The notes below the pieces were generated by a model. It was not told where the DNA came from and did no database searches. It saw only the letters and a list, made by a program, of their open reading frames with translations. From Piscinibacter sp. (lineage in GTDB: Bacteria > Pseudomonadota > Gammaproteobacteria > Burkholderiales > Burkholderiaceae_C), in assembly GCA_019635485.1 (NCBI GenBank), contig JAHBZL010000001.1, positions 62,001 to 126,000 of the forward strand: a DNA stretch of 64,000 nt, written 5' to 3'. Below are positions 1 through 64,000 of the stretch, in pieces. Each line of letters starts with the position of its first letter. The first letter of the stretch is position 1. Position numbers and translations under genes: made by a program.

Positions 1-989
1 CCCTCGCCCCACAACGTCACCTCGCTGCCGACCGCGGCGCCGGGCACCGGGCCGAGGTCGACGGTGATCATGTCCATCGAGACGCGCCCGACGGTGCGGG
101 TGCGCACCCCGTCCACCAGCACCGGCGTGCCGGTCGGCGCGACACGCGGGTAGCCGTCGGCATAGCCGCAGGCGACCACGCCGATGCGCATCGGCGCCGC
201 GGCGCGGAAGCTGCTGCCGTAGCCGACCGCGTCGCCCGGCTGCAGGTCCTGCGTCCCGATCAGCCGCGCGCGCAGGGTCATCGCCGGGCGCAGGCCCCAG
301 CCCGCCGCGCTCTGCGCTGGGAAGTCGGGCGAGGAGCCGTAGACCATGATGCCCGGGCGCACCCAGTCCGCGCGCACGGTCGTCTCGCTGGGCGCGAAGC
401 GCAAGGTCGCCGCGCTGTTGGCCAGCGAGCGCTCGCCGGGCAGGTCCTCGGTGGCACGCTCGAAGACGGCCACCGCCTCGGCGATGCCGGCCGCACCGTC
501 CGCGTCGGCGAAGTGCGTCATCAGCGTGATCTCGTCGACCTGGGTCAGGCCCGACAGGCGCTGCCACGCGGCGCGGAACGCCGCCGGCCGGAAGCCGAGC
601 CGGTTCATGCCGCTGTTGAGCTTCAGGAACACGCGCATCGGGCGGTTCGTCTTGTGCGCGGCCAGCCAGTCGATCTGCGCCTCGTGGTGCACCGCGTGCC
701 ACAGGTCCAGGCGCGAGCAGGTCTCGAGGTCGCGCGCCTCGAAGCAGCCTTCCAGCAGCAGTACCGGGCCGCGCCAGCCCAGCGCGCGCACCCGTTCGGC
801 CTCGGCGAGGTCGAGCAGCGCGAAACCGTCGGCACCGGCCAGGCCCGCGTAGGCCCGCTCGATGCCATGGCCGTAGGCGTTTGCCTTGACCACCGCCCAG
901 ACCTTCGCGTCGGGCGCGGCGGCGCGCGCGCGGCGCAGGTTGTGCGCCAGCGCATCGGTGTGGATCAGCGCTTCGATCGGCCGCGGCAT
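1..989 (-). CDS. alr: alanine racemase, 3' end cut by window edge
   Basis: PLP-dependent racemase that makes D-alanine for peptidoglycan. About 329 codons are visible from an ATG at 989; the C-terminal part lies outside the window. The PLP motif VVKANAYGHG is present, with the Schiff-base lysine at residue 35. The downstream signatures LKLNSGMNRLGF and TVGRVSMDM also fit alanine racemase. It is divergent from lplT, 125 bp away. The in-frame reading is clean to the edge, so I take it as a functional gene. The anabolic alr and catabolic dadX forms cannot be told apart from this fragment. Confidence 0.95.
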   Translation of the reverse strand, partial: MPRPIEALIHTDALAHNLRRARAAAPDAKVWAVVKANAYGHGIERAYAGLAGADGFALLDLAEAERVRALGWRGPVLLLEGCFEARDLETCSRLDLWHAVHHEAQIDWLAAHKTNRPMRVFLKLNSGMNRLGFRPAAFRAAWQRLSGLTQVDEITLMTHFADADGAAGIAEAVAVFERATEDLPGERSLANSAATLRFAPSETTVRADWVRPGIMVYGSSPDFPAQSAAGWGLRPAMTLRARLIGTQDLQPGDAVGYGSSFRAAAPMRIGVVACGYADGYPRVAPTGTPVLVDGVRTRTVGRVSMDMITVDLGPVPGAAVGSEVTLWGE

Positions 990-1114
990 GGTGCGTGGAT
1001 TCTGCCAGCGAGGCCGCGCCGCGCGGCCCCTGGAGCCGCGCAGGCTGCGTGCTATAAACCTGCGCCGCAGAAGACCCCCGCATCGTTGGGCGGCGCGCAC
1101 AAGCACCGGAGCGA

Positions 1115-2392
1115 ATGAAAAAGGGCTTCTACACCATCATGTCGGCGCAGTTCTTCAGCTCGCTGGCCGACAACGCATTGCTGGTGGCGGCCATCGAACT
1201 CCTGAAGACTTCCGGGGCCCCGGCCTGGCACGTGCCGGCCCTGTCGCCGATGTTCGCGCTGTTCTACGTGGTGCTCGCGCCGTTCGTCGGCGCGTTCGCG
1301 GACGCGGTGCCCAAGGGGCAGGTGATGTTCGTCTCGAACGCCATCAAGGTGGTCGGCTGCGTGCTGATGCTGTTCGGCGGGCACCCGCTGCTGGCCTACG
1401 CGATCGTCGGCCTCGGTGCGGCCGCGTACTCGCCGGCCAAGTACGGCATCCTCACCGAGCTGCTGCCGGCCTCGCAGCTGGTCAAGGCGAACGGCTGGAT
1501 CGAAGGGCTGACGATCCTGTCGATCATCCTCGGCATCCTGCTCGGCGGCCTGCTGCTCGGACGCGCGATCTCCGGCGAGCTGCTGAGCCTGGACTTGCCG
1601 CTGATCGACACCGGCATCGACACGGCCGCGGAGGCGGCGATCGCGCTGATCGTGTTCCTCTACGTGGCCGCGGCGCTGTTCAACCTGAAGATCCCGCGCA
1701 CCGAGGCGCCGCTGCAGCCGCTGTCGCGCAACCTGGCCGTGCTGGTGCGCGACTTCTCGGCCTGCAACGCACGCCTGTGGAGCGACAAGCTCGGCCAGAT
1801 CTCGCTGGCCACGACGACGCTGTTCTGGGGCGTCTCGGGCAACCTGCGCGTGATCGTGTTCGCGTGGGCGGCGGCCGCGCTCGGCTACGGCACCTCGCAG
1901 GCGTCGTCGCTGGTCGGCGTGGTCGCGATCGGCACCGCCGCCGGCGCGGTGCTCGCGTCGTGGCGCATGCGGCTGGACCAGGCGACCAGCGTGATCCCGC
2001 TGGGCATCGGCATGGGCGTGCTGGTGATCGGGCTGAACTTCATCGGCAACGTCTGGGTCGCGGCGCCGTTCCTCGTGCTGCTGGGCGCGATCGGCGGCTA
2101 CCTGGTCGTGCCGATGAACGCGCTGCTGCAGCACCGCGGCCACAACCTGATGGGCGCGGGCCGGTCGATCGCGGTGCAGAACTTCAACGAGCAGGCCTGC
2201 ATCCTCGGCCTGGGCGCGTTCTACACCGGGATGGCGCGCTTCGGCCTGTCGGCCTTCGGCGCGATCACGATCTTCGGCCTCGTCGTGGCCGGCACGATGG
2301 AGCTGATCCGCCGCTGGCACATCAGCAACACCGTCGTGCACCGCGACGAGGTCGAGCACCTGCTGGCCATCGCGCGCACCGACAAACACTGA
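1115..2392 (+). CDS. lplT: lysophospholipid transporter LplT (MFS)
   Basis: A 425-residue major facilitator protein that resembles LplT, which flips lysophospholipids across the inner membrane for re-acylation. It begins MKKGFYTIMSAQFFSSLADN, the typical LplT opening with the FSSLADNALL segment. About 12 hydrophobic helices follow and the AAYSPAKYGILTELLP loop is present. The ATG at 1115 follows a purine-rich stretch. No acyltransferase gene is adjacent, but an LplT-Aas fusion is encoded at 53737-55629, so the genome carries two LplT-type domains in this window. It ends 11 bp from the convergent SGNH hydrolase gene. Confidence 0.9.
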   Translation: MKKGFYTIMSAQFFSSLADNALLVAAIELLKTSGAPAWHVPALSPMFALFYVVLAPFVGAFADAVPKGQVMFVSNAIKVVGCVLMLFGGHPLLAYAIVGLGAAAYSPAKYGILTELLPASQLVKANGWIEGLTILSIILGILLGGLLLGRAISGELLSLDLPLIDTGIDTAAEAAIALIVFLYVAAALFNLKIPRTEAPLQPLSRNLAVLVRDFSACNARLWSDKLGQISLATTTLFWGVSGNLRVIVFAWAAAALGYGTSQASSLVGVVAIGTAAGAVLASWRMRLDQATSVIPLGIGMGVLVIGLNFIGNVWVAAPFLVLLGAIGGYLVVPMNALLQHRGHNLMGAGRSIAVQNFNEQACILGLGAFYTGMARFGLSAFGAITIFGLVVAGTMELIRRWHISNTVVHRDEVEHLLAIARTDKH

Positions 2393-2403
2393 CGGCCGCC
2401 GCG

Positions 2404-3285
2404 CTACGCGGTCAGCACCTGCTCGATCGCCGCGGCCCAGGGCACGGCCAGCTTCGCGCAGCCGCGCCAGGTCAGGTGGATCTCGTTGATCCAGTCGCCG
2501 CTCTCGCCCTCGGTGCCGGGCAGCGCCGGATCGAGCGCGATCTGCGTGGTGTCGAAGAAATGCAGGTTCGGGAAGCGCGCCGAGTCGGCCGCACAGTCGG
2601 CCAGCAGCGCCGCGAGCCGCTCGATCAGCAGGCGCGCGACGCCGGCGTAGTCGGCCTCCGGGATCGCGTAGGCCTGCACGGCCGGCAGCAGCCACGGCCC
2701 CGCGCCGAGCCCGGCGCCCGCCGGCCGCGGCATCGGCACCGAGTAGCCGTGCAGGAAGATCGGCGCCCCCCTGGATGGCCCGCTGTCGCGCAGGCCGATC
2801 ATCAGCTCCAGGTTCGCCGCCAGATAGGTGCGGAAGGTCTGCCAGCCGGCATCGCTCAGATAGCGGCGCGGGCCGAGCGCCGCGTCGCCCCATTCGGCGG
2901 CCTCGAGCAGCAGGCGCTTGTCCTGCGGGATGCCGGCGCCGTGCACGCCGAGCGCATCGATCAGGTCGTTGCCGCCGCAGGACAGCAGCAGGCCGTCCCA
3001 CAGGCGCGCGGTCTTGCCGCGCAGCAGCGCGACGTAGTTGCGGTCGGTGTTGATCTGCGACATGCGGCGCAGCGTGTCGCCGGGCGATGCGCAGTTGACG
3101 GCGCAGGCCGAGCGCTCGAACTCCATCTCGAACAGCAGGTTGGAGTTCTTGGCCGGGTTCAGCGCGCCGATCGAGAACCAGGAGTCCCCTTCGGCGAGGA
3201 AGCGCCAGCCGAATTCGCCAAGCGGCGGCATCGTGTCACTGGAGCTCAGGTGCCAGGGGCTGTACAGGACCAGGGGCTTCTTCAT
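2404..3285 (-). CDS. SGNH/GDSL-like hydrolase
   Basis: A 293-residue protein with the blocks of the SGNH hydrolase fold. LAEGDSWFS near residue 30 gives the nucleophile Ser, GGNDLID gives the Gly/Asn oxyanion region, and NEIHLTWRG near the C-terminus gives the His of the catalytic set. I use the ATG at 3285, which is followed by KKPLVLYSPWHLSS. The longer in-frame reading upstream has no homology-like content and runs into the divergent DMT gene. There is no clear signal peptide, so an intracellular esterase or lipase is likely. The substrate cannot be deduced. Confidence 0.82.
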   Translation of the reverse strand: MKKPLVLYSPWHLSSSDTMPPLGEFGWRFLAEGDSWFSIGALNPAKNSNLLFEMEFERSACAVNCASPGDTLRRMSQINTDRNYVALLRGKTARLWDGLLLSCGGNDLIDALGVHGAGIPQDKRLLLEAAEWGDAALGPRRYLSDAGWQTFRTYLAANLELMIGLRDSGPSRGAPIFLHGYSVPMPRPAGAGLGAGPWLLPAVQAYAIPEADYAGVARLLIERLAALLADCAADSARFPNLHFFDTTQIALDPALPGTEGESGDWINEIHLTWRGCAKLAVPWAAAIEQVLTA

Positions 3286-3376
3286 CGGGGTCTCCTTCAC
3301 CGGGGCGGACACCTTAGGTCCGCGCGGCGCGACGGTCCATCCAACAAGCTCGGGAGGAGACGGGACAATCGCCGCG

Positions 3377-4306
3377 ATGCCGCCCACGCTTTCCGCCCGC
3401 TTCGCACGTCCCGTGCCGCCCGCCCTCTGGCCCGCGCTGGCCCTGACCGTCAACGCCTTCGTCTGGGGCACCTCATGGTGGCCGTTCCGCCAGCTCGAGG
3501 CGCGCGGGCTGCACCCGCTGTGGGCGACGGTGCTGATCTACGCCACCGCCGTCGCCGTGATCGTCGCGACGCGGCCGCGCGCCGTCGGCCAGGTGCTGCG
3601 CGCGCCGGCGCTGTGGGTGCTGGTGCTGGCCTCGGGCACCACCAACGCCGCCTTCAACTGGGCCGTGACGATCGGCGACGTGGTGCGCGTGGTGCTGCTG
3701 TTCTATCTGATGCCGCTGTGGGCCGTGCTGCTGGCCCGGCTGCTGCTGGGCGAGGCGCTGACCCGGCTGGCCGCGCTGCGCGTGGCGCTCGCGCTGGCCG
3801 GCGCCGCGATCGTGTTGTGGCCGCCCGGCGCCAGCGGCTGGGCCGCGCTGCCGCTGCCGCGCACGCTGCCGGACTGGCTGGGCGTGCTCGGCGGCTTCAG
3901 CTTCGCGCTGAACAACGTGATGCTGCGCCGCGAGGCCCGGCGGCCGGAGGAGGGCCGCGCGCTGGCGATGTTCGGCGGCGGCATGACGGTGGCCGCCGTG
4001 CTCGCGCTGGTCCTGGCGCGCTCCGGCGCGGTGCCGGGGCTGCCGCCGCCGGCGCCGGGCTGGATCGCCGGGGTGGCCGGCCTCGCGCTGCTGTTCCTGG
4101 TCGGCAATCTCGCGCTGCAGTACGGCGCCGCGCGGCTGAGCGCCAACGTGACGGCGGTCGTCATGCTGACCGAGGTGCTGTTCGCCTCTGTCTCCGCCCT
4201 GGCGCTGGGCGGGGGCACGCTGAGCACGCCGCTGCTGGCCGGCGGCAGCCTGATCCTGCTGGGGGCGCTGTTGGCGGCGGCGGCGCCGGACGCCGCCGGG
4301 CACTGA
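3377..4306 (+). CDS. DMT-superfamily (EamA) transporter
   Basis: A 309-residue inner-membrane protein with about ten hydrophobic helices in two EamA-like halves. The first half begins NAFVWGTSWWPFRQLE and the second begins around GVLGGFSFALNNVMLRREA. This pattern is typical of drug/metabolite exporters of amino acids or small metabolites. I choose ATG 3377, which directly precedes the first transmembrane region. Its TGA lies within the CTGAG direct repeat that flanks the MITE-like palindrome downstream, so the element appears to have inserted at the very end of this gene. Confidence 0.85.
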   Translation: MPPTLSARFARPVPPALWPALALTVNAFVWGTSWWPFRQLEARGLHPLWATVLIYATAVAVIVATRPRAVGQVLRAPALWVLVLASGTTNAAFNWAVTIGDVVRVVLLFYLMPLWAVLLARLLLGEALTRLAALRVALALAGAAIVLWPPGASGWAALPLPRTLPDWLGVLGGFSFALNNVMLRREARRPEEGRALAMFGGGMTVAAVLALVLARSGAVPGLPPPAPGWIAGVAGLALLFLVGNLALQYGAARLSANVTAVVMLTEVLFASVSALALGGGTLSTPLLAGGSLILLGALLAAAAPDAAGH

Positions 4307-4469
4307 GAAGCTGTAAACGAACCCGCCACGCCCGCTCGTCCCGCCAGAACGCGGCCACTCGTCGTTGCAAATGCTCGCCATAGCACGAGCTATGGCTGTG
4401 CTTTGCGCCTAGATGGGCCGCGTTCTGTCGGCCCGCTCGGGCGCGCCGGGTTCATTCACAGCTTCTGAG
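4303..4469. mobile_element. MITE-like palindrome with 5-bp direct repeats
   Basis: A 157-bp element (4308-4464) is bounded by inverted ends AAGCTGTAAACGAACCCG and CGGGTTCATTCACAGCTT. The two arms pair imperfectly over about 75 bp, including an AGAACGCGGCC/GGCCGCGTTCT block. The centre is a perfect hairpin, CCATAGC-ACGA-GCTATGG. CTGAG occurs on both sides (4303-4307 and 4465-4469), as expected for a 5-bp target duplication. It carries no ORF, so it would be non-autonomous. It sits between two convergent genes and could also act as a bidirectional terminator. No second copy was noticed in this window. Confidence 0.7.
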
Positions 4470-4470
4470 C

Positions 4471-5346
4471 TCAGGCCGGCGCGGCGGCCGGCCAGTCGAA
4501 GGCCGGGTCGATCTGCTGCAGCGTCGCGATGAACGGCTCTTCGAGCAGCGGTTTGGTCAGGTAGGCGTCGCAGCCGGCCAGCGAGCCGCGCACGCGGTCG
4601 GACGAGCCCTTCAGCGAGGTCACCAGCACGACCCGCGTGTGCGTGCCGCGCAGCGTCGCCTGCTGCTTGGCGGCACGGCACAGGTGCAGCCCGTCGATGC
4701 TGCCGGGCGGGCCGAGCAGGACATCGAGGAAGGCGATCGCGAACGCGCGCTGCCCGAGCAGGCGCAGACCCTCCTCGCCGGTCGCGGCGGCCTGCACCCG
4801 GTAACCCAGGCGCTCCAGGCGTTGCACCAGGAACTTGCGCGCGATCGCGCTGTCCTCGACGACCAGCACCTCGCGGCCGGCGCCGCCACGCGGGGCGGCG
4901 GGCTTCGCCGCGGTCGCCTTGGGCGCGGCGGCCGGCATCGCCGGCGCAGCCGGCGCGGGATCCACCGGCGCCTCGAAGTCCAGCGGCATCAGCCCGCTCG
5001 ACGCTTCCGGCGGCAGCGCCAAGCGCTGCTCGAGCAGGGTGTCCAGCGCCCGCACGATGCGCATCGGGTCCAGCGGGCGCGGCAGGCAGACCAGCGACGG
5101 ATCGCCGACCCCGCGGCCGATGAACACCGTGTCGCGCTCGCGCTGCCCGTGCCGCACGGCCTCGCGCGAGGCCGCGTGGTCGGCGTCGGCGATCAGGAAG
5201 TCCGCCAGCCCCGCCTCGTCGACGCGGTGATAGGCCGGGTTGCGCTGCGCGGCGAGGCGGAAGAAGCTGGCCAGCGCCTCGCGTTCGAAGGCGGAAAAGC
5301 CTTCCAGCGCGACGCTGTAGTGGTCGGCGATCTCGGGGACGGACAT
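4471..5346 (-). CDS. response regulator with C-terminal receiver domain
   Basis: A 291-residue protein. The C-terminal half is a receiver domain: the acidic pair is in VLVVEDSAIARKF, the phospho-acceptor Asp is in IAFLDVLLG, the Thr is in VVLVTSL and the Lys is in AYLTKPL. The first 140 or so residues precede an Ala/Pro-rich linker and match no family I recognise. They could be a small helical input or output domain. There is no DNA-binding domain after the receiver. ATG 5346 is used because longer in-frame readings overlap the promoter region of the glutathione peroxidase gene. No kinase gene is adjacent. Confidence 0.8.
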   Translation of the reverse strand: MSVPEIADHYSVALEGFSAFEREALASFFRLAAQRNPAYHRVDEAGLADFLIADADHAASREAVRHGQRERDTVFIGRGVGDPSLVCLPRPLDPMRIVRALDTLLEQRLALPPEASSGLMPLDFEAPVDPAPAAPAMPAAAPKATAAKPAAPRGGAGREVLVVEDSAIARKFLVQRLERLGYRVQAAATGEEGLRLLGQRAFAIAFLDVLLGPPGSIDGLHLCRAAKQQATLRGTHTRVVLVTSLKGSSDRVRGSLAGCDAYLTKPLLEEPFIATLQQIDPAFDWPAAAPA

Positions 5347-5471
5347 GGCGGAACCGATGCTGTGGTGCGCCCGATCGGGCGTCAAGAACCACGCCGTCGG
5401 GATTGGCGGATCCGCACGGTGATTCGTCACGCGGAGCGATACCATCGCGCACCACCCCTGCGGGAGCCGCC

Positions 5472-5963
5472 ATGGCCGCCACCAGCGTCTACGATTTCGA
5501 AGCCCTGTCGATCGAGGGCAAGCCGGCTCACCTGTCGACGCAGCGCGGCAAGGTGCTGCTGATCGTGAACACCGCCAGCCAGTGCGGCTTCACGCCGCAG
5601 TTCACCGGGCTGGAGGCGCTGTGGAAGGACTACCGCGACCGCGGGCTGGTCGTGGTCGGCTTCCCGAGCAACCAGTTCGGCGGCCAGGACCCGGGCAGCA
5701 ACGACCAGATCGCCTCGTTCTGCGAGCTGAACTACGGGGTCAGCTTCCCGATGATGGCGAAGGTCGAGGTGAACGGCGACGGCGCCCACCCGCTGTGGAA
5801 ATGGCTCACGTCCGAGGCACCGGGCGTGCTCGGCACGCAGGCGGTCAAGTGGAACTTCACCAAGTTCCTGGTCGGCAAGGACGGCCGCGTGCTGAAGCGC
5901 TACGCGCCGAACGACAGCCCCGAATCCCTCCGCAAGGACATCGAAGCGGCCCTGGCCGCGTGA
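5472..5963 (+). CDS. glutathione peroxidase family protein
   Basis: A 163-residue thioredoxin-fold peroxidase that reduces peroxides with thiol donors. The catalytic motif [11 protein letters not shown] has Cys38 in place of selenocysteine. FPSNQFGGQ supplies the active-site Gln, and WNFTKFLV supplies the Trp/Asn. The length is typical for bacterial BsaA/BtuE-type enzymes. The ATG at 5472 follows a GGGAG ribosome-binding site. There is no signal peptide, so it is cytoplasmic. It is followed 13 bp later by the aminotransferase gene, so the two may be co-transcribed. Confidence 0.92.
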
Positions 5964-5976
5964 CCCCCGAGCCCCC

Positions 5977-7170
5977 ATGTTTGAACACATCGAACCCTTC
6001 GCCGGCGACCCGATCCTCAGCCTGAACGAGGACTTCCAGAAGGATCCGCGACCGCACAAGATCAACCTCAGCATCGGCATCTACTTCGACGACGCCGGGC
6101 GCATCCCGGTGCTCGAGTCCGTGCAGCGTGCCGAGGCGGCGGTGGTGGCCCGCGGCGGGCCCAAGCCCTACCTGCCGATCGAGGGCGCCGCGAACTTCCG
6201 CGCCGCCGTGCAGTCGCTGCTGTTCGGCGCCGACCACGAGGCGGTCACCAGCGGGCGCATCGCGACGATCCAGTCGGTCGGCTCGTCCGGCGGGCTGAAG
6301 GTCGGCGCCGACTTCATCCGCCGCTGGTTCCCGGACAGCGGCGTGTGGGTCAGCGACCCGACCTGGGACAACCACCGCGCGATGTTCGAGGGCGCCGGTC
6401 TCACGGTGCAGACCTATCCGTACTACGACCCGGCCACCGGCGGCGTGCGCTTCCCCGAGATGCTGGCGGCGCTGCGCGCGCTGCCGCCACGCAGCATCGT
6501 GCTGCTGCACGCCTGCTGCCACAACCCGACCGGCGTCGACCTGACCCGCGCGCAATGGGACGAGCTGATCCCTGTCCTCGTGCAGCGCGGTCTGATCCCG
6601 TACCTGGACCTGGCCTACCAGGGTTTCGGCGACGGCATCGCGGAGGATGCCTATGCCGTGCGCGCGCTGGCGGCGGCGGGGCTGAGCGGCTTCGTCGCCA
6701 ACTCCTTCTCCAAGAGCATGAGCGTCTACGGCGAACGCTGCGGTGCGCTCAGCGTGGTCTGCCCGGACGCGGCGCAGGCCGAGCGCGTGCTCGGGCAGCT
6801 CAAGTTCACGGTGCGGCGCAACTACTCGAGCCCGCCGATCCACGGCGGCCAGATCGTCGCGCAGATCCTGACCGACCCGGCGCTGCGCCCGCTGTGGGAA
6901 CGCGAGCTCGGCGCGATGCGCGAGCGCATCCTGGCGATGCGCCAGGCGCTGCACCGCGTCGTCAGCGCCAAGGTGCCGGGCCGCAACTTCGACTACTTCC
7001 TCACCCAGCGCGGCATGTTCAGCTACACCGGGCTGAGCCCGGCGCAGGTGGACCGGCTGCGCGAGGAGTTCGCGGTCTACCTGGTGCGCTCCGGGCGCAT
7101 GTGCGTGGCGGGCCTGAACACCGGCAACGTCGAGGCGACGGCGCGGGCGATGGCGGCAGTGCTCGCCTGA
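5977..7170 (+). CDS. aromatic/aspartate-type amino acid aminotransferase
   Basis: A 397-residue class-I PLP aminotransferase of the AspC/TyrB type. [16 protein letters not shown]-type sequence puts the PLP lysine at residue 246. HNPTGVDLT and [10 protein letters not shown] are the conserved cofactor-binding segments. The N-terminus [15 protein letters not shown] matches the aspartate and aromatic aminotransferase subfamily. Whether it prefers aspartate or aromatic amino acids cannot be decided from sequence alone. It lies directly behind the glutathione peroxidase gene and ahead of the SHP cytochrome operon, with 51 bp before SHP. Confidence 0.92.
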
Positions 7171-7221
7171 TAAGACTTCCTTAAACCCCCGCTCCGATCA
7201 TGGCGACTCCAAGGAGTTGCC

Positions 7222-7614
7222 ATGAAACGAGTCTTCCTTCTCCCCGCCCTGCTGCTGGCGGCGGCCCTGCCAACGGCACGTGCGGCCACGCCGGCCGAGC
7301 TGCTGGCCGGCTACGGCGCTACCGCGCAGGCAGCCGCCGACCCCGACCGCGGCCGGGCCTTCTTCGCCACGCGCGGCACGCGAGACTGGAGCTGCGCCTC
7401 GTGCCACGGCAGCACGCCGGTCCAGACCGGCAAGCATGCCGCCACCGGCAAGGCGATCCTGCCGCTCGCGCCGGCCTTCAATGCCGAGCGTTTCACCGAC
7501 GCGGCGAAGACCGAGAAATGGTTCCGCCGCAACTGCAACGACGTGCTCGGCCGCGCGTGCAGCGCGGGCGAGAAGGCCGACGTGCTGGCCTGGCTGATGA
7601 CGCTGCGTCCCTGA
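7222..7614 (+). CDS. sphaeroides heme protein (SHP)-like cytochrome c (DUF1924)
   Basis: A 130-residue periplasmic protein with a signal peptide (about residues 1-21) and one c-heme motif, CASCH (58-62). The C-terminal part WFRRNCND...RACS matches the SHP family, in which an Asn replaces the usual Met ligand next to a disulfide. Asn104 with Cys105 and Cys113 is the likely ligand and disulfide set here, inferred from its distance to the C-terminus. Known SHPs bind oxygen and NO when reduced, but their role is unsettled. An AAGGAG site precedes the ATG. It is followed by the diheme cytochrome and cytochrome b genes, the classic SHP context. Confidence 0.87.
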   Translation: MKRVFLLPALLLAAALPTARAATPAELLAGYGATAQAAADPDRGRAFFATRGTRDWSCASCHGSTPVQTGKHAATGKAILPLAPAFNAERFTDAAKTEKWFRRNCNDVLGRACSAGEKADVLAWLMTLRP

Positions 7615-7633
7615 GCGCCGACGGAGCCCCCCA

Positions 7634-8083
7634 ATGAAGAAGACCCTCGTGCTGCTCGCGGCCACCGCCGCGGCCGTCCTCGCACACGCCGACGGCGGCG
7701 CGCGCCGCGTCGCCCTGCTGCCCGCCTACACGCAGGAATGCGGCAGCTGCCATGCACCGTTCCCGCCCGGGCTGCTGCCCCGGGAATCCTGGCAGCGGTT
7801 GATGCAGAACCTGCCGCGCCACTTCGGCACCGACGCGTCGCTCGACGCCGCGGCCCAAAGCTCGATCTCGGACTGGCTGGCCAGCCGCGCCTCCACCCGG
7901 ACACGCGCCGCGCCGCCCGAGGACCGCATCACCCGCAGCGACTGGTTCCGCCGCGAACACCGCGAGGTCCCGGCGGCCGCCTGGGGCCGCCCCGCGGTCG
8001 GCAGTGCCGCCAACTGCGGCGCCTGCCACGCGGGCGCGGCGCAGGGCGACTTCGACGAAGACCAGGTGCGCATCCCGCGCTGA
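7634..8083 (+). CDS. diheme cytochrome c (DHC), partner of SHP
   Basis: A 149-residue exported protein with a cleavable signal (about 1-20) and two c-type heme motifs, CGSCH (36-40) and CGACH (128-132). Size, spacing and position match the diheme cytochrome DHC that passes electrons to SHP. The segment ENLPRHFGTDASLD-like region between the hemes is typical of the family. It starts 19 bp after SHP with a GGAG site and is followed 18 bp later by the cytochrome b gene, so the three form one electron-transfer unit from the quinone pool to SHP (family knowledge plus inference). Confidence 0.87.
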   Translation: MKKTLVLLAATAAAVLAHADGGARRVALLPAYTQECGSCHAPFPPGLLPRESWQRLMQNLPRHFGTDASLDAAAQSSISDWLASRASTRTRAAPPEDRITRSDWFRREHREVPAAAWGRPAVGSAANCGACHAGAAQGDFDEDQVRIPR

Positions 8084-8101
8084 ACGTTCAGGAACCCGGC
8101 C

Positions 8102-8797
8102 ATGACCACTTCCTCCCCCCGCGCCGTGCTCGTCTGGGACGCGCCGGTGCGTGTCTTCCACTGGCTGCTCGTCGCGAGCTTCGCCGGCGCCTGGCTCACC
8201 GCCGAGAGCGAGCGCTGGCGGCTCGTGCACGTGACGCTCGGCTACACGGTCGGCGGCCTGCTGCTCTTCCGCCTGCTCTGGGGCCTGATCGGCACACCAC
8301 CCGCCCGCTTCGCGAACTTCGTGCGTGGCCCGCAAGCGGCCTGGCGCTACCTGCGCTCGCTGACCGGCCCGCGGCCGGAGCACCACACCGGGCACAACCC
8401 GGCCGGGGCACTGGCGATCGTCGCCCTGCTGCTGTTGATCGGGGTCACGGTCGCCACCGGGTGGGCGGCCTACAGTGAACTCGGCGGCGAATGGCTGGAA
8501 GAGTGGCATGAAGGCGCCGCGAATGCCTTGCTGGCGGTGGTGGTCGTGCACCTGCTGGGCGTGTTCGTCGGCAGCTGGGTGCACCGGGAGAACCTGGTGC
8601 GTTCGATGCTGACCGGCCGCAAGAAGGCGGTACCGGACGCAGGCATCCGCCGCGCCCACGGCGCGCTGGCCGCCGTGCTGCTGGCCGCGGTGCTGGGCTT
8701 CTGGTGGCTGCAGTGGCAGTCGGCGCCGGCGGCCGGGGCCGCGCAGTCCGAAGGTGTGTCGGCCGCGCGAGCCAAGCATCACGACGAGGACGACTGA
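8102..8797 (+). CDS. cytochrome b561-family membrane protein
   Basis: A 231-residue integral membrane protein with four b-type transmembrane helices plus a fifth hydrophobic segment near residue 185. Candidate heme ligands are His20 in RVFHWLLV, His43 in LVHVTLGY and histidines in the VVVVHLLGVFVGSWVH helix. It probably takes electrons from quinol and passes them to the diheme cytochrome encoded just upstream. The C-terminal tail is short and polar (HHDEDD-like). The gene is spaced 18 bp from DHC and 12 bp from the response-regulator ATG, so the operon continues into regulation. Confidence 0.87.
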   Translation: MTTSSPRAVLVWDAPVRVFHWLLVASFAGAWLTAESERWRLVHVTLGYTVGGLLLFRLLWGLIGTPPARFANFVRGPQAAWRYLRSLTGPRPEHHTGHNPAGALAIVALLLLIGVTVATGWAAYSELGGEWLEEWHEGAANALLAVVVVHLLGVFVGSWVHRENLVRSMLTGRKKAVPDAGIRRAHGALAAVLLAAVLGFWWLQWQSAPAAGAAQSEGVSAARAKHHDEDD

Positions 8798-8809
8798 ACC
8801 GGATTGGCC

Positions 8810-9475
8810 ATGCGCATCCTGCTCGCCGAAGACGACCCGCTGCTCGGTGACGGCCTGCGCACCGGGCTGCGCCAGCTCGGCTTCCAGGTCGACTGGGTGC
8901 GCGACGGCGAGGCCGCGGACCGTGAACTGCGCGCCGGCGAACATGCCGCCGCGGTGCTCGACCTCGGCCTGCCGCGCCGCGACGGACTCGACGTGCTGCA
9001 CGCCGCCCGCGCCGCAGGGTCCCGGACGCCGGTGCTGGTGCTGACCGCGCGCGACGCCGTGCCGGACCGCATCCGCGGGCTCGACCTCGGTGCCGACGAC
9101 TATGTCGTCAAGCCCGTGGACCTGCACGAACTCGCCGCGCGCCTGCGCGCGCTGGTGCGCCGCGGCAGCGGCCCGGCGCAGGAGTGCCTGCGCGCGCACG
9201 GCGTCGCGCTCGATGTCGCGCAGCGCCGCGTCAGCCGCGACGGGATCGACGTGCCGCTGTCGGCGCGCGAGTTCGACCTGCTGCATGCGCTGATGCGTGC
9301 CGAGGGCCGGGTGCTCTCGCGCGAGCAGCTCGAGCGGCAGATGTACGGCTGGGGCCAGGAGGTCGAGAGCAACGCCGTCGAGGTGCACGTGCACCACCTG
9401 CGGCGCAAGCTGACGCCGGCGCTGATCCAGACCGTGCGTGGGATCGGCTACGCGCTGGCGCGGAGCCCGGAGTGA
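8810..9475 (+). CDS. OmpR-family response regulator
   Basis: A 221-residue two-domain regulator. The receiver domain has LAEDDPLLGDG at the N-terminus, phospho-acceptor Asp51 in AAVLDLGLP, Thr79 and Lys101 in YVVKPVD. A winged-helix DNA-binding domain follows, with REQLERQMYGWG and the terminal IQTVRGIGYAL signature. The resemblance is to the QseB/PmrA group. I use ATG 8810; a TTG at 8804 would add two residues. It overlaps the kinase gene by 4 bp and probably controls the SHP/DHC/cytochrome b operon it sits in. Confidence 0.93.
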   Translation: MRILLAEDDPLLGDGLRTGLRQLGFQVDWVRDGEAADRELRAGEHAAAVLDLGLPRRDGLDVLHAARAAGSRTPVLVLTARDAVPDRIRGLDLGADDYVVKPVDLHELAARLRALVRRGSGPAQECLRAHGVALDVAQRRVSRDGIDVPLSAREFDLLHALMRAEGRVLSREQLERQMYGWGQEVESNAVEVHVHHLRRKLTPALIQTVRGIGYALARSPE

Positions 9476-10809
9476 ACCTGCGCGGTTCGCTGCAGGGCCG
9501 CCTGCTCGGGCTGGTCGTCGGCAGCGTCGTCGCGGTGTGGTTGGCCGCCGCGCTGCTGACCTGGCGGGATGCGCAGCACGAACTCGACGAGTTGCTCGAC
9601 AGCCACCTGGCCCAGGCGGCCGCGCTGCTGGTGGCACGCCAGGCGCACGACCTCGAGGAGGAAGAGGCCTTCGACGCCCCTTCGCTGCACCGCTACGCCA
9701 GCCGCGTGGCCTTCCAGGTCTGGCACGAGGGCCGGCTGACGCTGCGCTCGGCGAATGCCCCGCTGCACCCGATGGGCGGACATGTCCGCGGCTTCGCGAC
9801 GCTCCCGCTCGACGGCCGGCCGTGGCGCGTGTTCGCGGCGGCGGGTGCCGAGCGCGACGTGACCGTCTACGTCGGCGAGCAGCTCGACTCGCGTGCCGCG
9901 ATCCTGCGCGGCGCGCTGCGCGGGCTGCTCGGCCCGCTGCTGCTGGCACTGCCGCCCCTGGCGCTGCTCGCCGGTTGGGCGGTGCGGCGCGGCCTGCGCC
10001 CGCTGCATCGCCTCGGCGCCGAGGTCGCGCTGCGTGACCCGCAGGCCCTGCAGCCGATCGCGACCGGCCCTGCGCTGCTGCCGGCCGAACTGGCACCGCT
10101 GGTCGATGCGCTGAACCGGCTGTTCGGCCGCATCGCGACGCTGCTCGAGTCCGAACGGCGCTTCACCGCCGACGCCGCGCATGAACTGCGCACCCCGATC
10201 GCGGCGATCCGCGCCCAGGCCCAGGTGGCCCTGGGCGCCGACGCGGACGCGCCGACCCGCACGCGCGCGCTGCAGGCGACGCTGCAGGGCTGCGACCGCG
10301 CCGCCCACCTCGTCGACCAGTTGCTGACGCTCGCGCGGCTCGAGGCCGCCGCGCCGGCGGGCCGCGATCCGGTCGACCTGGCGGCCGTGGCACGCGAGGT
10401 GCTGGCCGCGCTGGCCCCGGCAGCGCTTGCACGCGACCAGCAGCTCGCGCTCGAGGCCTCCGCGCCCTGTCCGCTGCCCGGCCACGCGGCACTGCTGGCG
10501 GTGCTGGTGCGCAACCTGGCCGACAACGCGCTGCGCTACAGCCCGGACGGCGCGCGCATCGACGTGGCGGTCGAGCGGGCCGGGACCGGCGTGCGGCTGC
10601 GGATCGAGGACAGCGGCCCCGGCCTCGCGGAGCCGGACCGCCGCCGCCTCGGCGAGCGCTTCTTCCGCGTGGCCGGCCACGCGGCGAGCGGCTCGGGGCT
10701 GGGCTGGTCGATCGTGCGCCGCATCGCCGAGGCCCATGGCGCCACGGTCACCACGGCGCGCTCGGCGGCACGCGGCGGGCTGGCGGTCGAGGTCGTGTTC
10801 CCGGCCTGA
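9472..10809 (+). CDS. sensor histidine kinase (QseC-like)
   Basis: A 445-residue membrane kinase starting at GTG 9472, which overlaps the regulator stop as GTGA. It has a transmembrane helix at about 12-30, a periplasmic sensor region to about 145 and a second helix at about 152-171. The phospho-acceptor His237 lies in FTADAAHELRTPIAAI. NLADNALRYSPDG, EDSGPGL and GSGLGWSIV are the N, G1 and G2 boxes. Longer in-frame readings run through the regulator gene and are artefacts. The periplasmic part is acidic (DLEEEEAFD). The ligand is unknown but the operon suggests a redox or gas-related signal. Confidence 0.92.
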   Translation: MNLRGSLQGRLLGLVVGSVVAVWLAAALLTWRDAQHELDELLDSHLAQAAALLVARQAHDLEEEEAFDAPSLHRYASRVAFQVWHEGRLTLRSANAPLHPMGGHVRGFATLPLDGRPWRVFAAAGAERDVTVYVGEQLDSRAAILRGALRGLLGPLLLALPPLALLAGWAVRRGLRPLHRLGAEVALRDPQALQPIATGPALLPAELAPLVDALNRLFGRIATLLESERRFTADAAHELRTPIAAIRAQAQVALGADADAPTRTRALQATLQGCDRAAHLVDQLLTLARLEAAAPAGRDPVDLAAVAREVLAALAPAALARDQQLALEASAPCPLPGHAALLAVLVRNLADNALRYSPDGARIDVAVERAGTGVRLRIEDSGPGLAEPDRRRLGERFFRVAGHAASGSGLGWSIVRRIAEAHGATVTTARSAARGGLAVEVVFPA

Positions 10810-10822
10810 CGCCGCGGGCCGG

Positions 10823-12109
10823 TCAGGCGCGTTCGAACCAGCGCCGCGCGAACACGCCGAGCCCCGTGGCCACGCTCGCGAAGCGGTCACCACGCACCGC
10901 CTGCGCGGCCGGGAACGCCGCCGCGATGCGCTGTGCGAGCACGCGCAGGCCGGTCGAGCCGCCGGTGAAGTACAGCGCGTCGACCTGCGCTGGCGCCAGG
11001 CCGGCCCGTCGCACGGTCTCGCGCGCCGCGGCGACGATGCGCTCCAGGTCGGCATCGAGCGCCTCCAGCGCGCCGGCCTCGTCGAGCTCGGCCGTCAGCC
11101 CGGACTCGACGTGCGACAGGTCGATGCGCGTGCGGCCGCCTTCCGCCACCTCGATCTTGGCCGCTTCGGCGCGCGCCGCCAGTTCGTGCCCGAGCCGTTC
11201 GGTGACGACGGTCATCAGGCGGTCGTGCTGGCGCGGGTCGGCGTAGAACCCCCGCATGCCGCGCAGTTCGACCACGCGCTGCGGGCTGTACACGGTGTTG
11301 ATCAGGTGCCAGGTGGCGAGGTCGAAGTACACCGCGCTGGGTACCTCGCGCGGCGCGGCGCCGGCGATGCTCGGTCCGTAGGCGCCGTAGCCGAAGGCCG
11401 GCAGGATCGCGGCCAGCTCGACGCGGCGGTCGAAGTCGGTGCCGGCGATGTGCACGCCGTGGTTGGCCAGGATGTCGTCCTTGCGCTCCAGCCGCGGGGC
11501 CCGTGCGGGACCGACGCGCACCAGCGAGAAGTCCGAGGTGCCGCCGCCGATGTCGGCGACCAGCACGCGCTGCTCTTCCGACACGCCGCGCTCGTAGTCG
11601 AAGGCGGCGGCGATCGGCTCGTACTGGAAGTGGATGTCGGTGAAGCCGACGGCCCGGGCCGCCGACGCCAGCGCCGCCTGCGCCTGCGCGTCGCGCGCGG
11701 GCTCGTCGTCGACGAAGTAGACCGGCCGGCCGAGCACGACACGCTCGATCGGCGCCCCGGCCGCCGCCTCGGCGCAGCGCTTCAGGTGCCGCAGGTAGCC
11801 GGCGACGATGTCCAGGTAGCGCACGCCGCGCCCGCCGCCGACGTCGGTGGTCTGCTCGATCAGGCTGCTGCCGAGGATGCTCTTCATCGAGCGCATCAGG
11901 CGGCCGTCCAGCCCGTCCACGTAGGCCGCCACGGCGGCCCGGCCGAAGGCGCGCGGCGGGCCGTCGTGCTCCGGCCCGTCGACGAAATAGAACACCGCCG
12001 TCGGCATGGTCGGATACCCCGGTTCCAGCTCGACCAGGCGCATACCCGACCCGGCATCAGGGACGGCCACGGCGGAATTGGACGTGCCGAAGTCGATGGC
12101 GCAGTACAT
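10823..12109 (-). CDS. yegD: Hsp70-family protein, YegD-like
   Basis: A 428-residue actin-fold ATPase of the YegD branch of Hsp70 proteins. The N-terminal phosphate-1 motif is CAIDFGTSNSAVAV, the phosphate-2 motif is LVADIGGGTSDFSLV, and YFTGGSTGL is the adenosine-binding segment. Unlike DnaK, it has no peptide-binding domain of usual length, so it is unlikely to be a general chaperone. ATG 12109 begins directly with MYCAIDFG; earlier in-frame codons overlap the divergent sigma gene. It is 74 bp from that gene on the other strand. Its role is unknown. Confidence 0.88.
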   Translation of the reverse strand: MYCAIDFGTSNSAVAVPDAGSGMRLVELEPGYPTMPTAVFYFVDGPEHDGPPRAFGRAAVAAYVDGLDGRLMRSMKSILGSSLIEQTTDVGGGRGVRYLDIVAGYLRHLKRCAEAAAGAPIERVVLGRPVYFVDDEPARDAQAQAALASAARAVGFTDIHFQYEPIAAAFDYERGVSEEQRVLVADIGGGTSDFSLVRVGPARAPRLERKDDILANHGVHIAGTDFDRRVELAAILPAFGYGAYGPSIAGAAPREVPSAVYFDLATWHLINTVYSPQRVVELRGMRGFYADPRQHDRLMTVVTERLGHELAARAEAAKIEVAEGGRTRIDLSHVESGLTAELDEAGALEALDADLERIVAAARETVRRAGLAPAQVDALYFTGGSTGLRVLAQRIAAAFPAAQAVRGDRFASVATGLGVFARRWFERA

Positions 12110-12183
12110 GGCGGGCGGTGTCCGGCGCAAAAAGGGGCGCGATTGTAGGCCGTCAAAGCGAGCGTCTACACTCGCGCACTTCC

Positions 12184-12762
12184 ATGGCCACCACCAACGA
12201 CGATCTCGCCCGCTGGCTTGCCCGCGTCGCCTTGCGCGACCGGGCGGCGTTCGAACAGGTCTACCGGGCCACCTCGGCGCATCTCCTGTCGGTGGCGTTC
12301 CGTATATTGAACCAGCGGGAACGCGCCGAAGAGATCCTCCAGGAAGCATTCATGAACGTCTGGCACAACGCCGCCAGCTACAACGCCAACGTGGCCAGCC
12401 CGATGACGTGGCTGATCAACATCGTGCGCAACAAGGCGATCGATGCGCTGCGCTCGGGCAAGACCGAGCGCGGCAGCACCGTCGAGCTGGACGACGAGGC
12501 GATGCAGATCGCGGCCGACGAGTCGCAGCAGCCGCACCGGCTGCTCGAGGAGCAGCTGCGGCGCCTGAAGATCGACGGCTGCATGAGCGAATTGACCGCG
12601 CAGCAGCGCCAGGCGCTCGCGCTGGCCTACTACAGCGGGCTGGTGCACACCGAGATCGCCGCGTCGATCGGCGCGCCGCTCGGGACCGTGAAGGCCTGGG
12701 TGCGCCGCGGCCTGGACAAGCTGAAGGGCTGCCTCGAGGCGGCCGGGATGGCGCCGGCATGA
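12184..12762 (+). CDS. ECF RNA polymerase sigma factor
   Basis: A 192-residue sigma-70 family factor. Region 2 includes AFEQVYRATSAHLLSVAFR and the core-binding EEILQEAFMNVW. Region 4 is LTAQQRQALALAYYSGLVH followed by the helix-turn-helix ending GTVKAWVRRGLDKLKG. ATG 12184 is used; the upstream in-frame stretch belongs to the yegD intergenic region. The stop overlaps the start of the anti-sigma gene (ATGA), the standard arrangement for translationally coupled sigma/anti-sigma pairs. Resemblance is to the SigK-like group. The target promoters are unknown. Confidence 0.93.
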   Translation: MATTNDDLARWLARVALRDRAAFEQVYRATSAHLLSVAFRILNQRERAEEILQEAFMNVWHNAASYNANVASPMTWLINIVRNKAIDALRSGKTERGSTVELDDEAMQIAADESQQPHRLLEEQLRRLKIDGCMSELTAQQRQALALAYYSGLVHTEIAASIGAPLGTVKAWVRRGLDKLKGCLEAAGMAPA

Positions 12763-13496
12763 ACTACCTGGCGCCGGAGCGGCTGGACAAGCTGGCGCGC
12801 GAGTACGCGCTCGGCACGCTGCAGGGCCGCGCGCGGCGACGCTTCGAGCGCGTGCTGCTGCAGAGCCCGGCGGCCGGCCTGGCCGTCGGCGTCTGGCAGG
12901 AACGGCTCGGCCTGCTGGCCGCCGCCGTGCCGCCGATGGTGCCCAGCGGCGCCGTCTGGCAGCGCCTCGAACAGCGCCTGTTCCCGGAGAGCGCGCCGGC
13001 GCCGGCCGCCACCGGTTCCCGCTGGGGCTGGCTGGGCGCGCTGCTGTCCGGCCGGACACTCGGCGGCGCCCTGGCCGGTGTGCTGCTGTGCGTGCTGCTG
13101 CTGCGATCCCAGCCCGGGCTGGTCGGCCTGGAGCCGCAGATCGACGGGTTGCCGGCGAGCTACGTCGGCCTGCTGACCGATCCGGACGGCAAGCCGACGG
13201 TGCTGGCGAGTTCGCGCCGTCAGGGCCGCGTGCTGACCGTGAAGATGCTGCAGCCGGTGAGCGTGCCGAGCGGCCAGGTGGCCCAGCTGTGGGCGCTGCC
13301 GAAGGAGGGCGCACCGTTCCCGGTCGCCGTCGTGCCGGGCAGCGGCTCGGCCCAGGTGACGCTCGCGGACACGTCGGAGAAGCTGTTCTTCAGCGTGCCG
13401 CGCCTGGCGGTCAGCTTCGAGTCGAAGCCGGCGCAGGCCGGCGACCAGCCCTCCGGCGACTTCGTGCTGACCGGCAACTGCGTCAAGCTCTGGTAG
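12759..13496 (+). CDS. anti-sigma factor, RskA-like
   Basis: A 245-residue membrane protein. Its cytoplasmic N-terminal region (EYALGTLQGRARRRFERVL) resembles the sigma-binding segment of RskA-type anti-sigma factors. One transmembrane helix lies at about 93-110 (GGALAGVLLCVLLLR), followed by a periplasmic C-terminal domain with an AQLWALPKEG-like signature typical of RskA. It starts at the ATG overlapping the sigma stop. It should hold the upstream sigma factor at the membrane until a signal triggers release. No zinc-binding HxxxCxxC motif is seen, so it belongs to the non-ZAS class. Confidence 0.88.
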   Translation: MNYLAPERLDKLAREYALGTLQGRARRRFERVLLQSPAAGLAVGVWQERLGLLAAAVPPMVPSGAVWQRLEQRLFPESAPAPAATGSRWGWLGALLSGRTLGGALAGVLLCVLLLRSQPGLVGLEPQIDGLPASYVGLLTDPDGKPTVLASSRRQGRVLTVKMLQPVSVPSGQVAQLWALPKEGAPFPVAVVPGSGSAQVTLADTSEKLFFSVPRLAVSFESKPAQAGDQPSGDFVLTGNCVKLW

Positions 13497-13591
13497 CCGC
13501 CGCGCCGGTGCGTCCGGCACGGCGGGTCGGTCCGTATGTAGGGCATGGCATCGATGGCGATGCCTGCCATGCAAACCGAGAGGACACAGCC

Positions 13592-14074
13592 ATGAAGACC
13601 CCCCTGCTGCAACGCCTGCTGGCCGCCGCCGCGATCGCCTCCGCCCTGGGCAGCGCCACTGCCGCCGACTACACGCCGACCGTGCCGAGCGCCCCCGACA
13701 AGCTGTCCACCGCCCGCGCCCGCATCGCCGACGGCCAGTTCGCCGCCGCGATCGAGGAGCTCAAGCGTGTCAACGACCCGGCCAGCGCCGACTGGAACAA
13801 CCTGATGGGCTACACCCATCGCAAGTCCAAGACGCCCGACTACGCCGCCGCCGAGCGCTACTACGACGAGGCGCTGCGCCTCGAGCCGGCGCACCGCGGC
13901 GCGCTGGAGTATTCCGGCGAGCTCTACCTGACGGTCGGCAACCTCGGCAAGGCGGAACAGCGCCTGGCCGCGCTGGACAAGGCCTGCTTCCTGCCGTGCG
14001 ACGAGTACAGCCAGCTGAAGAAGGCCATCGCCAGCTACAAGGCGAACGGCAACCGCGTCGTCGCGGCGCCCTGA
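13592..14074 (+). CDS. exported tetratricopeptide-repeat protein
   Basis: A 160-residue protein with a signal peptide cleaved after about ALGSATA (residue 24). It has two to three helical TPR-like repeats: ARARIADGQFAAAIEELKRV, AERYYDEALRLEPAHRG and the ELYLTVGNLGKAEQRLAAL segment. A GAGAGGA site precedes the ATG. Being 95 bp downstream of the anti-sigma gene, it may be part of the sigma regulon. It probably works as a periplasmic scaffold. Two cysteines (CFLPC) near the end could form a disulfide. Confidence 0.85.
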   Translation: MKTPLLQRLLAAAAIASALGSATAADYTPTVPSAPDKLSTARARIADGQFAAAIEELKRVNDPASADWNNLMGYTHRKSKTPDYAAAERYYDEALRLEPAHRGALEYSGELYLTVGNLGKAEQRLAALDKACFLPCDEYSQLKKAIASYKANGNRVVAAP

Positions 14075-14102
14075 GTCGTTCGCGATAAGGCCGGCGTGCA
14101 CA

Positions 14103-15677
14103 ATGCGCCGGTCCATGCAGCGCCGCGACCTGCTCGCCCGACTCAGCCGCCAGGCCGCGGCCCTCGCCCTCGGCAGCCTGTTCGGCCCGGGGGCGGCGGC
14201 ACAGGCGCCGGCGATCCGCCGCGTGGGCGCCGAGTACCCGTTCACGCTCGGCGTCGCGAGCGGCATGCCGCGGCCGGATTCGGTGACGCTGTGGACGCGG
14301 CTCGCGCCGCGTCCGCACGAGCCGGGCGGCGGGCTCGATCCGCTGCCACGGCTCGTGCGCTGGGAACTCGCCGAGGACGACCACTTCTCGACCGGCCTGC
14401 GCGCCGGCACGGTGACGGCGCTGCCGGAGCACGCCCACAGCGTGCACGTCAACGTACGTGGCCTGGAGTCCGACCGCGTCTGGTTCTACCGCTTCCTCGC
14501 CGACGAGGCGGCCAGCCCGATCGGCCGGACCCGCACGGCGCCGGCAGCGGACGCGGCGGTGGCGCGGCTGCGCTTCGCGCTGGCCTCCTGCCAGCACTAC
14601 GAGCAGGGCTGGTACGCGGCACACCGCGAGATCGCCGCGCGCGAACTGGACTTCGTGCTGTTCGTCGGCGACTACATCTACGAGACCAACCGGCCGCGTG
14701 ACCGGGTCCGCCGCCATGAGGGGCCCCCGCCGGTCACGCTCGAGGGCTACCGGGCGCGTCACGCGACCTACAAGCTGGACGCCGACCTGCGCGCCGCGCA
14801 CGCAGCCCACCCCTGGCTGCTGATCTGGGACGACCACGAGGTCGAGAACGACTACGCCGGCGAAGCCGGCGCGGAGGAGCCCGAGGACTTCCTGCGCCGC
14901 CGCAGCGCGGCCTACAAGGCCTACTTCGAGCACCAGCCGGTGACGCCCACGCTGCCGCCGCCGGGTGGGGCCTTCCGCCTGCACGACCGCTACAGCTGGG
15001 GCCGGCTGGCCGACCTGTGGCTGCTGGATGGGCGCCAGTACCGCAGCCCGCAGGCCTGCGACCCGCCGGGCCGCGCTGGGGGACGGGTGCTGTCCGGCTG
15101 CGACGGCCTGGACGATCCCGGCCGCAGCGTGTTCGGCACGGCCCAGGAGGCCTGGTTCGATGCCGGGCTCGCTGCCAGCCGGGCGCCCTGGAAACTGGCA
15201 GCCCAGGGCAGCCAGATCAGCGGCGGCGCAATCGACACGCCGCTCGGCCGCCGCTTCTTCAGCGACGGCTGGGACGGTTACCCCGCGGCGCGCAGGCGGC
15301 TGCTGCGCAGTGCGGCGACGCACGGCGCAGACAGCGGGGTGGTGTTCCTCGGCGGCGACGTGCATCGGCATGTCGCCGCGGACCTGCGCGCGCGCCCGGG
15401 CGAACCCGGCTCGCCGGTGGTCGCGGGCGAGTTCGTCTGCAGTTCCGTCACCAGCCGTGGCCTGACGGATGCGCTGACCGCGCTGATGCGCTCGTCGAAC
15501 CCGGACATCGCCCATGCCCGCAGCGACGAGCGCGGCTACGCCCTGCTCGAGATCGACCGCGAGGCGGCCCGCTGCGACTTCCGGGCCACGCCCCATCCGG
15601 CCACCGAGGGCGCGCACCTCTCCAGCCAGGCCCGATTTGCCGTCGAAGCCGGGCAGCCCGGTGTGCAGCGCGACTGA
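14103..15677 (+). CDS. phoD: alkaline phosphatase D family protein
   Basis: A 524-residue PhoD-type metallophosphatase/phosphodiesterase. The N-terminus QRRDLLARLSRQAAALALGS looks like a twin-arginine signal, so it is probably exported folded. Metal-ligand motifs are LFVGDYIYE, WDDHEVENDY and the late GGDVHRHVAA. The N-terminal TLGVASGMPRPDSVTLWTRL is the conserved PhoD N-domain. An ATG at 14115 would give a slightly shorter form. It follows the TPR gene by 28 bp. The family releases phosphate from phosphodiesters, with iron and calcium in the active site. Confidence 0.92.
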   Translation: MRRSMQRRDLLARLSRQAAALALGSLFGPGAAAQAPAIRRVGAEYPFTLGVASGMPRPDSVTLWTRLAPRPHEPGGGLDPLPRLVRWELAEDDHFSTGLRAGTVTALPEHAHSVHVNVRGLESDRVWFYRFLADEAASPIGRTRTAPAADAAVARLRFALASCQHYEQGWYAAHREIAARELDFVLFVGDYIYETNRPRDRVRRHEGPPPVTLEGYRARHATYKLDADLRAAHAAHPWLLIWDDHEVENDYAGEAGAEEPEDFLRRRSAAYKAYFEHQPVTPTLPPPGGAFRLHDRYSWGRLADLWLLDGRQYRSPQACDPPGRAGGRVLSGCDGLDDPGRSVFGTAQEAWFDAGLAASRAPWKLAAQGSQISGGAIDTPLGRRFFSDGWDGYPAARRRLLRSAATHGADSGVVFLGGDVHRHVAADLRARPGEPGSPVVAGEFVCSSVTSRGLTDALTALMRSSNPDIAHARSDERGYALLEIDREAARCDFRATPHPATEGAHLSSQARFAVEAGQPGVQRD

Positions 15678-15828
15678 CGGCGCGCGAGGGATGCCGTCGC
15701 ATCGGCCCGACGCATCGGGACACAAATTGCACGGTTGCGGTGCCCTTGATCCGGGCATCGATGCCGCTGCCACGGCCCACACTGCATGATGAAAGCATCG
15801 TGGTCGCGCTGGAAAGCGGGGTGGTGTC

Positions 15829-16035
15829 GTGAACAAGCCGTCGTCGTCGAGTCCCTGGTGGTCTTCGTTCGGATTTGGCAAGCGCGAGGCACCGCCCGAC
15901 ACGGATTACGCAGACATGGGGACGGCGTTCGGACTCGACGCCAGTATGCCGTCGCTGCCCGCCGAGGACGAACCACAGGCCGCCCCGGACGCCAAGGCGC
16001 AGAAGCCTGGCGCCACCCGCAAGCCGACGCGCTGA
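15829..16035 (+). CDS. small hypothetical protein (68 aa)
   Basis: A 68-residue ORF with a GTG start, rich in Ser, Pro, Ala and acidic residues and likely disordered, with no membrane segment. A short WWSSFGFGK motif is the only distinctive feature. An AAAGCGGGG stretch upstream could serve as a weak ribosome-binding site. It lies alone between phoD and the TetR gene with about 150 bp upstream and 112 bp downstream. I recognise no family. Overlapping open frames on both strands make the call uncertain. Confidence 0.4.
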   Translation: MNKPSSSSPWWSSFGFGKREAPPDTDYADMGTAFGLDASMPSLPAEDEPQAAPDAKAQKPGATRKPTR

Positions 16036-16147
16036 CGCGCCACCGGTCGCGATAGCCCGCGACCATCCGGTTGCTCGGCGACCCGGTCGATTCCGGGCTG
16101 ACCCAGGAGTCGGCGCCGATCGGGTGCCGGCATAGAATCGCGTGATC

Positions 16148-16759
16148 ATGGCGAAGCTGCCCTTCCGTCAGCAGGTGCTGAAGGCGCGCGAGGACGCGAT
16201 CGTGGCCTCGGTGAACCGCCTGCTCGCCGAAAAAGGCTTCGACCTGATGACGGTCGACGAGGTTGCCGCCGACGTCGGCATCGCCAAGGCCAGCCTCTAC
16301 AAGCACTTCACGTCGAAGGAGGAGCTTGCCGCTGCCGCGATGGTCCGCGTGCTCGAGCGCGCGCTGGCCTTCCTGGACGGGCTGCGCAGCGACGTGCAGG
16401 CCAGCCCGCTGGAGCAGCTGAAGGCGGTGGCGCGCTGGGCCATGCAGGTGCAGCTGGCCGGCGAGATGCCGTCGCTGCCGTCGCAGAACTCCAGCCTGCG
16501 CGCCGTGCTGGTGACCCACAAGGTCTACCTCGACCGGCTGATGGAGGTGAGCGACCGGCTCGGTGCCTGGATCACGGCCGCGCAGCAGCGGGGCGAGATC
16601 GACCCGGCCCTGCCCGGGGAACTGGTGCTCTACACCCTGTTCGCGCGGGCCTGCGACCCGGTGCTGGGCCTGCTCAAGCTGGGTGGCCAGTACAACGACG
16701 AACGCATCATCGAACTGCTCCTGGCCACCTGCTTCGACGGCCTGCGCTCGCGCGCCTGA
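16148..16759 (+). CDS. TetR/AcrR-family transcriptional regulator
   Basis: A 203-residue regulator. The N-terminal helix-turn-helix spans FDLMTVDEVAADVGIAKASLYKHF, a standard TetR signature. The rest is a helical ligand-binding domain with YLDRLMEVSDRLGAWI and LARACDPVLGLLKLGG-type segments. ATG 16148 is used; a GTG at 16142 would add two residues. No obvious target gene is divergent. The universal stress gene is convergent 16 bp away, so the regulator may act on itself or elsewhere. Confidence 0.92.
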   Translation: MAKLPFRQQVLKAREDAIVASVNRLLAEKGFDLMTVDEVAADVGIAKASLYKHFTSKEELAAAAMVRVLERALAFLDGLRSDVQASPLEQLKAVARWAMQVQLAGEMPSLPSQNSSLRAVLVTHKVYLDRLMEVSDRLGAWITAAQQRGEIDPALPGELVLYTLFARACDPVLGLLKLGGQYNDERIIELLLATCFDGLRSRA

Positions 16760-16775
16760 CCGGCGCCGGCGTCGG

Positions 16776-17198
16776 TCAGCGGATCAGCAGCGTCGGCGTG
16801 TGGCAGCCGGCGAGCACCTTGTTGGTGACCGAGCCGAGCACGAGGTTGCCGAGCGTGCCGTGGCCATGCGAGCCCATCACGAGCAGATCGAAGTCCTGCG
16901 CGCCGGCCACTTTCGCGATCACATCGGCCGCGTGCCCGACCTTGCTGACATAGGTGGCCTCGATGCCCTGCTTCTTGAAGAAGGTCCGGATCGGCTTGAA
17001 GACCGCCTCGCTGGTCTCGGCGTAGTAGTCCTTCAGCACGGCACGATCCATCACGGCCGCCGCGCGCGCCGGCACCGCCGCCACGACGTTGAGCACCGTG
17101 TAGTCGTGCAGGTTGCCCAGCCATTCGTCGTGCGCCGCCAGGTAGGCCAGCATGCGCTTCGTGTACGAGCTGCCGTCGGCGGCGATCAGGATCTTCAT
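16776..17198 (-). CDS. universal stress protein (UspA family)
   Basis: A 140-residue single-domain USP. The N-terminus MKILIAADGSSYTKRML carries the ATP-site Asp. The C-terminal GSHGHGTLGNLVLGSVTNKV matches the G-2x-G-9x-G-[ST] ATP-binding pattern. Proteins of this type bind ATP and help survival under stress or anoxia. It lies 81 bp downstream of the porin gene on the same strand and may be read from the same transcript or from its own promoter. Confidence 0.93.
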   Translation of the reverse strand: MKILIAADGSSYTKRMLAYLAAHDEWLGNLHDYTVLNVVAAVPARAAAVMDRAVLKDYYAETSEAVFKPIRTFFKKQGIEATYVSKVGHAADVIAKVAGAQDFDLLVMGSHGHGTLGNLVLGSVTNKVLAGCHTPTLLIR

Positions 17199-17279
17199 GC
17201 GCTCTCCAGGCGAGGTACGGAGGGGCGCAGTCTCGCACAGGCGGCCCCCGCCGCCTTGACCGCGCTCAAGCTGCCGGGC

Positions 17280-18287
17280 TCAGAAGCGCCAGCGCACGCC
17301 GGCGGCCACCGAGGCGCCGCGGGTCTGGCCGCGGACGCGGTCGTCCATGCCGACGGCATACACGTCGGTGACGCTGTCGTACTGGTAGAGGTAGGCCGCG
17401 CTGACCGTTGTGTGGCGCCGGTCCACCGCCGGCCCCTTGGCCGTGGTGTGGGCGAACTGCAGGTGCAGGTTCCCTGGCCCGACCGGCGCGATCAGGCCGC
17501 CCGAGACGATCTTGCTGTCGACATCGAGACCGCCGTCGTTGGTCTGGGTGTACTGCCCGAACAGCCTCGCCCAGCCGAAGTTGTAGGTGGCGCCGAGCTG
17601 CACGGCGGTCTCGCGGGTCGGATCGATGAAGTCGTCGATCTCGACGCGCTGTGCGGCCAGCGACACGGACAGCAGCCCACGCGACGCAACGATGCTGCCG
17701 CCGGTCAGGTCGCCTTTCTTGTCGGATTCGCCTTCGGCGTACATCAGGTTGACGGTCACGCCTTCGAGGTTGGGCGTCTGGTAGCTGATGCCGCGGTCCC
17801 AGTAGAAGTCGCCCTGCACCCCTTCGAGGCTGCCGCTGGCGAACACGTGTCGCACCGCCGGCGAGAATGCCACCGAGTTGCCGAGCGCATTGAACCGTGT
17901 CGTCGCATCGAACAGGAAGGTCTGCAGCCGCCCGATGCGCAGCAGGCCGTAGCGGCTGCCCAGCGAGACGAAGGCATTGCGCGACAGGTTCGGATCGTCG
18001 TCGTTGCGCCCGCCCTTGAAGTCCTGGAAGCGGATGAACGATTCGAGCGTGATACCGGGAGTCCAGCCGCCTTCCAGACCGTACTTCGCGTTGACGCCCA
18101 CGAAGCTGGCGGTCATCGAGTTGCTGTTGTAGCGGTGCGTGCGGAACTGCCCGCTGGGTTCGAAGCGACCGTAGGAGAAGTCGAGCACGCCGTAGGCGGA
18201 GTAGTCGAGCTGCGCATGGGCGGCCATCGCCGAGCCGCCGAGCAGGGCCGCGAGCAGGACGCCACGCAGGTTCTTGGTCTTGATCAT
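17280..18287 (-). CDS. outer-membrane porin (Gram-negative type)
   Basis: A 335-residue protein with a signal peptide (MIKTKNLRGVLLAALLGGSAMAAHA, cleaved near 26) and alternating beta-strand sequence to the end. The C-terminal residue is Phe (GVRWRF), the usual signal for BAM-dependent insertion. The loop FNALGNSVAFSP and pattern of Tyr/Gly strands fit trimeric betaproteobacterial porins. It starts 10 bp downstream of the JDVT-CTERM protease stop on the same strand, so it may belong to the surface cluster. Pore specificity is not evident. Confidence 0.87.
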   Translation of the reverse strand: MIKTKNLRGVLLAALLGGSAMAAHAQLDYSAYGVLDFSYGRFEPSGQFRTHRYNSNSMTASFVGVNAKYGLEGGWTPGITLESFIRFQDFKGGRNDDDPNLSRNAFVSLGSRYGLLRIGRLQTFLFDATTRFNALGNSVAFSPAVRHVFASGSLEGVQGDFYWDRGISYQTPNLEGVTVNLMYAEGESDKKGDLTGGSIVASRGLLSVSLAAQRVEIDDFIDPTRETAVQLGATYNFGWARLFGQYTQTNDGGLDVDSKIVSGGLIAPVGPGNLHLQFAHTTAKGPAVDRRHTTVSAAYLYQYDSVTDVYAVGMDDRVRGQTRGASVAAGVRWRF

Positions 18288-18297
18288 GGGGTGGTTC

Positions 18298-18744
18298 CTA
18301 GCGCAAGAATCGGGGAAGCACGTCGGCGAGAACGGCGGCCAGCCACGCGGCGTTCAGCACGGCATGCAGCAGGACGGCATTGCGCAGGCGCCGCGTGCGG
18401 CCGTACACGGCACCGACCAGCAGCGCGGGCAGGGCGACGGCCAAGGCCGCGAGGTCGCCACGCACCAGTGCATGCACGAGTCCGAACGCGATGGCGCAGG
18501 CGATGTTCGCGGCCACGGCGCGCATCCGGCGCCGCAGCAGCGCCTCGTGCAGCCCCGCGCGCAACACGGCCTCCTCGGCCAGCGGTGCCACGGCCAGCAG
18601 CACCAGGACCCGCAACGGCGCCACCTCCGCGTGCAGCGCCACCGCGGCCACCGCCGCGACGAACAGTACGGCGGCCGCGACCCACCGGCCACGGCGCGGA
18701 CCCGCGGCCCCGGCGCCGGGCGAGTGCGCCAGTGCCAGACTCAT
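18298..18744 (-). CDS. mrtJ: JDVT-CTERM system intramembrane glutamic protease (CPBP family)
   Basis: A 148-residue polytopic membrane protein of the CPBP/Abi (CAAX-protease-like) family. Catalytic motifs are present: PLAEEAVLR with Glu57-Glu58 and Arg62, FGLVHAL with His91, and LLHAVLNAAW with His127 and Asn131. The ATG at 18744 overlaps the stop of the JDVT-CTERM protein gene by 4 bp (ATGA). In known genomes a CPBP protease of this kind is paired with a JDVT-CTERM substrate and is thought to process its C-terminal sorting signal, so the substrate is almost certainly the upstream protein. Confidence 0.88.
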   Translation of the reverse strand: MSLALAHSPGAGAAGPRRGRWVAAAVLFVAAVAAVALHAEVAPLRVLVLLAVAPLAEEAVLRAGLHEALLRRRMRAVAANIACAIAFGLVHALVRGDLAALAVALPALLVGAVYGRTRRLRNAVLLHAVLNAAWLAAVLADVLPRFLR

Positions 18745-21700
18745 GAGCGCCGCCGCGCGCGCCGGCGCGCGAACAGCACCAGCGCCGCCAGCAGCACCAG
18801 CGTCCACAGCGTCGGGTCGGTCGCCGATTCGCCGCTCGCGAGCGAGCAGCCGCCGCCGGAGGACAGGTCGGCCGGCGGGTCGCCATGGCCGCTCAGCGCG
18901 ACGTCGGCGGAAGCAGGGTCGGCGTCGGTGGTGACCCGCAGGGTTCCCGTCGTGTCGCCCTCGGACTGCGGCACGAACGCGACCGAGAGCGTGCACTCGC
19001 CGCCGGCCGGCAGACCGAACGGCAGCGTCACCGGGCAGGTGTTGGCGGACACGGTGTACGGCCCGGTCACGGTCAGCGCCGTCACCTGCAGCGTGCCCGA
19101 GCCGGTGCTGCGCAGCGTGATCTCGCTGGGCAACGACTGCGTGCCGACGCGCGTGTCGTCGAAGGCCAGGCTTGCCAGCGACAGCGCCATGCCCGGGCTC
19201 GGCCCGCCCAGGCCGGTGCCGGTCAGCGAGAGCTCCGGCGGGAAGCTGCCCGTGGACGCCACCTGCACCGTGGCACTGCGCGCTCCGGCGGACGAGGGCG
19301 CGAAGCGCACGTCGACGCGGCAGCTCTGCCCCTCGAACAGCGCCTGGCCGACCTGGCAGGTGCCGCCCGCCACGGAGAACGACGCAGCGCCGCTGCCGAC
19401 CGCATTCAGCACCGTCAGCGTCACGCCGCCCGGACCCTGGTTCAGCAGGGTGGCCGACTGGACGCCGGAGACGGTGCCGGTACTGATCGTGCCGAAGTCC
19501 AGCTGCGTCACGACCGGCGACCACACCAGCACGGGGACCGCCGCCAGACTGCCGCGGCCAAGCAGCGCAGCGGTGTGCGGCGACCCGGCGGCGTTGCTGG
19601 TCACGCGCAGCGTGCCGGTGAAGTCGGTGCCGGCCGACGGCGGTGCGAAGGCGATCGCGATGTCGCAACCCGCGCCCGGCGCCAGCGTGCCGGTGCAGGA
19701 GGTCGCGCTCGCGTCGCTGAAGGCGGTGCCCTCGACCGCGATGGCGCTGGTCAGCAGGTCGGCCGTGCCGGTGTTGCTCAGACGGATGGTGCGGCTCGGG
19801 TAGAAGCCGCCCACGGTCTGGGTGCCGAAATCGATCGACCCCGGCGTCAGCGTGACCACCGGCACCGGCACCGGCACGCCGGTCCCCGACAGCGTGATCG
19901 TCGCCGGGCCGTTGCTGGCATCGGAGAGGATCGTCAGTGATGCGCTGCGCACGCCCAGCGCGCCCGGCCGGAACGTCATCGTCACCGTGCACTGCGCACC
20001 GATCGCCAGCGGCGTCGAGGTGCTGCAGGTGCCGCCGCGCTCGTAGTCGGCCGCAGCGGTTCCGGTCAGGTTGAAGGCCGAGAAGTTCAGGGCCAGGTTG
20101 CCGGAGTTCTGCACCGTGATCGGCAGCACGCTGGAACCGCCGAGCTGGGTGTCGGGGAAGCTCAGTGACAGCGTGCTCAGGTCGATGCGGCCCTGCGGGG
20201 CGGGCGTCGCGGTGCCGTTCAGCGTCACCGTCTGGGGGCTGCCCGGGGCCGTATGCGTGATCGTCAGCGTCGCGTTGCGGGTGCCGGCCGCGGGCGGGTT
20301 GAACTGGACCACCAGCGAGCAGTTCGCCCCGGCGGCCAGCACGCCGCCGACGGTGCAGCCGTTCGTGGCGTCCAGCGAGTAGTCGGACGCTGCCGTGCCG
20401 CTGAAGGCCAGGTTGCTCAACGTCACGCTGCCGGCGCTGCGGTTCGTCAGCAGCAGGGACGAGGTGGTCGGCGAGCCGACCACCGCCGCCGCGTTGACCA
20501 CGCTGGCCGACTGGGCGATCGGCAGCAGGGCATTGCCGGTCAGCTGACCATTGACGTTGGAGGGTGCCGGGTCGCCGAGCGTGCCGGCGAACGTGAAGGT
20601 CAGGTTGCCCTGGCGCGGACCCTCGCCGCTGCCGAGCACCGGCTGGAAGCGCCACGTGATCGTGCAGCTACCGCCGCCGCCGGGCACCGTGCGGGTCGCA
20701 CAGCTCTCCCCGCCGGGCGCGATGTTGAAGTCGGTTGTGTTGGCGACGCTGTAGGTGATGTCGCGAGTTCGGGCGTTGGTGATGGTCACCTGCCGCGTCT
20801 GCGCCCCGGTCTCACCGATCACGGTGTCCGGGAAGGCCTGGTTCGGGAACACGACCACGGGCTCCGGCAGCGCGACACCGGTGCCGGACAGCGTGATCGC
20901 CGGCAGCACGTTGCTGGCGTCCGAGTTGAAGCTCAGCGTGGCGCTGCGCGCGCCGGTGGCGGCGGGCGTGAAGGTTCCGTTGACCGTGCAGCTGTTGCCT
21001 GGCGTCACCGTCGCGCCGGCGCAGGTGCCGCCGAACGAGAAGTCGCCCGGATGGCTGCCGCCGACGGTGAACGGGTTGGCCGAGAACACCAGCGAGGCAT
21101 CGCCGTTGTTGGTGAGCGTGATCGCTCCGGGCAACGCCTTCGGCACCCCCACCTGGGACTGCTGGAAGTCGAGCGTGCTGACGTTGCTGGCGATGACGGG
21201 CACGGTCCCGGTGCCGGTGACGGACACCTGGGCCGGACTGGACACGTTCACCCCGTCGTGGCCGATGTTCACCTGTCCGACCACGTCGCCTGCCGCCAGC
21301 GGCGTGAAGGCCACGACCAGCGTGCAGGTCCCGCCACCGGCCGCCACGTTCGACGTGCCTGCGGTGGTGCAGGTGTTGCCCGCACCCAGCGTGAAGCGCG
21401 CCGAGGAGAAGGTGATGCTGGTGAGGTCCAGCACCGCGGCACCGTTGTTCGTGATCGTGTAGGTGGTCGTCGCCGATGATCCGACCTTGGCCGAGACGGT
21501 ACGGCTGCTCGGCGTGATCGCGAAGGAGGCGGTCTGCCCGGTCCCCGTCAGCGTGGCGATGGTCTGTGCCGTCCCCGGCGACGAGAGCGTGGCGCGCAGC
21601 GTGGCATTGCGCGAGCCGGCCAGCGACGGCGTGAAGGCCACGGTGATGTTGACGGTACAGGCGGACCCGCCGAGGGTCGTCGCCGCGGGCAGGTTGCCGG

Positions 21701-22211
21701 CGCTGCACCCGGTGCCGGTGGCCGTGTGCGACTGGACCGAGTAGTCGGCGGACCCGGTTCCGGCGAAGGACAGCGAGTAGCTCGCGGCGGCGCCGCGGTA
21801 GTTCGTCAGCGTGACGGAGAACGAACTGGTCGTGGTGCTGTTGACCTTGGTGGCGAGGCTTCTCGACACCGACGTCGCGTTCCCGTCGCGCACGTCGACG
21901 AAGTAGGCCCAGACCTCGGCGGCGTTGGCGGCGCTGAAGTTGGCCGACTGCATGTTGGAGATGCCGGTGAAGGTCCCGGCAGCATTGACCCGCGTGCGCA
22001 GCTGGGTCGAGTCCGCCATCCACGATTCGCCCAGTCCGAGCGTCATGTTGTTGGAATTGTCGGCGACCGTGTTCGCGATGTTCGGCCCGAGGCCATGGCA
22101 GCCGCTGCAACCGTTGGTCGTCCACACCTGGGCCTGGGCCGGCAGTGCGGACCACAGACCGCCCAGCAGCACCGCCGCCGCGCCCACGCGGCGCAGTGCC
22201 GCCCATCGCAT
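18741..22211 (-). CDS. surface cytochrome c with choice-of-anchor-D repeats and JDVT-CTERM anchor
   Basis: A 1,156-residue exported protein. It has a signal peptide (about 1-28) and one c-heme motif CSGCH at residues 35-39 in a small cytochrome domain. About nine Ig-like choice-of-anchor-D repeats of roughly 100 residues follow, each ending in a motif such as LSGTG or LTGTG. The C-terminus is GGGCSLASGESATDPTLW, one hydrophobic helix and a basic tail, which matches the JDVT-CTERM sorting signal. ATG 22211 is used, but an AGGAGG site lies 8 bp before an in-frame TTG at 22220, which could be the true start. It is coupled to its protease gene and should be displayed at the cell surface. Confidence 0.9.
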   Translation of the reverse strand: MRWAALRRVGAAAVLLGGLWSALPAQAQVWTTNGCSGCHGLGPNIANTVADNSNNMTLGLGESWMADSTQLRTRVNAAGTFTGISNMQSANFSAANAAEVWAYFVDVRDGNATSVSRSLATKVNSTTTSSFSVTLTNYRGAAASYSLSFAGTGSADYSVQSHTATGTGCSAGNLPAATTLGGSACTVNITVAFTPSLAGSRNATLRATLSSPGTAQTIATLTGTGQTASFAITPSSRTVSAKVGSSATTTYTITNNGAAVLDLTSITFSSARFTLGAGNTCTTAGTSNVAAGGGTCTLVVAFTPLAAGDVVGQVNIGHDGVNVSSPAQVSVTGTGTVPVIASNVSTLDFQQSQVGVPKALPGAITLTNNGDASLVFSANPFTVGGSHPGDFSFGGTCAGATVTPGNSCTVNGTFTPAATGARSATLSFNSDASNVLPAITLSGTGVALPEPVVVFPNQAFPDTVIGETGAQTRQVTITNARTRDITYSVANTTDFNIAPGGESCATRTVPGGGGSCTITWRFQPVLGSGEGPRQGNLTFTFAGTLGDPAPSNVNGQLTGNALLPIAQSASVVNAAAVVGSPTTSSLLLTNRSAGSVTLSNLAFSGTAASDYSLDATNGCTVGGVLAAGANCSLVVQFNPPAAGTRNATLTITHTAPGSPQTVTLNGTATPAPQGRIDLSTLSLSFPDTQLGGSSVLPITVQNSGNLALNFSAFNLTGTAAADYERGGTCSTSTPLAIGAQCTVTMTFRPGALGVRSASLTILSDASNGPATITLSGTGVPVPVPVVTLTPGSIDFGTQTVGGFYPSRTIRLSNTGTADLLTSAIAVEGTAFSDASATSCTGTLAPGAGCDIAIAFAPPSAGTDFTGTLRVTSNAAGSPHTAALLGRGSLAAVPVLVWSPVVTQLDFGTISTGTVSGVQSATLLNQGPGGVTLTVLNAVGSGAASFSVAGGTCQVGQALFEGQSCRVDVRFAPSSAGARSATVQVASTGSFPPELSLTGTGLGGPSPGMALSLASLAFDDTRVGTQSLPSEITLRSTGSGTLQVTALTVTGPYTVSANTCPVTLPFGLPAGGECTLSVAFVPQSEGDTTGTLRVTTDADPASADVALSGHGDPPADLSSGGGCSLASGESATDPTLWTLVLLAALVLFARRRARRRS

Positions 22212-22293
22212 GATCGTCAAGGTCTTCCCCTCCTGTCGGGCTCGCCCGGTGATCCGGGAAGCTGCCTCCTCGCAGACCTCGCGAGGTGTTCGT

Positions 22294-23628
22294 TCAGACG
22301 CAGTCCACCACCCGGAACTCCACCCGCCGGTCCAGCGCGTCACGCTGGTCGTCCGTTCCCAGGCCGACCAGCGCCTCGCGCGAGCCGACGCCGGTGGCGG
22401 TCAGGCGCGTGCTCAGCGAGCGGTTGCTGCGCTCCAGCATGCGCTGCACGGCCTCGGCGCGCTGGCGCGACAGGCGCTCGTTGACGCTCGCGCTGCCGGT
22501 GCGGCTGGTGTGGCCGACGATGCGCACGCAGGCATCGGCGCGGCCGGTCTGCTGCGCCAGCGCGTCCAGCCAGACCTGGTACTGCTGCGGCAGGTCGCCG
22601 ATCTGGTTGAAGGTCGTGCGGCCCGGCTGGAACAGGATCTTCACCGGCAGCCGCTTCAGCTCGAGGCCGGACTCCACCAGCTTGCCGAAGGCATCGCGCG
22701 CCTCGTCCTTCTGCCCGAGCTGCCAGCTCGTCAGGTACAGGCCGTTGAGCACGCGCAGGTCGCCCGGGTCGGCCAGCACGGAGGCCTCCTTGTAGAGGCG
22801 GTGCGCTGCCGGGATCTTGCCCTCGCCGTAGGCCATGATCGCCTCGTTGACGACCGCCGCGGCCGGCAGGTGCGCCAGGTAGTCCGGGTCGGCCGCATCG
22901 CCGATGCGCGTGTTGATCTGGCACGAGTTGATGTAGCCCAGCACCGTCTTGTCCTTGTGCCAGGTCGGGCTGTCGGCGTAGTACTTCAGCGGCTCGGGGT
23001 TCACCGAGTCGACCGTCGCGCGGTCGATCTGCTTGGCGATCACCTTGCCGCTGCGCAGGTCGATCAGCGTCAGCCAGACGCGGAAGGCGTCGGGCTTGGT
23101 GTCGATCGCCCGCTCGACGTTGACCGGCGTCAGCGTGCCGATCAGCAGCAGCGGCTGCGTCGCGAGCGTCTGCCGCGTCAGCGGCTGCACCTGCAGGTTG
23201 CTGTACTTGGCCTTGACGATCGCCTCGAGCTGCTCGCCCATGCGCGCCGTGCTGACGGTCTGCGCCCCGGTGTTGGCGTCGATCAGCGGGTCGACCACCA
23301 GAGAGCGGCGCTCGCCGCCGACCTGCGCCTGCGCGAGCAGTTCGCGGCCGGCGCGCGCCACCGCGTCCTCGAACTTGATCGGCGCCGGCGCGACGAATTC
23401 GCGCTCGGCCGCAGCCGGCGGGGGGGTGATCGCACGCGCCGCCGGCACGGCCTGGGGCGCAGCGACCTGCGGGGCGGGTGCCGCCGCCACGCGGGCGGCG
23501 GGCGCCGGGGTGGCGGCCGGGGCCGGCGTGGCCACCAGCGGCGTCGTGCCGGTGGTCGTGCAGCCGGCCAGCAGGGCGGCCAGGATCAGGGTGGGTTGCC
23601 AACGACGGCGGTGCTCGGTCTGAGACAT
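22294..23628 (-). CDS. OmpA-family lipoprotein
   Basis: A 444-residue lipoprotein with lipobox LLAGC (Cys23). An Ala/Pro-rich tether to about residue 75 is followed by a central domain with RRSLVVDPLIDANTGAQT. A TPR-like part comes around YGEGKIPAAHRLYKEASVL, and the C-terminal OmpA/MotB peptidoglycan-binding domain includes IVGHTSRTGSASVNERLSRQ. The FQPGRTTFNQ strand begins the OmpA domain. It should anchor to the outer membrane and the cell wall. Similar proteins often accompany Ser/Thr kinases with DUF4384 domains, which fits the kinase gene upstream here. Confidence 0.88.
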   Translation of the reverse strand: MSQTEHRRRWQPTLILAALLAGCTTTGTTPLVATPAPAATPAPAARVAAAPAPQVAAPQAVPAARAITPPPAAAEREFVAPAPIKFEDAVARAGRELLAQAQVGGERRSLVVDPLIDANTGAQTVSTARMGEQLEAIVKAKYSNLQVQPLTRQTLATQPLLLIGTLTPVNVERAIDTKPDAFRVWLTLIDLRSGKVIAKQIDRATVDSVNPEPLKYYADSPTWHKDKTVLGYINSCQINTRIGDAADPDYLAHLPAAAVVNEAIMAYGEGKIPAAHRLYKEASVLADPGDLRVLNGLYLTSWQLGQKDEARDAFGKLVESGLELKRLPVKILFQPGRTTFNQIGDLPQQYQVWLDALAQQTGRADACVRIVGHTSRTGSASVNERLSRQRAEAVQRMLERSNRSLSTRLTATGVGSREALVGLGTDDQRDALDRRVEFRVVDCV

Positions 23629-23669
23629 GAGGGTTCCCTTCGGTCAGGACTGCGTGCTTGACGGCACGT

Positions 23670-25895
23670 TCATCGTTTTGGATATACGGGGTCGGGCAGC
23701 GGCGAGCTGCACCCCAGGAAGGTGGTCATCAACGCGGCCAGCGCCGGGTCGGCCGCGACCCGCTCGGCGACCCGATCACGCGAGATCAACGCATTCGGCA
23801 TCGACGCATTCGTCGCGATGTCGGCGGTGCCGCCGCACACGTGCGTCGCCGCGCGACCCGGGGTCAGCACGGTGGAGTCCCAGTCGAAGGTCGGTCCCAT
23901 CGAGACATGGCAGGTGCGGCAGGACGCGCCGATCACCTCGCGGTAGAAGCGGGCCGCGCCGGCCGTCTGCGCTTCCGCGGCCTGCCAGGGCGCCGGTACG
24001 TAGGCCTTGTTCAGCGTCGTGCCGCCGCCGGCGTACCAGCCTTGGATCAGCCGGCTGGTCGGCGTGTTGTCGTTCGCTTCCGTCGCGCGCACCAGCTGGT
24101 TCAGGTCGTGGATGGACTGGCTCTGCGCTGCCTCGCCGAGCTGCGGGTCGGACGAGAACAGGTAGTTGCCGGTGTCGAAGGCGAGGAAGCCGGAGCCCAG
24201 GTAGGGCGACGGGTTGCCCTTCTCCGGGAACTTGCCGTTGTACTGCGTCCCGCCGTGGCAGGCGACGCAGGTGCCGGGCATGTACTTCTCGCCGCGGCCG
24301 TCCAGGTTGACCGAGGGCAGCAGCGAGCCGTCCGGCGCGAAGGTGAGGAACTTGGTGAACGGCTGCCCGCCGTTCACGCCGGGCGTCGTCGACCACTCCA
24401 TCGCGACGCAGGCGACTTCGCGCTCGGCGGCCAGCGCGGTGGCCATCACCTCGTCGACCTCCTCCTGCGTCTGACCGTCCGGACCCGGGTGGTTGCAGAC
24501 GACGAAGGCGATGTTGTCGGGCGCCGTCTGCGTCGCGCGCATGAAGCGCACGAGGTTCAGGTCCATCTGGTTGATGTACTTGGCCGACACCTCGACGTTG
24601 CTGCCGTTGTGCGGCTTGAACTGGTGCTGGCGCTCCCAGTCGTCCAGCGTGATCGGGTCGATCATGCGGCCCTGCGCGTCGCAATCGCCGACGGCGCCGA
24701 TCGCGCGGTAGTACATGCAGGCCGACAGCGGCGTGTCCTTGCCCTTGAACGCCAGGAATTGGTCCGAACCCGGCAGGCTGTTCGATTCGACGTTCGGCAG
24801 CGGCACGATCATGCGGCCGCGCACGTTACCGTCCGGGCCGCTGGCAACCATCTTCACGATCCGCGGCCGGCTGTTGGCCAGCTGGTGCGACAGCTCGACG
24901 GGCTTGCCCGACGCGTAACCGCCCGCCCCGGGCGCCGGCACGTCCAGCAGGGTCGAGTAGCCGTCGCAGCGCACCTGCAGCTTCAGCGCCGCGAGGGCCG
25001 GGACGGCGGCATCGATCGCGTAGTCGCCGAATCGGTTGACGCGCTGGACGGGGGACAGGACCGTGCCGTCGGGCAGCTGCACCTGCACGCTGGCGGAGCG
25101 CTGCAGCGCGAAGTAGTCGTTCTGCGTGCCGCAGACGCCACCGTCGGCGAACCCGATGTGGCCGAACAGGCGCAGGTTGTTCCCCGCCGCCGGCACCGGG
25201 AACACCCGCCGGATGCGCGCTTCGGTGCCGCCGGTGAAGCTGTCGCAGTTCGCGATCGGCACGCCCTGCGAAGTCGAGCAGCGGATCTGGAAGCTGTCGC
25301 CGCTGCGCAGCTTCGGCAGGCTGACCTCGCCGGTCAGGTCCGTGACCCCGCTGAACACGGTGTCGCCGCTGGTCTGGTCGATGACCTGCACCACGGCATC
25401 GGGCAGGTAGACCTGCCGCGGCACGGCCGTCCCGCCACCAGGAGGCGTGAAACTCGTGTCATCGGTGGAGATGAAGCGCAGGCGCATCGCGCTGCCGGTG
25501 AAGTCGGCCACCGCCGGCGCCGTGTGCGACACGGGAGGACGGACCGGTGCCGGCGTGTCCAGTGCATCGGACGAGACGGCGTACTGCTGCTCGACGTAGC
25601 CGCCCTTGCCGTCCGAGACCATCACGTAGGCGAAGTGCAGCCCGGGCCCCTCGGGCAGGGTCCAGACGGTCTCGTTGGAATTGCGGTTCTCGATGCGGCC
25701 CGCGGTCACGCGCCACTGGTACTGCAGCGCATCGCCGTCGGCATCGCTCGCCTCGACGCGCAGGTAGGTCTTCTCCGGGCCGCTGTCCGCCTCGGTGCCC
25801 GTGCCGCCGCCGCAACTGGCCAGCATGATGCCGACCGCGGCGGCACCGGCGAGGACCTGCAGGCGTTGCGACCGCAACGATTGACCACCGTTCAT
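23670..25895 (-). CDS. multidomain diheme c-type lipoprotein
   Basis: A 741-residue lipoprotein with lipobox MLASC (Cys28). The N-terminal part is an Ig/PKD-like domain (DADGDALQYQWRVTAGRI). A long middle region with carboxypeptidase-regulatory-like features follows. The C-terminal third carries two heme c motifs, CVACH (543-547) and CRTCH (659-663). ATG 25895 is chosen because GGGAG lies 8 bp upstream; the ATG at 25910 has no such site. It is 41 bp upstream of the OmpA lipoprotein gene. Likely a surface or outer-membrane electron carrier. I know no named family for the full architecture. Confidence 0.82.
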   Translation of the reverse strand: MNGGQSLRSQRLQVLAGAAAVGIMLASCGGGTGTEADSGPEKTYLRVEASDADGDALQYQWRVTAGRIENRNSNETVWTLPEGPGLHFAYVMVSDGKGGYVEQQYAVSSDALDTPAPVRPPVSHTAPAVADFTGSAMRLRFISTDDTSFTPPGGGTAVPRQVYLPDAVVQVIDQTSGDTVFSGVTDLTGEVSLPKLRSGDSFQIRCSTSQGVPIANCDSFTGGTEARIRRVFPVPAAGNNLRLFGHIGFADGGVCGTQNDYFALQRSASVQVQLPDGTVLSPVQRVNRFGDYAIDAAVPALAALKLQVRCDGYSTLLDVPAPGAGGYASGKPVELSHQLANSRPRIVKMVASGPDGNVRGRMIVPLPNVESNSLPGSDQFLAFKGKDTPLSACMYYRAIGAVGDCDAQGRMIDPITLDDWERQHQFKPHNGSNVEVSAKYINQMDLNLVRFMRATQTAPDNIAFVVCNHPGPDGQTQEEVDEVMATALAAEREVACVAMEWSTTPGVNGGQPFTKFLTFAPDGSLLPSVNLDGRGEKYMPGTCVACHGGTQYNGKFPEKGNPSPYLGSGFLAFDTGNYLFSSDPQLGEAAQSQSIHDLNQLVRATEANDNTPTSRLIQGWYAGGGTTLNKAYVPAPWQAAEAQTAGAARFYREVIGASCRTCHVSMGPTFDWDSTVLTPGRAATHVCGGTADIATNASMPNALISRDRVAERVAADPALAALMTTFLGCSSPLPDPVYPKR

Positions 25896-26033
25896 GCTCG
25901 AAACTCCCATACGACGACCGCACCGCCTATTGCTTTGCGGCCGATCATGGTAGTGGTGTACCCGACCCTGGACACCCCCAATATTGGCGGTAGCCCGGCT
26001 TGGGTTTTCCCGCCTTGGAACCGTCGCCTTCCG

Positions 26034-26678
26034 TCAGCGGCACCCGAGGGCACGGAAGCGCTCGGACAGCGCCGCGCTGGTGTCACCCAAAGACATCTGC
26101 TGAATGATGCGTGCGCAGGCCGCTTCGTTGGGGGCCGGCGCGGGGGGCGGCTTGGCCACGGGCGGCGGCGCCGGGGCCGGAGGCGGCTTCGCCACGGGCG
26201 CCGGCTGGACTTCGAGCGTCGCCGACTGGGCGCCGAAGCGGCCGTCGCAGGGCGCGATCGCGGCGAGGCAGAGGCTGCCGCCGGCGCCGGCACCATCGAA
26301 GCCGCGCGCGAACACGCCATCGTGGAGGCGCCAGCCGGCCGCCGCCAGGTCCTGCGGCGCCGAGCTGACGAACGCCAGCAGGTTCCACTTGCCGGGCTCG
26401 AGCGCCGGGCCGGACCAGCCCGCCGGCCGGATCTCCACGCCGCTGTCGACGCGTGCCGCCGCGCCATTGCCGGCGGGGGCCCACATCAGGAGTTCGCGGC
26501 TGCCTTCCTTGTAGGCCAGCAGATAGAGATGCCCTGGCTGGCTGGTGCTCAGCGACAGCCGCGGAGCGTCGCGTCCCAGTGTGGCCGTGGCCGGACCGCG
26601 CAGGCCGACCTGCCAGGCCGGGTCGCGCCCGGCCAGCCACTGGGCGAAGGCTTCGGCCGCCGGGAGTCCGCTGGAGCA
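26034..26678 (-). pseudogene. DUF4384-like C-terminal remnant of the kinase gene
   Basis: An open stretch of about 215 codons without a credible start. It reads [19 protein letters not shown], then a Pro/Ala-rich spacer (two PPPAPAP repeats), and ends FRALGCR. The first part resembles the DUF4384 domain that ends many bacterial Ser/Thr kinases. It sits immediately 3' of the truncated kinase on the same strand but in another frame, separated by a foreign gatA fragment. I read it as the detached C-terminal part of that kinase. A GTG- or ATG-started short protein from 26486 is possible but would lack half the domain. Confidence 0.65.
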
Positions 26679-26690
26679 GATGATGATTGC

Positions 26691-26826
26691 GAGCCGTAGT
26701 CAGGGATTTGGTGAAGAGGTGCAGCGCCGTATTATGCTGGGCACCTTTGCGCTTAGCGCGGGTTACTCCGATGCCTATTACAAGCAGGCGCTCAAAGTGC
26801 GACGCTTGCTGGCCGATGACTATCGC
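26691..26826 (+). pseudogene. internal fragment of gatA (amidotransferase subunit A)
   Basis: On the plus strand this reads [16 protein letters not shown], then [18 protein letters not shown] and [13 protein letters not shown]. This is the conserved late segment of GatA (FGxEVxRRIMLGTyxLSaGYyDAYY), the Asp/Glu-tRNA amidotransferase subunit A. Only about 45 codons are present, with no start and no flanking GatA sequence. Its GC content is clearly lower than that of its surroundings, so it probably came from another genome or an older transfer. It interrupts the kinase/DUF4384 gene on the opposite strand. Confidence 0.75.
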
Positions 26827-26887
26827 CGGGCGCAGCACCCACCAGCCCCGCGGCCAGCGCCGCGAGCCCGGCGGCCCCGGCGCCGGA

Positions 26888-28111
26888 TCACTTCAGTCCG
26901 GTCCGCGCCGGCGCCTCCGCGGGCGCCGCGTCGGCCGGTGTGAGGCTGGCGGGCATGGCGGTCCGCGGCGGCGGGGGCGCAGCCATCGTCGGACGTGCCA
27001 CGGTCGCCGGCGGGGCGGCCGTGCGTGGCGCCGTCCGGGCGGCAGTGGGCAGTGCGGCGGTCGCGCCGTGTGCCGTGACCGCGCCTCGCGTACGGATCAC
27101 CGTGGCGTCCGGATCGACGGGCCGGGTGGCGGCCGGCGAGGCCCCGGCGATGGGACCGAGGCCGAGCTCGTCCCGCAAGGTGGCGATGTCGGGCGTGCGC
27201 TGCTCGGGCCGCACGGCCAGCGCGCGGTCGATGGCCTCGAGGAACGGCGCGCTGTAGCGCCCGGCGGCGGCCTCGGCCAGCGGCACCCAGGAATCCGCCA
27301 ACATGCGCCCGACCGACGGCGGCGGCGTCTTGCCGGTGATCGTCCAGTACACGACCGCGGCGAGCGCGTAGACGTCGGTCCACGCACCCTGCTTCATGCC
27401 CGGCACCTCGGCGTACTGCTCGACCGGCGCGTAGCCCGGCTTCAGGATCACCGTCAGCGCCTGTGTCATGTCGCCGATCACGCGGCGCGCCGCGCCGAAG
27501 TCCAGCAGCAGCGGCCGGCCGCTGCCGGCCAGCAGCATCACGTTGTCGGGCGCGATGTCGCGGTGGAAGCACTGCTCGCGGTGGATCACCTCCAGCGCCT
27601 CGGTCAGCGCGGCGAGCAGCTCCATGATCCAGGTCTCGTCCGGCGGCTGCCCCATGCCGCGCACCGTGTCGCGCATCGTCGTGCCCTCGTAGAAGGGCAT
27701 CACCATGTACGCGGTGCCGTTGGCCTCCCAGAAGCGGAACACCTTGACGAGCGACGGGTGGTCGAAACGCGCGAGCAGCTTGGCCTCGTTGATGAAGCTC
27801 TTCAGCCCGGCCTCGAAGGTCTCGCGATGGCGGTCCGAGCGGCAGCTGATGCGCGTCGCGCCGACCCGCGTGGCGATCGACGAGGGCAGGTACTCCTTCA
27901 GCGCGACGTCGCGCTCGAGCGAATGGTCCCAGGCCCGGTAGACGATGCCGAAACCGCCTTCGCCGATGCGGTGCGTGAGCTCGAACTCCCCGATGCGCGT
28001 GCCGATCGGCAGCGCGAGCGTGTCCTCCGAGTGGCGCGCGGGGGGCGGCGCGGCCGCCTGCGTGCGCGTCCGGATGACGGTCGGATCGTCGGGGTTCGGG
28101 TCCAGGCTCAT
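26888..28111 (-). CDS. Ser/Thr protein kinase, truncated before its transmembrane segment
   Basis: A 407-residue kinase. The glycine loop is [12 protein letters not shown], the catalytic Lys is Lys72 (VALKEYLP), HRDIAPDN is at 183-190, DFG is at 204-206 and GYAPVEQY is the activation segment. An Ala/Pro-rich linker ends GLK and a TGA stop at 26888-26890. In the same frame the next codons read [19 protein letters not shown], a clear transmembrane helix. The stop may thus be a TGG-to-TGA mutation that cut off a membrane anchor and sensor domain. TVIRTR occurs at 11-16 and 337-342, flanking the kinase domain. It heads the minus-strand surface cluster. Confidence 0.85.
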
Positions 28112-28297
28112 GGTCAACGGGCTTCGCGGCGGGCGCCGCGCCTCGCCGACGACAGGATCGACCACGAGGAGTGGACGATTCTGCCGGCGAATTGGACCAC
28201 GCACCATCGCCCGTCCGGCGGAAGCCGCAAGCGTGACGGAAGTCGCGCCGCGGGAGTGTTCGTGGCGCCACGCGCGCCGGCCTTAGCATTGGCGCCC

Positions 28298-29341
28298 ATG
28301 GATCCCCGCCCCGCCGAGCCCGCCGCCGCCCCCCACGAGAGCGCCCCTCCGGCGCCGCCGCGCCCGTCGAAGAAGCTGATCGGCACGCTGTGCGCGTTCG
28401 TGGTCGTGCTGGCCGGTGCCGGCTACGCCTGGTTCGGCACGCCGCAGGCGCTGACCGGCAACGTGCCGCAGGCCGAGGCCGGCGGCGCCGGCGGACACCT
28501 GGAACAGATCGCCGCGATGATCGGCAAGCTGGAGGACCGGCTGAAGACCCAGCCCGACGATGCCGAAGGCTGGTCCATGCTCGGCCGCAGCTACAGCGTG
28601 CTGGGCCGCTACCCGGAGGCGGTCGACGCCTTCAGGAAGGTCGTCGCGCTGCGCGCCGGCGATCCCCCGACGCTGGCCCAGGCGCTTGCCGACCAGGCCG
28701 ATGCCACCGCGATGGCCGCAGGCCGGCGCCTGGCGGGCGAGCCCGAACAGTTGATCGAACGGGCCCTGCAGGCGGACCCGAAGAACCTGAAGGCGCTCGC
28801 GCTGGCCGGCACCATCGCCTTCGATCGCCAGGATTTCACCCGCGCCGCGCGCCTGTGGCAGGACGCGGTGTCCAGCGCCGAACCCGGCAGCGAGCTCGCC
28901 CGCAACCTGGAAGGCGGCATCGCCGAGGCGCGGGCCCGCGCCGGCCTGCCCGCCACAGGGGCCTCGGGCGCGGCGGCGCCCGTGGCTGCCGCGAGCGTCA
29001 GCGGCCGCATCACGCTCGCCGCCGCGCTGCGCGACCGCGCCGCGCCGGAGGACACCCTGTTCGTGTTCGCGCGCGCGGCCGGCGCATCGGCCGGGCCGCG
29101 CCCGCCGCTGGCCATCCTGCGCAAGCAGGTCAAGGACCTGCCGCTCACTTTCACGCTCGACGACTCGATGGCGATGAACCCGGCGCTGCGCCTGTCCTCG
29201 GTCAGGCAGGTGATCGTCGGGGCACGCATCAGCAAGTCGGGCAACGCGATCGCGCAGCCGGGCGACCTGCAGGGCCTGTCGGCGCCGGTGGACGTCGGCA
29301 CGAGCGGCCTGGCGATCGAGATCGCCGAGCCCGTCAAGTAG
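28298..29341 (+). CDS. CcmI/CycH-like TPR protein
   Basis: A 347-residue protein with one N-terminal transmembrane helix at about 28-45 and then TPR repeats (AEGWSMLGRSYSVLGRYPEA, LIERALQADPKNLKALALAG). The C-terminal domain has ISKSGNAIAQPGDL, as in the periplasmic end of CcmI. CcmI-type proteins present apocytochrome to the heme ligase. No other ccm gene is next to it here, so its membership in cytochrome maturation is inferred from the family and the many cytochromes nearby. ATG 28298 is used. It is divergent from the kinase gene with a 186-bp gap. Confidence 0.82.
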   Translation: MDPRPAEPAAAPHESAPPAPPRPSKKLIGTLCAFVVVLAGAGYAWFGTPQALTGNVPQAEAGGAGGHLEQIAAMIGKLEDRLKTQPDDAEGWSMLGRSYSVLGRYPEAVDAFRKVVALRAGDPPTLAQALADQADATAMAAGRRLAGEPEQLIERALQADPKNLKALALAGTIAFDRQDFTRAARLWQDAVSSAEPGSELARNLEGGIAEARARAGLPATGASGAAAPVAAASVSGRITLAAALRDRAAPEDTLFVFARAAGASAGPRPPLAILRKQVKDLPLTFTLDDSMAMNPALRLSSVRQVIVGARISKSGNAIAQPGDLQGLSAPVDVGTSGLAIEIAEPVK

Positions 29342-29345
29342 CCCT

Positions 29346-30113
29346 TCAGACGTCGAACAGGCGCAGCGGGTCGTAGCCCTCGGCCTCGCCCTTGCGGCCG
29401 TGCCCGCGGGCGTTGCAGACGACACGCGTGGCGCCGTGCGCGTGCGGCACCTGGTAGTCGTGCCGGCAGTGCAGGTGGCCGTGCAGCCAGGTACTCGCGT
29501 ACGGCAGCAGCTCGTCGTCGGCGTTGCAGAAGCTCGCCGTGCCCGGCTGCGCGCCGTAGCGCGGGTCGGCGCTGCGCAGGCTGGGGGCGAAATGGGTCAG
29601 CGCCACGGTCCGGTCCCAGTCACCGCGCTGCGCCAGTTCGGCGGCCAGCCAGGCGCGGCAGTCGAGCGCTTCCTCGCGCACGGCGGCCGGGTCGAACGGC
29701 GCGCCGTGCCGCGTGCTGCCCATCACCCGCATGTAGTAGGACGCCGCCCGCATGGCGGTGGCCCGCCCCGGCTCGCCGAACAGGTCGAAGTCGCACCAGC
29801 GCACGGTGGCGACGAAGCGGATGCGGCTGCCCTGCGCGTCGGTCAGCACCCGGCGCTCGCGTTCGAGCAGCGTCAGGCCGAGGTCGTCACAGCGCTGGCG
29901 CAGCGCCGGCCAGGTCGCGTCCACGTCGCGCTGGTCGAACTCGTGGTTGCCGGCCACCACCAGCACCGGCACCGGCCAGCCGCGGAAACGCGCCAGCGCA
30001 TCCCAACCGCTGTCGATGTCGCCCAGCAGGACCAGCAGTTCCGCCCCCGGGGCCGGCTCGGGATCGAAGTCCTCGGTCTCCAGGTGCAGGTCGGACAGCA
30101 GCTGCAGCTTCAT
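29346..30113 (-). CDS. metallophosphoesterase
   Basis: A 255-residue calcineurin-like phosphoesterase. Metal-binding motifs are LLSDLHLE near the start, [21 protein letters not shown] and a late [12 protein letters not shown]. All conserved Asp, Asn and His ligands appear. No signal peptide, so cytoplasmic. The substrate is not evident. It runs convergent with the CcmI-like gene, 4 bp apart, and lies 43 bp downstream of the SEC-C gene on the same strand, so the two may be co-transcribed. Confidence 0.9.
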
Positions 30114-30156
30114 CGGGGGCGGCGCCGCGTCCCGCGGCCGGAACGCGCGGGCGGCA

Positions 30157-30900
<744 letters not shown>

Positions 30901-30903
30901 GGG

Positions 30904-31623
30904 TCAGACCGAGAAACGGCCGATCAGGCGGAAGCGGGTACCCGGATGGTAGAGCCGCGCGATCGACGCCACCGCGCCCTGCGAGACGGTGCGGCGCGAC
31001 ACCATCAGCAGCGCGCTGCCGGGGGCGACGTCCAGCGCGCTGGCCTGTTCGGCGTCGGCCAGCACGGCCTCGATGACCTGCTCGGCCTCGGTCAGCGGCG
31101 CGTGCTGGAACAGCACGTGCGACGGTGTGACGACGGCGAAGTCGCGCTGCATGAAGTCGGGGGCGAGGGCGGGGTTGACGTGGCGGTCCTCGAGCTGGAT
31201 CGGCACGCCGTTCTCCAGGTGCACCAGCAGCGCGTGGAAGACGGCCGTGCCCTTGCGCAGCCGCATCGCCGCCGCGACGTCGGCACCGGCCTTCTCGCGC
31301 CGGACCGACAGGACACGCGTCACGTGGTTGTGGCCGCGCTCGGCGATCTCCTCGTGGATGTCGCGCACCTGCAGCAGGTTGGAGATCGGGTGCAGCTGAG
31401 CGACATACGAGCCGGAGCCCTGGCGCCGCTCGATCAGCCCCTCGTCCTCCAGCTCGCGCAGCGCGCGGTGCACCGTCATGCGCGCGCAGCCGAACTGCTG
31501 CACCAGTTCGCGCTCGGACGGCAGCCGCATGCCGGGCTGCCAGCCGCCTTCGGCGATGCGCCGGCGGATGGACGACTTGACCTCCTCGGAGGGCAGCACG
31601 CGGTCGCCGGCGGTGGTTCGCAT
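30904..31623 (-). CDS. hutC: histidine utilization repressor HutC (GntR family)
   Basis: A 239-residue GntR/HutC regulator. The winged helix-turn-helix includes [20 protein letters not shown] and [19 protein letters not shown]. The UTRA ligand-binding domain follows, and urocanate is the known inducer in the family. It is divergent from hutH, and one HutC-type operator (31651-31668) lies 27 bp upstream of its ATG, so it is probably autoregulated. Two more copies of the operator precede the other hut units in this window. Confidence 0.93.
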
Positions 31624-31650
31624 GGCGGCATTCTAGCGGTCGGCGTGATA

Positions 31651-31668
31651 AAGTTGTCTAGACCACTT
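31651..31668. promoter_or_regulatory. putative HutC operator between hutC and hutH
   Basis: AAGTTGTCTAGACCACTT is a near-perfect palindrome with the core GTCTAGAC, which fits the GntR-family pattern GT-N-TA-N-AC. It lies in the 84-bp divergent space of hutC and hutH. The same 18-bp site recurs at 37285-37302 and 42976-42993, each upstream of a hut transcription unit. Confidence 0.8.
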
Positions 31669-31707
31669 GCCCCGGCGCCCGCCGCCGAACCGCCGCCAGG
31701 TCCTGCC

Positions 31708-33204
31708 ATGTCCAGCCTCCTGCTCGCCCCCGGAACCCTCGACCGCGCGCTGCTCGAACGGGCCGTCGCCGGCCCCGTCGAGTTCGCCCTCGCGCCCGCG
31801 GCACGCGCCGCCGTCGACGCCAGCGTCGCCGCCGTGCAGGCGCTGGTCGCGCGCCACGCACCGGTCTACGGCATCAACACCGGCTTCGGCAAGCTCGCGC
31901 AGACGCGCATCGCCGACGACCAGCTCGCGCAGCTGCAGAAGAACCTCGTGCTGTCGCACAGCGCCGGCGTCGGGCAGCCGCTCGCGGCGCCGGTGGTGCG
32001 CCTGATGCTGCTGCTGAAGGCGGCCAGCCTGACGCACGGCGTCTCGGGCGTGCGGCCGGCCGTGATCGAGGCGCTGCTGGCCCTGCTGGCGCACGACGTG
32101 CTGCCGGTCGTGCCGGAGAAGGGCTCGGTCGGCGCCTCGGGCGACCTGGCGCCGCTGGCGCACCTGGCCGGCGCGCTGCTCGGCATCGGCGAGGCCTGGG
32201 TCGACGGCCAGCGCGCGCCCGCCGGGCAGGCGCTGGCGCGCGCCGGGCTGGTACCGCTGGAGCTCGGCCCGAAGGAGGGCCTCGCGCTGCTGAACGGCAC
32301 GCAGGCCTCGACGGCGCTGGCGATCCACGCCGCGCTGCGTGCGCAGAAGGTCTTCGACGCCGCGGTCGCGGTCGGCGCGCTGACCGTCGACGCCGCGAAA
32401 GGCTCCGACACGCCGTTCGACGACCGCATCCATGCCGTGCGCGGTCAGCGCGGCCAGCGGGAGGTGGCGGCACGCTACCGCGGCTGGCTGCAGGGCAGCC
32501 CGCTGCGCGACTCGCACCGCGACTGCGAGAAGGTGCAGGACCCGTACTGCCTGCGCTGCCAGCCGCAGGTGATGGGCGCCTGCCTGGACCAGATGGCGCA
32601 CGCCTGGAACATCCTGCTGACCGAGGCGAACGGCGTGTCCGACAACCCGCTGGTGTTCGCCGACACGCAGGAGGCGCTGTCCGGCGGCAACTTCCACGCC
32701 GAGCCGGTGGCCTTCGCGGCCGACAACCTCGCGCTGGCGGTGGCCGAGATCGGCGCGCTCTCGGAGCGCCGCACGGCCATGCTGATGGACCCGGTGCTGT
32801 CCAACCTGCCGGCCTTCCTGGTCGAACAGGGCGGATTGAACTCCGGCTTCATGATCGCGCAGGTGACGGCGGCGGCGCTCGCCTCGGAGAACAAGTCGCT
32901 CGCGCACCCGGCCAGCGTCGACTCGCTGCCGACCTCGGCGAACCAGGAAGACCATGTCTCGATGGCCACCTACGCCGCGCGGCGCCTGCACCCGATGCTG
33001 GACAACACGGCCGGCATCGTCGCGATCGAGTGGCTGGCGGCGGCGCAGGCGCTGGAGTTCCACCGGCCGCTGCGCACCTCCGCCGCACTGGAGGCGCTGC
33101 ATGCGCGGCTGCGCGCGCAGGTGCCGCGCCTGGCCGAGGACCGGCTGATGGCGCCGGACATCGCCGCCGCCACCGCGCTGGTGGAGCAGGGCGCGGCGCC
33201 GTAG
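31708..33204 (+). CDS. hutH: histidine ammonia-lyase
   Basis: A 498-residue lyase that deaminates L-histidine to trans-urocanate, the first step of histidine degradation. The Ala143-Ser144-Gly145 triad in [12 protein letters not shown] forms the MIO electrophile. Tyr54 in [13 protein letters not shown] and the later [13 protein letters not shown] segment are the usual active-site parts. ATG 31708 follows the operator by 39 bp. The length is typical. The remaining pathway genes are split between hutG and the hutUDFI operon. Confidence 0.97.
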
Positions 33205-33211
33205 CGCAGGA

Positions 33212-34519
33212 CTAGGCACTCGCCGCTTCCACCCACTCGACCTGCGCGCCCAACTCGCGAAGGTTCTCGACGAAACGCGGGTGCGCTCGCCGGATCGGCG
33301 CGGCGTGGCGGATCACCGAGCGGCCGGGAATGCTGGCGGCGACCATCAGCAGCGCGAGCGCGACGCGGATGATGTACGGGCTCTCGACCTCGGCCGGCAC
33401 GAGCGGCTTGCCGCCGAAGGTGATGACACGGTGCGGGTCGGCGAGCACGGTGTGGGCACCGAACTTGGCCAGTTCGGCGGTCCAGCCCAGTGCGCCGTCG
33501 TAGACCTTGTTCCAGAACAGCGCGCTGCCCTGCGCACGCACGCCCAGCGCAATGAAGATCGGCAGCAGGTCGGCCGGGACGTAGGGCCAGGGCGCGGCCT
33601 CGATCTTGGGCAGCAGGTTGCGCGTGAAGGGCTCGTGCACGCGCAGCGGCGCGTCGGCCGCGACGCGCGACCAGCCGTCTTCGTGCCGGACCGTGACGCC
33701 GAAGCGCGCGAACGTGCGGTCCAGCAAGGGGAACTGGTCGGGACCGGCGTTCTTCACCGCCACCTCGCCGCCGGTGATCGCGCCGAGCGCGAGGAAGGTG
33801 ACGATCTCGTGGAAGTCCTCGGCGAAGCGGTGCTCGCCGCCGCCCAGGCGTTCGACGCCGGCCACCGTCAGGCGCGACGTGCCGCGCCCCTCGATGCGTG
33901 CGCCCAGCGTGGTCAGGAAGTCGCACAGTTCCTGCACGTGCGGCTCGCAGGCCGCGTTGGTGAGCGTCGACTCCCCTTGCGCCAGCACCGCGCCGAGCAG
34001 GAAATTGCCGGTCGTCGTGACCGACGCGTAGTCGAGCCAGTGGCAGGTGGCGCGCAGGCGCGTCTGGGCGTGCACCAGGATCGCCTCGGTGCCGAGCGTC
34101 ACCTCGGCACCGAAGCGGCCGAACAGTTCGACATGCGGATCGATCTCGCGCACACCGAGCGAGCAGCCCTGCACGTCGCGCTCGATGCGCGCGACGCCGA
34201 AGCGCGCCAGCAGCGGCGGAACGAGCAGCACCGAGGAGCGCATCGCTTCGGGCAGGCGGTGGCAGCGCGGGTCGAAGCGGGCGCTGCGGTGGTCCAGCCA
34301 GACGCTGCGGCGCGCGCGGTCGATCTCGACGCCGCTGCCCAGCGTGTGGAAGAAGTCGAGCAGCTTGCGCACGTCGGTGGTGTCGGGCACGCCGTGCAGG
34401 CGCACCGGTTCGCGCGCCAGCAGCGTCGCGCACAGGATGGGCAGCACGGCGTTCTTGTTCGCCGAAGGGAGCACGCGGCCGCGCAGCGGCTCGCCGCCGC
34501 GGATGACGAGATGGGACAT
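33212..34519 (-). CDS. divergent MurA-like enolpyruvyl transferase inside hut cluster
   Basis: A 435-residue EPT-fold protein related to MurA (UDP-GlcNAc enolpyruvyl transferase). SANKNAVLPILCATLL keeps the Lys22-Asn23 pair, and VQGCSLGVREIDPH keeps a Cys (119) where MurA has its active-site Cys115. The motif around it departs from the usual PGGCAIGxRP, and other conserved stretches are changed, so this is probably a paralogue and not the housekeeping enzyme. It lies convergent with hutH (7 bp) and downstream of the ABC transporter. The substrate is unknown. ATG 34519 is used. Confidence 0.8.
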   Translation of the reverse strand: MSHLVIRGGEPLRGRVLPSANKNAVLPILCATLLAREPVRLHGVPDTTDVRKLLDFFHTLGSGVEIDRARRSVWLDHRSARFDPRCHRLPEAMRSSVLLVPPLLARFGVARIERDVQGCSLGVREIDPHVELFGRFGAEVTLGTEAILVHAQTRLRATCHWLDYASVTTTGNFLLGAVLAQGESTLTNAACEPHVQELCDFLTTLGARIEGRGTSRLTVAGVERLGGGEHRFAEDFHEIVTFLALGAITGGEVAVKNAGPDQFPLLDRTFARFGVTVRHEDGWSRVAADAPLRVHEPFTRNLLPKIEAAPWPYVPADLLPIFIALGVRAQGSALFWNKVYDGALGWTAELAKFGAHTVLADPHRVITFGGKPLVPAEVESPYIIRVALALLMVAASIPGRSVIRHAAPIRRAHPRFVENLRELGAQVEWVEAASA

Positions 34520-34639
34520 GGGCGGGTCCTGCAACAGTGGCGAGGCCCGATCGGCCTCGCTGCGCAGGCTAGGAGGCGCGTGTGCGCGGCGTTCGAAGTC
34601 CGCGTGAAGCCGCGGCGAAGGCGCCTGCCGCAGGCCCGC

Positions 34640-35428
34640 TCAGCGCTCCATCTGCGCCGTCTTCAGGCTCTCGGCGCGGATGTCCTCGGTGACCACCGCC
34701 TTCAGCTCCGAGAAGCGCGGCGTGGTCTTCACCGTGTAGTGGCGCGGCGTCGGCAGGTCGATCGCCAGCTCGTTCTTGATGCGCCCCGGCCGGGCGCTGA
34801 ACACGATGCAGCGGCTGGCCATGAAGATCGCCTCGTCGACGTCGTGCGTCACGAACAGCACCGTCTTGCGGTGCAGCTCCCAGATCGACAGCAGCAGCTC
34901 CTGCATCAGCGCGCGTGTCTGGTTGTCCAGCGCGCCGAAGGGTTCGTCCAGCAGCAGGATCTTCGGGTCGTTGGCGAGGGCGCGGGCCAGCGCCACGCGC
35001 TGCTGCATGCCACCGGACAGCTGCTTCGGGTAGTGGCGCTCGAAGCCGGCCAGGCCCACCTCGGCGATGAAGCGCGCGGCGATCTCGGCCTGCTGCGCCG
35101 GCGGCAGGCCCTTCTCGCGCAGCCCGAAGCAGATGTTCTCGCGCACCGTCAGCCAGGGGAACAGCGTGTAGCTCTGGAACACCATGCCGCGCTCCGCCCC
35201 CGGGCCGCGCACCGGCACGCCGTCCAGCAGCACCTCGCCCTGGGTCGGCGTGTCCAGCCCGGCGACGATGCGCAGCAGCGTCGACTTGCCGCAGCCGGAC
35301 GGGCCGAGGATGGTGATGAAGTCGTTGTCGGCCACCTCGAGGTCGGTGGGCTGCAGCGCGACGGTGGGCGCGCCGCCGTGCACGCCGGGGAAGGTGCGGC
35401 CGACGCCGCGGATGGACAAGCGGCTCAT
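34640..35428 (-). CDS. ABC transporter ATP-binding protein (NitT/TauT type)
   Basis: A 262-residue ATPase. Walker A is GPSGCGKST, the signature is LSGGMQQRVALARAL, Walker B is ILLLDEPFGALD and the switch His is in FVTHDVDEA. The VDEAIFMASRCIVFSARPG ending is typical of nitrate, sulfonate and taurine importers. It overlaps nothing but is only 7 bp from the permease gene. With the permease and binding protein it forms one transporter that shares a divergent operator region with hutG, so histidine or urocanate is the likely substrate (inference). Confidence 0.92.
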   Translation of the reverse strand: MSRLSIRGVGRTFPGVHGGAPTVALQPTDLEVADNDFITILGPSGCGKSTLLRIVAGLDTPTQGEVLLDGVPVRGPGAERGMVFQSYTLFPWLTVRENICFGLREKGLPPAQQAEIAARFIAEVGLAGFERHYPKQLSGGMQQRVALARALANDPKILLLDEPFGALDNQTRALMQELLLSIWELHRKTVLFVTHDVDEAIFMASRCIVFSARPGRIKNELAIDLPTPRHYTVKTTPRFSELKAVVTEDIRAESLKTAQMER

Positions 35429-35435
35429 CGTGCGC

Positions 35436-36209
35436 TCACAGGCTGGCCCAGCGGAACAGCGCGCGGTTGGCGCGCTTGAACGCCAGGTCGGAGACGAGCC
35501 CGATCACGCCGATCGTGATGATCCCGAAGATGATCTGGTCGGTCGCGAGCAGCGCCTGGCTGTCGGTGATCATGTGCCCGATGCCCGCGGAAGCGCCGAT
35601 CAGCTCGGCGACGATCACGTAGGTCCAGGCCCAGCCGAGCACGAGGCGCAGCGTCTCGGCCACCTGCGGCGCCGAGGCCGGGATCAGCACGCGGCGCACG
35701 ATGCCCCAGTCGTTCGCGCCCAGGGTGTAGGCGGCCTCGACCAGGTCGCGCCGGGTGCCGCCGACCGTCACCGCGATCATCAGCACGAGCTGGAAGAACG
35801 AGCCGAGGAAGATCACCGCCAGCTTCTGCGCCTCGCCGATGCCGGCCCACAGGATCAGCAGCGGGATGAAGGCCGAGGCGGGCAGGTAGCGCGCGAACGA
35901 GACGAAGGGCTCGAAGAACGCCTCGACCGGCTTGTACGCGCCCATCGCCACGCCCAGCGGCACGGCCAGCAGCGCGGCCAGCACGAAGCCGCCGACCACG
36001 CGCCAGACGGTGAAGCCGATGTCCTTCGCGAAGCCCTGCTCGGCCAGCAGCGTCCAGCCGGAGCGCAGCATCGTCAGCGGGTCGGCCAGAAAGGTCTTCG
36101 AGACGTAGCCGCCCAGCGTCGCGGCGGCCCAGACGGCGAAGAACAGCACGAAGAAGGCGACGCCGAGCGCGATGCGCGTGCCCGGCGCGACCTCGCGCAG
36201 CGGCTTCAA
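35436..36209 (-). CDS. ABC transporter permease (NitT/TauT type)
   Basis: A 257-residue inner-membrane protein with about six helices. The EAA loop includes TLGANDWGIVRRVLIPASAP, diagnostic of ABC permeases. The predicted start is TTG 36209; no in-frame ATG lies upstream, and an internal start would remove the first helix. It is downstream of the binding-protein gene (49-bp gap) and upstream of the ATPase gene, completing a minimal importer. Confidence 0.9.
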   Translation of the reverse strand: MKPLREVAPGTRIALGVAFFVLFFAVWAAATLGGYVSKTFLADPLTMLRSGWTLLAEQGFAKDIGFTVWRVVGGFVLAALLAVPLGVAMGAYKPVEAFFEPFVSFARYLPASAFIPLLILWAGIGEAQKLAVIFLGSFFQLVLMIAVTVGGTRRDLVEAAYTLGANDWGIVRRVLIPASAPQVAETLRLVLGWAWTYVIVAELIGASAGIGHMITDSQALLATDQIIFGIITIGVIGLVSDLAFKRANRALFRWASL

Positions 36210-36258
36210 GCGCGCCCCGCGCCGGGCCGTGCCCAGCCGCGCATGGGCTCGGGCGCCG

Positions 36259-37212
36259 TCACTGGATGAACGAGGTGTCGGCCAGGCCCTTCATGTCGGG
36301 CACCTGCTTGATGATGCCGGCCTCCAGCAGCAGGTCGGCCGCTTCCTTGCTGAACTGGGCGTGCTCGGCCGCGAAGAACTTCTGGTTGGCCGCCTTGTCC
36401 TGCCAGCGCAGGTAGGCCTGGCTCTTCTCGAACGCCTCGCCGCTCTGCTTGACGTCCGCGCCCATGATCTCGAAGCTCTTCTTCGGATCGGCCTTGATCA
36501 TCTCCAGCGCGGCGAAGTAGCTGTCGGCCAGCGCCTTCGCGGCCTTCGGGTTCTCCTTCAGGAACTTCGGCGTGCAGCCGAAGGTGTCCATCACCATCGG
36601 GTAGTCGAGCGTGGTCGCGATGATCTTGCCGGCCTCGGGCTTGGCCCGCACGGCCCCGAGGTAGGGTTCGTAGGTCATCGCCGCATCGATGTCGCTGCTG
36701 CCGGCGATCATCGCGTTGGCGGCCGCCTGCGGCTCGAGATTGACGATCTTGACGTCCTTCAGCGAGAGGCCGTTCTTCTTCAGCATCCAGGCCAGCGTGA
36801 AGTAGGGCGCGGTGCCGGGTGCAGAGGCCGCGACGGTCTTGCCCTTCAGGTCGGCGATCTTCGCGACGCCTGGCTTGACCACCATGCCGTCGGCGCCGTA
36901 GCTCTTGTCGAGCTGGAAGATCTGCGTCGTCGCCACCCCGTTGGCGTTCCAGACCACCCAGGTCTCCACCGTCGTCGCGGCGCACTGGATGTCGCCCGAG
37001 GCGATCGCCAGATGGCGGTCCTTCTGCGGGATCTTCTTGATCGAGACCTCGAGGCCGTTCTTCTTGAACAGGCCCGCCTCCTTGGCCAGCGTCAGCGGCG
37101 CAAAGCCCGTCCAGCCGGACATGCCGATGGCGACGGGGGTATCCTGGGCCGCCGCGGCCGAGCAGGCCAGAATCGAGGCGGCAAGAATGGCGAGGCGACG
37201 CGTGAGACTCAT
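36259..37212 (-). CDS. ABC transporter substrate-binding protein (NitT/TauT type)
   Basis: A 317-residue periplasmic binding protein with signal peptide (about 1-22, ending SAAAAQ). It carries the SsuA/TauA/NMT1-like signature GFAPLTLAKEAGLFKKNGLE near the start and DIDAAMTYEPYLGAV later. ATG 37212 is used; the longer frame adds a non-signal-like extension. The gene is divergent from hutG. A putative HutC operator (37285-37302) lies between them, which argues for control by histidine or urocanate. The ligand is not provable from sequence. Confidence 0.92.
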   Translation of the reverse strand: MSLTRRLAILAASILACSAAAAQDTPVAIGMSGWTGFAPLTLAKEAGLFKKNGLEVSIKKIPQKDRHLAIASGDIQCAATTVETWVVWNANGVATTQIFQLDKSYGADGMVVKPGVAKIADLKGKTVAASAPGTAPYFTLAWMLKKNGLSLKDVKIVNLEPQAAANAMIAGSSDIDAAMTYEPYLGAVRAKPEAGKIIATTLDYPMVMDTFGCTPKFLKENPKAAKALADSYFAALEMIKADPKKSFEIMGADVKQSGEAFEKSQAYLRWQDKAANQKFFAAEHAQFSKEAADLLLEAGIIKQVPDMKGLADTSFIQ

Positions 37213-37284
37213 CACTGCTCCTGATCTACGGATGGTGGGCGCCGGCATGCAAGCGGCATGCCGGGCAGTCTACACGGGCGCCCC

Positions 37285-37302
37285 GAGTTGTCTAGACCAC
37301 TT
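37285..37302. promoter_or_regulatory. putative HutC operator between ABC transporter and hutG
   Basis: GAGTTGTCTAGACCACTT differs from the hutC/hutH operator in a single base at the 5' end and keeps the GTCTAGAC core. It lies 18 bp upstream of the hutG ATG and 73 bp upstream of the binding-protein gene, so one site could repress both directions. Confidence 0.8.
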
Positions 37303-37320
37303 TGCCCAGGGTTGTCACGC

Positions 37321-38115
37321 ATGGACCCAGACATCTTCGCACTGACGCGGGGCACGATCCCCCTGCTGGTGTCGATCCCGCACGCCGGCACGTACATCCC
37401 GCCGGCACTCGCGCAGCGCATGACGCCCGAGGCGCTGCAGCTCGCCGACGTCGACTGGCACCTGCCGCAGCTGTACGACTTCGCCGCCGGCCTCGGCGCC
37501 ACGGTGCTGGCCGCCACGCACGCGCGCCACGTGATCGACCTGAACCGCCCGCCGGAGGACGAGAGCCTGTATCCGGGGCAGGACGTGACCGGGCTGTTGC
37601 CGGTGGACACCTTCCGCAAGGAGCCGCTGTACCGACCGGGCGAAGAGCCGGACGCCGCGGAGACGGCGCAGCGGCTGGAACGCTACTGGCGCCCGTACCA
37701 CGCTGCGCTGCAGGCGGAGATCGAGCGCCTCCGCGCGGCGCACGGCCACGTGCTGCTGTGGGATGCGCACTCGATCTGCAGCGTGCTGCCGCGCTTCTTC
37801 GAGGGCCGGCTGCCCGACCTGAACCTCGGCACCGCGGACGGCCGCGCCTGCGCGCCGGTCGTGCAGCGCGCCGCCGAGGCGGTCATGCAGGCGCAGGACC
37901 GCTTCACCCACGTCAGCAACGGCCGCTTCAAGGGCGGCTGGATCACCCGCCACTACGGAGCGCCGGCGCGCGGCGTGCATGCGCTGCAGCTGGAGATCTG
38001 CCACTGCACCTACATGGACGAGGAGGCGCCCTTCGGCTATCGGCCGGACCGCGCCGCGCAGCTGCAGCCGCTACTGCGGCAGATGCTCGACGCCGTGGTG
38101 CAGGCGATGCCGTAG
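37321..38115 (+). CDS. hutG: N-formylglutamate deformylase
   Basis: A 264-residue zinc amidohydrolase that splits N-formylglutamate into glutamate and formate, the last step of the long histidine pathway. It shows [14 protein letters not shown] and [12 protein letters not shown] near the start, [10 protein letters not shown], and [13 protein letters not shown], all typical of HutG of this class. ATG 37321 is used. Its last 45 bp overlap the 3' end of hutI on the opposite strand, a true convergent overlap since both C-termini look normal. Confidence 0.95.
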
Positions 38116-39294
38116 CCGGCTGGCGCCGATCGTGTAGGCCAGTTCGGCCGGGTGGTCGGCATCCCAGAGGCAGAGGTTCGCCACCTTGCCGAGCTCGACG
38201 GTGCCGTGGCTCTCGGCGAGGCCGAGCGCCCGGGCCGCGTGGCGCGTGACACCCAGCAGCGCTTCGGCCGGCGTCATGCGGAACAGCGTGCAGGCCATGT
38301 TCAGCATCAGCGGCAGGTGCGTGGTCGGGCTGCTGCCCGGATTGCAGTCGGTGGCCACTGCCATCGGCACGCCATGGCGGCGGAACAGCTCGATCGGCGG
38401 CACCTGCGTGTCGCGCAGGAAGTAGTAGGCGCCTGGCAGCATCACGGCCACCGTGCCCGTGCGGGCCATCGCGACGACGCCCGCCTCGTCGAGCTGTTCG
38501 AGGTGGTCGGCCGAGAGCGCCTTGAACTCGGCCGCCAGCGCGGCGGCGCCCATCAGGCTGAGCTGCTCCGCGTGCACCTTGACCGGCAGGCCGTGCACCC
38601 AGGCCGCCTGCAGCACCCGGCGCGCCTGCGCCAGGTCGAACGCGATGTTCTCGCAGAACACGTCCACCGCGTCGGCCAGCTTCAGGCGCGCCGCCTCCGG
38701 CAGGATGTGCATCACCACGTGCTCGATGTAGTCGTCCGGCCGGCCGGCGTACTCCGGCGGCACCGCATGCGCGGCCAGCAGCGTGGTGCGCACGTCGACC
38801 GGGTGGCGCTGGCCGAGCTCGCGCGCCACGCGCAGCTGCTTCAGCTCGTCCTTCAGCGACAGGCCATAGCCCGACTTGATCTCGACCGTCGTCACGCCGT
38901 GTGCCATCAGCTCGGCTAGGCGGCGCGCCGACTGGTTGGCCAGGTCGGCCGGCACGGCCTCGCGCGTCTGCCGCACGGTCGACGCGATGCCGCCGCCGGC
39001 GCGGGCGATCTCCTCGTACGTCGCGCCGTCGAGGCGCAGTTCGAACTCGCGCGCGCGGTGGCCGGCGTAGACCAGGTGGGTGTGGCAGTCGATCAGGCCC
39101 GGCGTCAGCAGCGCGCCCTCGCCGTCCAGCTCGCGGCGCACCGGGGCCTGCGGGTCGAGCGCGGTCATCGGGCCGAGCCCGCCGATGCGCCCGTCGACGA
39201 TCGCGATGAAGGCCGGCGGCGTGATGCTGCAGGCATCGTCCGTGCAGGTGACGATGCGCACGTTGCGCAGCAGCAGGTCGATCGTCGGCGTCAT
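38071..39294 (-). CDS. hutI: imidazolonepropionase
   Basis: A 407-residue amidohydrolase that opens 4-imidazolone-5-propionate to N-formimidoylglutamate. The metal motif is [10 protein letters not shown]; other family parts are [30 protein letters not shown] and [19 protein letters not shown]. Its ATG shares one base with the hutF stop (TGATG), so translation is coupled. It is the last gene of hutU-hutD-hutF-hutI and overlaps the hutG end by 45 bp convergently. Confidence 0.96.
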
Positions 39295-40640
39295 CACAGT
39301 TCCCCGAGCAGGCCTCGTCGCGCCGCGACGAAGCGCTGCTGCGCCGCGGCGGCGCCATCGTGCCAGCCCGCGCGCACGCGGCACAGCCCGCCGGCCCACA
39401 CCTCGCGCAGCAGTTCACGCCGGCGTGGGGCGAACACCAGCGTGGCGAGCTGCTGCGCCGGCGACAGCCCGTCCAGCAGCGCGTCGCCCAGGACGATGAA
39501 ATCGGCGCGCTGCCCTACCGCGAGGCCGGCGACCGGCCGCGCTGCCGCCTGCGCGCCGCCCGCCACGGCGGCGCGCCAGAGGCCGTCGGCGACCTGCGGC
39601 GTGTCGCCCAGCACGTTGCGCTCGCCGCGCGCCAGGCGCTGGCCGTACTCGAGCAGGCGCAGCTCCTCGGCCACGTCGACGCTGGCGTGGCTGTCCGAGC
39701 CGATGCCCCAGGCGCCGCGGTAGCGCGGCGCATCGAACAGTCCGTCGCCGAGATTCGCCTCGGTGGTGGGGCACAGCCCGACCACCGCGCCGCTGCGGGC
39801 GATCGCATCGCACTCGCCGTCGTCCAGGTGCGTTGCGTGGACCAGGCACCAGCGCGCGTCGATGGCCGCGTGCTCGAACAGCCAGCGCACCGGCCGCAGG
39901 CCGCTCCAGTCCAGGCAGTCCTGCACCTCGCGGCGCTGCTCGGCGATGTGGATGTGCACCGGCGCGTCGCCATCGATCGCCGCCAGCCCGTCCAGCAGCG
40001 CCCGCAGGTCGTCGGCCGCGACGGCGCGCAGCGAGTGCGGTGCGACGCCGACCCGCAGGCCGGCCGCGCGCAGCGCTTCCACACTGTGCAGCAGCGCATC
40101 GACGCGGGAGACGAAACGCCGCTGGTCGGGCCGCGCCGGCGTCGGCCCGAAGCCACCGTGCCGGTACAGCACTGGCAGCAGCGTCAGGCCGATGCCGGCG
40201 CGCTGCGCAGCGGCGGCCAGGCGACGCGACATCTCCGCCGGGTCCGCATACGGCCGGCCATCCGGCGCGTGATGCAGATAGTGGAATTCGCAGACCGACG
40301 TGTAGCCTGCGGCCAGCATCTCGATGTACAGCTGTGTCGCGATGTCCTCGAGCTGCTCGGGCGAGACGGCGAGGGCGACCCGGTACATGCGGTCGCGCCA
40401 GGTCCAGAAGCTGTCGCCCTGCGCTCCGCGGCACTCGGTCAGCCCGGCGAAGACCCGCTGGAACGCATGCGAGTGCAGGTTCGGCATGCCCGGCAGCAGG
40501 ACGCCGGGCGCCCGCGGTGCGTCGCCGGGGTCCGCGTCGGCCTGCACCGCCGTCAACGTGCCGGCCCCATCCCAGTGCAGCAGCACGTCCCGCGCCCAGC
40601 CGTCCGGCAGCAGGGCGTGGTCTGCGAACAGGTTGCTCAT
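39294..40640 (-). CDS. hutF: formimidoylglutamate deiminase
   Basis: A 448-residue amidohydrolase that converts formimidoylglutamate to formylglutamate and ammonia, feeding HutG. Metal ligands lie in [18 protein letters not shown], and later in [15 protein letters not shown] and [20 protein letters not shown]. The ATG at 40640 overlaps the hutD stop by 4 bp (ATGA). The presence of HutF plus HutG shows that this organism uses the five-step route rather than HutE or a formimidoyl-glutamase. Confidence 0.95.
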
Positions 40641-41218
40641 CGGCCGGCCTCGCGCCACAGGCGCACGGCCAGGGCCCGCGCGCCCGGTTCGCCGCCTTCG
40701 GGCGACAGCCTCACGGGCTCGCTCGGCAGGCGCACCAGTCGCCCCTGGCCGGGCTTCAGTCCTTCGCCGTCCACCTGCCAGCGTGCCGCGGCGATATAGA
40801 CGAGCAGCACGTCTGTGGGGTCGACAGTCGTCGCGGCGGAGGCGACCTCGACGCGGCTGCGCCAGCGCCCGCGACGCGTCATCACGTTGAAGTCCAGGCT
40901 CGGACCGCCCAGGACCCGGGCGTGCAGCGGCAGCTCGCCGCGGAAGCGGAACGGCTGCAGCGGCTGGTCCAGCCGGTGCTCGATGCCGCCTTCGTCCGAC
41001 TGCAGCCGCAGGCCCGGCCCGTCGAGCAGCACGATGCAGCGGTCGATGCCGGGGAAGGCTGAGAACGGCGCGTCGCCCGCGACCTCGGCGACGCTGATGC
41101 GCCAGTCGAAGCCGCCAGCGCCCGCGCCGGCCGGCTCGACGGCGATCTCGCGGGTGCGTCCGGCGCCGTTCTTCCAGGCCTGCCAGGGAATGTCGGCGAG
41201 GTCGAAGCGTTCGCTCAC
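40637..41218 (-). CDS. hutD: HutD family protein
   Basis: A 193-residue cupin-like HutD protein. It begins with GTG 41218, overlapping the hutU stop (GTGA). The signatures [37 protein letters not shown] and DFNVMTRRG are characteristic of the family. HutD is not an enzyme of the pathway; work in Pseudomonas suggests it tunes hut expression, perhaps by binding urocanate or a derivative. It is coupled both to hutU and to hutF. Confidence 0.93.
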
Positions 41219-42948
41219 GCGCGCAGCATCGGCAGGTTCAAGCCGTGCTCGCGTGCGGTGCGCAGCGCCAGCTCGTAGCCCGCATCGGCATGCCGCATCA
41301 CGCCGCTCGCGCAGTCGTTGACCAGCACACGCGCCAGCCGCTGCGCGGCCGCGTCGCTGCCGTCTGCGACGATCACCATGCCGGCGTGCTGGGAGTAGCC
41401 CATGCCGACGCCGCCGCCATGGTGCAGCGAGACCCAGGTCGCACCGCCGGCGGTGTTCAGCAGCGCATTCAGCAGCGGCCAGTCGGAGACCGCATCGGTG
41501 CCGTCCTTCATGGCCTCGGTCTCGCGGTTCGGGCTCGCGACCGAGCCAGTGTCCAGGTGATCGCGGCCGATCACGATCGGCGCCTTGAGCTCGCCGGTCT
41601 TCACCATCTCGTTGAAGGCCAGACCGGCCACGTGGCGCTCGCCGAGTCCCAACCAGCAGATGCGTGCCGGCAGCCCCTGGAACGCGATGCGCTCGCCGGC
41701 CATGTCGAGCCAGCGGTGCACGTGGGCGTTGCCGGGGAACAGCTGCTTGATCTTCGCGTCGGTGCGACGGATGTCCTCCGGGTCGCCGGACAGCGCCACC
41801 CAGCGGAACGGGCCCTTGCCCTCGCAGAACAGCGGGCGGATGTAGGCCGGCACGAAACCCGGAAAGTCGAAGGCGTTGCGCACGCCCTGGTCGAAGGCGA
41901 CCTGGCGGATGTTGTTGCCGTAGTCGACCACCGGAGTGCCCATCGCGTGGAAGTCCAGCATCGCGCGCACGTGCACGGCGCACGACTCGGCCGCCGCCTG
42001 GCGCAGCCGCTCGTGCTGGGCGGCGTCGGCCTGCGCGGCGCGCCACTGCGCGACCGTCCAGCCCACCGGCAGGTAGCCGTTGATCAGGTCGTGCGCCGAG
42101 GTCTGGTCAGTGACGAGGTCGGGACGCAGGCCACCCGCGCGCGCGCGCTGCGCCAGCTCGGGCAGGACCTCGGCGGCGTTGCCGAGCAGGCCGATCGAGA
42201 CGGCCTCGCGCCGTTCGGTGTGCTCGCGCACGAGCGCCAGCGCGTCGTCGAGATCCTTGGCCTGCTTGCCGAGGTAACGGGTGCGCAGGCGGAAGTCGAT
42301 GCTGGACTGCTGGCATTCGATGTTCAGCGAAACGGCGCCGGCGAAGCTCGCCGCCAGCGGCTGCGCGCCGCCCATGCCGCCGAGGCCGGCCGTGACGATC
42401 CAGCGCCCCGCCAGGTCGCCGCCGTAGTGCTGCCGCCCGGCCTCCGCGAAGGTCTCGTAGGTGCCCTGCACGATGCCCTGGGTGCCGATGTAGATCCACG
42501 AGCCGGCCGTCATCTGGCCGTACATGAACAGGCCCTGGCGGTCGAGTTCGTGGAAGTGTTCCCAGGTGGCCCACTTCGGCACCAGGTTCGAGTTGGCGAG
42601 CAGTACCCGCGGCGCGTCCGGATGGGTCTTGAACACGCCGACCGGCTTGCCCGACTGGATCAGCAGCGACTCGTCCGCTTCGAGCGAGCGCAGGCAGTCG
42701 AGGATGCGGTCGAAGGACGCCCAGTCGCGCGCCGCGCGGCCGATGCCGCCGTAGACGACCAGCTCTTCGGGCCGCTCCGCGACGTCCGGATCGAGGTTGT
42801 TCTGGATCATCCGGTAGGCCGCCTCGGTGAGCCAGGACTTGCAGGCCAGGTCGGTGCCGCGCGGGGCACGCACGATGCGGCCCGGCGCGCTGCGGGCCGC
42901 CTGGGCGGCGGCATGGGCGACGCGGTTCATGTCGGCAGGGGAATTCAT
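41215..42948 (-). CDS. hutU: urocanate hydratase
   Basis: A 577-residue NAD-dependent enzyme that hydrates urocanate to imidazolonepropionate. Conserved segments include [46 protein letters not shown] and the late [20 protein letters not shown] 42948 has a GGAG site about 7 bp upstream. It is first in the hutUDFI operon; a HutC-type operator lies just upstream at 42976-42993. Confidence 0.97.
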
Positions 42949-42975
42949 CGGGCAACTCCGGCGTGAGGCAGGGCA

Positions 42976-42993
42976 AAGTGGTCTAGGCCACTT
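42976..42993. promoter_or_regulatory. putative HutC operator upstream of hutU
   Basis: AAGTGGTCTAGGCCACTT is an 18-bp palindrome with one mismatch at the centre. It matches the other two hut operators in this window at 16 of 18 positions or better. It lies 28-45 bp upstream of the hutU ATG and is placed to control the hutUDFI operon. Confidence 0.8.
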
Positions 42994-43023
42994 GGCGAAG
43001 CATGCGGGATCGGGCGCCGGGCG

Positions 43024-43965
43024 TCAAGCCGACCCGGACTGCGCGCGGCCGATCTCGTCGAAGCGCTCGACCAGCCAGCGGTGCGGCGCCGAGCGGTCGT
43101 GCCGGACGTGCCAGAGCGCATCGACGCGCACCCGGCCCGGCTCGATCGGCAGGTCCGCCACGACCAGGTCGGCCTGCAGGCCGGTCAGCGGCAGGAAGCC
43201 GTCGGGCAGCACGGTCAGCAGGTCGCAGTCGCGCACCACGTGCGCGGCGGTGAAGAACTGGTTCACCGTCAGCGCGATGCGGCGGTGGCGGCCGACACTG
43301 GCCAGCGCCTGGTCGACGAAGCCGTGCGCGCGCCCGCTGAAGCTGACCAGCACGTGGCCGGCGGCACAGAACTCGTCCAGCGTCAGCGGCCGCCCGGCCA
43401 GCGGGTGCTGGCGGCGCATCGCGCAGACGTAGCGCCCTTCGGCCAGGCGGCGGTGGCGCAGCGGCGCGCCGTCCCCCTGGGCCGCCAGCGCGGCCACCAC
43501 CTCCGGGAAGAACCCGACCGCGAAGTCCACGTCGCCGTCCGTCAGCGCCGGGCGCGGGTCGCGGTCCAGCAGCGGCCGGACCTCCAGCCGCGCCCGTGCA
43601 CCCAGTTCGGTCAGCCGGGCCATCAGCGGGGGCAGCAGCGCCGCCGCGATGGCATCGGGCAGGGTCAGGCGGAAGACCCGCTCGTCCTGCCTCGGGTCGT
43701 AGTCTCCAGGCTCGAGCGCGTCGCGCAGCTGCCCGAGCGCGGCGTTCACCTGCGGCCAGAGCACCTCGCCGTAGGCCGTCGAGCGAACCCCTCGTGGCGC
43801 CCTTGTGAGCAAGTCTTCACCTATCGATTCTCTGAAGCGACGCAAGGCATTGCTGACGGCAGGCTGCGTCATCGACAACCGTTCGGCGGCACGTGTGATG
43901 CTGCCTTCGATCATCACGGCGTCGTAGACGCGCAACAGATTCAGGTCCAGCGTGCGGAAGTTCAC
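43024..43965 (-). CDS. LysR-family transcriptional regulator
   Basis: A 313-residue LysR regulator. The N-terminal helix-turn-helix has NLLRVYDAVMIEGSITRAAE and LSMTQPAVSNALRRFRES. The rest is the substrate-binding-type effector domain. Although it lies 76 bp upstream of hutU on the same strand, its promoter region is shared with three tandem small genes on the plus strand. Inverted repeats at 43975-44006 look like LysR sites, so the small genes are the more likely targets. Confidence 0.93.
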   Translation of the reverse strand: MNFRTLDLNLLRVYDAVMIEGSITRAAERLSMTQPAVSNALRRFRESIGEDLLTRAPRGVRSTAYGEVLWPQVNAALGQLRDALEPGDYDPRQDERVFRLTLPDAIAAALLPPLMARLTELGARARLEVRPLLDRDPRPALTDGDVDFAVGFFPEVVAALAAQGDGAPLRHRRLAEGRYVCAMRRQHPLAGRPLTLDEFCAAGHVLVSFSGRAHGFVDQALASVGRHRRIALTVNQFFTAAHVVRDCDLLTVLPDGFLPLTGLQADLVVADLPIEPGRVRVDALWHVRHDRSAPHRWLVERFDEIGRAQSGSA

Positions 43966-43974
43966 GGCGGCTCC

Positions 43975-44015
43975 TCACCTCAGTCAGGTGAATGCCAGCT
44001 ATTCACACTATTCAC
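43975..44015. promoter_or_regulatory. putative LysR binding sites
   Basis: TCACCT-N5-AGGTGA (43975-43991) overlaps GTGAAT-N7-ATTCAC (43988-44006), and a further ATTCAC half-site lies at 44010-44015. The second repeat has a T-N11-A-like layout typical of LysR regulators. They sit in the divergent space between the LysR gene and the first small gene. Confidence 0.5.
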
Positions 44016-44037
44016 GGCGAGGCATTAGTACTTACCC

Positions 44038-44043
44038 TATACT
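44038..44043 (+). promoter_or_regulatory. candidate -10 element for the small-gene array
   Basis: TATACT matches the sigma-70 -10 consensus in 5 of 6 positions, 39 bp before the ATG at 44083. No good -35 hexamer stands at the right distance, which would be in line with an activator-dependent promoter. The LysR-like sites lie directly upstream. Confidence 0.45.
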
Positions 44044-44082
44044 GCACCGCAGCATCAAGGAGATGCTCTTAGGAGAAACGCC

Positions 44083-44358
44083 ATGACCAGCAACATCCTG
44101 CCCTCGCAGTCCTTCAAGCCGGCCCAGCCGCTGGGATTCGGCAAGGCGCTGAGCCATCTGGCAGTCGCCACCCAACGCATGGCCGTGGCGCTGCTGAATG
44201 CGCTGCGCCGGCCACAACGCCAGCAGCGCCGCCTCAGCCTCGTAGAGGAGGCAAACGAGCTGCGCGAATACGCCCATCAATTCCTGCGCAACGACCCCGC
44301 TTTCGCGTCCGACCTGTACGCCGCTGCGGATCGACACGAGCTCGGCACCAAGGCCTGA
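44083..44358 (+). CDS. small paralogue 1 of a tandem array (91 aa), unknown function
   Basis: A 91-residue protein with an amphipathic N-terminal helix (LGFGKALSHLAVATQRMAVA), then a basic stretch, then ELREYAHQFLRNDPAFASDL and YAAADRHEL. This last segment recurs in the next two small genes. There is no signal peptide. An AGGAG site precedes the ATG by 7 bp. I recognise no named family. The shared C-terminal motif and equal orientation suggest descent by tandem duplication, possibly under the divergent LysR regulator. Confidence 0.75.
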   Translation: MTSNILPSQSFKPAQPLGFGKALSHLAVATQRMAVALLNALRRPQRQQRRLSLVEEANELREYAHQFLRNDPAFASDLYAAADRHELGTKA

Positions 44359-44393
44359 GCGAGCGCACACCAACCTACTCGAAAGTCCAGATC

Positions 44394-44642
44394 ATGATGT
44401 ACAGCACCACCTTCCGCCCCCGCAATCCTGCCAGCCCGATGCTCGAGCTGGCGGCGGGCCTGATCGCCAGCGGCTTTGCCCGCCTTCAATCCCTCGGCCG
44501 CGCGCTGATCCTGTCGGCGCCGACCGCACCGGAGGCGAGCGCCGAGCTGCTGCGCCGCGCCGAAGCCTACGAAGCGACGCAGCCGAGCTACGCCGCCGAC
44601 CTGCGGGCCGCGGCGGCTCGGTTCGACGTCACCGCACGCTGA
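44394..44642 (+). CDS. small paralogue 2 of a tandem array (82 aa), unknown function
   Basis: An 82-residue protein. A hydrophobic stretch MLELAAGLIASGFARLQSLG is followed by ELLRRAEAYEATQPSYAADL and RAAAARFDV, which lines up with the end of paralogue 1 (LR-x-A-xx-Y/F...P-x-[FY]-A-x-DL-x-AAA). The ATG pair at 44394/44397 leaves the start uncertain by one residue. The gene begins 35 bp after paralogue 1. No named family recognised. Confidence 0.72.
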   Translation: MMYSTTFRPRNPASPMLELAAGLIASGFARLQSLGRALILSAPTAPEASAELLRRAEAYEATQPSYAADLRAAAARFDVTAR

Positions 44643-44706
44643 AAGCAGTCACGGCCGCCGCGCGGCCGGCCCCTCGTTGCCTTCATTGCCTTCAGGGAGA
44701 ACTGTC

Positions 44707-44916
44707 ATGGCACTGAGCACCCCGCTACCGGTTTCCGGGACCTTCGGCGCGCCGCGCACCGGCGCCACCTTCGGCCAACGGGTCTGGACCGCACTGACCA
44801 GCCTGGGCCGGCACCGCGGCCGGCGCGAGCTGCTGCGCCTGGCCGAACACTACGGCCTGAGCGACCCGGCGCTGGCGCGCCAGCTGCGCGACGCCGCGCG
44901 CTCCGACTGGCTCTGA
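44707..44916 (+). CDS. small paralogue 3 of a tandem array (69 aa), unknown function
   Basis: A 69-residue protein with TFGQRVWTALTSLG followed by ELLRLAEHYGLSDPALARQL and RDAARSDWL, the same pattern as in paralogues 1 and 2. A GGGAG site precedes ATG 44707 by 7 bp; the longer in-frame reading from 44677 lacks one. It is the shortest of the three. A GC-rich perfect hairpin follows at 44925-44946. Confidence 0.72.
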   Translation: MALSTPLPVSGTFGAPRTGATFGQRVWTALTSLGRHRGRRELLRLAEHYGLSDPALARQLRDAARSDWL

Positions 44917-44924
44917 GTCCGAGC

Positions 44925-44946
44925 GGCCGGCCGCGGGCGGCCGGCC
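44925..44946. terminator. GC-rich hairpin between convergent genes
   Basis: GGCCGGCCGC-GG-GCGGCCGGCC forms a perfect 10-bp stem. It lies between the stop of small paralogue 3 (44916) and the convergent stop of pckG (44963). No T-run follows on either side, so intrinsic termination is uncertain; it may protect 3' ends. Confidence 0.5.
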
Positions 44947-44962
44947 CTGACCGGCGGGTGGC

Positions 44963-46828
44963 TCAGGCGGCCAGCCGCTCCTCCAGCTTGGCCTTGGCCG
45001 CCGTCAGTTCGGTGGGCAGGTGGTATGCGAGCTGGGCGAACAGCTCGGCATGCAGGCGCATCTCGGCCTGCCACTCGGACGCATCGATCCGCGTCACCTG
45101 ATCGAACTGCTCGCGGGTGAACGCGAGGCCGTTCCAGTCCAGATCCTCGTAGTTCGGCGTCACGCCGAACACGTGCTCGTCGCCGCGGCCGACACCGTCG
45201 ACGCGCTGGACGATCCACTTCAGCACGCGCATGTTCTCGCCGTAACCCGGCCAGACGAACTTGCCGTCCGCACCCTTGCGGAACCAGTTGACACAGAAGA
45301 CGCCCGGCAGCTTCGCGCCGCGCGCCTTCAGCTGCGCGCCCAGGTCCAGCCAGTGCTGGAAGTAGTCGCTCATGTTGTAGCCGGTGAACGGCAGCATCGC
45401 GAACGGATCGCGCCGCACGATGCCTTGCGCGCCGGCCTGCGCCGCGGTGGTCTCCGAGCCCATCGTGGCGGCCATGTAGACCCCTTCGACCCAGTCACGC
45501 GCCTCGGTGACCAGCGGCACGGTGGTCGAGCGGCGCCCGCCGAAGATGAAGGCGTCGATCGGCACGCCATTCGGATCGTCCCAGGCCGGATCGAGCGCCG
45601 GGTTGTTGGTGGCCGCCACCGTGAAGCGCGCGTTCGGGTGGGCCGCCTTGGCACCGGTTTCCTTCGCCAGCGCCGGCGTCCAGTCCTTGCCTTGCCAATC
45701 GGTCAGGTGCGCCGGCGCCTGGTCCGTCATGCCTTCCCACCAGACGTCGCCGTCGTCCGTCATCGCGACGTTCGTGAAGATCACGTCGCGCTTCAGGCTG
45801 GCCATGCAGTTTTCGTTGGTCTTGTGGTTGGTCCCCGGCGCGACGCCGAAGTAACCCGCCTCCGGATTGATCGCGTACAGGCGGCCGTCGGCATGCGGCT
45901 TGATCCAGGCGATGTCGTCGCCGATCGTCGTGATCTTCCAGCCGTCAAGCCCTGCCGGCGGGATCAGCATCGCGAAGTTGGTTTTCCCGCAGGCGCTCGG
46001 GAACGCCGCGGCGACATGGTGCTTGCGGCCTTCCGGCGAGGTCACGCCGAGGATCAGCATGTGCTCGGCGAGCCAGCCCTGGTCGCGGCCCATCGTCGAG
46101 GCGATGCGCAGCGCGAAGCACTTCTTGCCCAGCAGCGCATTGCCGCCGTAGCCGGAGCCGTAGCTCCAGATCTCCTGCGTCTCGGGGTAGTGGACGATGT
46201 ACTTGGTCTTGTTGCAGGGCCAGGCCACGTCCTTCTGGCCCGCCTCGAGCGGCGCCCCGACGGTGTGGATCGCGGGAACGAAGAAGCCGTCGCTGCCCAG
46301 CGCGTCGAGCACCCGCCGGCCCATGCGCGTCATGATCTTCATGTTGACGGCGACGTACGGGCTGTCGCTCAGCTCGACGCCGATGTGCGCGATCGGCGAG
46401 CCGATCGGCCCCATGCTGAACGGCACCACGTACATCGTGCGGCCGCGCATCGCGCCGCGGAACAGCGCATTCGGCCCGGTCTGCAGCGTCACGCGCATCT
46501 CGGCCGGGTCGACCCAGTTGTTGGTCGGGCCGGCGTCCTCCCGGCGGGCGCAGCAGATGAAGGTGCGGTCCTCGACGCGCGCGACGTCGCTCGGGTCGGA
46601 CAGCGCGAGGTAGCTGTTCGGGCGCAGCTCCGGGTTGAGCTTCTTCATCGTGCCTGCGGCGACGAGCTGGGCGCACAGGCGGTCGTATTCGGCCTGGCTG
46701 CCGTCGCACCAGTAGACATCGCTCGCTTCGGTGAGCGCCGCCATCTCGGCGACCCAGGCCAGCAGGCGGGCATGACGGACATAGGCGGGCGCGTTCAGGC
46801 GCAGCCCTTCCAGCGCGGGATGGTTCAT
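44963..46828 (-). CDS. pckG: phosphoenolpyruvate carboxykinase (GTP)
   Basis: A 621-residue enzyme that converts oxaloacetate and GTP to PEP and CO2 for gluconeogenesis. The P-loop kinase-1 motif is [13 protein letters not shown], which contains the reactive Cys of the GTP class. [15 protein letters not shown] and the [11 protein letters not shown] segment are further family parts. ATG 46828 is used because the longer frame adds residues unlike the family. Gluconeogenesis from amino acids such as histidine-derived glutamate would need it. Confidence 0.97.
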
Positions 46829-47127
46829 GGCAGGTCCAGTCTTCGAAGTTCGGGATCGGGATTGGGCAAACCGGCATGCCGCCGGCGGCAACCGGCTTGC
46901 CCAATGCCGCGCTGTCTTCGCGCCGCCGGCGGGTTTCGGCGGGTTTCGCGAACGGGCCGGATCGCGGCCCGTGGTTCGCCTGCGAAGGCAGGTCTGGAGG
47001 ATTGTGGAACCAGTGTAATTCGCTGGTAACCACCGGGATCCCGGGGGTCATGCGTTTCGGGAATAGTTTCATGCGGCGGCGCCCAGCGCTCCGTGTCCAC
47101 GAGCGCCATCGCGCCAATAATCTCGGC
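46829..47127. promoter_or_regulatory. pckG / binding-protein intergenic region with inverted repeats
   Basis: This 299-bp non-coding gap lies between divergent pckG and a binding-protein gene. ATTGGGCAA (46861-46869) and TTGCCCAAT (46897-46905) form a perfect 9-bp inverted repeat around a GC-rich core with CCGG repeats, in the pckG leader. A 12-bp palindrome CCGGGATCCCGG is at 47033-47044. No credible ORF or RNA gene is seen. Either repeat could be a regulator site or a leader hairpin. Confidence 0.5.
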
Positions 47128-47940
47128 ATGCTGCATCGCCGACATCTCCTGCTCGCGGGCTGCGCCGCGGCCGCCGGACCGGGCTGGGCCCAGCAGCGCC
47201 GCTCGCTGAAGGACCCGCTGCGCCTGGGCGTCGACGACGCGCTGGTCGAGTCCGGGCTGGCCCCGGCGCTGCAGAAGGCCTTCGGCCGCGACACCGGCGT
47301 GGCGGTTCAGCTGGTGCCGGGACCGGCGCTGCCGACACTCGATGCCCTCGAACGCGGCGAGCTCGACGCGGCATTGACCAATGCGCCGGAGGCGGAGGCC
47401 CGCCTCGAGCAGAAGGGGCTCGCGCACGATCGCCGGCCCGTGGCGACCGGGGGTTTCGTCATCGTCGGCCCGGCACCGACGCCGAAGAGCTTCGACCCGG
47501 CCGGCATCGCCCGCATGAGCGACGCCACCGAGGCGCTGGTGCGCGTGCGCGACGCGGCACTCGGCGCGCCCGGGACGGTGCTGTTCCTGAGCGCGGGCGA
47601 CGGCTCCGGCACCCATGCGGCCGAGCAGGCGCTGTGGCGCGCCGCGCGCGTGGCGCCGGCCGCGCCGTGGTACCAGGCCGCGGCGAAGGGCAGTCCGCTG
47701 CTCACGCAGGCCCGCTCGCTGCCCGCCTACGCGCTGGTGGATCGGGCCGTTTGGGCGCGCCACGGCGGCAAGCCCCTGGCGGTGCTGGTCGAGGGGGATC
47801 CGCGCCTGAGCGTGCCGGTGCACGTGATGCGCTCGTTCCGCGTCAACCATCCGGCCGGCAAGATCTTCACCGGCTGGATCACCGGGCCCAAGGGCCGTCG
47901 CGTGGTCGCCGGGCTGCGCGGCTACAGCGTCCCTGCCTGA
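47128..47940 (+). CDS. TupA/ModA-like substrate-binding protein
   Basis: A 270-residue exported protein with an RRHLLLAG start that may be a twin-arginine signal, cleaved near residue 21. The body resembles tungstate/molybdate-type binding proteins (PBP superfamily): LGVDDALVESGLAPALQKAF, LDALERGELDAALTNAPEAE and SAGDGSGTHAAEQALW. No transporter genes are adjacent. It is followed 1 bp later by a MOSC-domain gene. Ligand identity is inferred only from fold and neighbour. Confidence 0.75.
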   Translation: MLHRRHLLLAGCAAAAGPGWAQQRRSLKDPLRLGVDDALVESGLAPALQKAFGRDTGVAVQLVPGPALPTLDALERGELDAALTNAPEAEARLEQKGLAHDRRPVATGGFVIVGPAPTPKSFDPAGIARMSDATEALVRVRDAALGAPGTVLFLSAGDGSGTHAAEQALWRAARVAPAAPWYQAAAKGSPLLTQARSLPAYALVDRAVWARHGGKPLAVLVEGDPRLSVPVHVMRSFRVNHPAGKIFTGWITGPKGRRVVAGLRGYSVPA

Positions 47941-47941
47941 C

Positions 47942-48529
47942 ATGCCTGCGCACGGCCACGCCAACAGCCTGAACCTCGCCACTGCGCGGCCCGTCGAGAT
48001 CAAGGGCCGCAAGGTGATGACGGCGATCGGCAAGCGACCGGTGGACGGCGCGGTGGAGGTGCGTGCGCTCGGCCTCGTCGGCGACGAGCAGGCCGACCTG
48101 TCGGTGCACGGCGGGCTGTCGAAGGCCGTCTACGCCTACCCGGTCGAGCACTACCCGTTCTGGCAGACGGTGCGGGCGCAGGCACGCGCCGCCGCCTGGG
48201 ACGAGGCCCTGCCACCCGGCGCACTGGGCGAGAACCTCACGCTCTCGGGCCTGCTGGAGACGCAGGCCTGGGTCGGCGACGTGCTGCGCTTCCCCGACTG
48301 CGAGCTCGCGGTCAGCGAGCCGCGCTTCCCCTGCTTCAAGTTCAACGCCGCCATGGGTTTCGACCAGGCGGCCAAGCTGATGTCCGCCAATGCCTGGTGC
48401 GGCTTCTACCTGGCGGTGCGGGTCGCCGGCACGCTGCGCGCGGGCGACGCCTTCGAACTGGTGCCCGGCCCGCGCGAAGTCGGCATCACGGAACTGTTCC
48501 GCGCACGCACGGCCGCGCGCCGGGACTGA
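47942..48529 (+). CDS. MOSC-domain protein (YiiM-like)
   Basis: A 195-residue MOSC protein. GDEQADLSVHGGLSKAVYAY and GENLTLSGLLE and SEPRFPCFKF are the family signatures, the last with the conserved Cys. MOSC proteins handle sulfur for the molybdenum cofactor or act as molybdoenzymes that reduce N-hydroxylated compounds. ATG 47942 lies 1 bp after the binding-protein stop, so the two genes are coupled. Confidence 0.9.
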   Translation: MPAHGHANSLNLATARPVEIKGRKVMTAIGKRPVDGAVEVRALGLVGDEQADLSVHGGLSKAVYAYPVEHYPFWQTVRAQARAAAWDEALPPGALGENLTLSGLLETQAWVGDVLRFPDCELAVSEPRFPCFKFNAAMGFDQAAKLMSANAWCGFYLAVRVAGTLRAGDAFELVPGPREVGITELFRARTAARRD

Positions 48530-48531
48530 CC

Positions 48532-49374
48532 ATGCTCGCCTATCGCCACGCCTTTCACGCCGGCAACCACGCCGACGTGCTCAAGCATCTCGTGCTGACG
48601 CTGGTGCTGCAGCACATGAACCTGAAGGACAAGGCGTACCGGCTGATCGACACGCATGCCGGCGCCGGCGGCTACTCGCTGGAGGGCCGCTACGCGCAGA
48701 AGAAGGGCGAGTTCGAGCGCGGCATCGCCCGCCTCTGGGCGCGCGACGACCTGCCCGCACCGCTGGCCACCTACGTCGACCTGGTGCGACGCTTCAACCC
48801 GCAGGGCACGCTGGAGCAGTACCCGGGATCACCGGCAATCGCCCAGATGCTGCTGCGCCCCGGCGACCAGATGCGCCTGTTCGAGCTGCATCCGACCGAC
48901 CACCGCATCCTCGCCGCCTACCTGGCCGGTCGCAAGGGCGCCGAGGTCCGGCAGGCCGACGGATTCGACGCGCTGAAGGGCCAGCTGCCGCCGCCGACGC
49001 GCCGCGGCGTGGTGCTGATCGACCCCAGCTACGAGACGAACGGCGACTACGCCCGCGTCGTCGCCACGCTGCGCGAAGGCCTGCATCGGTTCGCCGACGG
49101 CGTGTACCTGGTCTGGTATCCGCAGGTGCAGAAGGTCGAGGCGGCCGAACTGCCGCGGCGGCTCGAGGCGCTGGCCGGCCCGCGCTGGCTGCATGCGCGG
49201 CTGACGGTGCAGCGCCCGGACGCGCAGGGCTTCGGGCTGGCCGGCAGCGGAATGTTCGTCATCAACCCTCCGCACACGCTGCACGCCCACCTTGCGGCGA
49301 CGCTGCCCTGGCTGGTCGAGGTGCTCGGCCAGTACGACGGCGCGAGTCACCGGCTGGACCAGCGGGCGGCGTAA
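48532..49374 (+). CDS. rlmJ: 23S rRNA (adenine(2030)-N6)-methyltransferase
   Basis: A 280-residue RlmJ. It begins MLAYRHAFHAGNHADVLKH, the unmistakable family start, and carries IDTHAGAGGYSL (AdoMet site) and VVLIDPSYET, a DPPY-like catalytic motif. It methylates A2030 of 23S rRNA. The ATG lies 2 bp after the MOSC stop, so the three genes 47128-49374 may share a transcript. It is convergent with the SRPBCC gene 4 bp away. Confidence 0.95.
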   Translation: MLAYRHAFHAGNHADVLKHLVLTLVLQHMNLKDKAYRLIDTHAGAGGYSLEGRYAQKKGEFERGIARLWARDDLPAPLATYVDLVRRFNPQGTLEQYPGSPAIAQMLLRPGDQMRLFELHPTDHRILAAYLAGRKGAEVRQADGFDALKGQLPPPTRRGVVLIDPSYETNGDYARVVATLREGLHRFADGVYLVWYPQVQKVEAAELPRRLEALAGPRWLHARLTVQRPDAQGFGLAGSGMFVINPPHTLHAHLAATLPWLVEVLGQYDGASHRLDQRAA

Positions 49375-49378
49375 AACG

Positions 49379-49951
49379 TCACTTCGGCGCCGAAGCGGCA
49401 GCGGCCGGCTCGTGCATCTTGCGCAACTGCGCCAGCCAGCCGCTCCAGTCCTGCGGGCCGTTGTCGAAGCGCTTCTTCAGGTTGTTCAGCACGTTGCCCC
49501 AGGCCCGGTCGAAGTAGGCGTAGGTGAGGTCCCACTCACCGCCATCGCCCCAGCCGATGTGGGTCAGGCTCACCTGAGTGGATCGGCCGTCCAGATCCTT
49601 CAGGCGCACGACCACGAAGGTGCGCTGCTGGCGCGCCTGCGGCAGGTGGGGTGGCGCGTTCCAGTCGAAGCTGAGCATGGTCGGCGCCTGCAGCGCAAGA
49701 AAGCGCATCTCGTCGGCCCCCTTCATGCCCGGCGCGCCGTACGGATCGAAGTGGATGTGGAAGGCACCGCCGGGTCGCGCCTCCACCTGCGCCTCCGGCG
49801 CGAAGAACGAGGTGATGCCCTCGCTGGTGGTCCACGCCTGCCAGACCGACGCGATGGGCGCGGCGATCGTCGCCTGCTTCGTGATGGCGCGCTCCTGCGC
49901 CGCGGCCGACGAAGCAAGCACCCACAGAAATACCCCCAGCAGCATGCGCAT
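49379..49951 (-). CDS. exported SRPBCC/AHSA1-like protein
   Basis: A 190-residue protein with a signal peptide (MRMLLGVFLWVLASSAAAQ) and a START-like domain of the AHSA1 type: ATIAAPIASVWQAWTTSEGI, FFAPEAQVEARPGGAFHI and HIGWGDGGEWD. GGAGG lies 6 bp before ATG 49951, which decides the start. The family binds hydrophobic ligands or acts as Hsp90 co-chaperone; export makes the latter unlikely here. Function unknown. Confidence 0.85.
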   Translation of the reverse strand: MRMLLGVFLWVLASSAAAQERAITKQATIAAPIASVWQAWTTSEGITSFFAPEAQVEARPGGAFHIHFDPYGAPGMKGADEMRFLALQAPTMLSFDWNAPPHLPQARQQRTFVVVRLKDLDGRSTQVSLTHIGWGDGGEWDLTYAYFDRAWGNVLNNLKKRFDNGPQDWSGWLAQLRKMHEPAAAASAPK

Positions 49952-50133
49952 CGTTGTCCTCCTCCGGGCGCGTTCGCGCAGGCTAGCCGGACCTCCCTGG
50001 CGGCACAAGACAGAAAGAAAATTAGGGGCAGAGGTGGACGGCAACAGCCGCTTACGAACGGCCGACCAGTCCTGTCAGTTCCGCGCGGGGCACGCTTCTT
50101 GATGCCGACTCGGCAATCCCTGCCTGCGCCCCC

Positions 50134-51183
50134 ATGAAAACCCTGCATCGCGCCCTTGCCGCTCTGTCCCTCGGGATCGGAGCGCTGCTCACCAGCGGCT
50201 GCACGACGACGCTGGTCGTGATGCATGTCTACGACAAGATGACCGAGGGTGATCCGACCTCGTGCTTCAAGCTGAACAGCGTCGACCGGGCGCTCCAGGA
50301 ACGCTGCGGCCGCTTCGTCGCGGGTTCGCTGCAGGCGAAGGACATCCAGGCCAGTGGCCTGCCGATCTGCCCGCTGACAGTCGCCACCCGCAACCCGACG
50401 TTCTGGCCGGTGCTGCCGGAGCTGATCGCGAAGGGCGCAACGCCCGAGGCCTGCAGCGTGCCGCCCTGGGTCGCGCTGGCGCAGGCACATCCGTGTCCGG
50501 ATTTCAGCCGGGCGACGCCGGCCGAACTGCAGGCGCTGCGCTGGGTCGCGGAGGCCGACGCGCGCGCCATCCACCACGACGCTGTGCGGGCATTGAGCTG
50601 CCCGAACGCGCGCACGGCGGGCCTGGACCGCGTGCTGGACGGCTGGGTGGCGAACGACCAGATGCCCGCCGGCGTGCTTCCCTTCGGCGCGCTCGGCGCC
50701 CTGCACCCCAGCCACCTGGGCTCGCCGCTCGCGCGCGCACTCGAGGCGCGCGGCCACACCGCGGCGGCGGCGCTGGGCGGGTACGACGGCAAGCTGCCCG
50801 GCGGCTTCGAGGAAGCCCTGCGCACCGGCGATTTCGCCGCACTCGACTGGTGGCTGCAACGTGCGCCAAGCCTTGCAAACCGTGCGCCGCCGGCGAACAA
50901 CAGCCAGCTGCCCTGGGTGCCGCTCGCACGCGTGCTGACCCCGGCCTTCATGCCCGATGCGGACCTGCAGCGCCGCACGGTCACCTACCTGATCGCGCAC
51001 GGCGCCGACCCCGACCGGGCCCTGCCGCACGACCCGTCCCAGTCGGTGCGCATGCTCGCCGTGCGCATGAAGAGTCCGCTGCTGGCATCGCTGGCGGCCT
51101 CTCCCGGCACGGCCGCCGCCCCGAACGCCGGCGCGCCGATCGCCGCGGTGGCCGCTCCCGCGGCGGCGCTGCGCGGCCGATAG
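50134..51183 (+). CDS. lipoprotein with ankyrin-like C-terminal part
   Basis: A 349-residue lipoprotein with lipobox LLTSGC (Cys23). The middle has several Cys residues (TSCFKLN, ERCGRF, LPICPL, AHPCPD) that could form disulfides. The later part has ankyrin-like helices, ending TYLIAHGADPDRALPHDPSQ. The final 30 residues are Ala/Pro-rich. I know no named family for the whole protein. It has its own upstream region and is convergent with the XRE gene (3 bp). Confidence 0.8.
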   Translation: MKTLHRALAALSLGIGALLTSGCTTTLVVMHVYDKMTEGDPTSCFKLNSVDRALQERCGRFVAGSLQAKDIQASGLPICPLTVATRNPTFWPVLPELIAKGATPEACSVPPWVALAQAHPCPDFSRATPAELQALRWVAEADARAIHHDAVRALSCPNARTAGLDRVLDGWVANDQMPAGVLPFGALGALHPSHLGSPLARALEARGHTAAAALGGYDGKLPGGFEEALRTGDFAALDWWLQRAPSLANRAPPANNSQLPWVPLARVLTPAFMPDADLQRRTVTYLIAHGADPDRALPHDPSQSVRMLAVRMKSPLLASLAASPGTAAAPNAGAPIAAVAAPAAALRGR

Positions 51184-51186
51184 CGC

Positions 51187-51933
51187 TCAAGGCCAGCCCG
51201 GCTCGCGCTTGAGGTCGCGGAACGCCGCGAACAGCCAGGAGCGCATGCCGATCACCAGCGTGTAGGGCCGCTTCTGGCCCGGCGGCAGCTTCTGGTCGGC
51301 CAGGTGCTGCTGCGCGAAGTCCTGCCCGACCCGCTGCAGCCGCTCGATGAAGGTGTCTGCCAGGCTGCGGCCGATCTGGCCGTGCACCAGCATCAGCATC
51401 TCGCCCTCGCCGTCGAAGCCGCCGCTGAAGTAGTCCTCGGCGACATGCTCGCGGAAGTACTGCATCACCGGCCCGTTGGGCCGCCAGCGGAAGCTCTTGG
51501 CCACCTTCAGTCGGTAGCGGTTCAGCGGTCGCATCTCGATGATGTCGAGCTTGTCCAGCTGCAGCAGGTACTTGACGCACTCGGCTTCGCTCAGCGTGTA
51601 GGTCGCGACGATCTGCTCGAAGGTCCACTGGCTGAGGGCACAGATCGCCACCAGCAGCAGCTTGCGGTCGGCGATCACGGTGGCCTCCTGCGCCGGCGTC
51701 AGCTCCTGGCGCAGCGGGCGCTTGTCGGCCACCACGCGCGCCAGGTCGGCGAAGTCCATCTTCAGCAGCCGCAGGACCTCGTCGATGCGCGACAGCGGCA
51801 TGTCGCCGCGCGCGAAGATGCGCTTGATGCTCGACTCGGCCATGCCGAGGTGCTCGGCGAGGTCGGCGTAGGTGATGCCGGCGGCCTTCAGCTCGGCCTT
51901 GAGTGCGGCGACCAGGTCCAGCGTGGTGCTCAT
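51187..51933 (-). CDS. XRE-family transcriptional regulator
   Basis: A 248-residue protein. The N-terminal helix-turn-helix is LKAAGITYADLAEHLGMAES then SIKRIFARGDMPLSRI. The C-terminal 170 residues form an uncharacterised domain with helix-rich sequence (QWTFEQIVATYTLSEAECVK) seen in a proteobacterial HTH family. A GTATC/GATAC inverted repeat sits 19 bp upstream of the ATG, so autoregulation is likely. Effector unknown. Confidence 0.88.
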   Translation of the reverse strand: MSTTLDLVAALKAELKAAGITYADLAEHLGMAESSIKRIFARGDMPLSRIDEVLRLLKMDFADLARVVADKRPLRQELTPAQEATVIADRKLLLVAICALSQWTFEQIVATYTLSEAECVKYLLQLDKLDIIEMRPLNRYRLKVAKSFRWRPNGPVMQYFREHVAEDYFSGGFDGEGEMLMLVHGQIGRSLADTFIERLQRVGQDFAQQHLADQKLPPGQKRPYTLVIGMRSWLFAAFRDLKREPGWP

Positions 51934-51951
51934 GGGGTCTTCCCTCGAAAA

Positions 51952-51968
51952 GTATCGCTATGAGATAC
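51952..51968. promoter_or_regulatory. inverted repeat upstream of XRE gene, putative operator
   Basis: GTATC-GCTATGA-GATAC is a perfect 5-bp inverted repeat with a 7-bp spacer, 19 bp upstream of the XRE start. Its place and size suit autoregulation by the helix-turn-helix dimer. It also lies upstream of the divergent YiaA/B gene. Confidence 0.5.
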
Positions 51969-52070
51969 CGGACGGCCCCATCGCCGCAACCCTCACCGGG
52001 GGGTATGGATACCCGAGAGGCGACACCCGAAGATGAGCTCCATCGCCACTCCCAACCGGATTGCATAGCC

Positions 52071-52499
52071 ATGAACCGCCTCCCGATCCACACGGACACT
52101 CGGGCCTGGAAGGCCCAGGTCTGGATCAGCTTCGGCATCGCCGCCAGCCTGTGCGGCATCGGCCTGGCCTACCTGCCGGGTCAGGACCTCGACCGCGCCT
52201 TCATGGTGATGGGCTACGGCTTCTGCCTGAGCGCGGCCTTCGCCGTCGCGAAGTTCGTGCGCGACAACCAGCAGCGCCGCGCCGACACGCCGCTGTGGGG
52301 CACGGTCGTCTGGGGCGGCTTTGCGCTCGCGATGGGCCTCACCGCGTGGGGCCTGTGGCGCATGGACATCAACCCGACCTACAAGGCCTTCCTCGGCGTC
52401 AGCTGGCTGTTCCTGATCTCCAGCGTGTTCACGCTGGCCAAGACGCTGCGCGATGCCCACGAGGCGGCCCAGCACGCTTCCCACCACCTCGCCGAATGA
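52071..52499 (+). CDS. YiaA/YiaB-family inner membrane protein
   Basis: A 142-residue membrane protein with four hydrophobic helices in two pairs: WKAQVWISFGIAASLCGIG with MGYGFCLSAAFAVAKFVRD, and WGTVVWGGFALAMGLTAWG with GVSWLFLISSVFTLAKTLRD. The repeated helix-hairpin ending in [AT]LAK-xx-RD is the YiaA/B two-helix domain. Function unknown. It is directly followed by two coupled genes. Confidence 0.85.
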   Translation: MNRLPIHTDTRAWKAQVWISFGIAASLCGIGLAYLPGQDLDRAFMVMGYGFCLSAAFAVAKFVRDNQQRRADTPLWGTVVWGGFALAMGLTAWGLWRMDINPTYKAFLGVSWLFLISSVFTLAKTLRDAHEAAQHASHHLAE

Positions 52500-52507
52500 G
52501 GCTCCTG

Positions 52508-52936
52508 ATGACCCCGACGAAGATCTCCCGCTCCCTGCGCGGCCTGCTCGTGGCCGCTGCCCTGGCCGCCCAGCTGGGCGGTGCACAGGCCCACCCGAAC
52601 GCCTCCGACGCCAGCGCGCTGTCGGCGCTGCCCATCGCCGTCTCGGTCGCGGCCCCGGTGATGTTCCTGTCCGCCGGCGCGATGCTCACCGTGGTCGCCG
52701 TCGAGGCGTCGGCGGACGGCACGGTCTGGGTGCTCGAACGGGCCTCCGACGGTGCCCGCACCAGCGTGCAGCTGTCCGCCGCCGCGGCCGGCGGTGCCTC
52801 GGTCGTGGCGGGCACGGCGCTGACCGTGACGGCCTTCAGCGCCGGCTGGGTGCTGTCGCAGGCCGGACGCGCGCTCGCCTACATCCCGAACCAGGTCGGC
52901 ACCGCGCTGCTGTACAACGAGCGGGTGACACGTTGA
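52508..52936 (+). CDS. small exported/membrane hypothetical protein
   Basis: A 142-residue protein with a signal peptide (about 1-29, ending GGAQA) and two hydrophobic segments, LPIAVSVAAPVMFLSAGAML and ASVVAGTALTVTAFSAGWVL. GAGG lies 6 bp before ATG 52508; an ATG at 52496 would overlap the YiaA/B stop but lacks such a site. The stop overlaps the TTG of the DUF2145 gene. I recognise no function; coupling to DUF2145 suggests they work together. Confidence 0.72.
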   Translation: MTPTKISRSLRGLLVAAALAAQLGGAQAHPNASDASALSALPIAVSVAAPVMFLSAGAMLTVVAVEASADGTVWVLERASDGARTSVQLSAAAAGGASVVAGTALTVTAFSAGWVLSQAGRALAYIPNQVGTALLYNERVTR

Positions 52937-53703
52937 AGCGCCTGCTCGCCACCTTCGTGCTGGCCGCGGCGGCGGTCGGCGCCCACGCCGGCCGCCCCTG
53001 CGAAGTCCGCGCGCCGACGGCGATCAGTGTGATGCGGGGCATGACCCTGGCCGAACACACCGCACGCGCGCTCGACGACAGCGGCGCGCAGGTCGTGCTG
53101 CTCGCGCGCGCCGGGCAGGACCTGCGCCGCTACGGCCTCGACTGGTCGCACCTCGGCTTCGCCTACCGCGACGGGGCGCGCTGGCGCGTGGTGCACAAGC
53201 TCAACCACTGCGGCAGCGCCCAGGCCGCGCTGTACCGGCAGGGCCTCGGCGAGTTCTTCCTCGACGACCCGTTCGAGTACCGCGCCGGCTTCGTCGTGCT
53301 CGATCCAGCGCTGCAGGCGCGGCTGCTGCCCGCGCTGCGCGACGATGGCCGGGTGTCGGCGCTGCACATCGATGCCTACAACATGCTGGCCTATCCCTGG
53401 GCGTTGCAGTACCAGCAGTCCAACCAGTGGGCGCTGGAGACCCTGGCGATGGTGCAGGAGCCGGCCGCCTCGAGCCGCGAGCGCGCCCAGGCCTGGCTGC
53501 GCCTGCAGGGCTACGAGCCGACGGTGCTGCGCCTCGGGCCGCTGACGCGCCTGGGCGGGCGCATGACGGCCGCCAACATCGCCTTCGACGACCACCCGAA
53601 CGAGAAACGCTTCTCGGATCGCATCGAGACAGTCACCGTCGACTCGGTGTTCGCGTGGTTGAATCGCAGCGGCCTGGGCGGCCCGGCCCAGGTGCTGCGC
53701 TGA
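52933..53703 (+). CDS. DUF2145 domain protein
   Basis: A 256-residue exported protein with a signal peptide KRLLATFVLAAAAVGAHAG, starting at TTG 52933 that overlaps the previous stop (TTGA). DUF2145 hallmarks are ARAGQDLRRYGLDWSHLGFA, RVVHKLNHCGSAQAALYRQG and HIDAYNMLAYPWALQYQQSN, which look like an NlpC/P60- or YiiX-like fold with Cys/His residues. It may be a periplasmic peptidase or amidase, but that is inference. The LplT-Aas fusion follows after 33 bp. Confidence 0.87.
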   Translation: MKRLLATFVLAAAAVGAHAGRPCEVRAPTAISVMRGMTLAEHTARALDDSGAQVVLLARAGQDLRRYGLDWSHLGFAYRDGARWRVVHKLNHCGSAQAALYRQGLGEFFLDDPFEYRAGFVVLDPALQARLLPALRDDGRVSALHIDAYNMLAYPWALQYQQSNQWALETLAMVQEPAASSRERAQAWLRLQGYEPTVLRLGPLTRLGGRMTAANIAFDDHPNEKRFSDRIETVTVDSVFAWLNRSGLGGPAQVLR

Positions 53704-53736
53704 GCCGCAGACGAACGAATTTCCGGAGAAGCCCGC

Positions 53737-55629
53737 TTGAGCGCACCCGAAGGCCACCCCAACCAGTTCGCGCTGCTGGCACAGCGCCGCTTCGCGCCGT
53801 TCTTCTTCACCCAGTTCCTCGGCGCCGGCAACGACAACCTGTTCAAGTTCGCCTTCACGGTGCTCGTGACCTACGGCACGGCGCAGGCCGGCCTGGCGCC
53901 GGCGCTGGTCGTGCAGCTGATCGCGGCGCTGTTCATCCTGCCGTTCCTGCTGTTCTCCGCGACCAGCGGCCAGCTGGCCGACAAGTTCGACAAGGCGCGC
54001 CTGATCCGGCTCGTCAAGTCGCTCGAGATCGGCATCATGCTGCTGGCGCTGTTCGGCTTCACGCGACAGCACGTGCCGACGCTGCTGGCCTGCACCTTCC
54101 TGCTCGGGCTGCATTCGACGCTGTTCGGCCCGGTCAAGTACGCCTACCTGCCGCAGCACCTGTCCGAGCGCGAGCTGACCGGCGGCAACGGCATGGTCGA
54201 GATGGGCACCTTCGTCGCGATCCTGCTCGGCAACGTCGCCGGCGGCCTGCTGATCGCGCTGCCCGACGTCGGCCCGACCGCCGTGGCCTGGAGCTGCCTC
54301 GGCGTGGCCGTGCTCGGCCGCATCGCCGCGCAGTTCGTGCCCGGCGCGCCGCCCACCGACGCGGCGCTGGCGATCAACTGGAACCCGGTCAGCGAGACCT
54401 GGCGCAACCTGAAGCTGGCGCACGGCAACCTGGTGGTGTTCCGCTCGCTGCTGGGCATCTCGTGGATGTGGTTCTTCGGCGCGGTGTTCCTGACCCAGTT
54501 CCCGTCCTTCGCGAAGGACGTGCTGGGCGGCAACGAGCAGGTCGCCTCGCTGCTGCTGGTGGTGTTCTCGATCGGCATCGCCATCGGCTCGCTGCTCTGC
54601 GAGACGCTTTCGCGCCGCCATGTGGAGATCGGCCTGGTCCCGTTCGGCGCGCTCGGCATGAGCCTGTTCGCGGTCGACCTGTACTTCGCGTCGCGTTCCC
54701 TCACCCACCCGGACACGGCGCTGACGCTGGGACAGTTCGTGTCGCTGGGCGCGAACTGGCGCGTGATGGCCGACCTGGCGTTGCTGGCGCTGTTCGCCGG
54801 CCTGTACAGCGTGCCGATGTACGCGTTGATCCAGCTGCGCGCGCAGCCCAGCCACCGCTCGCGCATCATCGCCGCGAACAACATCCTGAACGCGCTGTTC
54901 ATGATCGTCAGCGCCGGCATGGCGGCGCTGCTGCTGAAGGCCGGGTTCAGCGTGCCGCAGCTGTTCCTGATCACCGGGCTGCTGAACCTCGTGGTCGCCG
55001 CCTACATCTTCCTGCTGGTGCCCGAGTACCTGCTGCGTTTCATCGCCTGGGTCGCGACACGGCTGGTGTACCGCTTCCGCGTGCGCGGCGAGGAGCACAT
55101 CCCGACGCAAGGCGCCGCGATCCTGGTGTGCAACCACGTCAGCTTCGTCGACGCGGTGCTGCTGATGGCGGCCAGCCCGCGGCCGATCTCCTTCATCATG
55201 GACCACCGCATCTTCCGCATCCCGGTGCTGGGCACCTTGTTCCGGCTCGCCAAGGCGATCCCGATCGCACCGCAGAAGGAGGACGCGGCGACCTACGAAC
55301 GGGCCTTCGCCCGCGCCCGCGAGGTGCTCGAGGCCGGCGACCTGCTGTGCATCTTTCCGGAAGGCGCGATCACGCGCGACGGCACGCTCGGCGAGTTCAA
55401 GGGCGGCGTGATGAAGCTGCTCGAGTCCAACCCGGTGCCGGTGGTGCCGCTGGCGCTGCAGAACCTGTGGGGCTCGTTCTTCTCGCGTGTCGAGGGCGCC
55501 GCGATGAGCAAGCCGTTCCGGCGCGGCTTCTTCAGCCGGGTCGGACTGGTGGCAGGCGCGCCGGTGCCCGCCGCCGAGGCGAGCCCCGGCGGGCTGCGCG
55601 AGCGGGTCGCCGGCCTGCTCGCGGCCTGA
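53737..55629 (+). CDS. LplT-Aas-like fusion: MFS flippase plus 1-acyltransferase
   Basis: A 630-residue fusion. Residues 1-420 are an MFS transporter (RFAPFFFTQFLGAGNDNLFK; LFGPVKYAYLPQHL) of the LplT type. Residues 440-630 are a PlsC-like acyltransferase with CNHVSFVDAVLL (HX4D catalytic motif) and LCIFPEGAITRDG. Together they would import lysophospholipids and re-acylate them. The AMP-ligase part of full Aas proteins is absent, so an acyl-ACP or acyl-CoA donor is needed. TTG 53737 has a GGAG site 9 bp upstream. Confidence 0.88.
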   Translation: MSAPEGHPNQFALLAQRRFAPFFFTQFLGAGNDNLFKFAFTVLVTYGTAQAGLAPALVVQLIAALFILPFLLFSATSGQLADKFDKARLIRLVKSLEIGIMLLALFGFTRQHVPTLLACTFLLGLHSTLFGPVKYAYLPQHLSERELTGGNGMVEMGTFVAILLGNVAGGLLIALPDVGPTAVAWSCLGVAVLGRIAAQFVPGAPPTDAALAINWNPVSETWRNLKLAHGNLVVFRSLLGISWMWFFGAVFLTQFPSFAKDVLGGNEQVASLLLVVFSIGIAIGSLLCETLSRRHVEIGLVPFGALGMSLFAVDLYFASRSLTHPDTALTLGQFVSLGANWRVMADLALLALFAGLYSVPMYALIQLRAQPSHRSRIIAANNILNALFMIVSAGMAALLLKAGFSVPQLFLITGLLNLVVAAYIFLLVPEYLLRFIAWVATRLVYRFRVRGEEHIPTQGAAILVCNHVSFVDAVLLMAASPRPISFIMDHRIFRIPVLGTLFRLAKAIPIAPQKEDAATYERAFARAREVLEAGDLLCIFPEGAITRDGTLGEFKGGVMKLLESNPVPVVPLALQNLWGSFFSRVEGAAMSKPFRRGFFSRVGLVAGAPVPAAEASPGGLRERVAGLLAA

Positions 55630-55650
55630 CGCCGGCCCAGCGAGGCGATC

Positions 55651-56865
55651 TCAAGCCGCTGCGCGCCCCGGGTCGGTCAGGCGCCGCGCGATCGCGGCCT
55701 TCAGCGGCGGCAGGCGATCGGCGATTCGGATCACCGCGCGCCGCAGCACCCGCGCCGGGGCGCGGTCATCCGTGAACAGGCCGACCACCGCGTTCGTGCC
55801 GAGGTACAGCGGCAGCGTCTCTCGCCGGTGCTGCGCCTCGTAGGGCTCCAGCACCGCCAGGCGGCCGAGGTCGCAGCCGGCGCGGTGCGCGCGCACCAGC
55901 TGCTCCACGAGCCGGTCCACGCCGTACAGTGCGAAGTTGTACCCGTGCGCCGTGACCGGGTGCATGCCGACCGCGGCGTCGCCGACCAGCGCGAAGCGCG
56001 GCGCGACGAAGCGCTGCGCATAGACGGCCACCAGCGGGTAGACGTGGCGCTCGCCCTGCAGCGTCATCGCGCCGAGCTGGTCGTGCAGCTGCGACCGCAC
56101 CCAGCCGGCGTACTGCGGCGCGGGCCAGCCCCGCATCTCAGTGGCCCGATCGGCCGGGAGCGTGACGACGATCGAACTGCAGTCGCCGTTCAGCGGCAGC
56201 ACCGCGAGCGTGTGGCCGGCGTGGAAACACTCGCGCGCGATGCCGTCGTGGCCACGTTCGTGCGCCATGCGGCAGACGATGACGCTGCGCCCGAAGTCGC
56301 GCAGCCAGGCGCCGATGCCGGCCTGCCGCCGCAGCGCCGAAAAGCGGCTGTCGGCCGCAACCAGCAGCGGCGCGCGCCAGGTCCGCTCCACCCCGTCGGC
56401 GCCGCGGGTGGTGACCTCGGCCGCCATGGCGTCGAGCCGATGCGCGAGCACGCGCGTCGCCGGCTGCAGGTCGATCCCGGCGCGCTGCCGTGCCGCGGCC
56501 CAGCTGACGCGCCGGATCACGTGGTTGGCCACCAGGTGCCCGAGCCCGCCGGCGCCGGATCGCTCCGGGTCGAAACGCAGCGGGGCCGGGTCCTGCTCGT
56601 TGAACACGGCAGCACGCACGAGCGGTGCCAGCTCCGCGGCCGGAAACGCGTCCCACAGGCCGAGCCGCCGCAGCAGGGTCTGCGCGCGGTGCGTCAGCGC
56701 GATGTCGCGTCCGTCCGGCGCGGGGTCGGCGAGCGCTGCCTCGTCCTGCGCGTCGAACACGACGCTGCGCAGGCCGGCATCGGCCAGCGCCAGCGCCAGC
56801 GCGAGGCCGCTCGGGCCGGCGCCGACGATCAGCACGTCGGCATCCTGGGAAGGGGTGTGAGCCAT
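55651..56865 (-). CDS. FAD-dependent ubiquinone hydroxylase, UbiM-like
   Basis: A 404-residue flavin monooxygenase of the UbiH/UbiF/UbiM family. The FAD motif is VLIVGAGPSGLALALAL, DG-type contact is near GRDIALTHRAQTLLR, and GDAAVGMHPVTAHGYNFALY is the second FAD segment. Its AVGMHPVTAHGxN wording resembles UbiM more than UbiH or UbiF, from memory. UbiM hydroxylates ring positions in ubiquinone synthesis. ATG 56865 is used. It lies 47 bp downstream of tgt on the same strand. Confidence 0.82.
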   Translation of the reverse strand: MAHTPSQDADVLIVGAGPSGLALALALADAGLRSVVFDAQDEAALADPAPDGRDIALTHRAQTLLRRLGLWDAFPAAELAPLVRAAVFNEQDPAPLRFDPERSGAGGLGHLVANHVIRRVSWAAARQRAGIDLQPATRVLAHRLDAMAAEVTTRGADGVERTWRAPLLVAADSRFSALRRQAGIGAWLRDFGRSVIVCRMAHERGHDGIARECFHAGHTLAVLPLNGDCSSIVVTLPADRATEMRGWPAPQYAGWVRSQLHDQLGAMTLQGERHVYPLVAVYAQRFVAPRFALVGDAAVGMHPVTAHGYNFALYGVDRLVEQLVRAHRAGCDLGRLAVLEPYEAQHRRETLPLYLGTNAVVGLFTDDRAPARVLRRAVIRIADRLPPLKAAIARRLTDPGRAAA

Positions 56866-56912
56866 GGCGCGGCGATCTTCGCCGCCGCGCCGCCGCGCCG
56901 GTCTGACCCGGG

Positions 56913-58088
<1,176 letters not shown>

Positions 58089-58469
58089 TCAGCGCTTCGC
58101 CGGCGCGAGCGCCAGGATCCAGCCGACCAGCCGCTTCGCGTCGGCTTCCTTGATCGCGACGGCGTTGGGCGGCATCGCCAGGCCGCTGGCCTTGCCCTTC
58201 CAGTGGCTGTCGTACGGGTTCGAGCCCTTCAGCACGGTCTGCGTCAGTTGCGCGGGCGCGTCCTTCTGGCCGCGGTACTTCGCCGCCACGTCGCGCCAGG
58301 CCGGGCCGACCGGAGCCAGGCCGTCCGGCCCCTTGGCCCCCGGTTCGACCTGGTGGCAGGTCAGGCAGCCGCTGGTGGCGGCAAGCTTCATCATCGCGTC
58401 GTCGTCGCCCGCGGCCTGGCCGATTCCGGGCAGGACGGCGAGCAGCGCGCAGCACAGCGTGGCTTTCAT
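58089..58469 (-). CDS. small cytochrome c (class I)
   Basis: A 126-residue periplasmic cytochrome with signal peptide (about 1-20) and heme motif CLTCH near residue 36. GLAMPPNAVAIKE supplies the likely Met axial ligand. LVGWILAL ends the terminal helix, as in cytochrome c551/c552. ATG 58469 has an upstream GGAG-like site. It sits 45 bp upstream of tgt on the same strand and downstream of the sensor kinase. Confidence 0.88.
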   Translation of the reverse strand: MKATLCCALLAVLPGIGQAAGDDDAMMKLAATSGCLTCHQVEPGAKGPDGLAPVGPAWRDVAAKYRGQKDAPAQLTQTVLKGSNPYDSHWKGKASGLAMPPNAVAIKEADAKRLVGWILALAPAKR

Positions 58470-58628
58470 GGTGTTCTCCTCGAGGGGTTGCATCGACGCC
58501 ATGCTGTGAACGCCCCCGCACGCCACCGTTGATGGCCGTCAACGTCGCCGGCCAAATTGCCAGGCTGGAGCAGGGCTGCGCCAGGGCGACGCAGCAGGCG
58601 TGTCAGGACGCCACCGCAACGCGGCGCC

Positions 58629-61010
58629 TCAGGTCATCGTGTGGAGCACCCCGAACGCCGTGCGCGCGTTCGAGGCACGCGCGGTCGGCGTCCAGCGCGC
58701 CACGGCGGCCTCGAGCCGCGCGGCCAGGACCGGCTTGGTCAGGAAGTCGTTCATGCCCGCGGCGAGGCACGCGGTGCGGTCCTCGACGAAGGCGTTCGCG
58801 GTCAGCGCGACGATCGGGACCGTCGTGCCGTGCCGCCCGGCCTCGCCAGCGCGCAGGCGCCGCGTCACCTCCAGCCCGTCCATGTCCGGCATCTGCCAGT
58901 CCATCAGCACCAGGTCGTAGTCGTCGCAGGCCAGCAGGGCCAGCGCCTGCGCGCCGTCATCGGCGGTGGTGGTGCGGTAGCCCGCCTGGCGCAGCATCGC
59001 GCAGACGATGGTCTGGTTCACGCGGTCGTCCTCGACGACCAGGATGTGCCGGGCCGCCGGCCCGGCGGCGCCTTCCTCGCGCGCTGCCGGCGCCACGCCC
59101 TCCGGGCGCGACAGCGCGCCGAACCGGCTCACCAGCGCCGAGCGCAGGACCGGCTTGACGAGCCCGCGCGGCACCTGCAGCCGCTGCCGCATCGCTTCGC
59201 CGGCGAGCGACTCCTCGCCCGACATCAGCACGATCCGGCCCGGTTCGATCCGGCCGGCGGCGCGCTCCAGGCAGCGTGTCGCGTCCGGCGCATCGGTGGC
59301 CACCAGCAGCCAGGTCGGCCGCGACGGCGACCCCGGCGTTGCGAGCAGGCGCTCGACCTCGTCGGCATCGCGGCAGCGCCGCGCGCAGCAGCCCAGGCGC
59401 TCGAGCTGCGCCGCCAGGGCCGCGGCGCTTTCCTCGTGCGGCTCGAGATAGAGGACGTGCTGCGCCAGCGCAGGCGGCTCGGCACCGGGCTCCTGCGCCG
59501 GCGGCAGCGCGAGCTCGGCGGTGAAGGTCGAGCCTTCGCCGGGCCGGCTGCGCACCTCGATGCGGCCGCCCATGGCCTGCACGAGCTGCCGGCTGATCGC
59601 CAGGCCCAGGCCGCTGCCGCCGAAGCGGCGGCTCGCCGCGTCGTCGGCCTGGCGGAACGGCTCGAAGACGTGGCCGATCGACTCCTCGCCAATGCCGATG
59701 CCGGTGTCGCGCACGACCAGCCGCAGCGCGTGCGGTTCGGCGCCCGGCCCCACCGAGAGCGCCACCGTGCCCTGGGGCGTGAACTTGACGGCGTTGCCCA
59801 GCAGGTTCAGCAGCACCTGCCGCAGGCGCTGCGCGTCGCCATGGCGCCACAGCGGCAGCGCCGGGTCGACCGTGCAGGCCAGCTGGAGCCCCTTGATGCG
59901 TGCCGGCACCGCCGCCGTCGACACCGCCGCCTCGATGCAGTCCAGCAGGTTGAAATCCTCGGGCTGCAGGTCCAGCGCCCCGGTCTCGATGCGCGACAGG
60001 TCCAGCACGTTCTCGATCAGGCCGAGCAGGTTCAGGCCGCTCTGGCGGATCACCTCGACGAGGTGGGCCTGCCCCGGCACCGCGTCAGCGTCCGCGCCAG
60101 CGGTGGCGGGCGCATCGCGCGACTGCAGCAGCTGCGCCGCGCCGATGACGGCGTTCAGCGGCGTGCGCAGTTCGTGGCTCATGTTGGCCAGGAAGCGCGT
60201 CTTCGCGATCAACGCCGATTCGGCCCGCTCCTTCTCGAGCCGCAGCGCGTCGGTGCGCTCCGCGACGCGCTGCTCGAGGTCGCGATTCGCCCGCAGCAAC
60301 GCCGCGTCGCGTTCGCCGATCTGGCCGAGCATGCGGTTGAAGGCGTCGACGGCGGCGCCGACTTCGCCGCCGGCGCCGACCCGCAGCGGCCGCGCCGCCG
60401 ACGGATCCGCGGCCATCTCGCGCGAGACACGCGCCAGCTCGGCCACCGGCTGCGTGAAGGCCGCCGCGATGTGCCGCGCCAGCCACATCGCCACGGCAAA
60501 GCCCACCAGGCTGGCCAGCGCGACCGATCCGGTGGCCAGGAACACCGGCGTCCACAGGCCGGAGAGGTCGTTCGCGACCACCAGCGAGCCGACCTGCACG
60601 CCGTCGACCACGATCGCCCGTTGCGCGCTCAGGGAACCGCTTGCCAAGCCGCCGCCGAGGCTCCGGGCGTCCGGCGCCGCGCCGCGGCCGTGCTGGGCGA
60701 CGAGCCGGCCGCGACCGTCCCGGACCCAGGCCCCCGAAATGGTCGGACGCGCCTTCAGCAGCGCCATCGCCTCGGCGATCCCGGCCGCGTCGTCGAAGGC
60801 CAGCGGTGCCTGCAGCGCGTAGGCCATCGTCAGCAGGACCTCTTCGGTGTCCGCGCGGGCACGCTCCTCCTGGATCCACCAGCCGGTGCCGGCCAGCGCC
60901 AGCAGCGCCACCAGCGCGGTCAGCCCCGCACCCAGCGCGGCCAGCCAGGTCAGGCGGCGGCGCAGCGGCACATGCTCCATGCGCCGCCAGGCATGCGTGG
61001 GCCACTGCAT
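58629..61010 (-). CDS. hybrid sensor histidine kinase/response regulator
   Basis: A 793-residue membrane kinase. Helices lie at about 19-43 and 155-180 with a periplasmic sensor region between, then a HAMP domain and coiled coil. The H-box is FLANMSHELRTPLNAVIGAA, and ATPase boxes are LGNAVKFTPQG, DTGIGIGE and GSGLGLAIS. A first receiver-like domain (HVLYLEPHEESAAAL) lacks an obvious phospho-Asp. The last receiver has VVEDDRVNQTIV and LVLMDWQMPDMDG with all key residues. It follows the YfiR-like gene by 7 bp, suggesting a sensor fed by that protein. Confidence 0.92.
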   Translation of the reverse strand: MQWPTHAWRRMEHVPLRRRLTWLAALGAGLTALVALLALAGTGWWIQEERARADTEEVLLTMAYALQAPLAFDDAAGIAEAMALLKARPTISGAWVRDGRGRLVAQHGRGAAPDARSLGGGLASGSLSAQRAIVVDGVQVGSLVVANDLSGLWTPVFLATGSVALASLVGFAVAMWLARHIAAAFTQPVAELARVSREMAADPSAARPLRVGAGGEVGAAVDAFNRMLGQIGERDAALLRANRDLEQRVAERTDALRLEKERAESALIAKTRFLANMSHELRTPLNAVIGAAQLLQSRDAPATAGADADAVPGQAHLVEVIRQSGLNLLGLIENVLDLSRIETGALDLQPEDFNLLDCIEAAVSTAAVPARIKGLQLACTVDPALPLWRHGDAQRLRQVLLNLLGNAVKFTPQGTVALSVGPGAEPHALRLVVRDTGIGIGEESIGHVFEPFRQADDAASRRFGGSGLGLAISRQLVQAMGGRIEVRSRPGEGSTFTAELALPPAQEPGAEPPALAQHVLYLEPHEESAAALAAQLERLGCCARRCRDADEVERLLATPGSPSRPTWLLVATDAPDATRCLERAAGRIEPGRIVLMSGEESLAGEAMRQRLQVPRGLVKPVLRSALVSRFGALSRPEGVAPAAREEGAAGPAARHILVVEDDRVNQTIVCAMLRQAGYRTTTADDGAQALALLACDDYDLVLMDWQMPDMDGLEVTRRLRAGEAGRHGTTVPIVALTANAFVEDRTACLAAGMNDFLTKPVLAARLEAAVARWTPTARASNARTAFGVLHTMT

Positions 61011-61017
61011 CAGGGCC

Positions 61018-61560
61018 TCACTCCCGGACCTGGCGCGCGAGCCGCAGCGCCTGGCTGGACAGGCCCAGGTGCGCCTCGCGCAGCGCGCGCAGGTTGACAT
61101 CGAAGCGCAGCGCGTCATTGACGTTGACCAGCTCGACCATGCCGCCGCGGGACAGGAAGCCGTCGACCGCCCCGAGCGTGAGGGCCGCGTGTTCGTGCGG
61201 CCGCAGCCAGGCGTCGGCGGCGCCGGTCGGCGCACTCGAATCGACGAACACCAGGTCGCAGCTCGTGCGCCGGGCCGCCTCGCCGTCGTGCAGCGCCAGC
61301 GTCCGGCCGCCGACCGCCGTCCCCTGCCAGGTCGCGAAAGCCGCGGTCAGCGCGGGGCTGTCATGCAGCACGCACAGGTGCAGCGCTGCCTCGGGCGCGG
61401 CCGTGGCGGGCCACTGGACGAAGCGCGCCAGCGTGACCGCGAAGCGGGCTTTCGCATCGGCCTCGCTGGCCGGCGCCTGGGCCCGCAGCGGCGCCGCCGC
61501 CAGACCCAGCAAGGCGATCAGCCACGGCAGCGCGACATCCCGCAGCGCCGCCAGAGACAT
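61018..61560 (-). CDS. YfiR-family (DUF4154) periplasmic protein
   Basis: A 180-residue exported protein. Signal peptide to about residue 28 (APLRAQA), then FAVTLARFVQWPATAAPEAA, LHLCVLHDSPAL and GGMVELVNVNDALRFDVN, the standard YfiR/DUF4154 blocks. YfiR binds and controls membrane signalling enzymes. Here the likely partner is the hybrid kinase just downstream instead of a diguanylate cyclase. ATG 61560 is 8 bp after the TonB receptor stop; an upstream ATG at 61581 would overlap that gene. Confidence 0.88.
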   Translation of the reverse strand: MSLAALRDVALPWLIALLGLAAAPLRAQAPASEADAKARFAVTLARFVQWPATAAPEAALHLCVLHDSPALTAAFATWQGTAVGGRTLALHDGEAARRTSCDLVFVDSSAPTGAADAWLRPHEHAALTLGAVDGFLSRGGMVELVNVNDALRFDVNLRALREAHLGLSSQALRLARQVRE

Positions 61561-61568
61561 GCAGCGGC

Positions 61569-63599
61569 TCACAGCGCCCATCCGAAGCGGATGCGGAACT
61601 GGCGCCCGTCCTGGGCAATCACGTCCTGCAGGTGTTCGGGCCCGGCCGGATCGTCGTAGCGCGCGCCGGCCAGGTTGTACAGGCCGAACGCGATCGACCA
61701 GCGCCGGCCCGGCGGCGCGAGGCTGAACTGGGCGTTCAGCCGCACGTAGGAGTCCAGCCGTGCCCCGGCCAGCGTCACTCGTTCGCCGAGGCGGACGAGG
61801 TTCAGGCCGAGCGTCGAGCCGGGCCAGGCGGCCGGCACGGTGGCCATCAGCTTGCTCACCGACCGCGGCGCATCGCTGAGGTCGGTGCCGCTCGCCTGGT
61901 CCCGCGTCGATTGGTGCGACCAGCTGCCGCGCAGCCGCAGCCCGTTGTCGAACTGCCGGCTGGCTTCGAGCTCCAGTCCGTTCGAGCGCGCCCCGCCGGT
62001 GTTCGCGTAGACCTGCGAGCCGTCGTCGAGCTCGATCAGGTTGATCGCATCGCCCAGCACCAGCCGGTAGACGCTGAGGCTCGCCTCGAATCCGCGCCCG
62101 GGCCGCCACAGCGCCGTCGCCTCGCTGGCGCGCAGCGTCTCGACCTTCAGGTCGGCGCTGGTGACCTGGCTGCTGTCCTGGTAACTCGTCTCGGAGACGT
62201 TCGGCTCGCGGAACGCGCTGCCGCGCTGCAGCTTGAACGTCCACTCCGGCGAGGCGGCCCACCACACCGCCGCACGCGGCGAGGTGGTCAGCTCGCCGTT
62301 GAGCTGCCGGTCCGCCCGCAGGCCGAGGTTCAGCCGCAGGCCCGGGCGCAGCTGCCACTCGTCGTTGACGAACAGCGAGTGGCGGGCCGAGTGCAGCCGA
62401 TTGTCGACGTAGACGAAGGGGGCCGGGTCCTGGTCGGCGGCGTAGAGGCGCTGGTCGCGGTTGTGCTGGAACTCCAGCCCGGCGAGCACGCGGTGCCCGC
62501 TCCAGCCGCTCCAGACGTAGCGCAGCTCGCCGGAGGCCCACCGTGCGTCGGCGTTCGTGACCGACATCACCGGCCCCGAGTCGCCCGGATACCAACCCTC
62601 GCCGCGGTAGGCGTAGGCGGCCACGCCGACGCGGGCGAACAGCTCGTGCGAGGGCCCCAGGTGGAGCCCGTAGGCCAGGTCGGCCAGCGCATAGCGGTCG
62701 AGCGAGGCGCTGCGCGTGTTGAAGATCACGCCGTAGGCCCCGGTCGGATCGTCCTTGACGCGCTCGGACAGCAGCGCCGTCAGCGCCAGTTCGCCCCAGC
62801 GGGCCTTCGCGAACACCTTCTGGTTGCGTTCGCCGTCCTGTCCGATCGCCCAGCCGTCGTTGTTCTCCGGCTGGTCGTAGGCGGGGAAGTGAAGTCGGTC
62901 ATGGCCGTGGCTGTGTTCGCCGACCACCCCGAGCAGCACCCGCGCGCCGCCCAGGTCGCCGCCCCAGGTGGCCGAAACCTTGCGCCGCGCGCCGGAGCCC
63001 AGGCTCAGGCCCAGCGCCGTCCCCGGCAGTTGCGACGGGGTACGTGTCACCACGTTCACCACCCCCAGCACGGCATTGGAGCCGTACAGGACCGACCCCG
63101 GCCCGGGGATGAACTCGACCCGGTCGATCAGGGCGACGTCGACGGGAAACTCGCGCCCGGCCGTGGCCGAATCGTAGATGGCCTCGTTGACCCGCACGCC
63201 GTCGACCAGCAGCAGCAGGCGCGACGAGTAGTCGCCCGGGCGCTCGACGCCGCGCACGCCGAGGTAGGTGTAGGCCCGGTCCTGGCGCAGGTGCGTACCC
63301 GGCAGGCTCTCCAGCACCTCGGCCAGCGTGCGGTAGCCCTGGGCGCGGATCTCGCCACCGGTGCGCACGTAGACGATGCTCGGCGCCTCGACGGCGTCCT
63401 GCTCGTACTTGGAGGCGGCCGCCAGGCGCGACCCGCCGTAGACGGGCGCGGCGAGCAGCGCGGCGAGGTCGTCCGGCGGCGGCGACGTGTCGGCAGCGCG
63501 GACGGCGCCGGTGGCCAGCAGCGCGGCGGCCAGCAAGGCAGCCGTGCGCGCCGGCGGGCGCAGCAGGCACCGGTGGAGGGGACGCAAGATCGGGTACAT
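61569..63599 (-). CDS. TonB-dependent outer membrane receptor
   Basis: A 676-residue receptor with signal peptide (to about 35) and plug domain: ILRAQGYRTLAEVLESLPG-type text, LLLVDGVRVNE, VEFIPGPGSVLYGSNAVLGV and VNVVTRTP. The 22-strand barrel ends FRIRFGWAL. Its substrate is not evident; there is no nearby iron, B12 or sugar gene. It is first of a three-gene unit with YfiR and the hybrid kinase, so transport may be tied to signalling. No cobalamin riboswitch was seen upstream. Confidence 0.93.
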   Translation of the reverse strand: MYPILRPLHRCLLRPPARTAALLAAALLATGAVRAADTSPPPDDLAALLAAPVYGGSRLAAASKYEQDAVEAPSIVYVRTGGEIRAQGYRTLAEVLESLPGTHLRQDRAYTYLGVRGVERPGDYSSRLLLLVDGVRVNEAIYDSATAGREFPVDVALIDRVEFIPGPGSVLYGSNAVLGVVNVVTRTPSQLPGTALGLSLGSGARRKVSATWGGDLGGARVLLGVVGEHSHGHDRLHFPAYDQPENNDGWAIGQDGERNQKVFAKARWGELALTALLSERVKDDPTGAYGVIFNTRSASLDRYALADLAYGLHLGPSHELFARVGVAAYAYRGEGWYPGDSGPVMSVTNADARWASGELRYVWSGWSGHRVLAGLEFQHNRDQRLYAADQDPAPFVYVDNRLHSARHSLFVNDEWQLRPGLRLNLGLRADRQLNGELTTSPRAAVWWAASPEWTFKLQRGSAFREPNVSETSYQDSSQVTSADLKVETLRASEATALWRPGRGFEASLSVYRLVLGDAINLIELDDGSQVYANTGGARSNGLELEASRQFDNGLRLRGSWSHQSTRDQASGTDLSDAPRSVSKLMATVPAAWPGSTLGLNLVRLGERVTLAGARLDSYVRLNAQFSLAPPGRRWSIAFGLYNLAGARYDDPAGPEHLQDVIAQDGRQFRIRFGWAL

Positions 63600-63651
63600 C
63601 GTCCCTCGGTATCGGCGCCGGGCCGGCCGCCTTGAGCGGCGGATGCCCCCT

Positions 63652-63672
63652 CCCGTGCAGGAGTCGCACGGG
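63652..63672. terminator. hairpin downstream of queA
   Basis: CCCGTGC-AGGAGTC-GCACGGG is a perfect 7-bp stem between the queA stop (63684) and the TonB receptor start (63599). Both genes read leftwards, so it could end the queA transcript. A U-run is missing on the transcript side, so intrinsic termination is uncertain. Confidence 0.4.
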
Positions 63673-63683
63673 GGCCGGTCGAC

Positions 63684-64000
63684 CTAGACTTCTGCGGCGC
63701 CGGGTTGGTCGCGTGCCAGCAGCATGGCGTCGCCGTAGCTGAAGAAGCGGTACTGCTCGCGCACCGCATGCGCGTACAGCGCCCGGATGCGTTCGTACCC
63801 CGCGAAGGCGCTCACCAGCATCAGCAGGGTGCTGCGCGGCAGGTGGAAATTGGTCACGAGCCGGTCGACCACGCGGAACGGGAAACCCGGCGTGATGAAG
63901 ATGTCGGTCTCGCGGCTGCCCGCGCACAGCGTTCCGGACAGCGCCGCCGATTCGAGCGCGCGCAGCGTCGTCGTGCCGACCGCGACGATGCGGCCGCCGG
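63684..64000 (-). CDS. queA: QueA, tRNA preQ1(34) S-adenosylmethionine ribosyltransferase-isomerase, 5' end cut
   Basis: The C-terminal 105 codons of Que[41 protein letters not shown] and [16 protein letters not shown] are the canonical end blocks. QueA builds epoxyqueuosine on tRNA from preQ1 and AdoMet. The N-terminal part is outside the window. Its pathway partner tgt is 5.6 kb downstream on the same strand. Confidence 0.95.

Follow-up and report, generated by a model that had tools for sequence, protein, structure and literature searches.

A gene on the minus strand of the window, the 64,000-nucleotide stretch of Piscinibacter DNA that was analysed, encodes a protein of 1,156 residues in which a heme domain, a stalk of choice-of-anchor-D repeats and a JDVT-CTERM tail follow one another, and it is directly followed by a gene for the protease MrtJ. 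The best reading of this protein, which on sequence grounds is somewhat favoured, is that of a C-terminally tethered single-heme electron carrier of the cell surface that would be matured by MrtJ. Neighbouring genes and domain limits are listed in the table.

Table. Features of the cytochrome stalk locus (positions in the window)
Feature	Position	Strand	Basis or remark
Universal stress protein	16776..17198	minus	among the four other window-type loci, only G654 has it alongside
Porin (Porin_4)	17280..18287	minus	10 bp downstream of MrtJ; homologue in 5/5 window-type loci
MrtJ, CPBP-family glutamic intramembrane protease, 148 aa	18298..18744	minus	NF033192; ATGA overlap with upstream stop
Probable cytochrome c, 9x choice-of-anchor-D, JDVT-CTERM protein, 1,156 aa	18741..22211	minus	ORF and NCBIfam profiles
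JDVT-CTERM tail, residues 1117-1152	18756..18863	minus	NF033191; SSGGGCSL signature, hydrophobic helix, basic end
N-terminal monoheme domain, residues 28-118	21858..22130	minus	motif (CSGCH, residues 35-39) and profile comparisons
Lipoprotein-like protein (LLAGC, by eye) with OmpA domain	22294..23628	minus	homologue in 5/5 window-type loci
Diheme lipoprotein-like protein	23670..25910	minus	CVACH 548, CRTCH 664
150-aa protein, no Pfam match	26034..26486	minus	homologous stretch in 5/5 window-type loci
Protein kinase	26888..28207	minus	homologue in 5/5 window-type loci

The earlier note placed the pair at 18298..22220; the open reading frame is present, but it runs from an ATG at 22211 to a stop ending at 18741, and 22220 lies 9 bases upstream of that ATG. 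Behind a start judged by eye to be signal-peptide-like, the protein has a single CXXCH (CSGCH), nine choice_anch_D stretches (398.4 bits, NCBIfam) and a C-terminal match to JDVT-CTERM (42.1 bits, cut-off 27), so that the claimed architecture of a heme c domain, about nine repeats and a JDVT-CTERM tail is correct. The tail combines the signature Cys of GGGCSL, a hydropathy peak at residues 1130-1148 and the basic end RRRARRRS. The profile search that the note had proposed for the protease also placed it above threshold (82.0 bits against the NCBIfam equivalog cut-off of 75), and its start overlaps the stop codon of the stalk gene by 4 bp, as the note had said. MrtJ carries EExxxR at residue 57, FxxxH at 87 and HxxxN at 127, of which FxxxH is presumably an expected motif of this protease. 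EExxxR and HxxxN are named in the available text of PMC11980579. The source genome, at 84 % assembly completeness, holds a single JDVT tail and a single MrtJ that pass their cut-offs. A scan of genome contigs with MrtJ returned five CPBP relatives, all distant.

Scored alone against Pfam, the window heme domain reached 16.9 bits with Cytochrom_C (over residues 2-76 of 91) and 15.2 bits with Cytochrome_CBB3, under the respective cut-offs of 21.3 and 27. A phmmer search with this domain against the PDB returned one irrelevant match only (E 0.25), and fold searches with its predicted model, a poor one with a mean pLDDT of 67.1, gave nothing significant. Taken by itself the domain is only weakly cytochrome-like, which counts against the electron-carrier reading. 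Of nine related domains scored, three (L156, L142 and L140) pass the Cytochrome_CBB3 threshold, and a comparison of profiles pairs the five window-type heme domains with the 14 others at 94 % probability. A profile of these 19 domains, from whose alignment the diheme G460 protein was excluded, finds class I cytochromes c among the PDB entries, at best with E 6.3e-16. The stalk protein is probably a single-heme electron carrier, its cytochrome c identity being predicted from these comparisons.

The fusion recurs well beyond the source genome. The 299 family genomes contain 47 JDVT tails, and 20 of these belong to proteins with an N-terminal heme motif, CXXCH in 16, CX3CH in 1 and CX4CH in 3; the CX4CH search was restricted to choice-of-anchor-D proteins, and other tails may hide more. 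All 47 tail rows were translated, and three with contig-cut or unresolved N-termini (G493:C317, G656:C107 and G611:C131) were scored as having no heme motif; one tail listing has 39 matches, of which 31 were translated and 6 below and 2 above the cut-off were not. Where family tails bear choice-of-anchor-D repeats, 19 of 23 have the heme motif. A fusion unique to the source genome was accordingly rejected, and the earlier description of it as unusual holds for the literature searched, in the parts available, where no cytochrome bearing a JDVT-CTERM tail was found, but not for the family.

Tail and protease occur together. Both are present in 31 of the 299 genomes, JDVT only in 5, MrtJ only in 4 (at E 1e-15 or better) and neither in 259, with p about 1e-32, uncorrected for relatedness of the genomes. 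Three tails have lost the Cys (G442, G462 and G656), and the best MrtJ match in these genomes is 38.8-42.6 bits, below 75. This link between Cys loss and MrtJ absence is a post hoc observation; G462 and G656 probably share a single loss, and G656 has in addition a Cys-bearing JDVT match at a contig edge. Divergent MrtJ-like genes adjoin the tail in G506 (33.7 bits) and G655 (39.1 bits), but they score no better than the generic best matches in G442, G462, G583 and G656 (38.8 to 43.8 bits) and are distinguished from generic CPBP matches only by their position. The claim that the stalk protein is coupled to its own protease is thus right for this assembly and does not generalize. In G580 the same cytochrome operon has no MrtJ match nearby, and the sole match of that genome (63.3 bits, below 75) adjoins another JDVT gene on another contig. 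G016, G446, G529 and G611 each have at least two tails and one MrtJ over cut-off; a MrtJ always dedicated to one substrate was therefore rejected.

Nineteen of the 20 cytochrome tails fall into two neighbourhoods. The window type, in 5 genomes, has the order diheme lipoprotein-like protein, OmpA-like protein, cytochrome stalk, MrtJ and porin. The diheme protein occurs in 5 of 299 family genomes and always within this cluster; a PDB search with its profile gave no significant match (best E 0.1), and its predicted structure (mean pLDDT 54.3) was too poor for a fold search. The second type comprises 14 tails at 13 loci in 13 genomes, with genes for DUF3570, thioredoxin-like, ApbE and DUF4266-like proteins, DUF4266 being assigned by pattern and not by Pfam model. 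The inner-membrane protein DsbD is encoded at 9 of the 13 loci, and [ST]GA[ST] motifs are listed in DUF3570 at 11, the remaining two being absent from the listing. DUF3570, ApbE, DUF4266 and thioredoxin were not found among the scanned window neighbours, and L074, which holds the locus, is without DUF3570 by homology; a DUF3570 set lies elsewhere in the source genome, away from the window locus. Since the window operon has no DUF3570, ApbE or DsbD, its redox context is partly borrowed from relatives.

In the proposed pathway, Sec would export the protein by way of its signal-peptide-like start, and the periplasmic cytochrome assembly machinery, for which Cytochrom_C_asm genes are present in the genome, would attach one heme c to CSGCH. 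The JDVT helix would hold the protein in the inner membrane, where the Cys of GGGCSL may be lipidated and MrtJ may cut behind the lipidated Cys, as suggested by MYXO-CTERM/MrtX. The T2SS, of which GspD, E and F are over cut-off in the genome, could then bring the protein, once folded, onto the outside of the cell; surface exposure is proposed from these genes and from the MYXO-CTERM example, as far as the available text describes it. With the C-terminus held by lipid, the heme would sit at the tip of the stalk. Ig-like domains are about 4 nm long each, and about nine of them would give roughly 35 nm. A single heme cannot pass electrons down a stalk of 35 nm, and a partner that comes up to it is required; we count this against the reading, as we do the lack of a known lipidating enzyme for MYXO-CTERM in the available text of PMC11980579. 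The heme would move electrons by swinging or by diffusing on its tether, with the diheme lipoprotein-like protein, the OmpA-like protein and the porin of the operon as candidate outer-membrane partners in the window type, and the DUF3570 protein, thioredoxin and the DUF4266-like protein as candidates in relatives.

Other readings have to be set against this one. If the anchor lay in the inner membrane, or in the inner leaflet of the outer membrane, the heme would shuttle electrons across the periplasm and MrtJ would merely trim the tail. The thioredoxin-like protein and DsbD of the relatives do act at or in the periplasm, and in G264, of the same genus, the JDVT tail runs in frame into a thioredoxin-family stretch. 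However, the stalks of related tail proteins range from 2 to 9 repeats, counted with a profile seeded on a single repeat of the window protein, which is odd for a spanning ruler; a fixed periplasm-spanning ruler was rejected on this ground. Together with the T2SS genes and the MYXO-CTERM protein TraA, which reaches the surface according to the available text of PMC11980579, this makes the periplasmic arrangement the less likely one, though its probability is not negligible. The heme domain might also be structural or ligand-binding, in an adhesin, enzyme holder or sensor whose function is not electron transfer. JDVT substrates elsewhere include LPMO_10, tannase-like and alpha/beta hydrolase enzymes, the window operon contains a kinase as well as the porin and the OmpA-like protein, and one of the 20 cytochrome tails, in G583, lies in neither redox neighbourhood. 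Yet 14 of the 20 stand within a thiol/flavin redox cluster and the diheme neighbour is present in all five window-type genomes, so that such a role appears distinctly improbable.

Far less credence still is given to the idea that what matches JDVT-CTERM is just a common hydrophobic C-terminus rich in Arg, with a different role for MrtJ. The JDVT model has just 35 positions, and 11 of 14 control genomes have CPBP matches below the MrtJ cut-off, but no control genome has JDVT or MrtJ over cut-off, whereas the tail scores 49.0 bits in the genome-wide search of the source genome; the co-occurrence with MrtJ and the coincidence of three Cys losses with its absence point the same way. The surface-tethered electron carrier remains the best reading, and what counts against it also includes G583, whose cytochrome has a Cys-bearing tail in a genome without MrtJ over cut-off.

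A wider proposal is more tentative and, as a whole, somewhat doubtful: that one heme, borne on an Ig-like mast with a MrtJ-dependent C-terminal lipid anchor, would act as a tethered shuttle for two outer-membrane redox modules, either diheme lipoprotein, OmpA and porin or flavinylated DUF3570 and thioredoxin, often with DsbD, and would be an outer-surface electron carrier of a kind not seen before. If true, the mast would be an outward electron outlet for the uncharacterised DUF3570 pathway. The stalk beside a flavin/thiol redox system in related bacteria suggests an overlooked electron route at the cell surface, links a little-studied C-terminal sorting system to a probable redox function and offers a testable partner for the DUF3570/DUF4266 flavinylation system. 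The two-gene system is small, a heme stain could report on MrtJ cleavage, lipidation and surface display alike, and the Cys-less relatives without MrtJ would serve as a natural control.

The layout itself is known, JDVT-CTERM/MrtJ being a conserved two-gene pair in the published account (PMC11980579, available text). The window pair (NF033191/NF033192) resembles it in a tail and protease that are over cut-off, adjacent and overlapping, and differs in having a probable cytochrome c as substrate and in lying inside a larger conserved operon; the word cytochrome does not occur in the main text of PMC11980579 as available, nor did the literature searched, seen in part, yield a published case of a cytochrome as JDVT substrate. 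MYXO-CTERM and its myxosortase MrtX, for which the same text gives experimental evidence that TraA is cleaved at its C-terminus and anchored at the surface, share the Cys motif, hydrophobic helix, Arg cluster and CPBP protease, but have dozens of tails per genome against up to five for JDVT here. The window tail scores 17.3 bits with the MYXO-CTERM model TIGR03901, under its cut-off of 20, and its processing is predicted from sequence, whereas that of MYXO-CTERM is experimental. MtrCAB-type porin-cytochrome conduits join cytochromes and a porin within one operon. The window operon may resemble them in this, but no multiheme decaheme partner is seen in it and its porin is a Porin_4. PgcA of Geobacter (PMC11520253, available text), an extracellular protein of small heme domains set apart by long spacers, is like the stalk in this design, and its domain 2 (8qjg) is among the heme-profile matches (E 4.9e-10). 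For the DUF3570/ApbE/thioredoxin cluster, flavinylation has been published by Meheust et al. 2021 (PMC8238504), and the function of DUF3570/DUF4266 flavinylation is termed uncertain by its discoverers in the text available. That main text, as far as available, never mentions CTERM, sortase or choice-of-anchor. The window locus has none of the genes of the DUF3570-DUF4266-thioredoxin-ApbE(-DsbD) clusters, whereas in 13 genomes of the family the same gene set encloses the cytochrome stalk.

The 1,156-residue protein has a signal-peptide-like N-terminus, a single CSGCH motif (residues 35–39), nine choice-of-anchor-D stretches (398.4 bits, NCBIfam) and a C-terminus in which a GGGCSL signature is followed by a hydrophobic stretch and an RRRARRRS end. 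The earlier note had predicted a JDVT-CTERM tail here and its protease MrtJ downstream, and in the HMM check both are above cut-off. JDVT-CTERM matches residues 1117–1152 at 42.1 bits versus a cut-off of 27, with MYXO-CTERM staying below its own (17.3 versus 20 bits; both NCBIfam). The MrtJ start lies inside the stop codon of the stalk gene (ATGA), and EExxxR, FxxxH and HxxxN are all retained. Above cut-offs, the genome's own assembly (5.0 Mb, 84 % complete) has a single JDVT tail (49.0 bits) and a single MrtJ; the second-best JDVT match reaches 21.8 bits. Elsewhere in the window, a small cluster encodes a one-CXXCH protein, a 149-aa two-CXXCH protein and a membrane protein weakly resembling hydrogenase cytochrome b (41.6 bits, below cut-off).

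Coordinates of the features discussed (window positions unless a genome or locus handle is given; G000 is the window's own genome, G264 a same-genus genome assembled as one contig)
Feature	Position	Strand	Remark
Cytochrome stalk ORF, 1,156 aa	22211 (ATG) to 18741	minus	open frame
MrtJ	18744-18298	minus	82.0 bits, cut-off 75
Diheme lipoprotein-like protein, about 746 aa	23670-25910	minus	no above-cut-off Pfam match
Small heme cluster	7222-8797	plus	
G264 fused cytochrome stalk	L043:14581-17355		internal JDVT-CTERM tail and thioredoxin-family stretch
G264 LPMO_10 protein	L044:3059-4105		153.8 bits
MrtJ beside the LPMO_10 gene	G264:C1:2623938-2624210		above cut-off
Distant DUF3570 locus	L209 (G000:C13:40000-54000)		

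JDVT tails are above cut-off in 16/399 genomes of the order, and CXXCH occurs in only two of 31 translated tails, from the window's genome and G264 (0/25 from other families). Within the family, 36/299 genomes carry 47 tails. Twenty of these, spread over 19 genomes, bear a heme motif at the N-terminal end; 16 of them show CXXCH, one shows CX3CH (G483) and three show CX4CH (G441, G469, G495). Related heme domains at fetched loci L138, L148, L149, L153, L202 and L208 alternate between these three forms. Choice-of-anchor-D repeats, 2 to 9 each, are present on 19 of the 20; the remaining tail (G460) has another kind of spacer and two heme motifs. Of 23 family tails with such repeats, four are counted as lacking the heme motif (G264:2609729, G637, G493 and G611:C131), the last two with N-termini that are cut or unresolved.

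MrtJ and the JDVT tail go together across the family: 31 genomes have both, 5 the tail alone, 4 MrtJ alone (at E 1e-15 or better) and 259 neither (Fisher p about 1e-32, relatedness not corrected). A MrtJ match lies inside the fetched locus for 16/20 cytochrome tails, roughly 9–10 kb away in G264 and G548, and on a different contig in G580; a search of genome G583 gave none above cut-off. In a looser search, G506 and G655 each show a low-scoring MrtJ-like gene adjoining the tail; all matches in G442, G583, G656 and G462 are below cut-off and away from tails. The Cys is kept in 71/72 translated tails by pattern test, the exception being G442. The cytochrome stalks of G462 and G656, 49 % identical to each other, are not matched by the JDVT-CTERM model, and their tails align apart from a gap spanning the Cys signature. 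Given only sub-cut-off MrtJ matches there, the three Cys-less tails seen (G442, G462, G656) all lie in genomes without MrtJ above cut-off. However, G583 retains a Cys tail without MrtJ above cut-off, and G656 also holds a Cys-bearing JDVT match at a contig edge.

Two neighbourhoods account for all cytochrome tails except that of G583. Type A, the window's, runs kinase, 150-aa protein, diheme lipoprotein-like protein, OmpA-like protein, cytochrome stalk, MrtJ, porin, and occurs in the window's genome, G654, G610, G680 and G580 (the last three stalks identified through their tails). These are exactly the 5/299 family genomes with the diheme protein at E 1e-20 or better. The G580 site gives no MrtJ match and the porin frame comes directly next; its sole MrtJ match (63.3 bits, below cut-off) adjoins another JDVT gene.

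Type B accounts for 14/20 cytochrome tails, which lie at 13 loci. Their neighbours are DUF3570, ApbE, a thioredoxin-like protein and a small DUF4266-like protein with a GGGCGCN end, the last assigned by pattern only and the others by Pfam on representatives and homology elsewhere; DsbD is additionally present at 9/13. Between one and three [ST]GA[ST] motifs occur in DUF3570 at the 11/13 loci listed. For this cluster, PMC8238504 shows DUF3570 flavinylation and describes the electron transfer as uncertain. DUF3570 clusters do not carry the stalk as a standard component: of 20 further DUF3570 loci located away from the JDVT cytochromes, some on short contigs, 2 have a cytochrome-stalk match (G462, G656). 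The window's genome also has a locus with a distant DUF3570, accompanied by a thioredoxin-like gene, an ApbE-like fragment, a GGGCGCN end, a CX4CH protein and another protein, of 994 aa, that bears three or more heme motifs; the JDVT model has no match there.

In G264 the open frame continues past the tail into a thioredoxin-family stretch, so that choice-of-anchor-D and JDVT-CTERM (726–761, 42.3 bits) precede a ResA-like part (779–906, 75.7 bits, below that model's cut-off). This in-frame fusion argues that cytochrome and thioredoxin share one pathway, and MrtJ cleavage would part the two. By eye, the Ala/Leu-rich segment between them resembles the thioredoxin's former signal peptide; a hydropathy scan did not flag it. 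The same genome also carries a tagged LPMO, with a long Pro-Ala linker before its JDVT-CTERM tail.

The JDVT/MrtJ sorting system and the DUF3570 redox cluster are each already known. A heme protein as JDVT/MrtJ substrate, in a flavin/thiol cluster or the window's porin operon, was not found in the literature searched, which left most subscription papers outside its reach; choice-of-anchor and cytochrome matches were unrelated, going by titles.

Visible in the sequence are the signal-peptide-like start, heme motif, repeats, tail, protease motifs, coupling and linkage. Heme would be attached to the stalk (Cytochrom_C_asm genes are found), which may be exported by T2SS (GspD, GspE and GspF are above cut-offs in the genome), cleaved by MrtJ and lipidated at its tail. 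For the MYXO-CTERM protein TraA, PMC11980579 reports C-terminal cleavage linked to the myxosortase MrtX and surface anchoring, both Cys-dependent. The stalk could transfer electrons. A single heme carried at the end of such a long stalk makes conduction along the protein implausible, and swinging contact is favoured as the way for the heme to reach partners. This proposed movement resembles the tethered diffusion reported for PgcA in PMC11520253.
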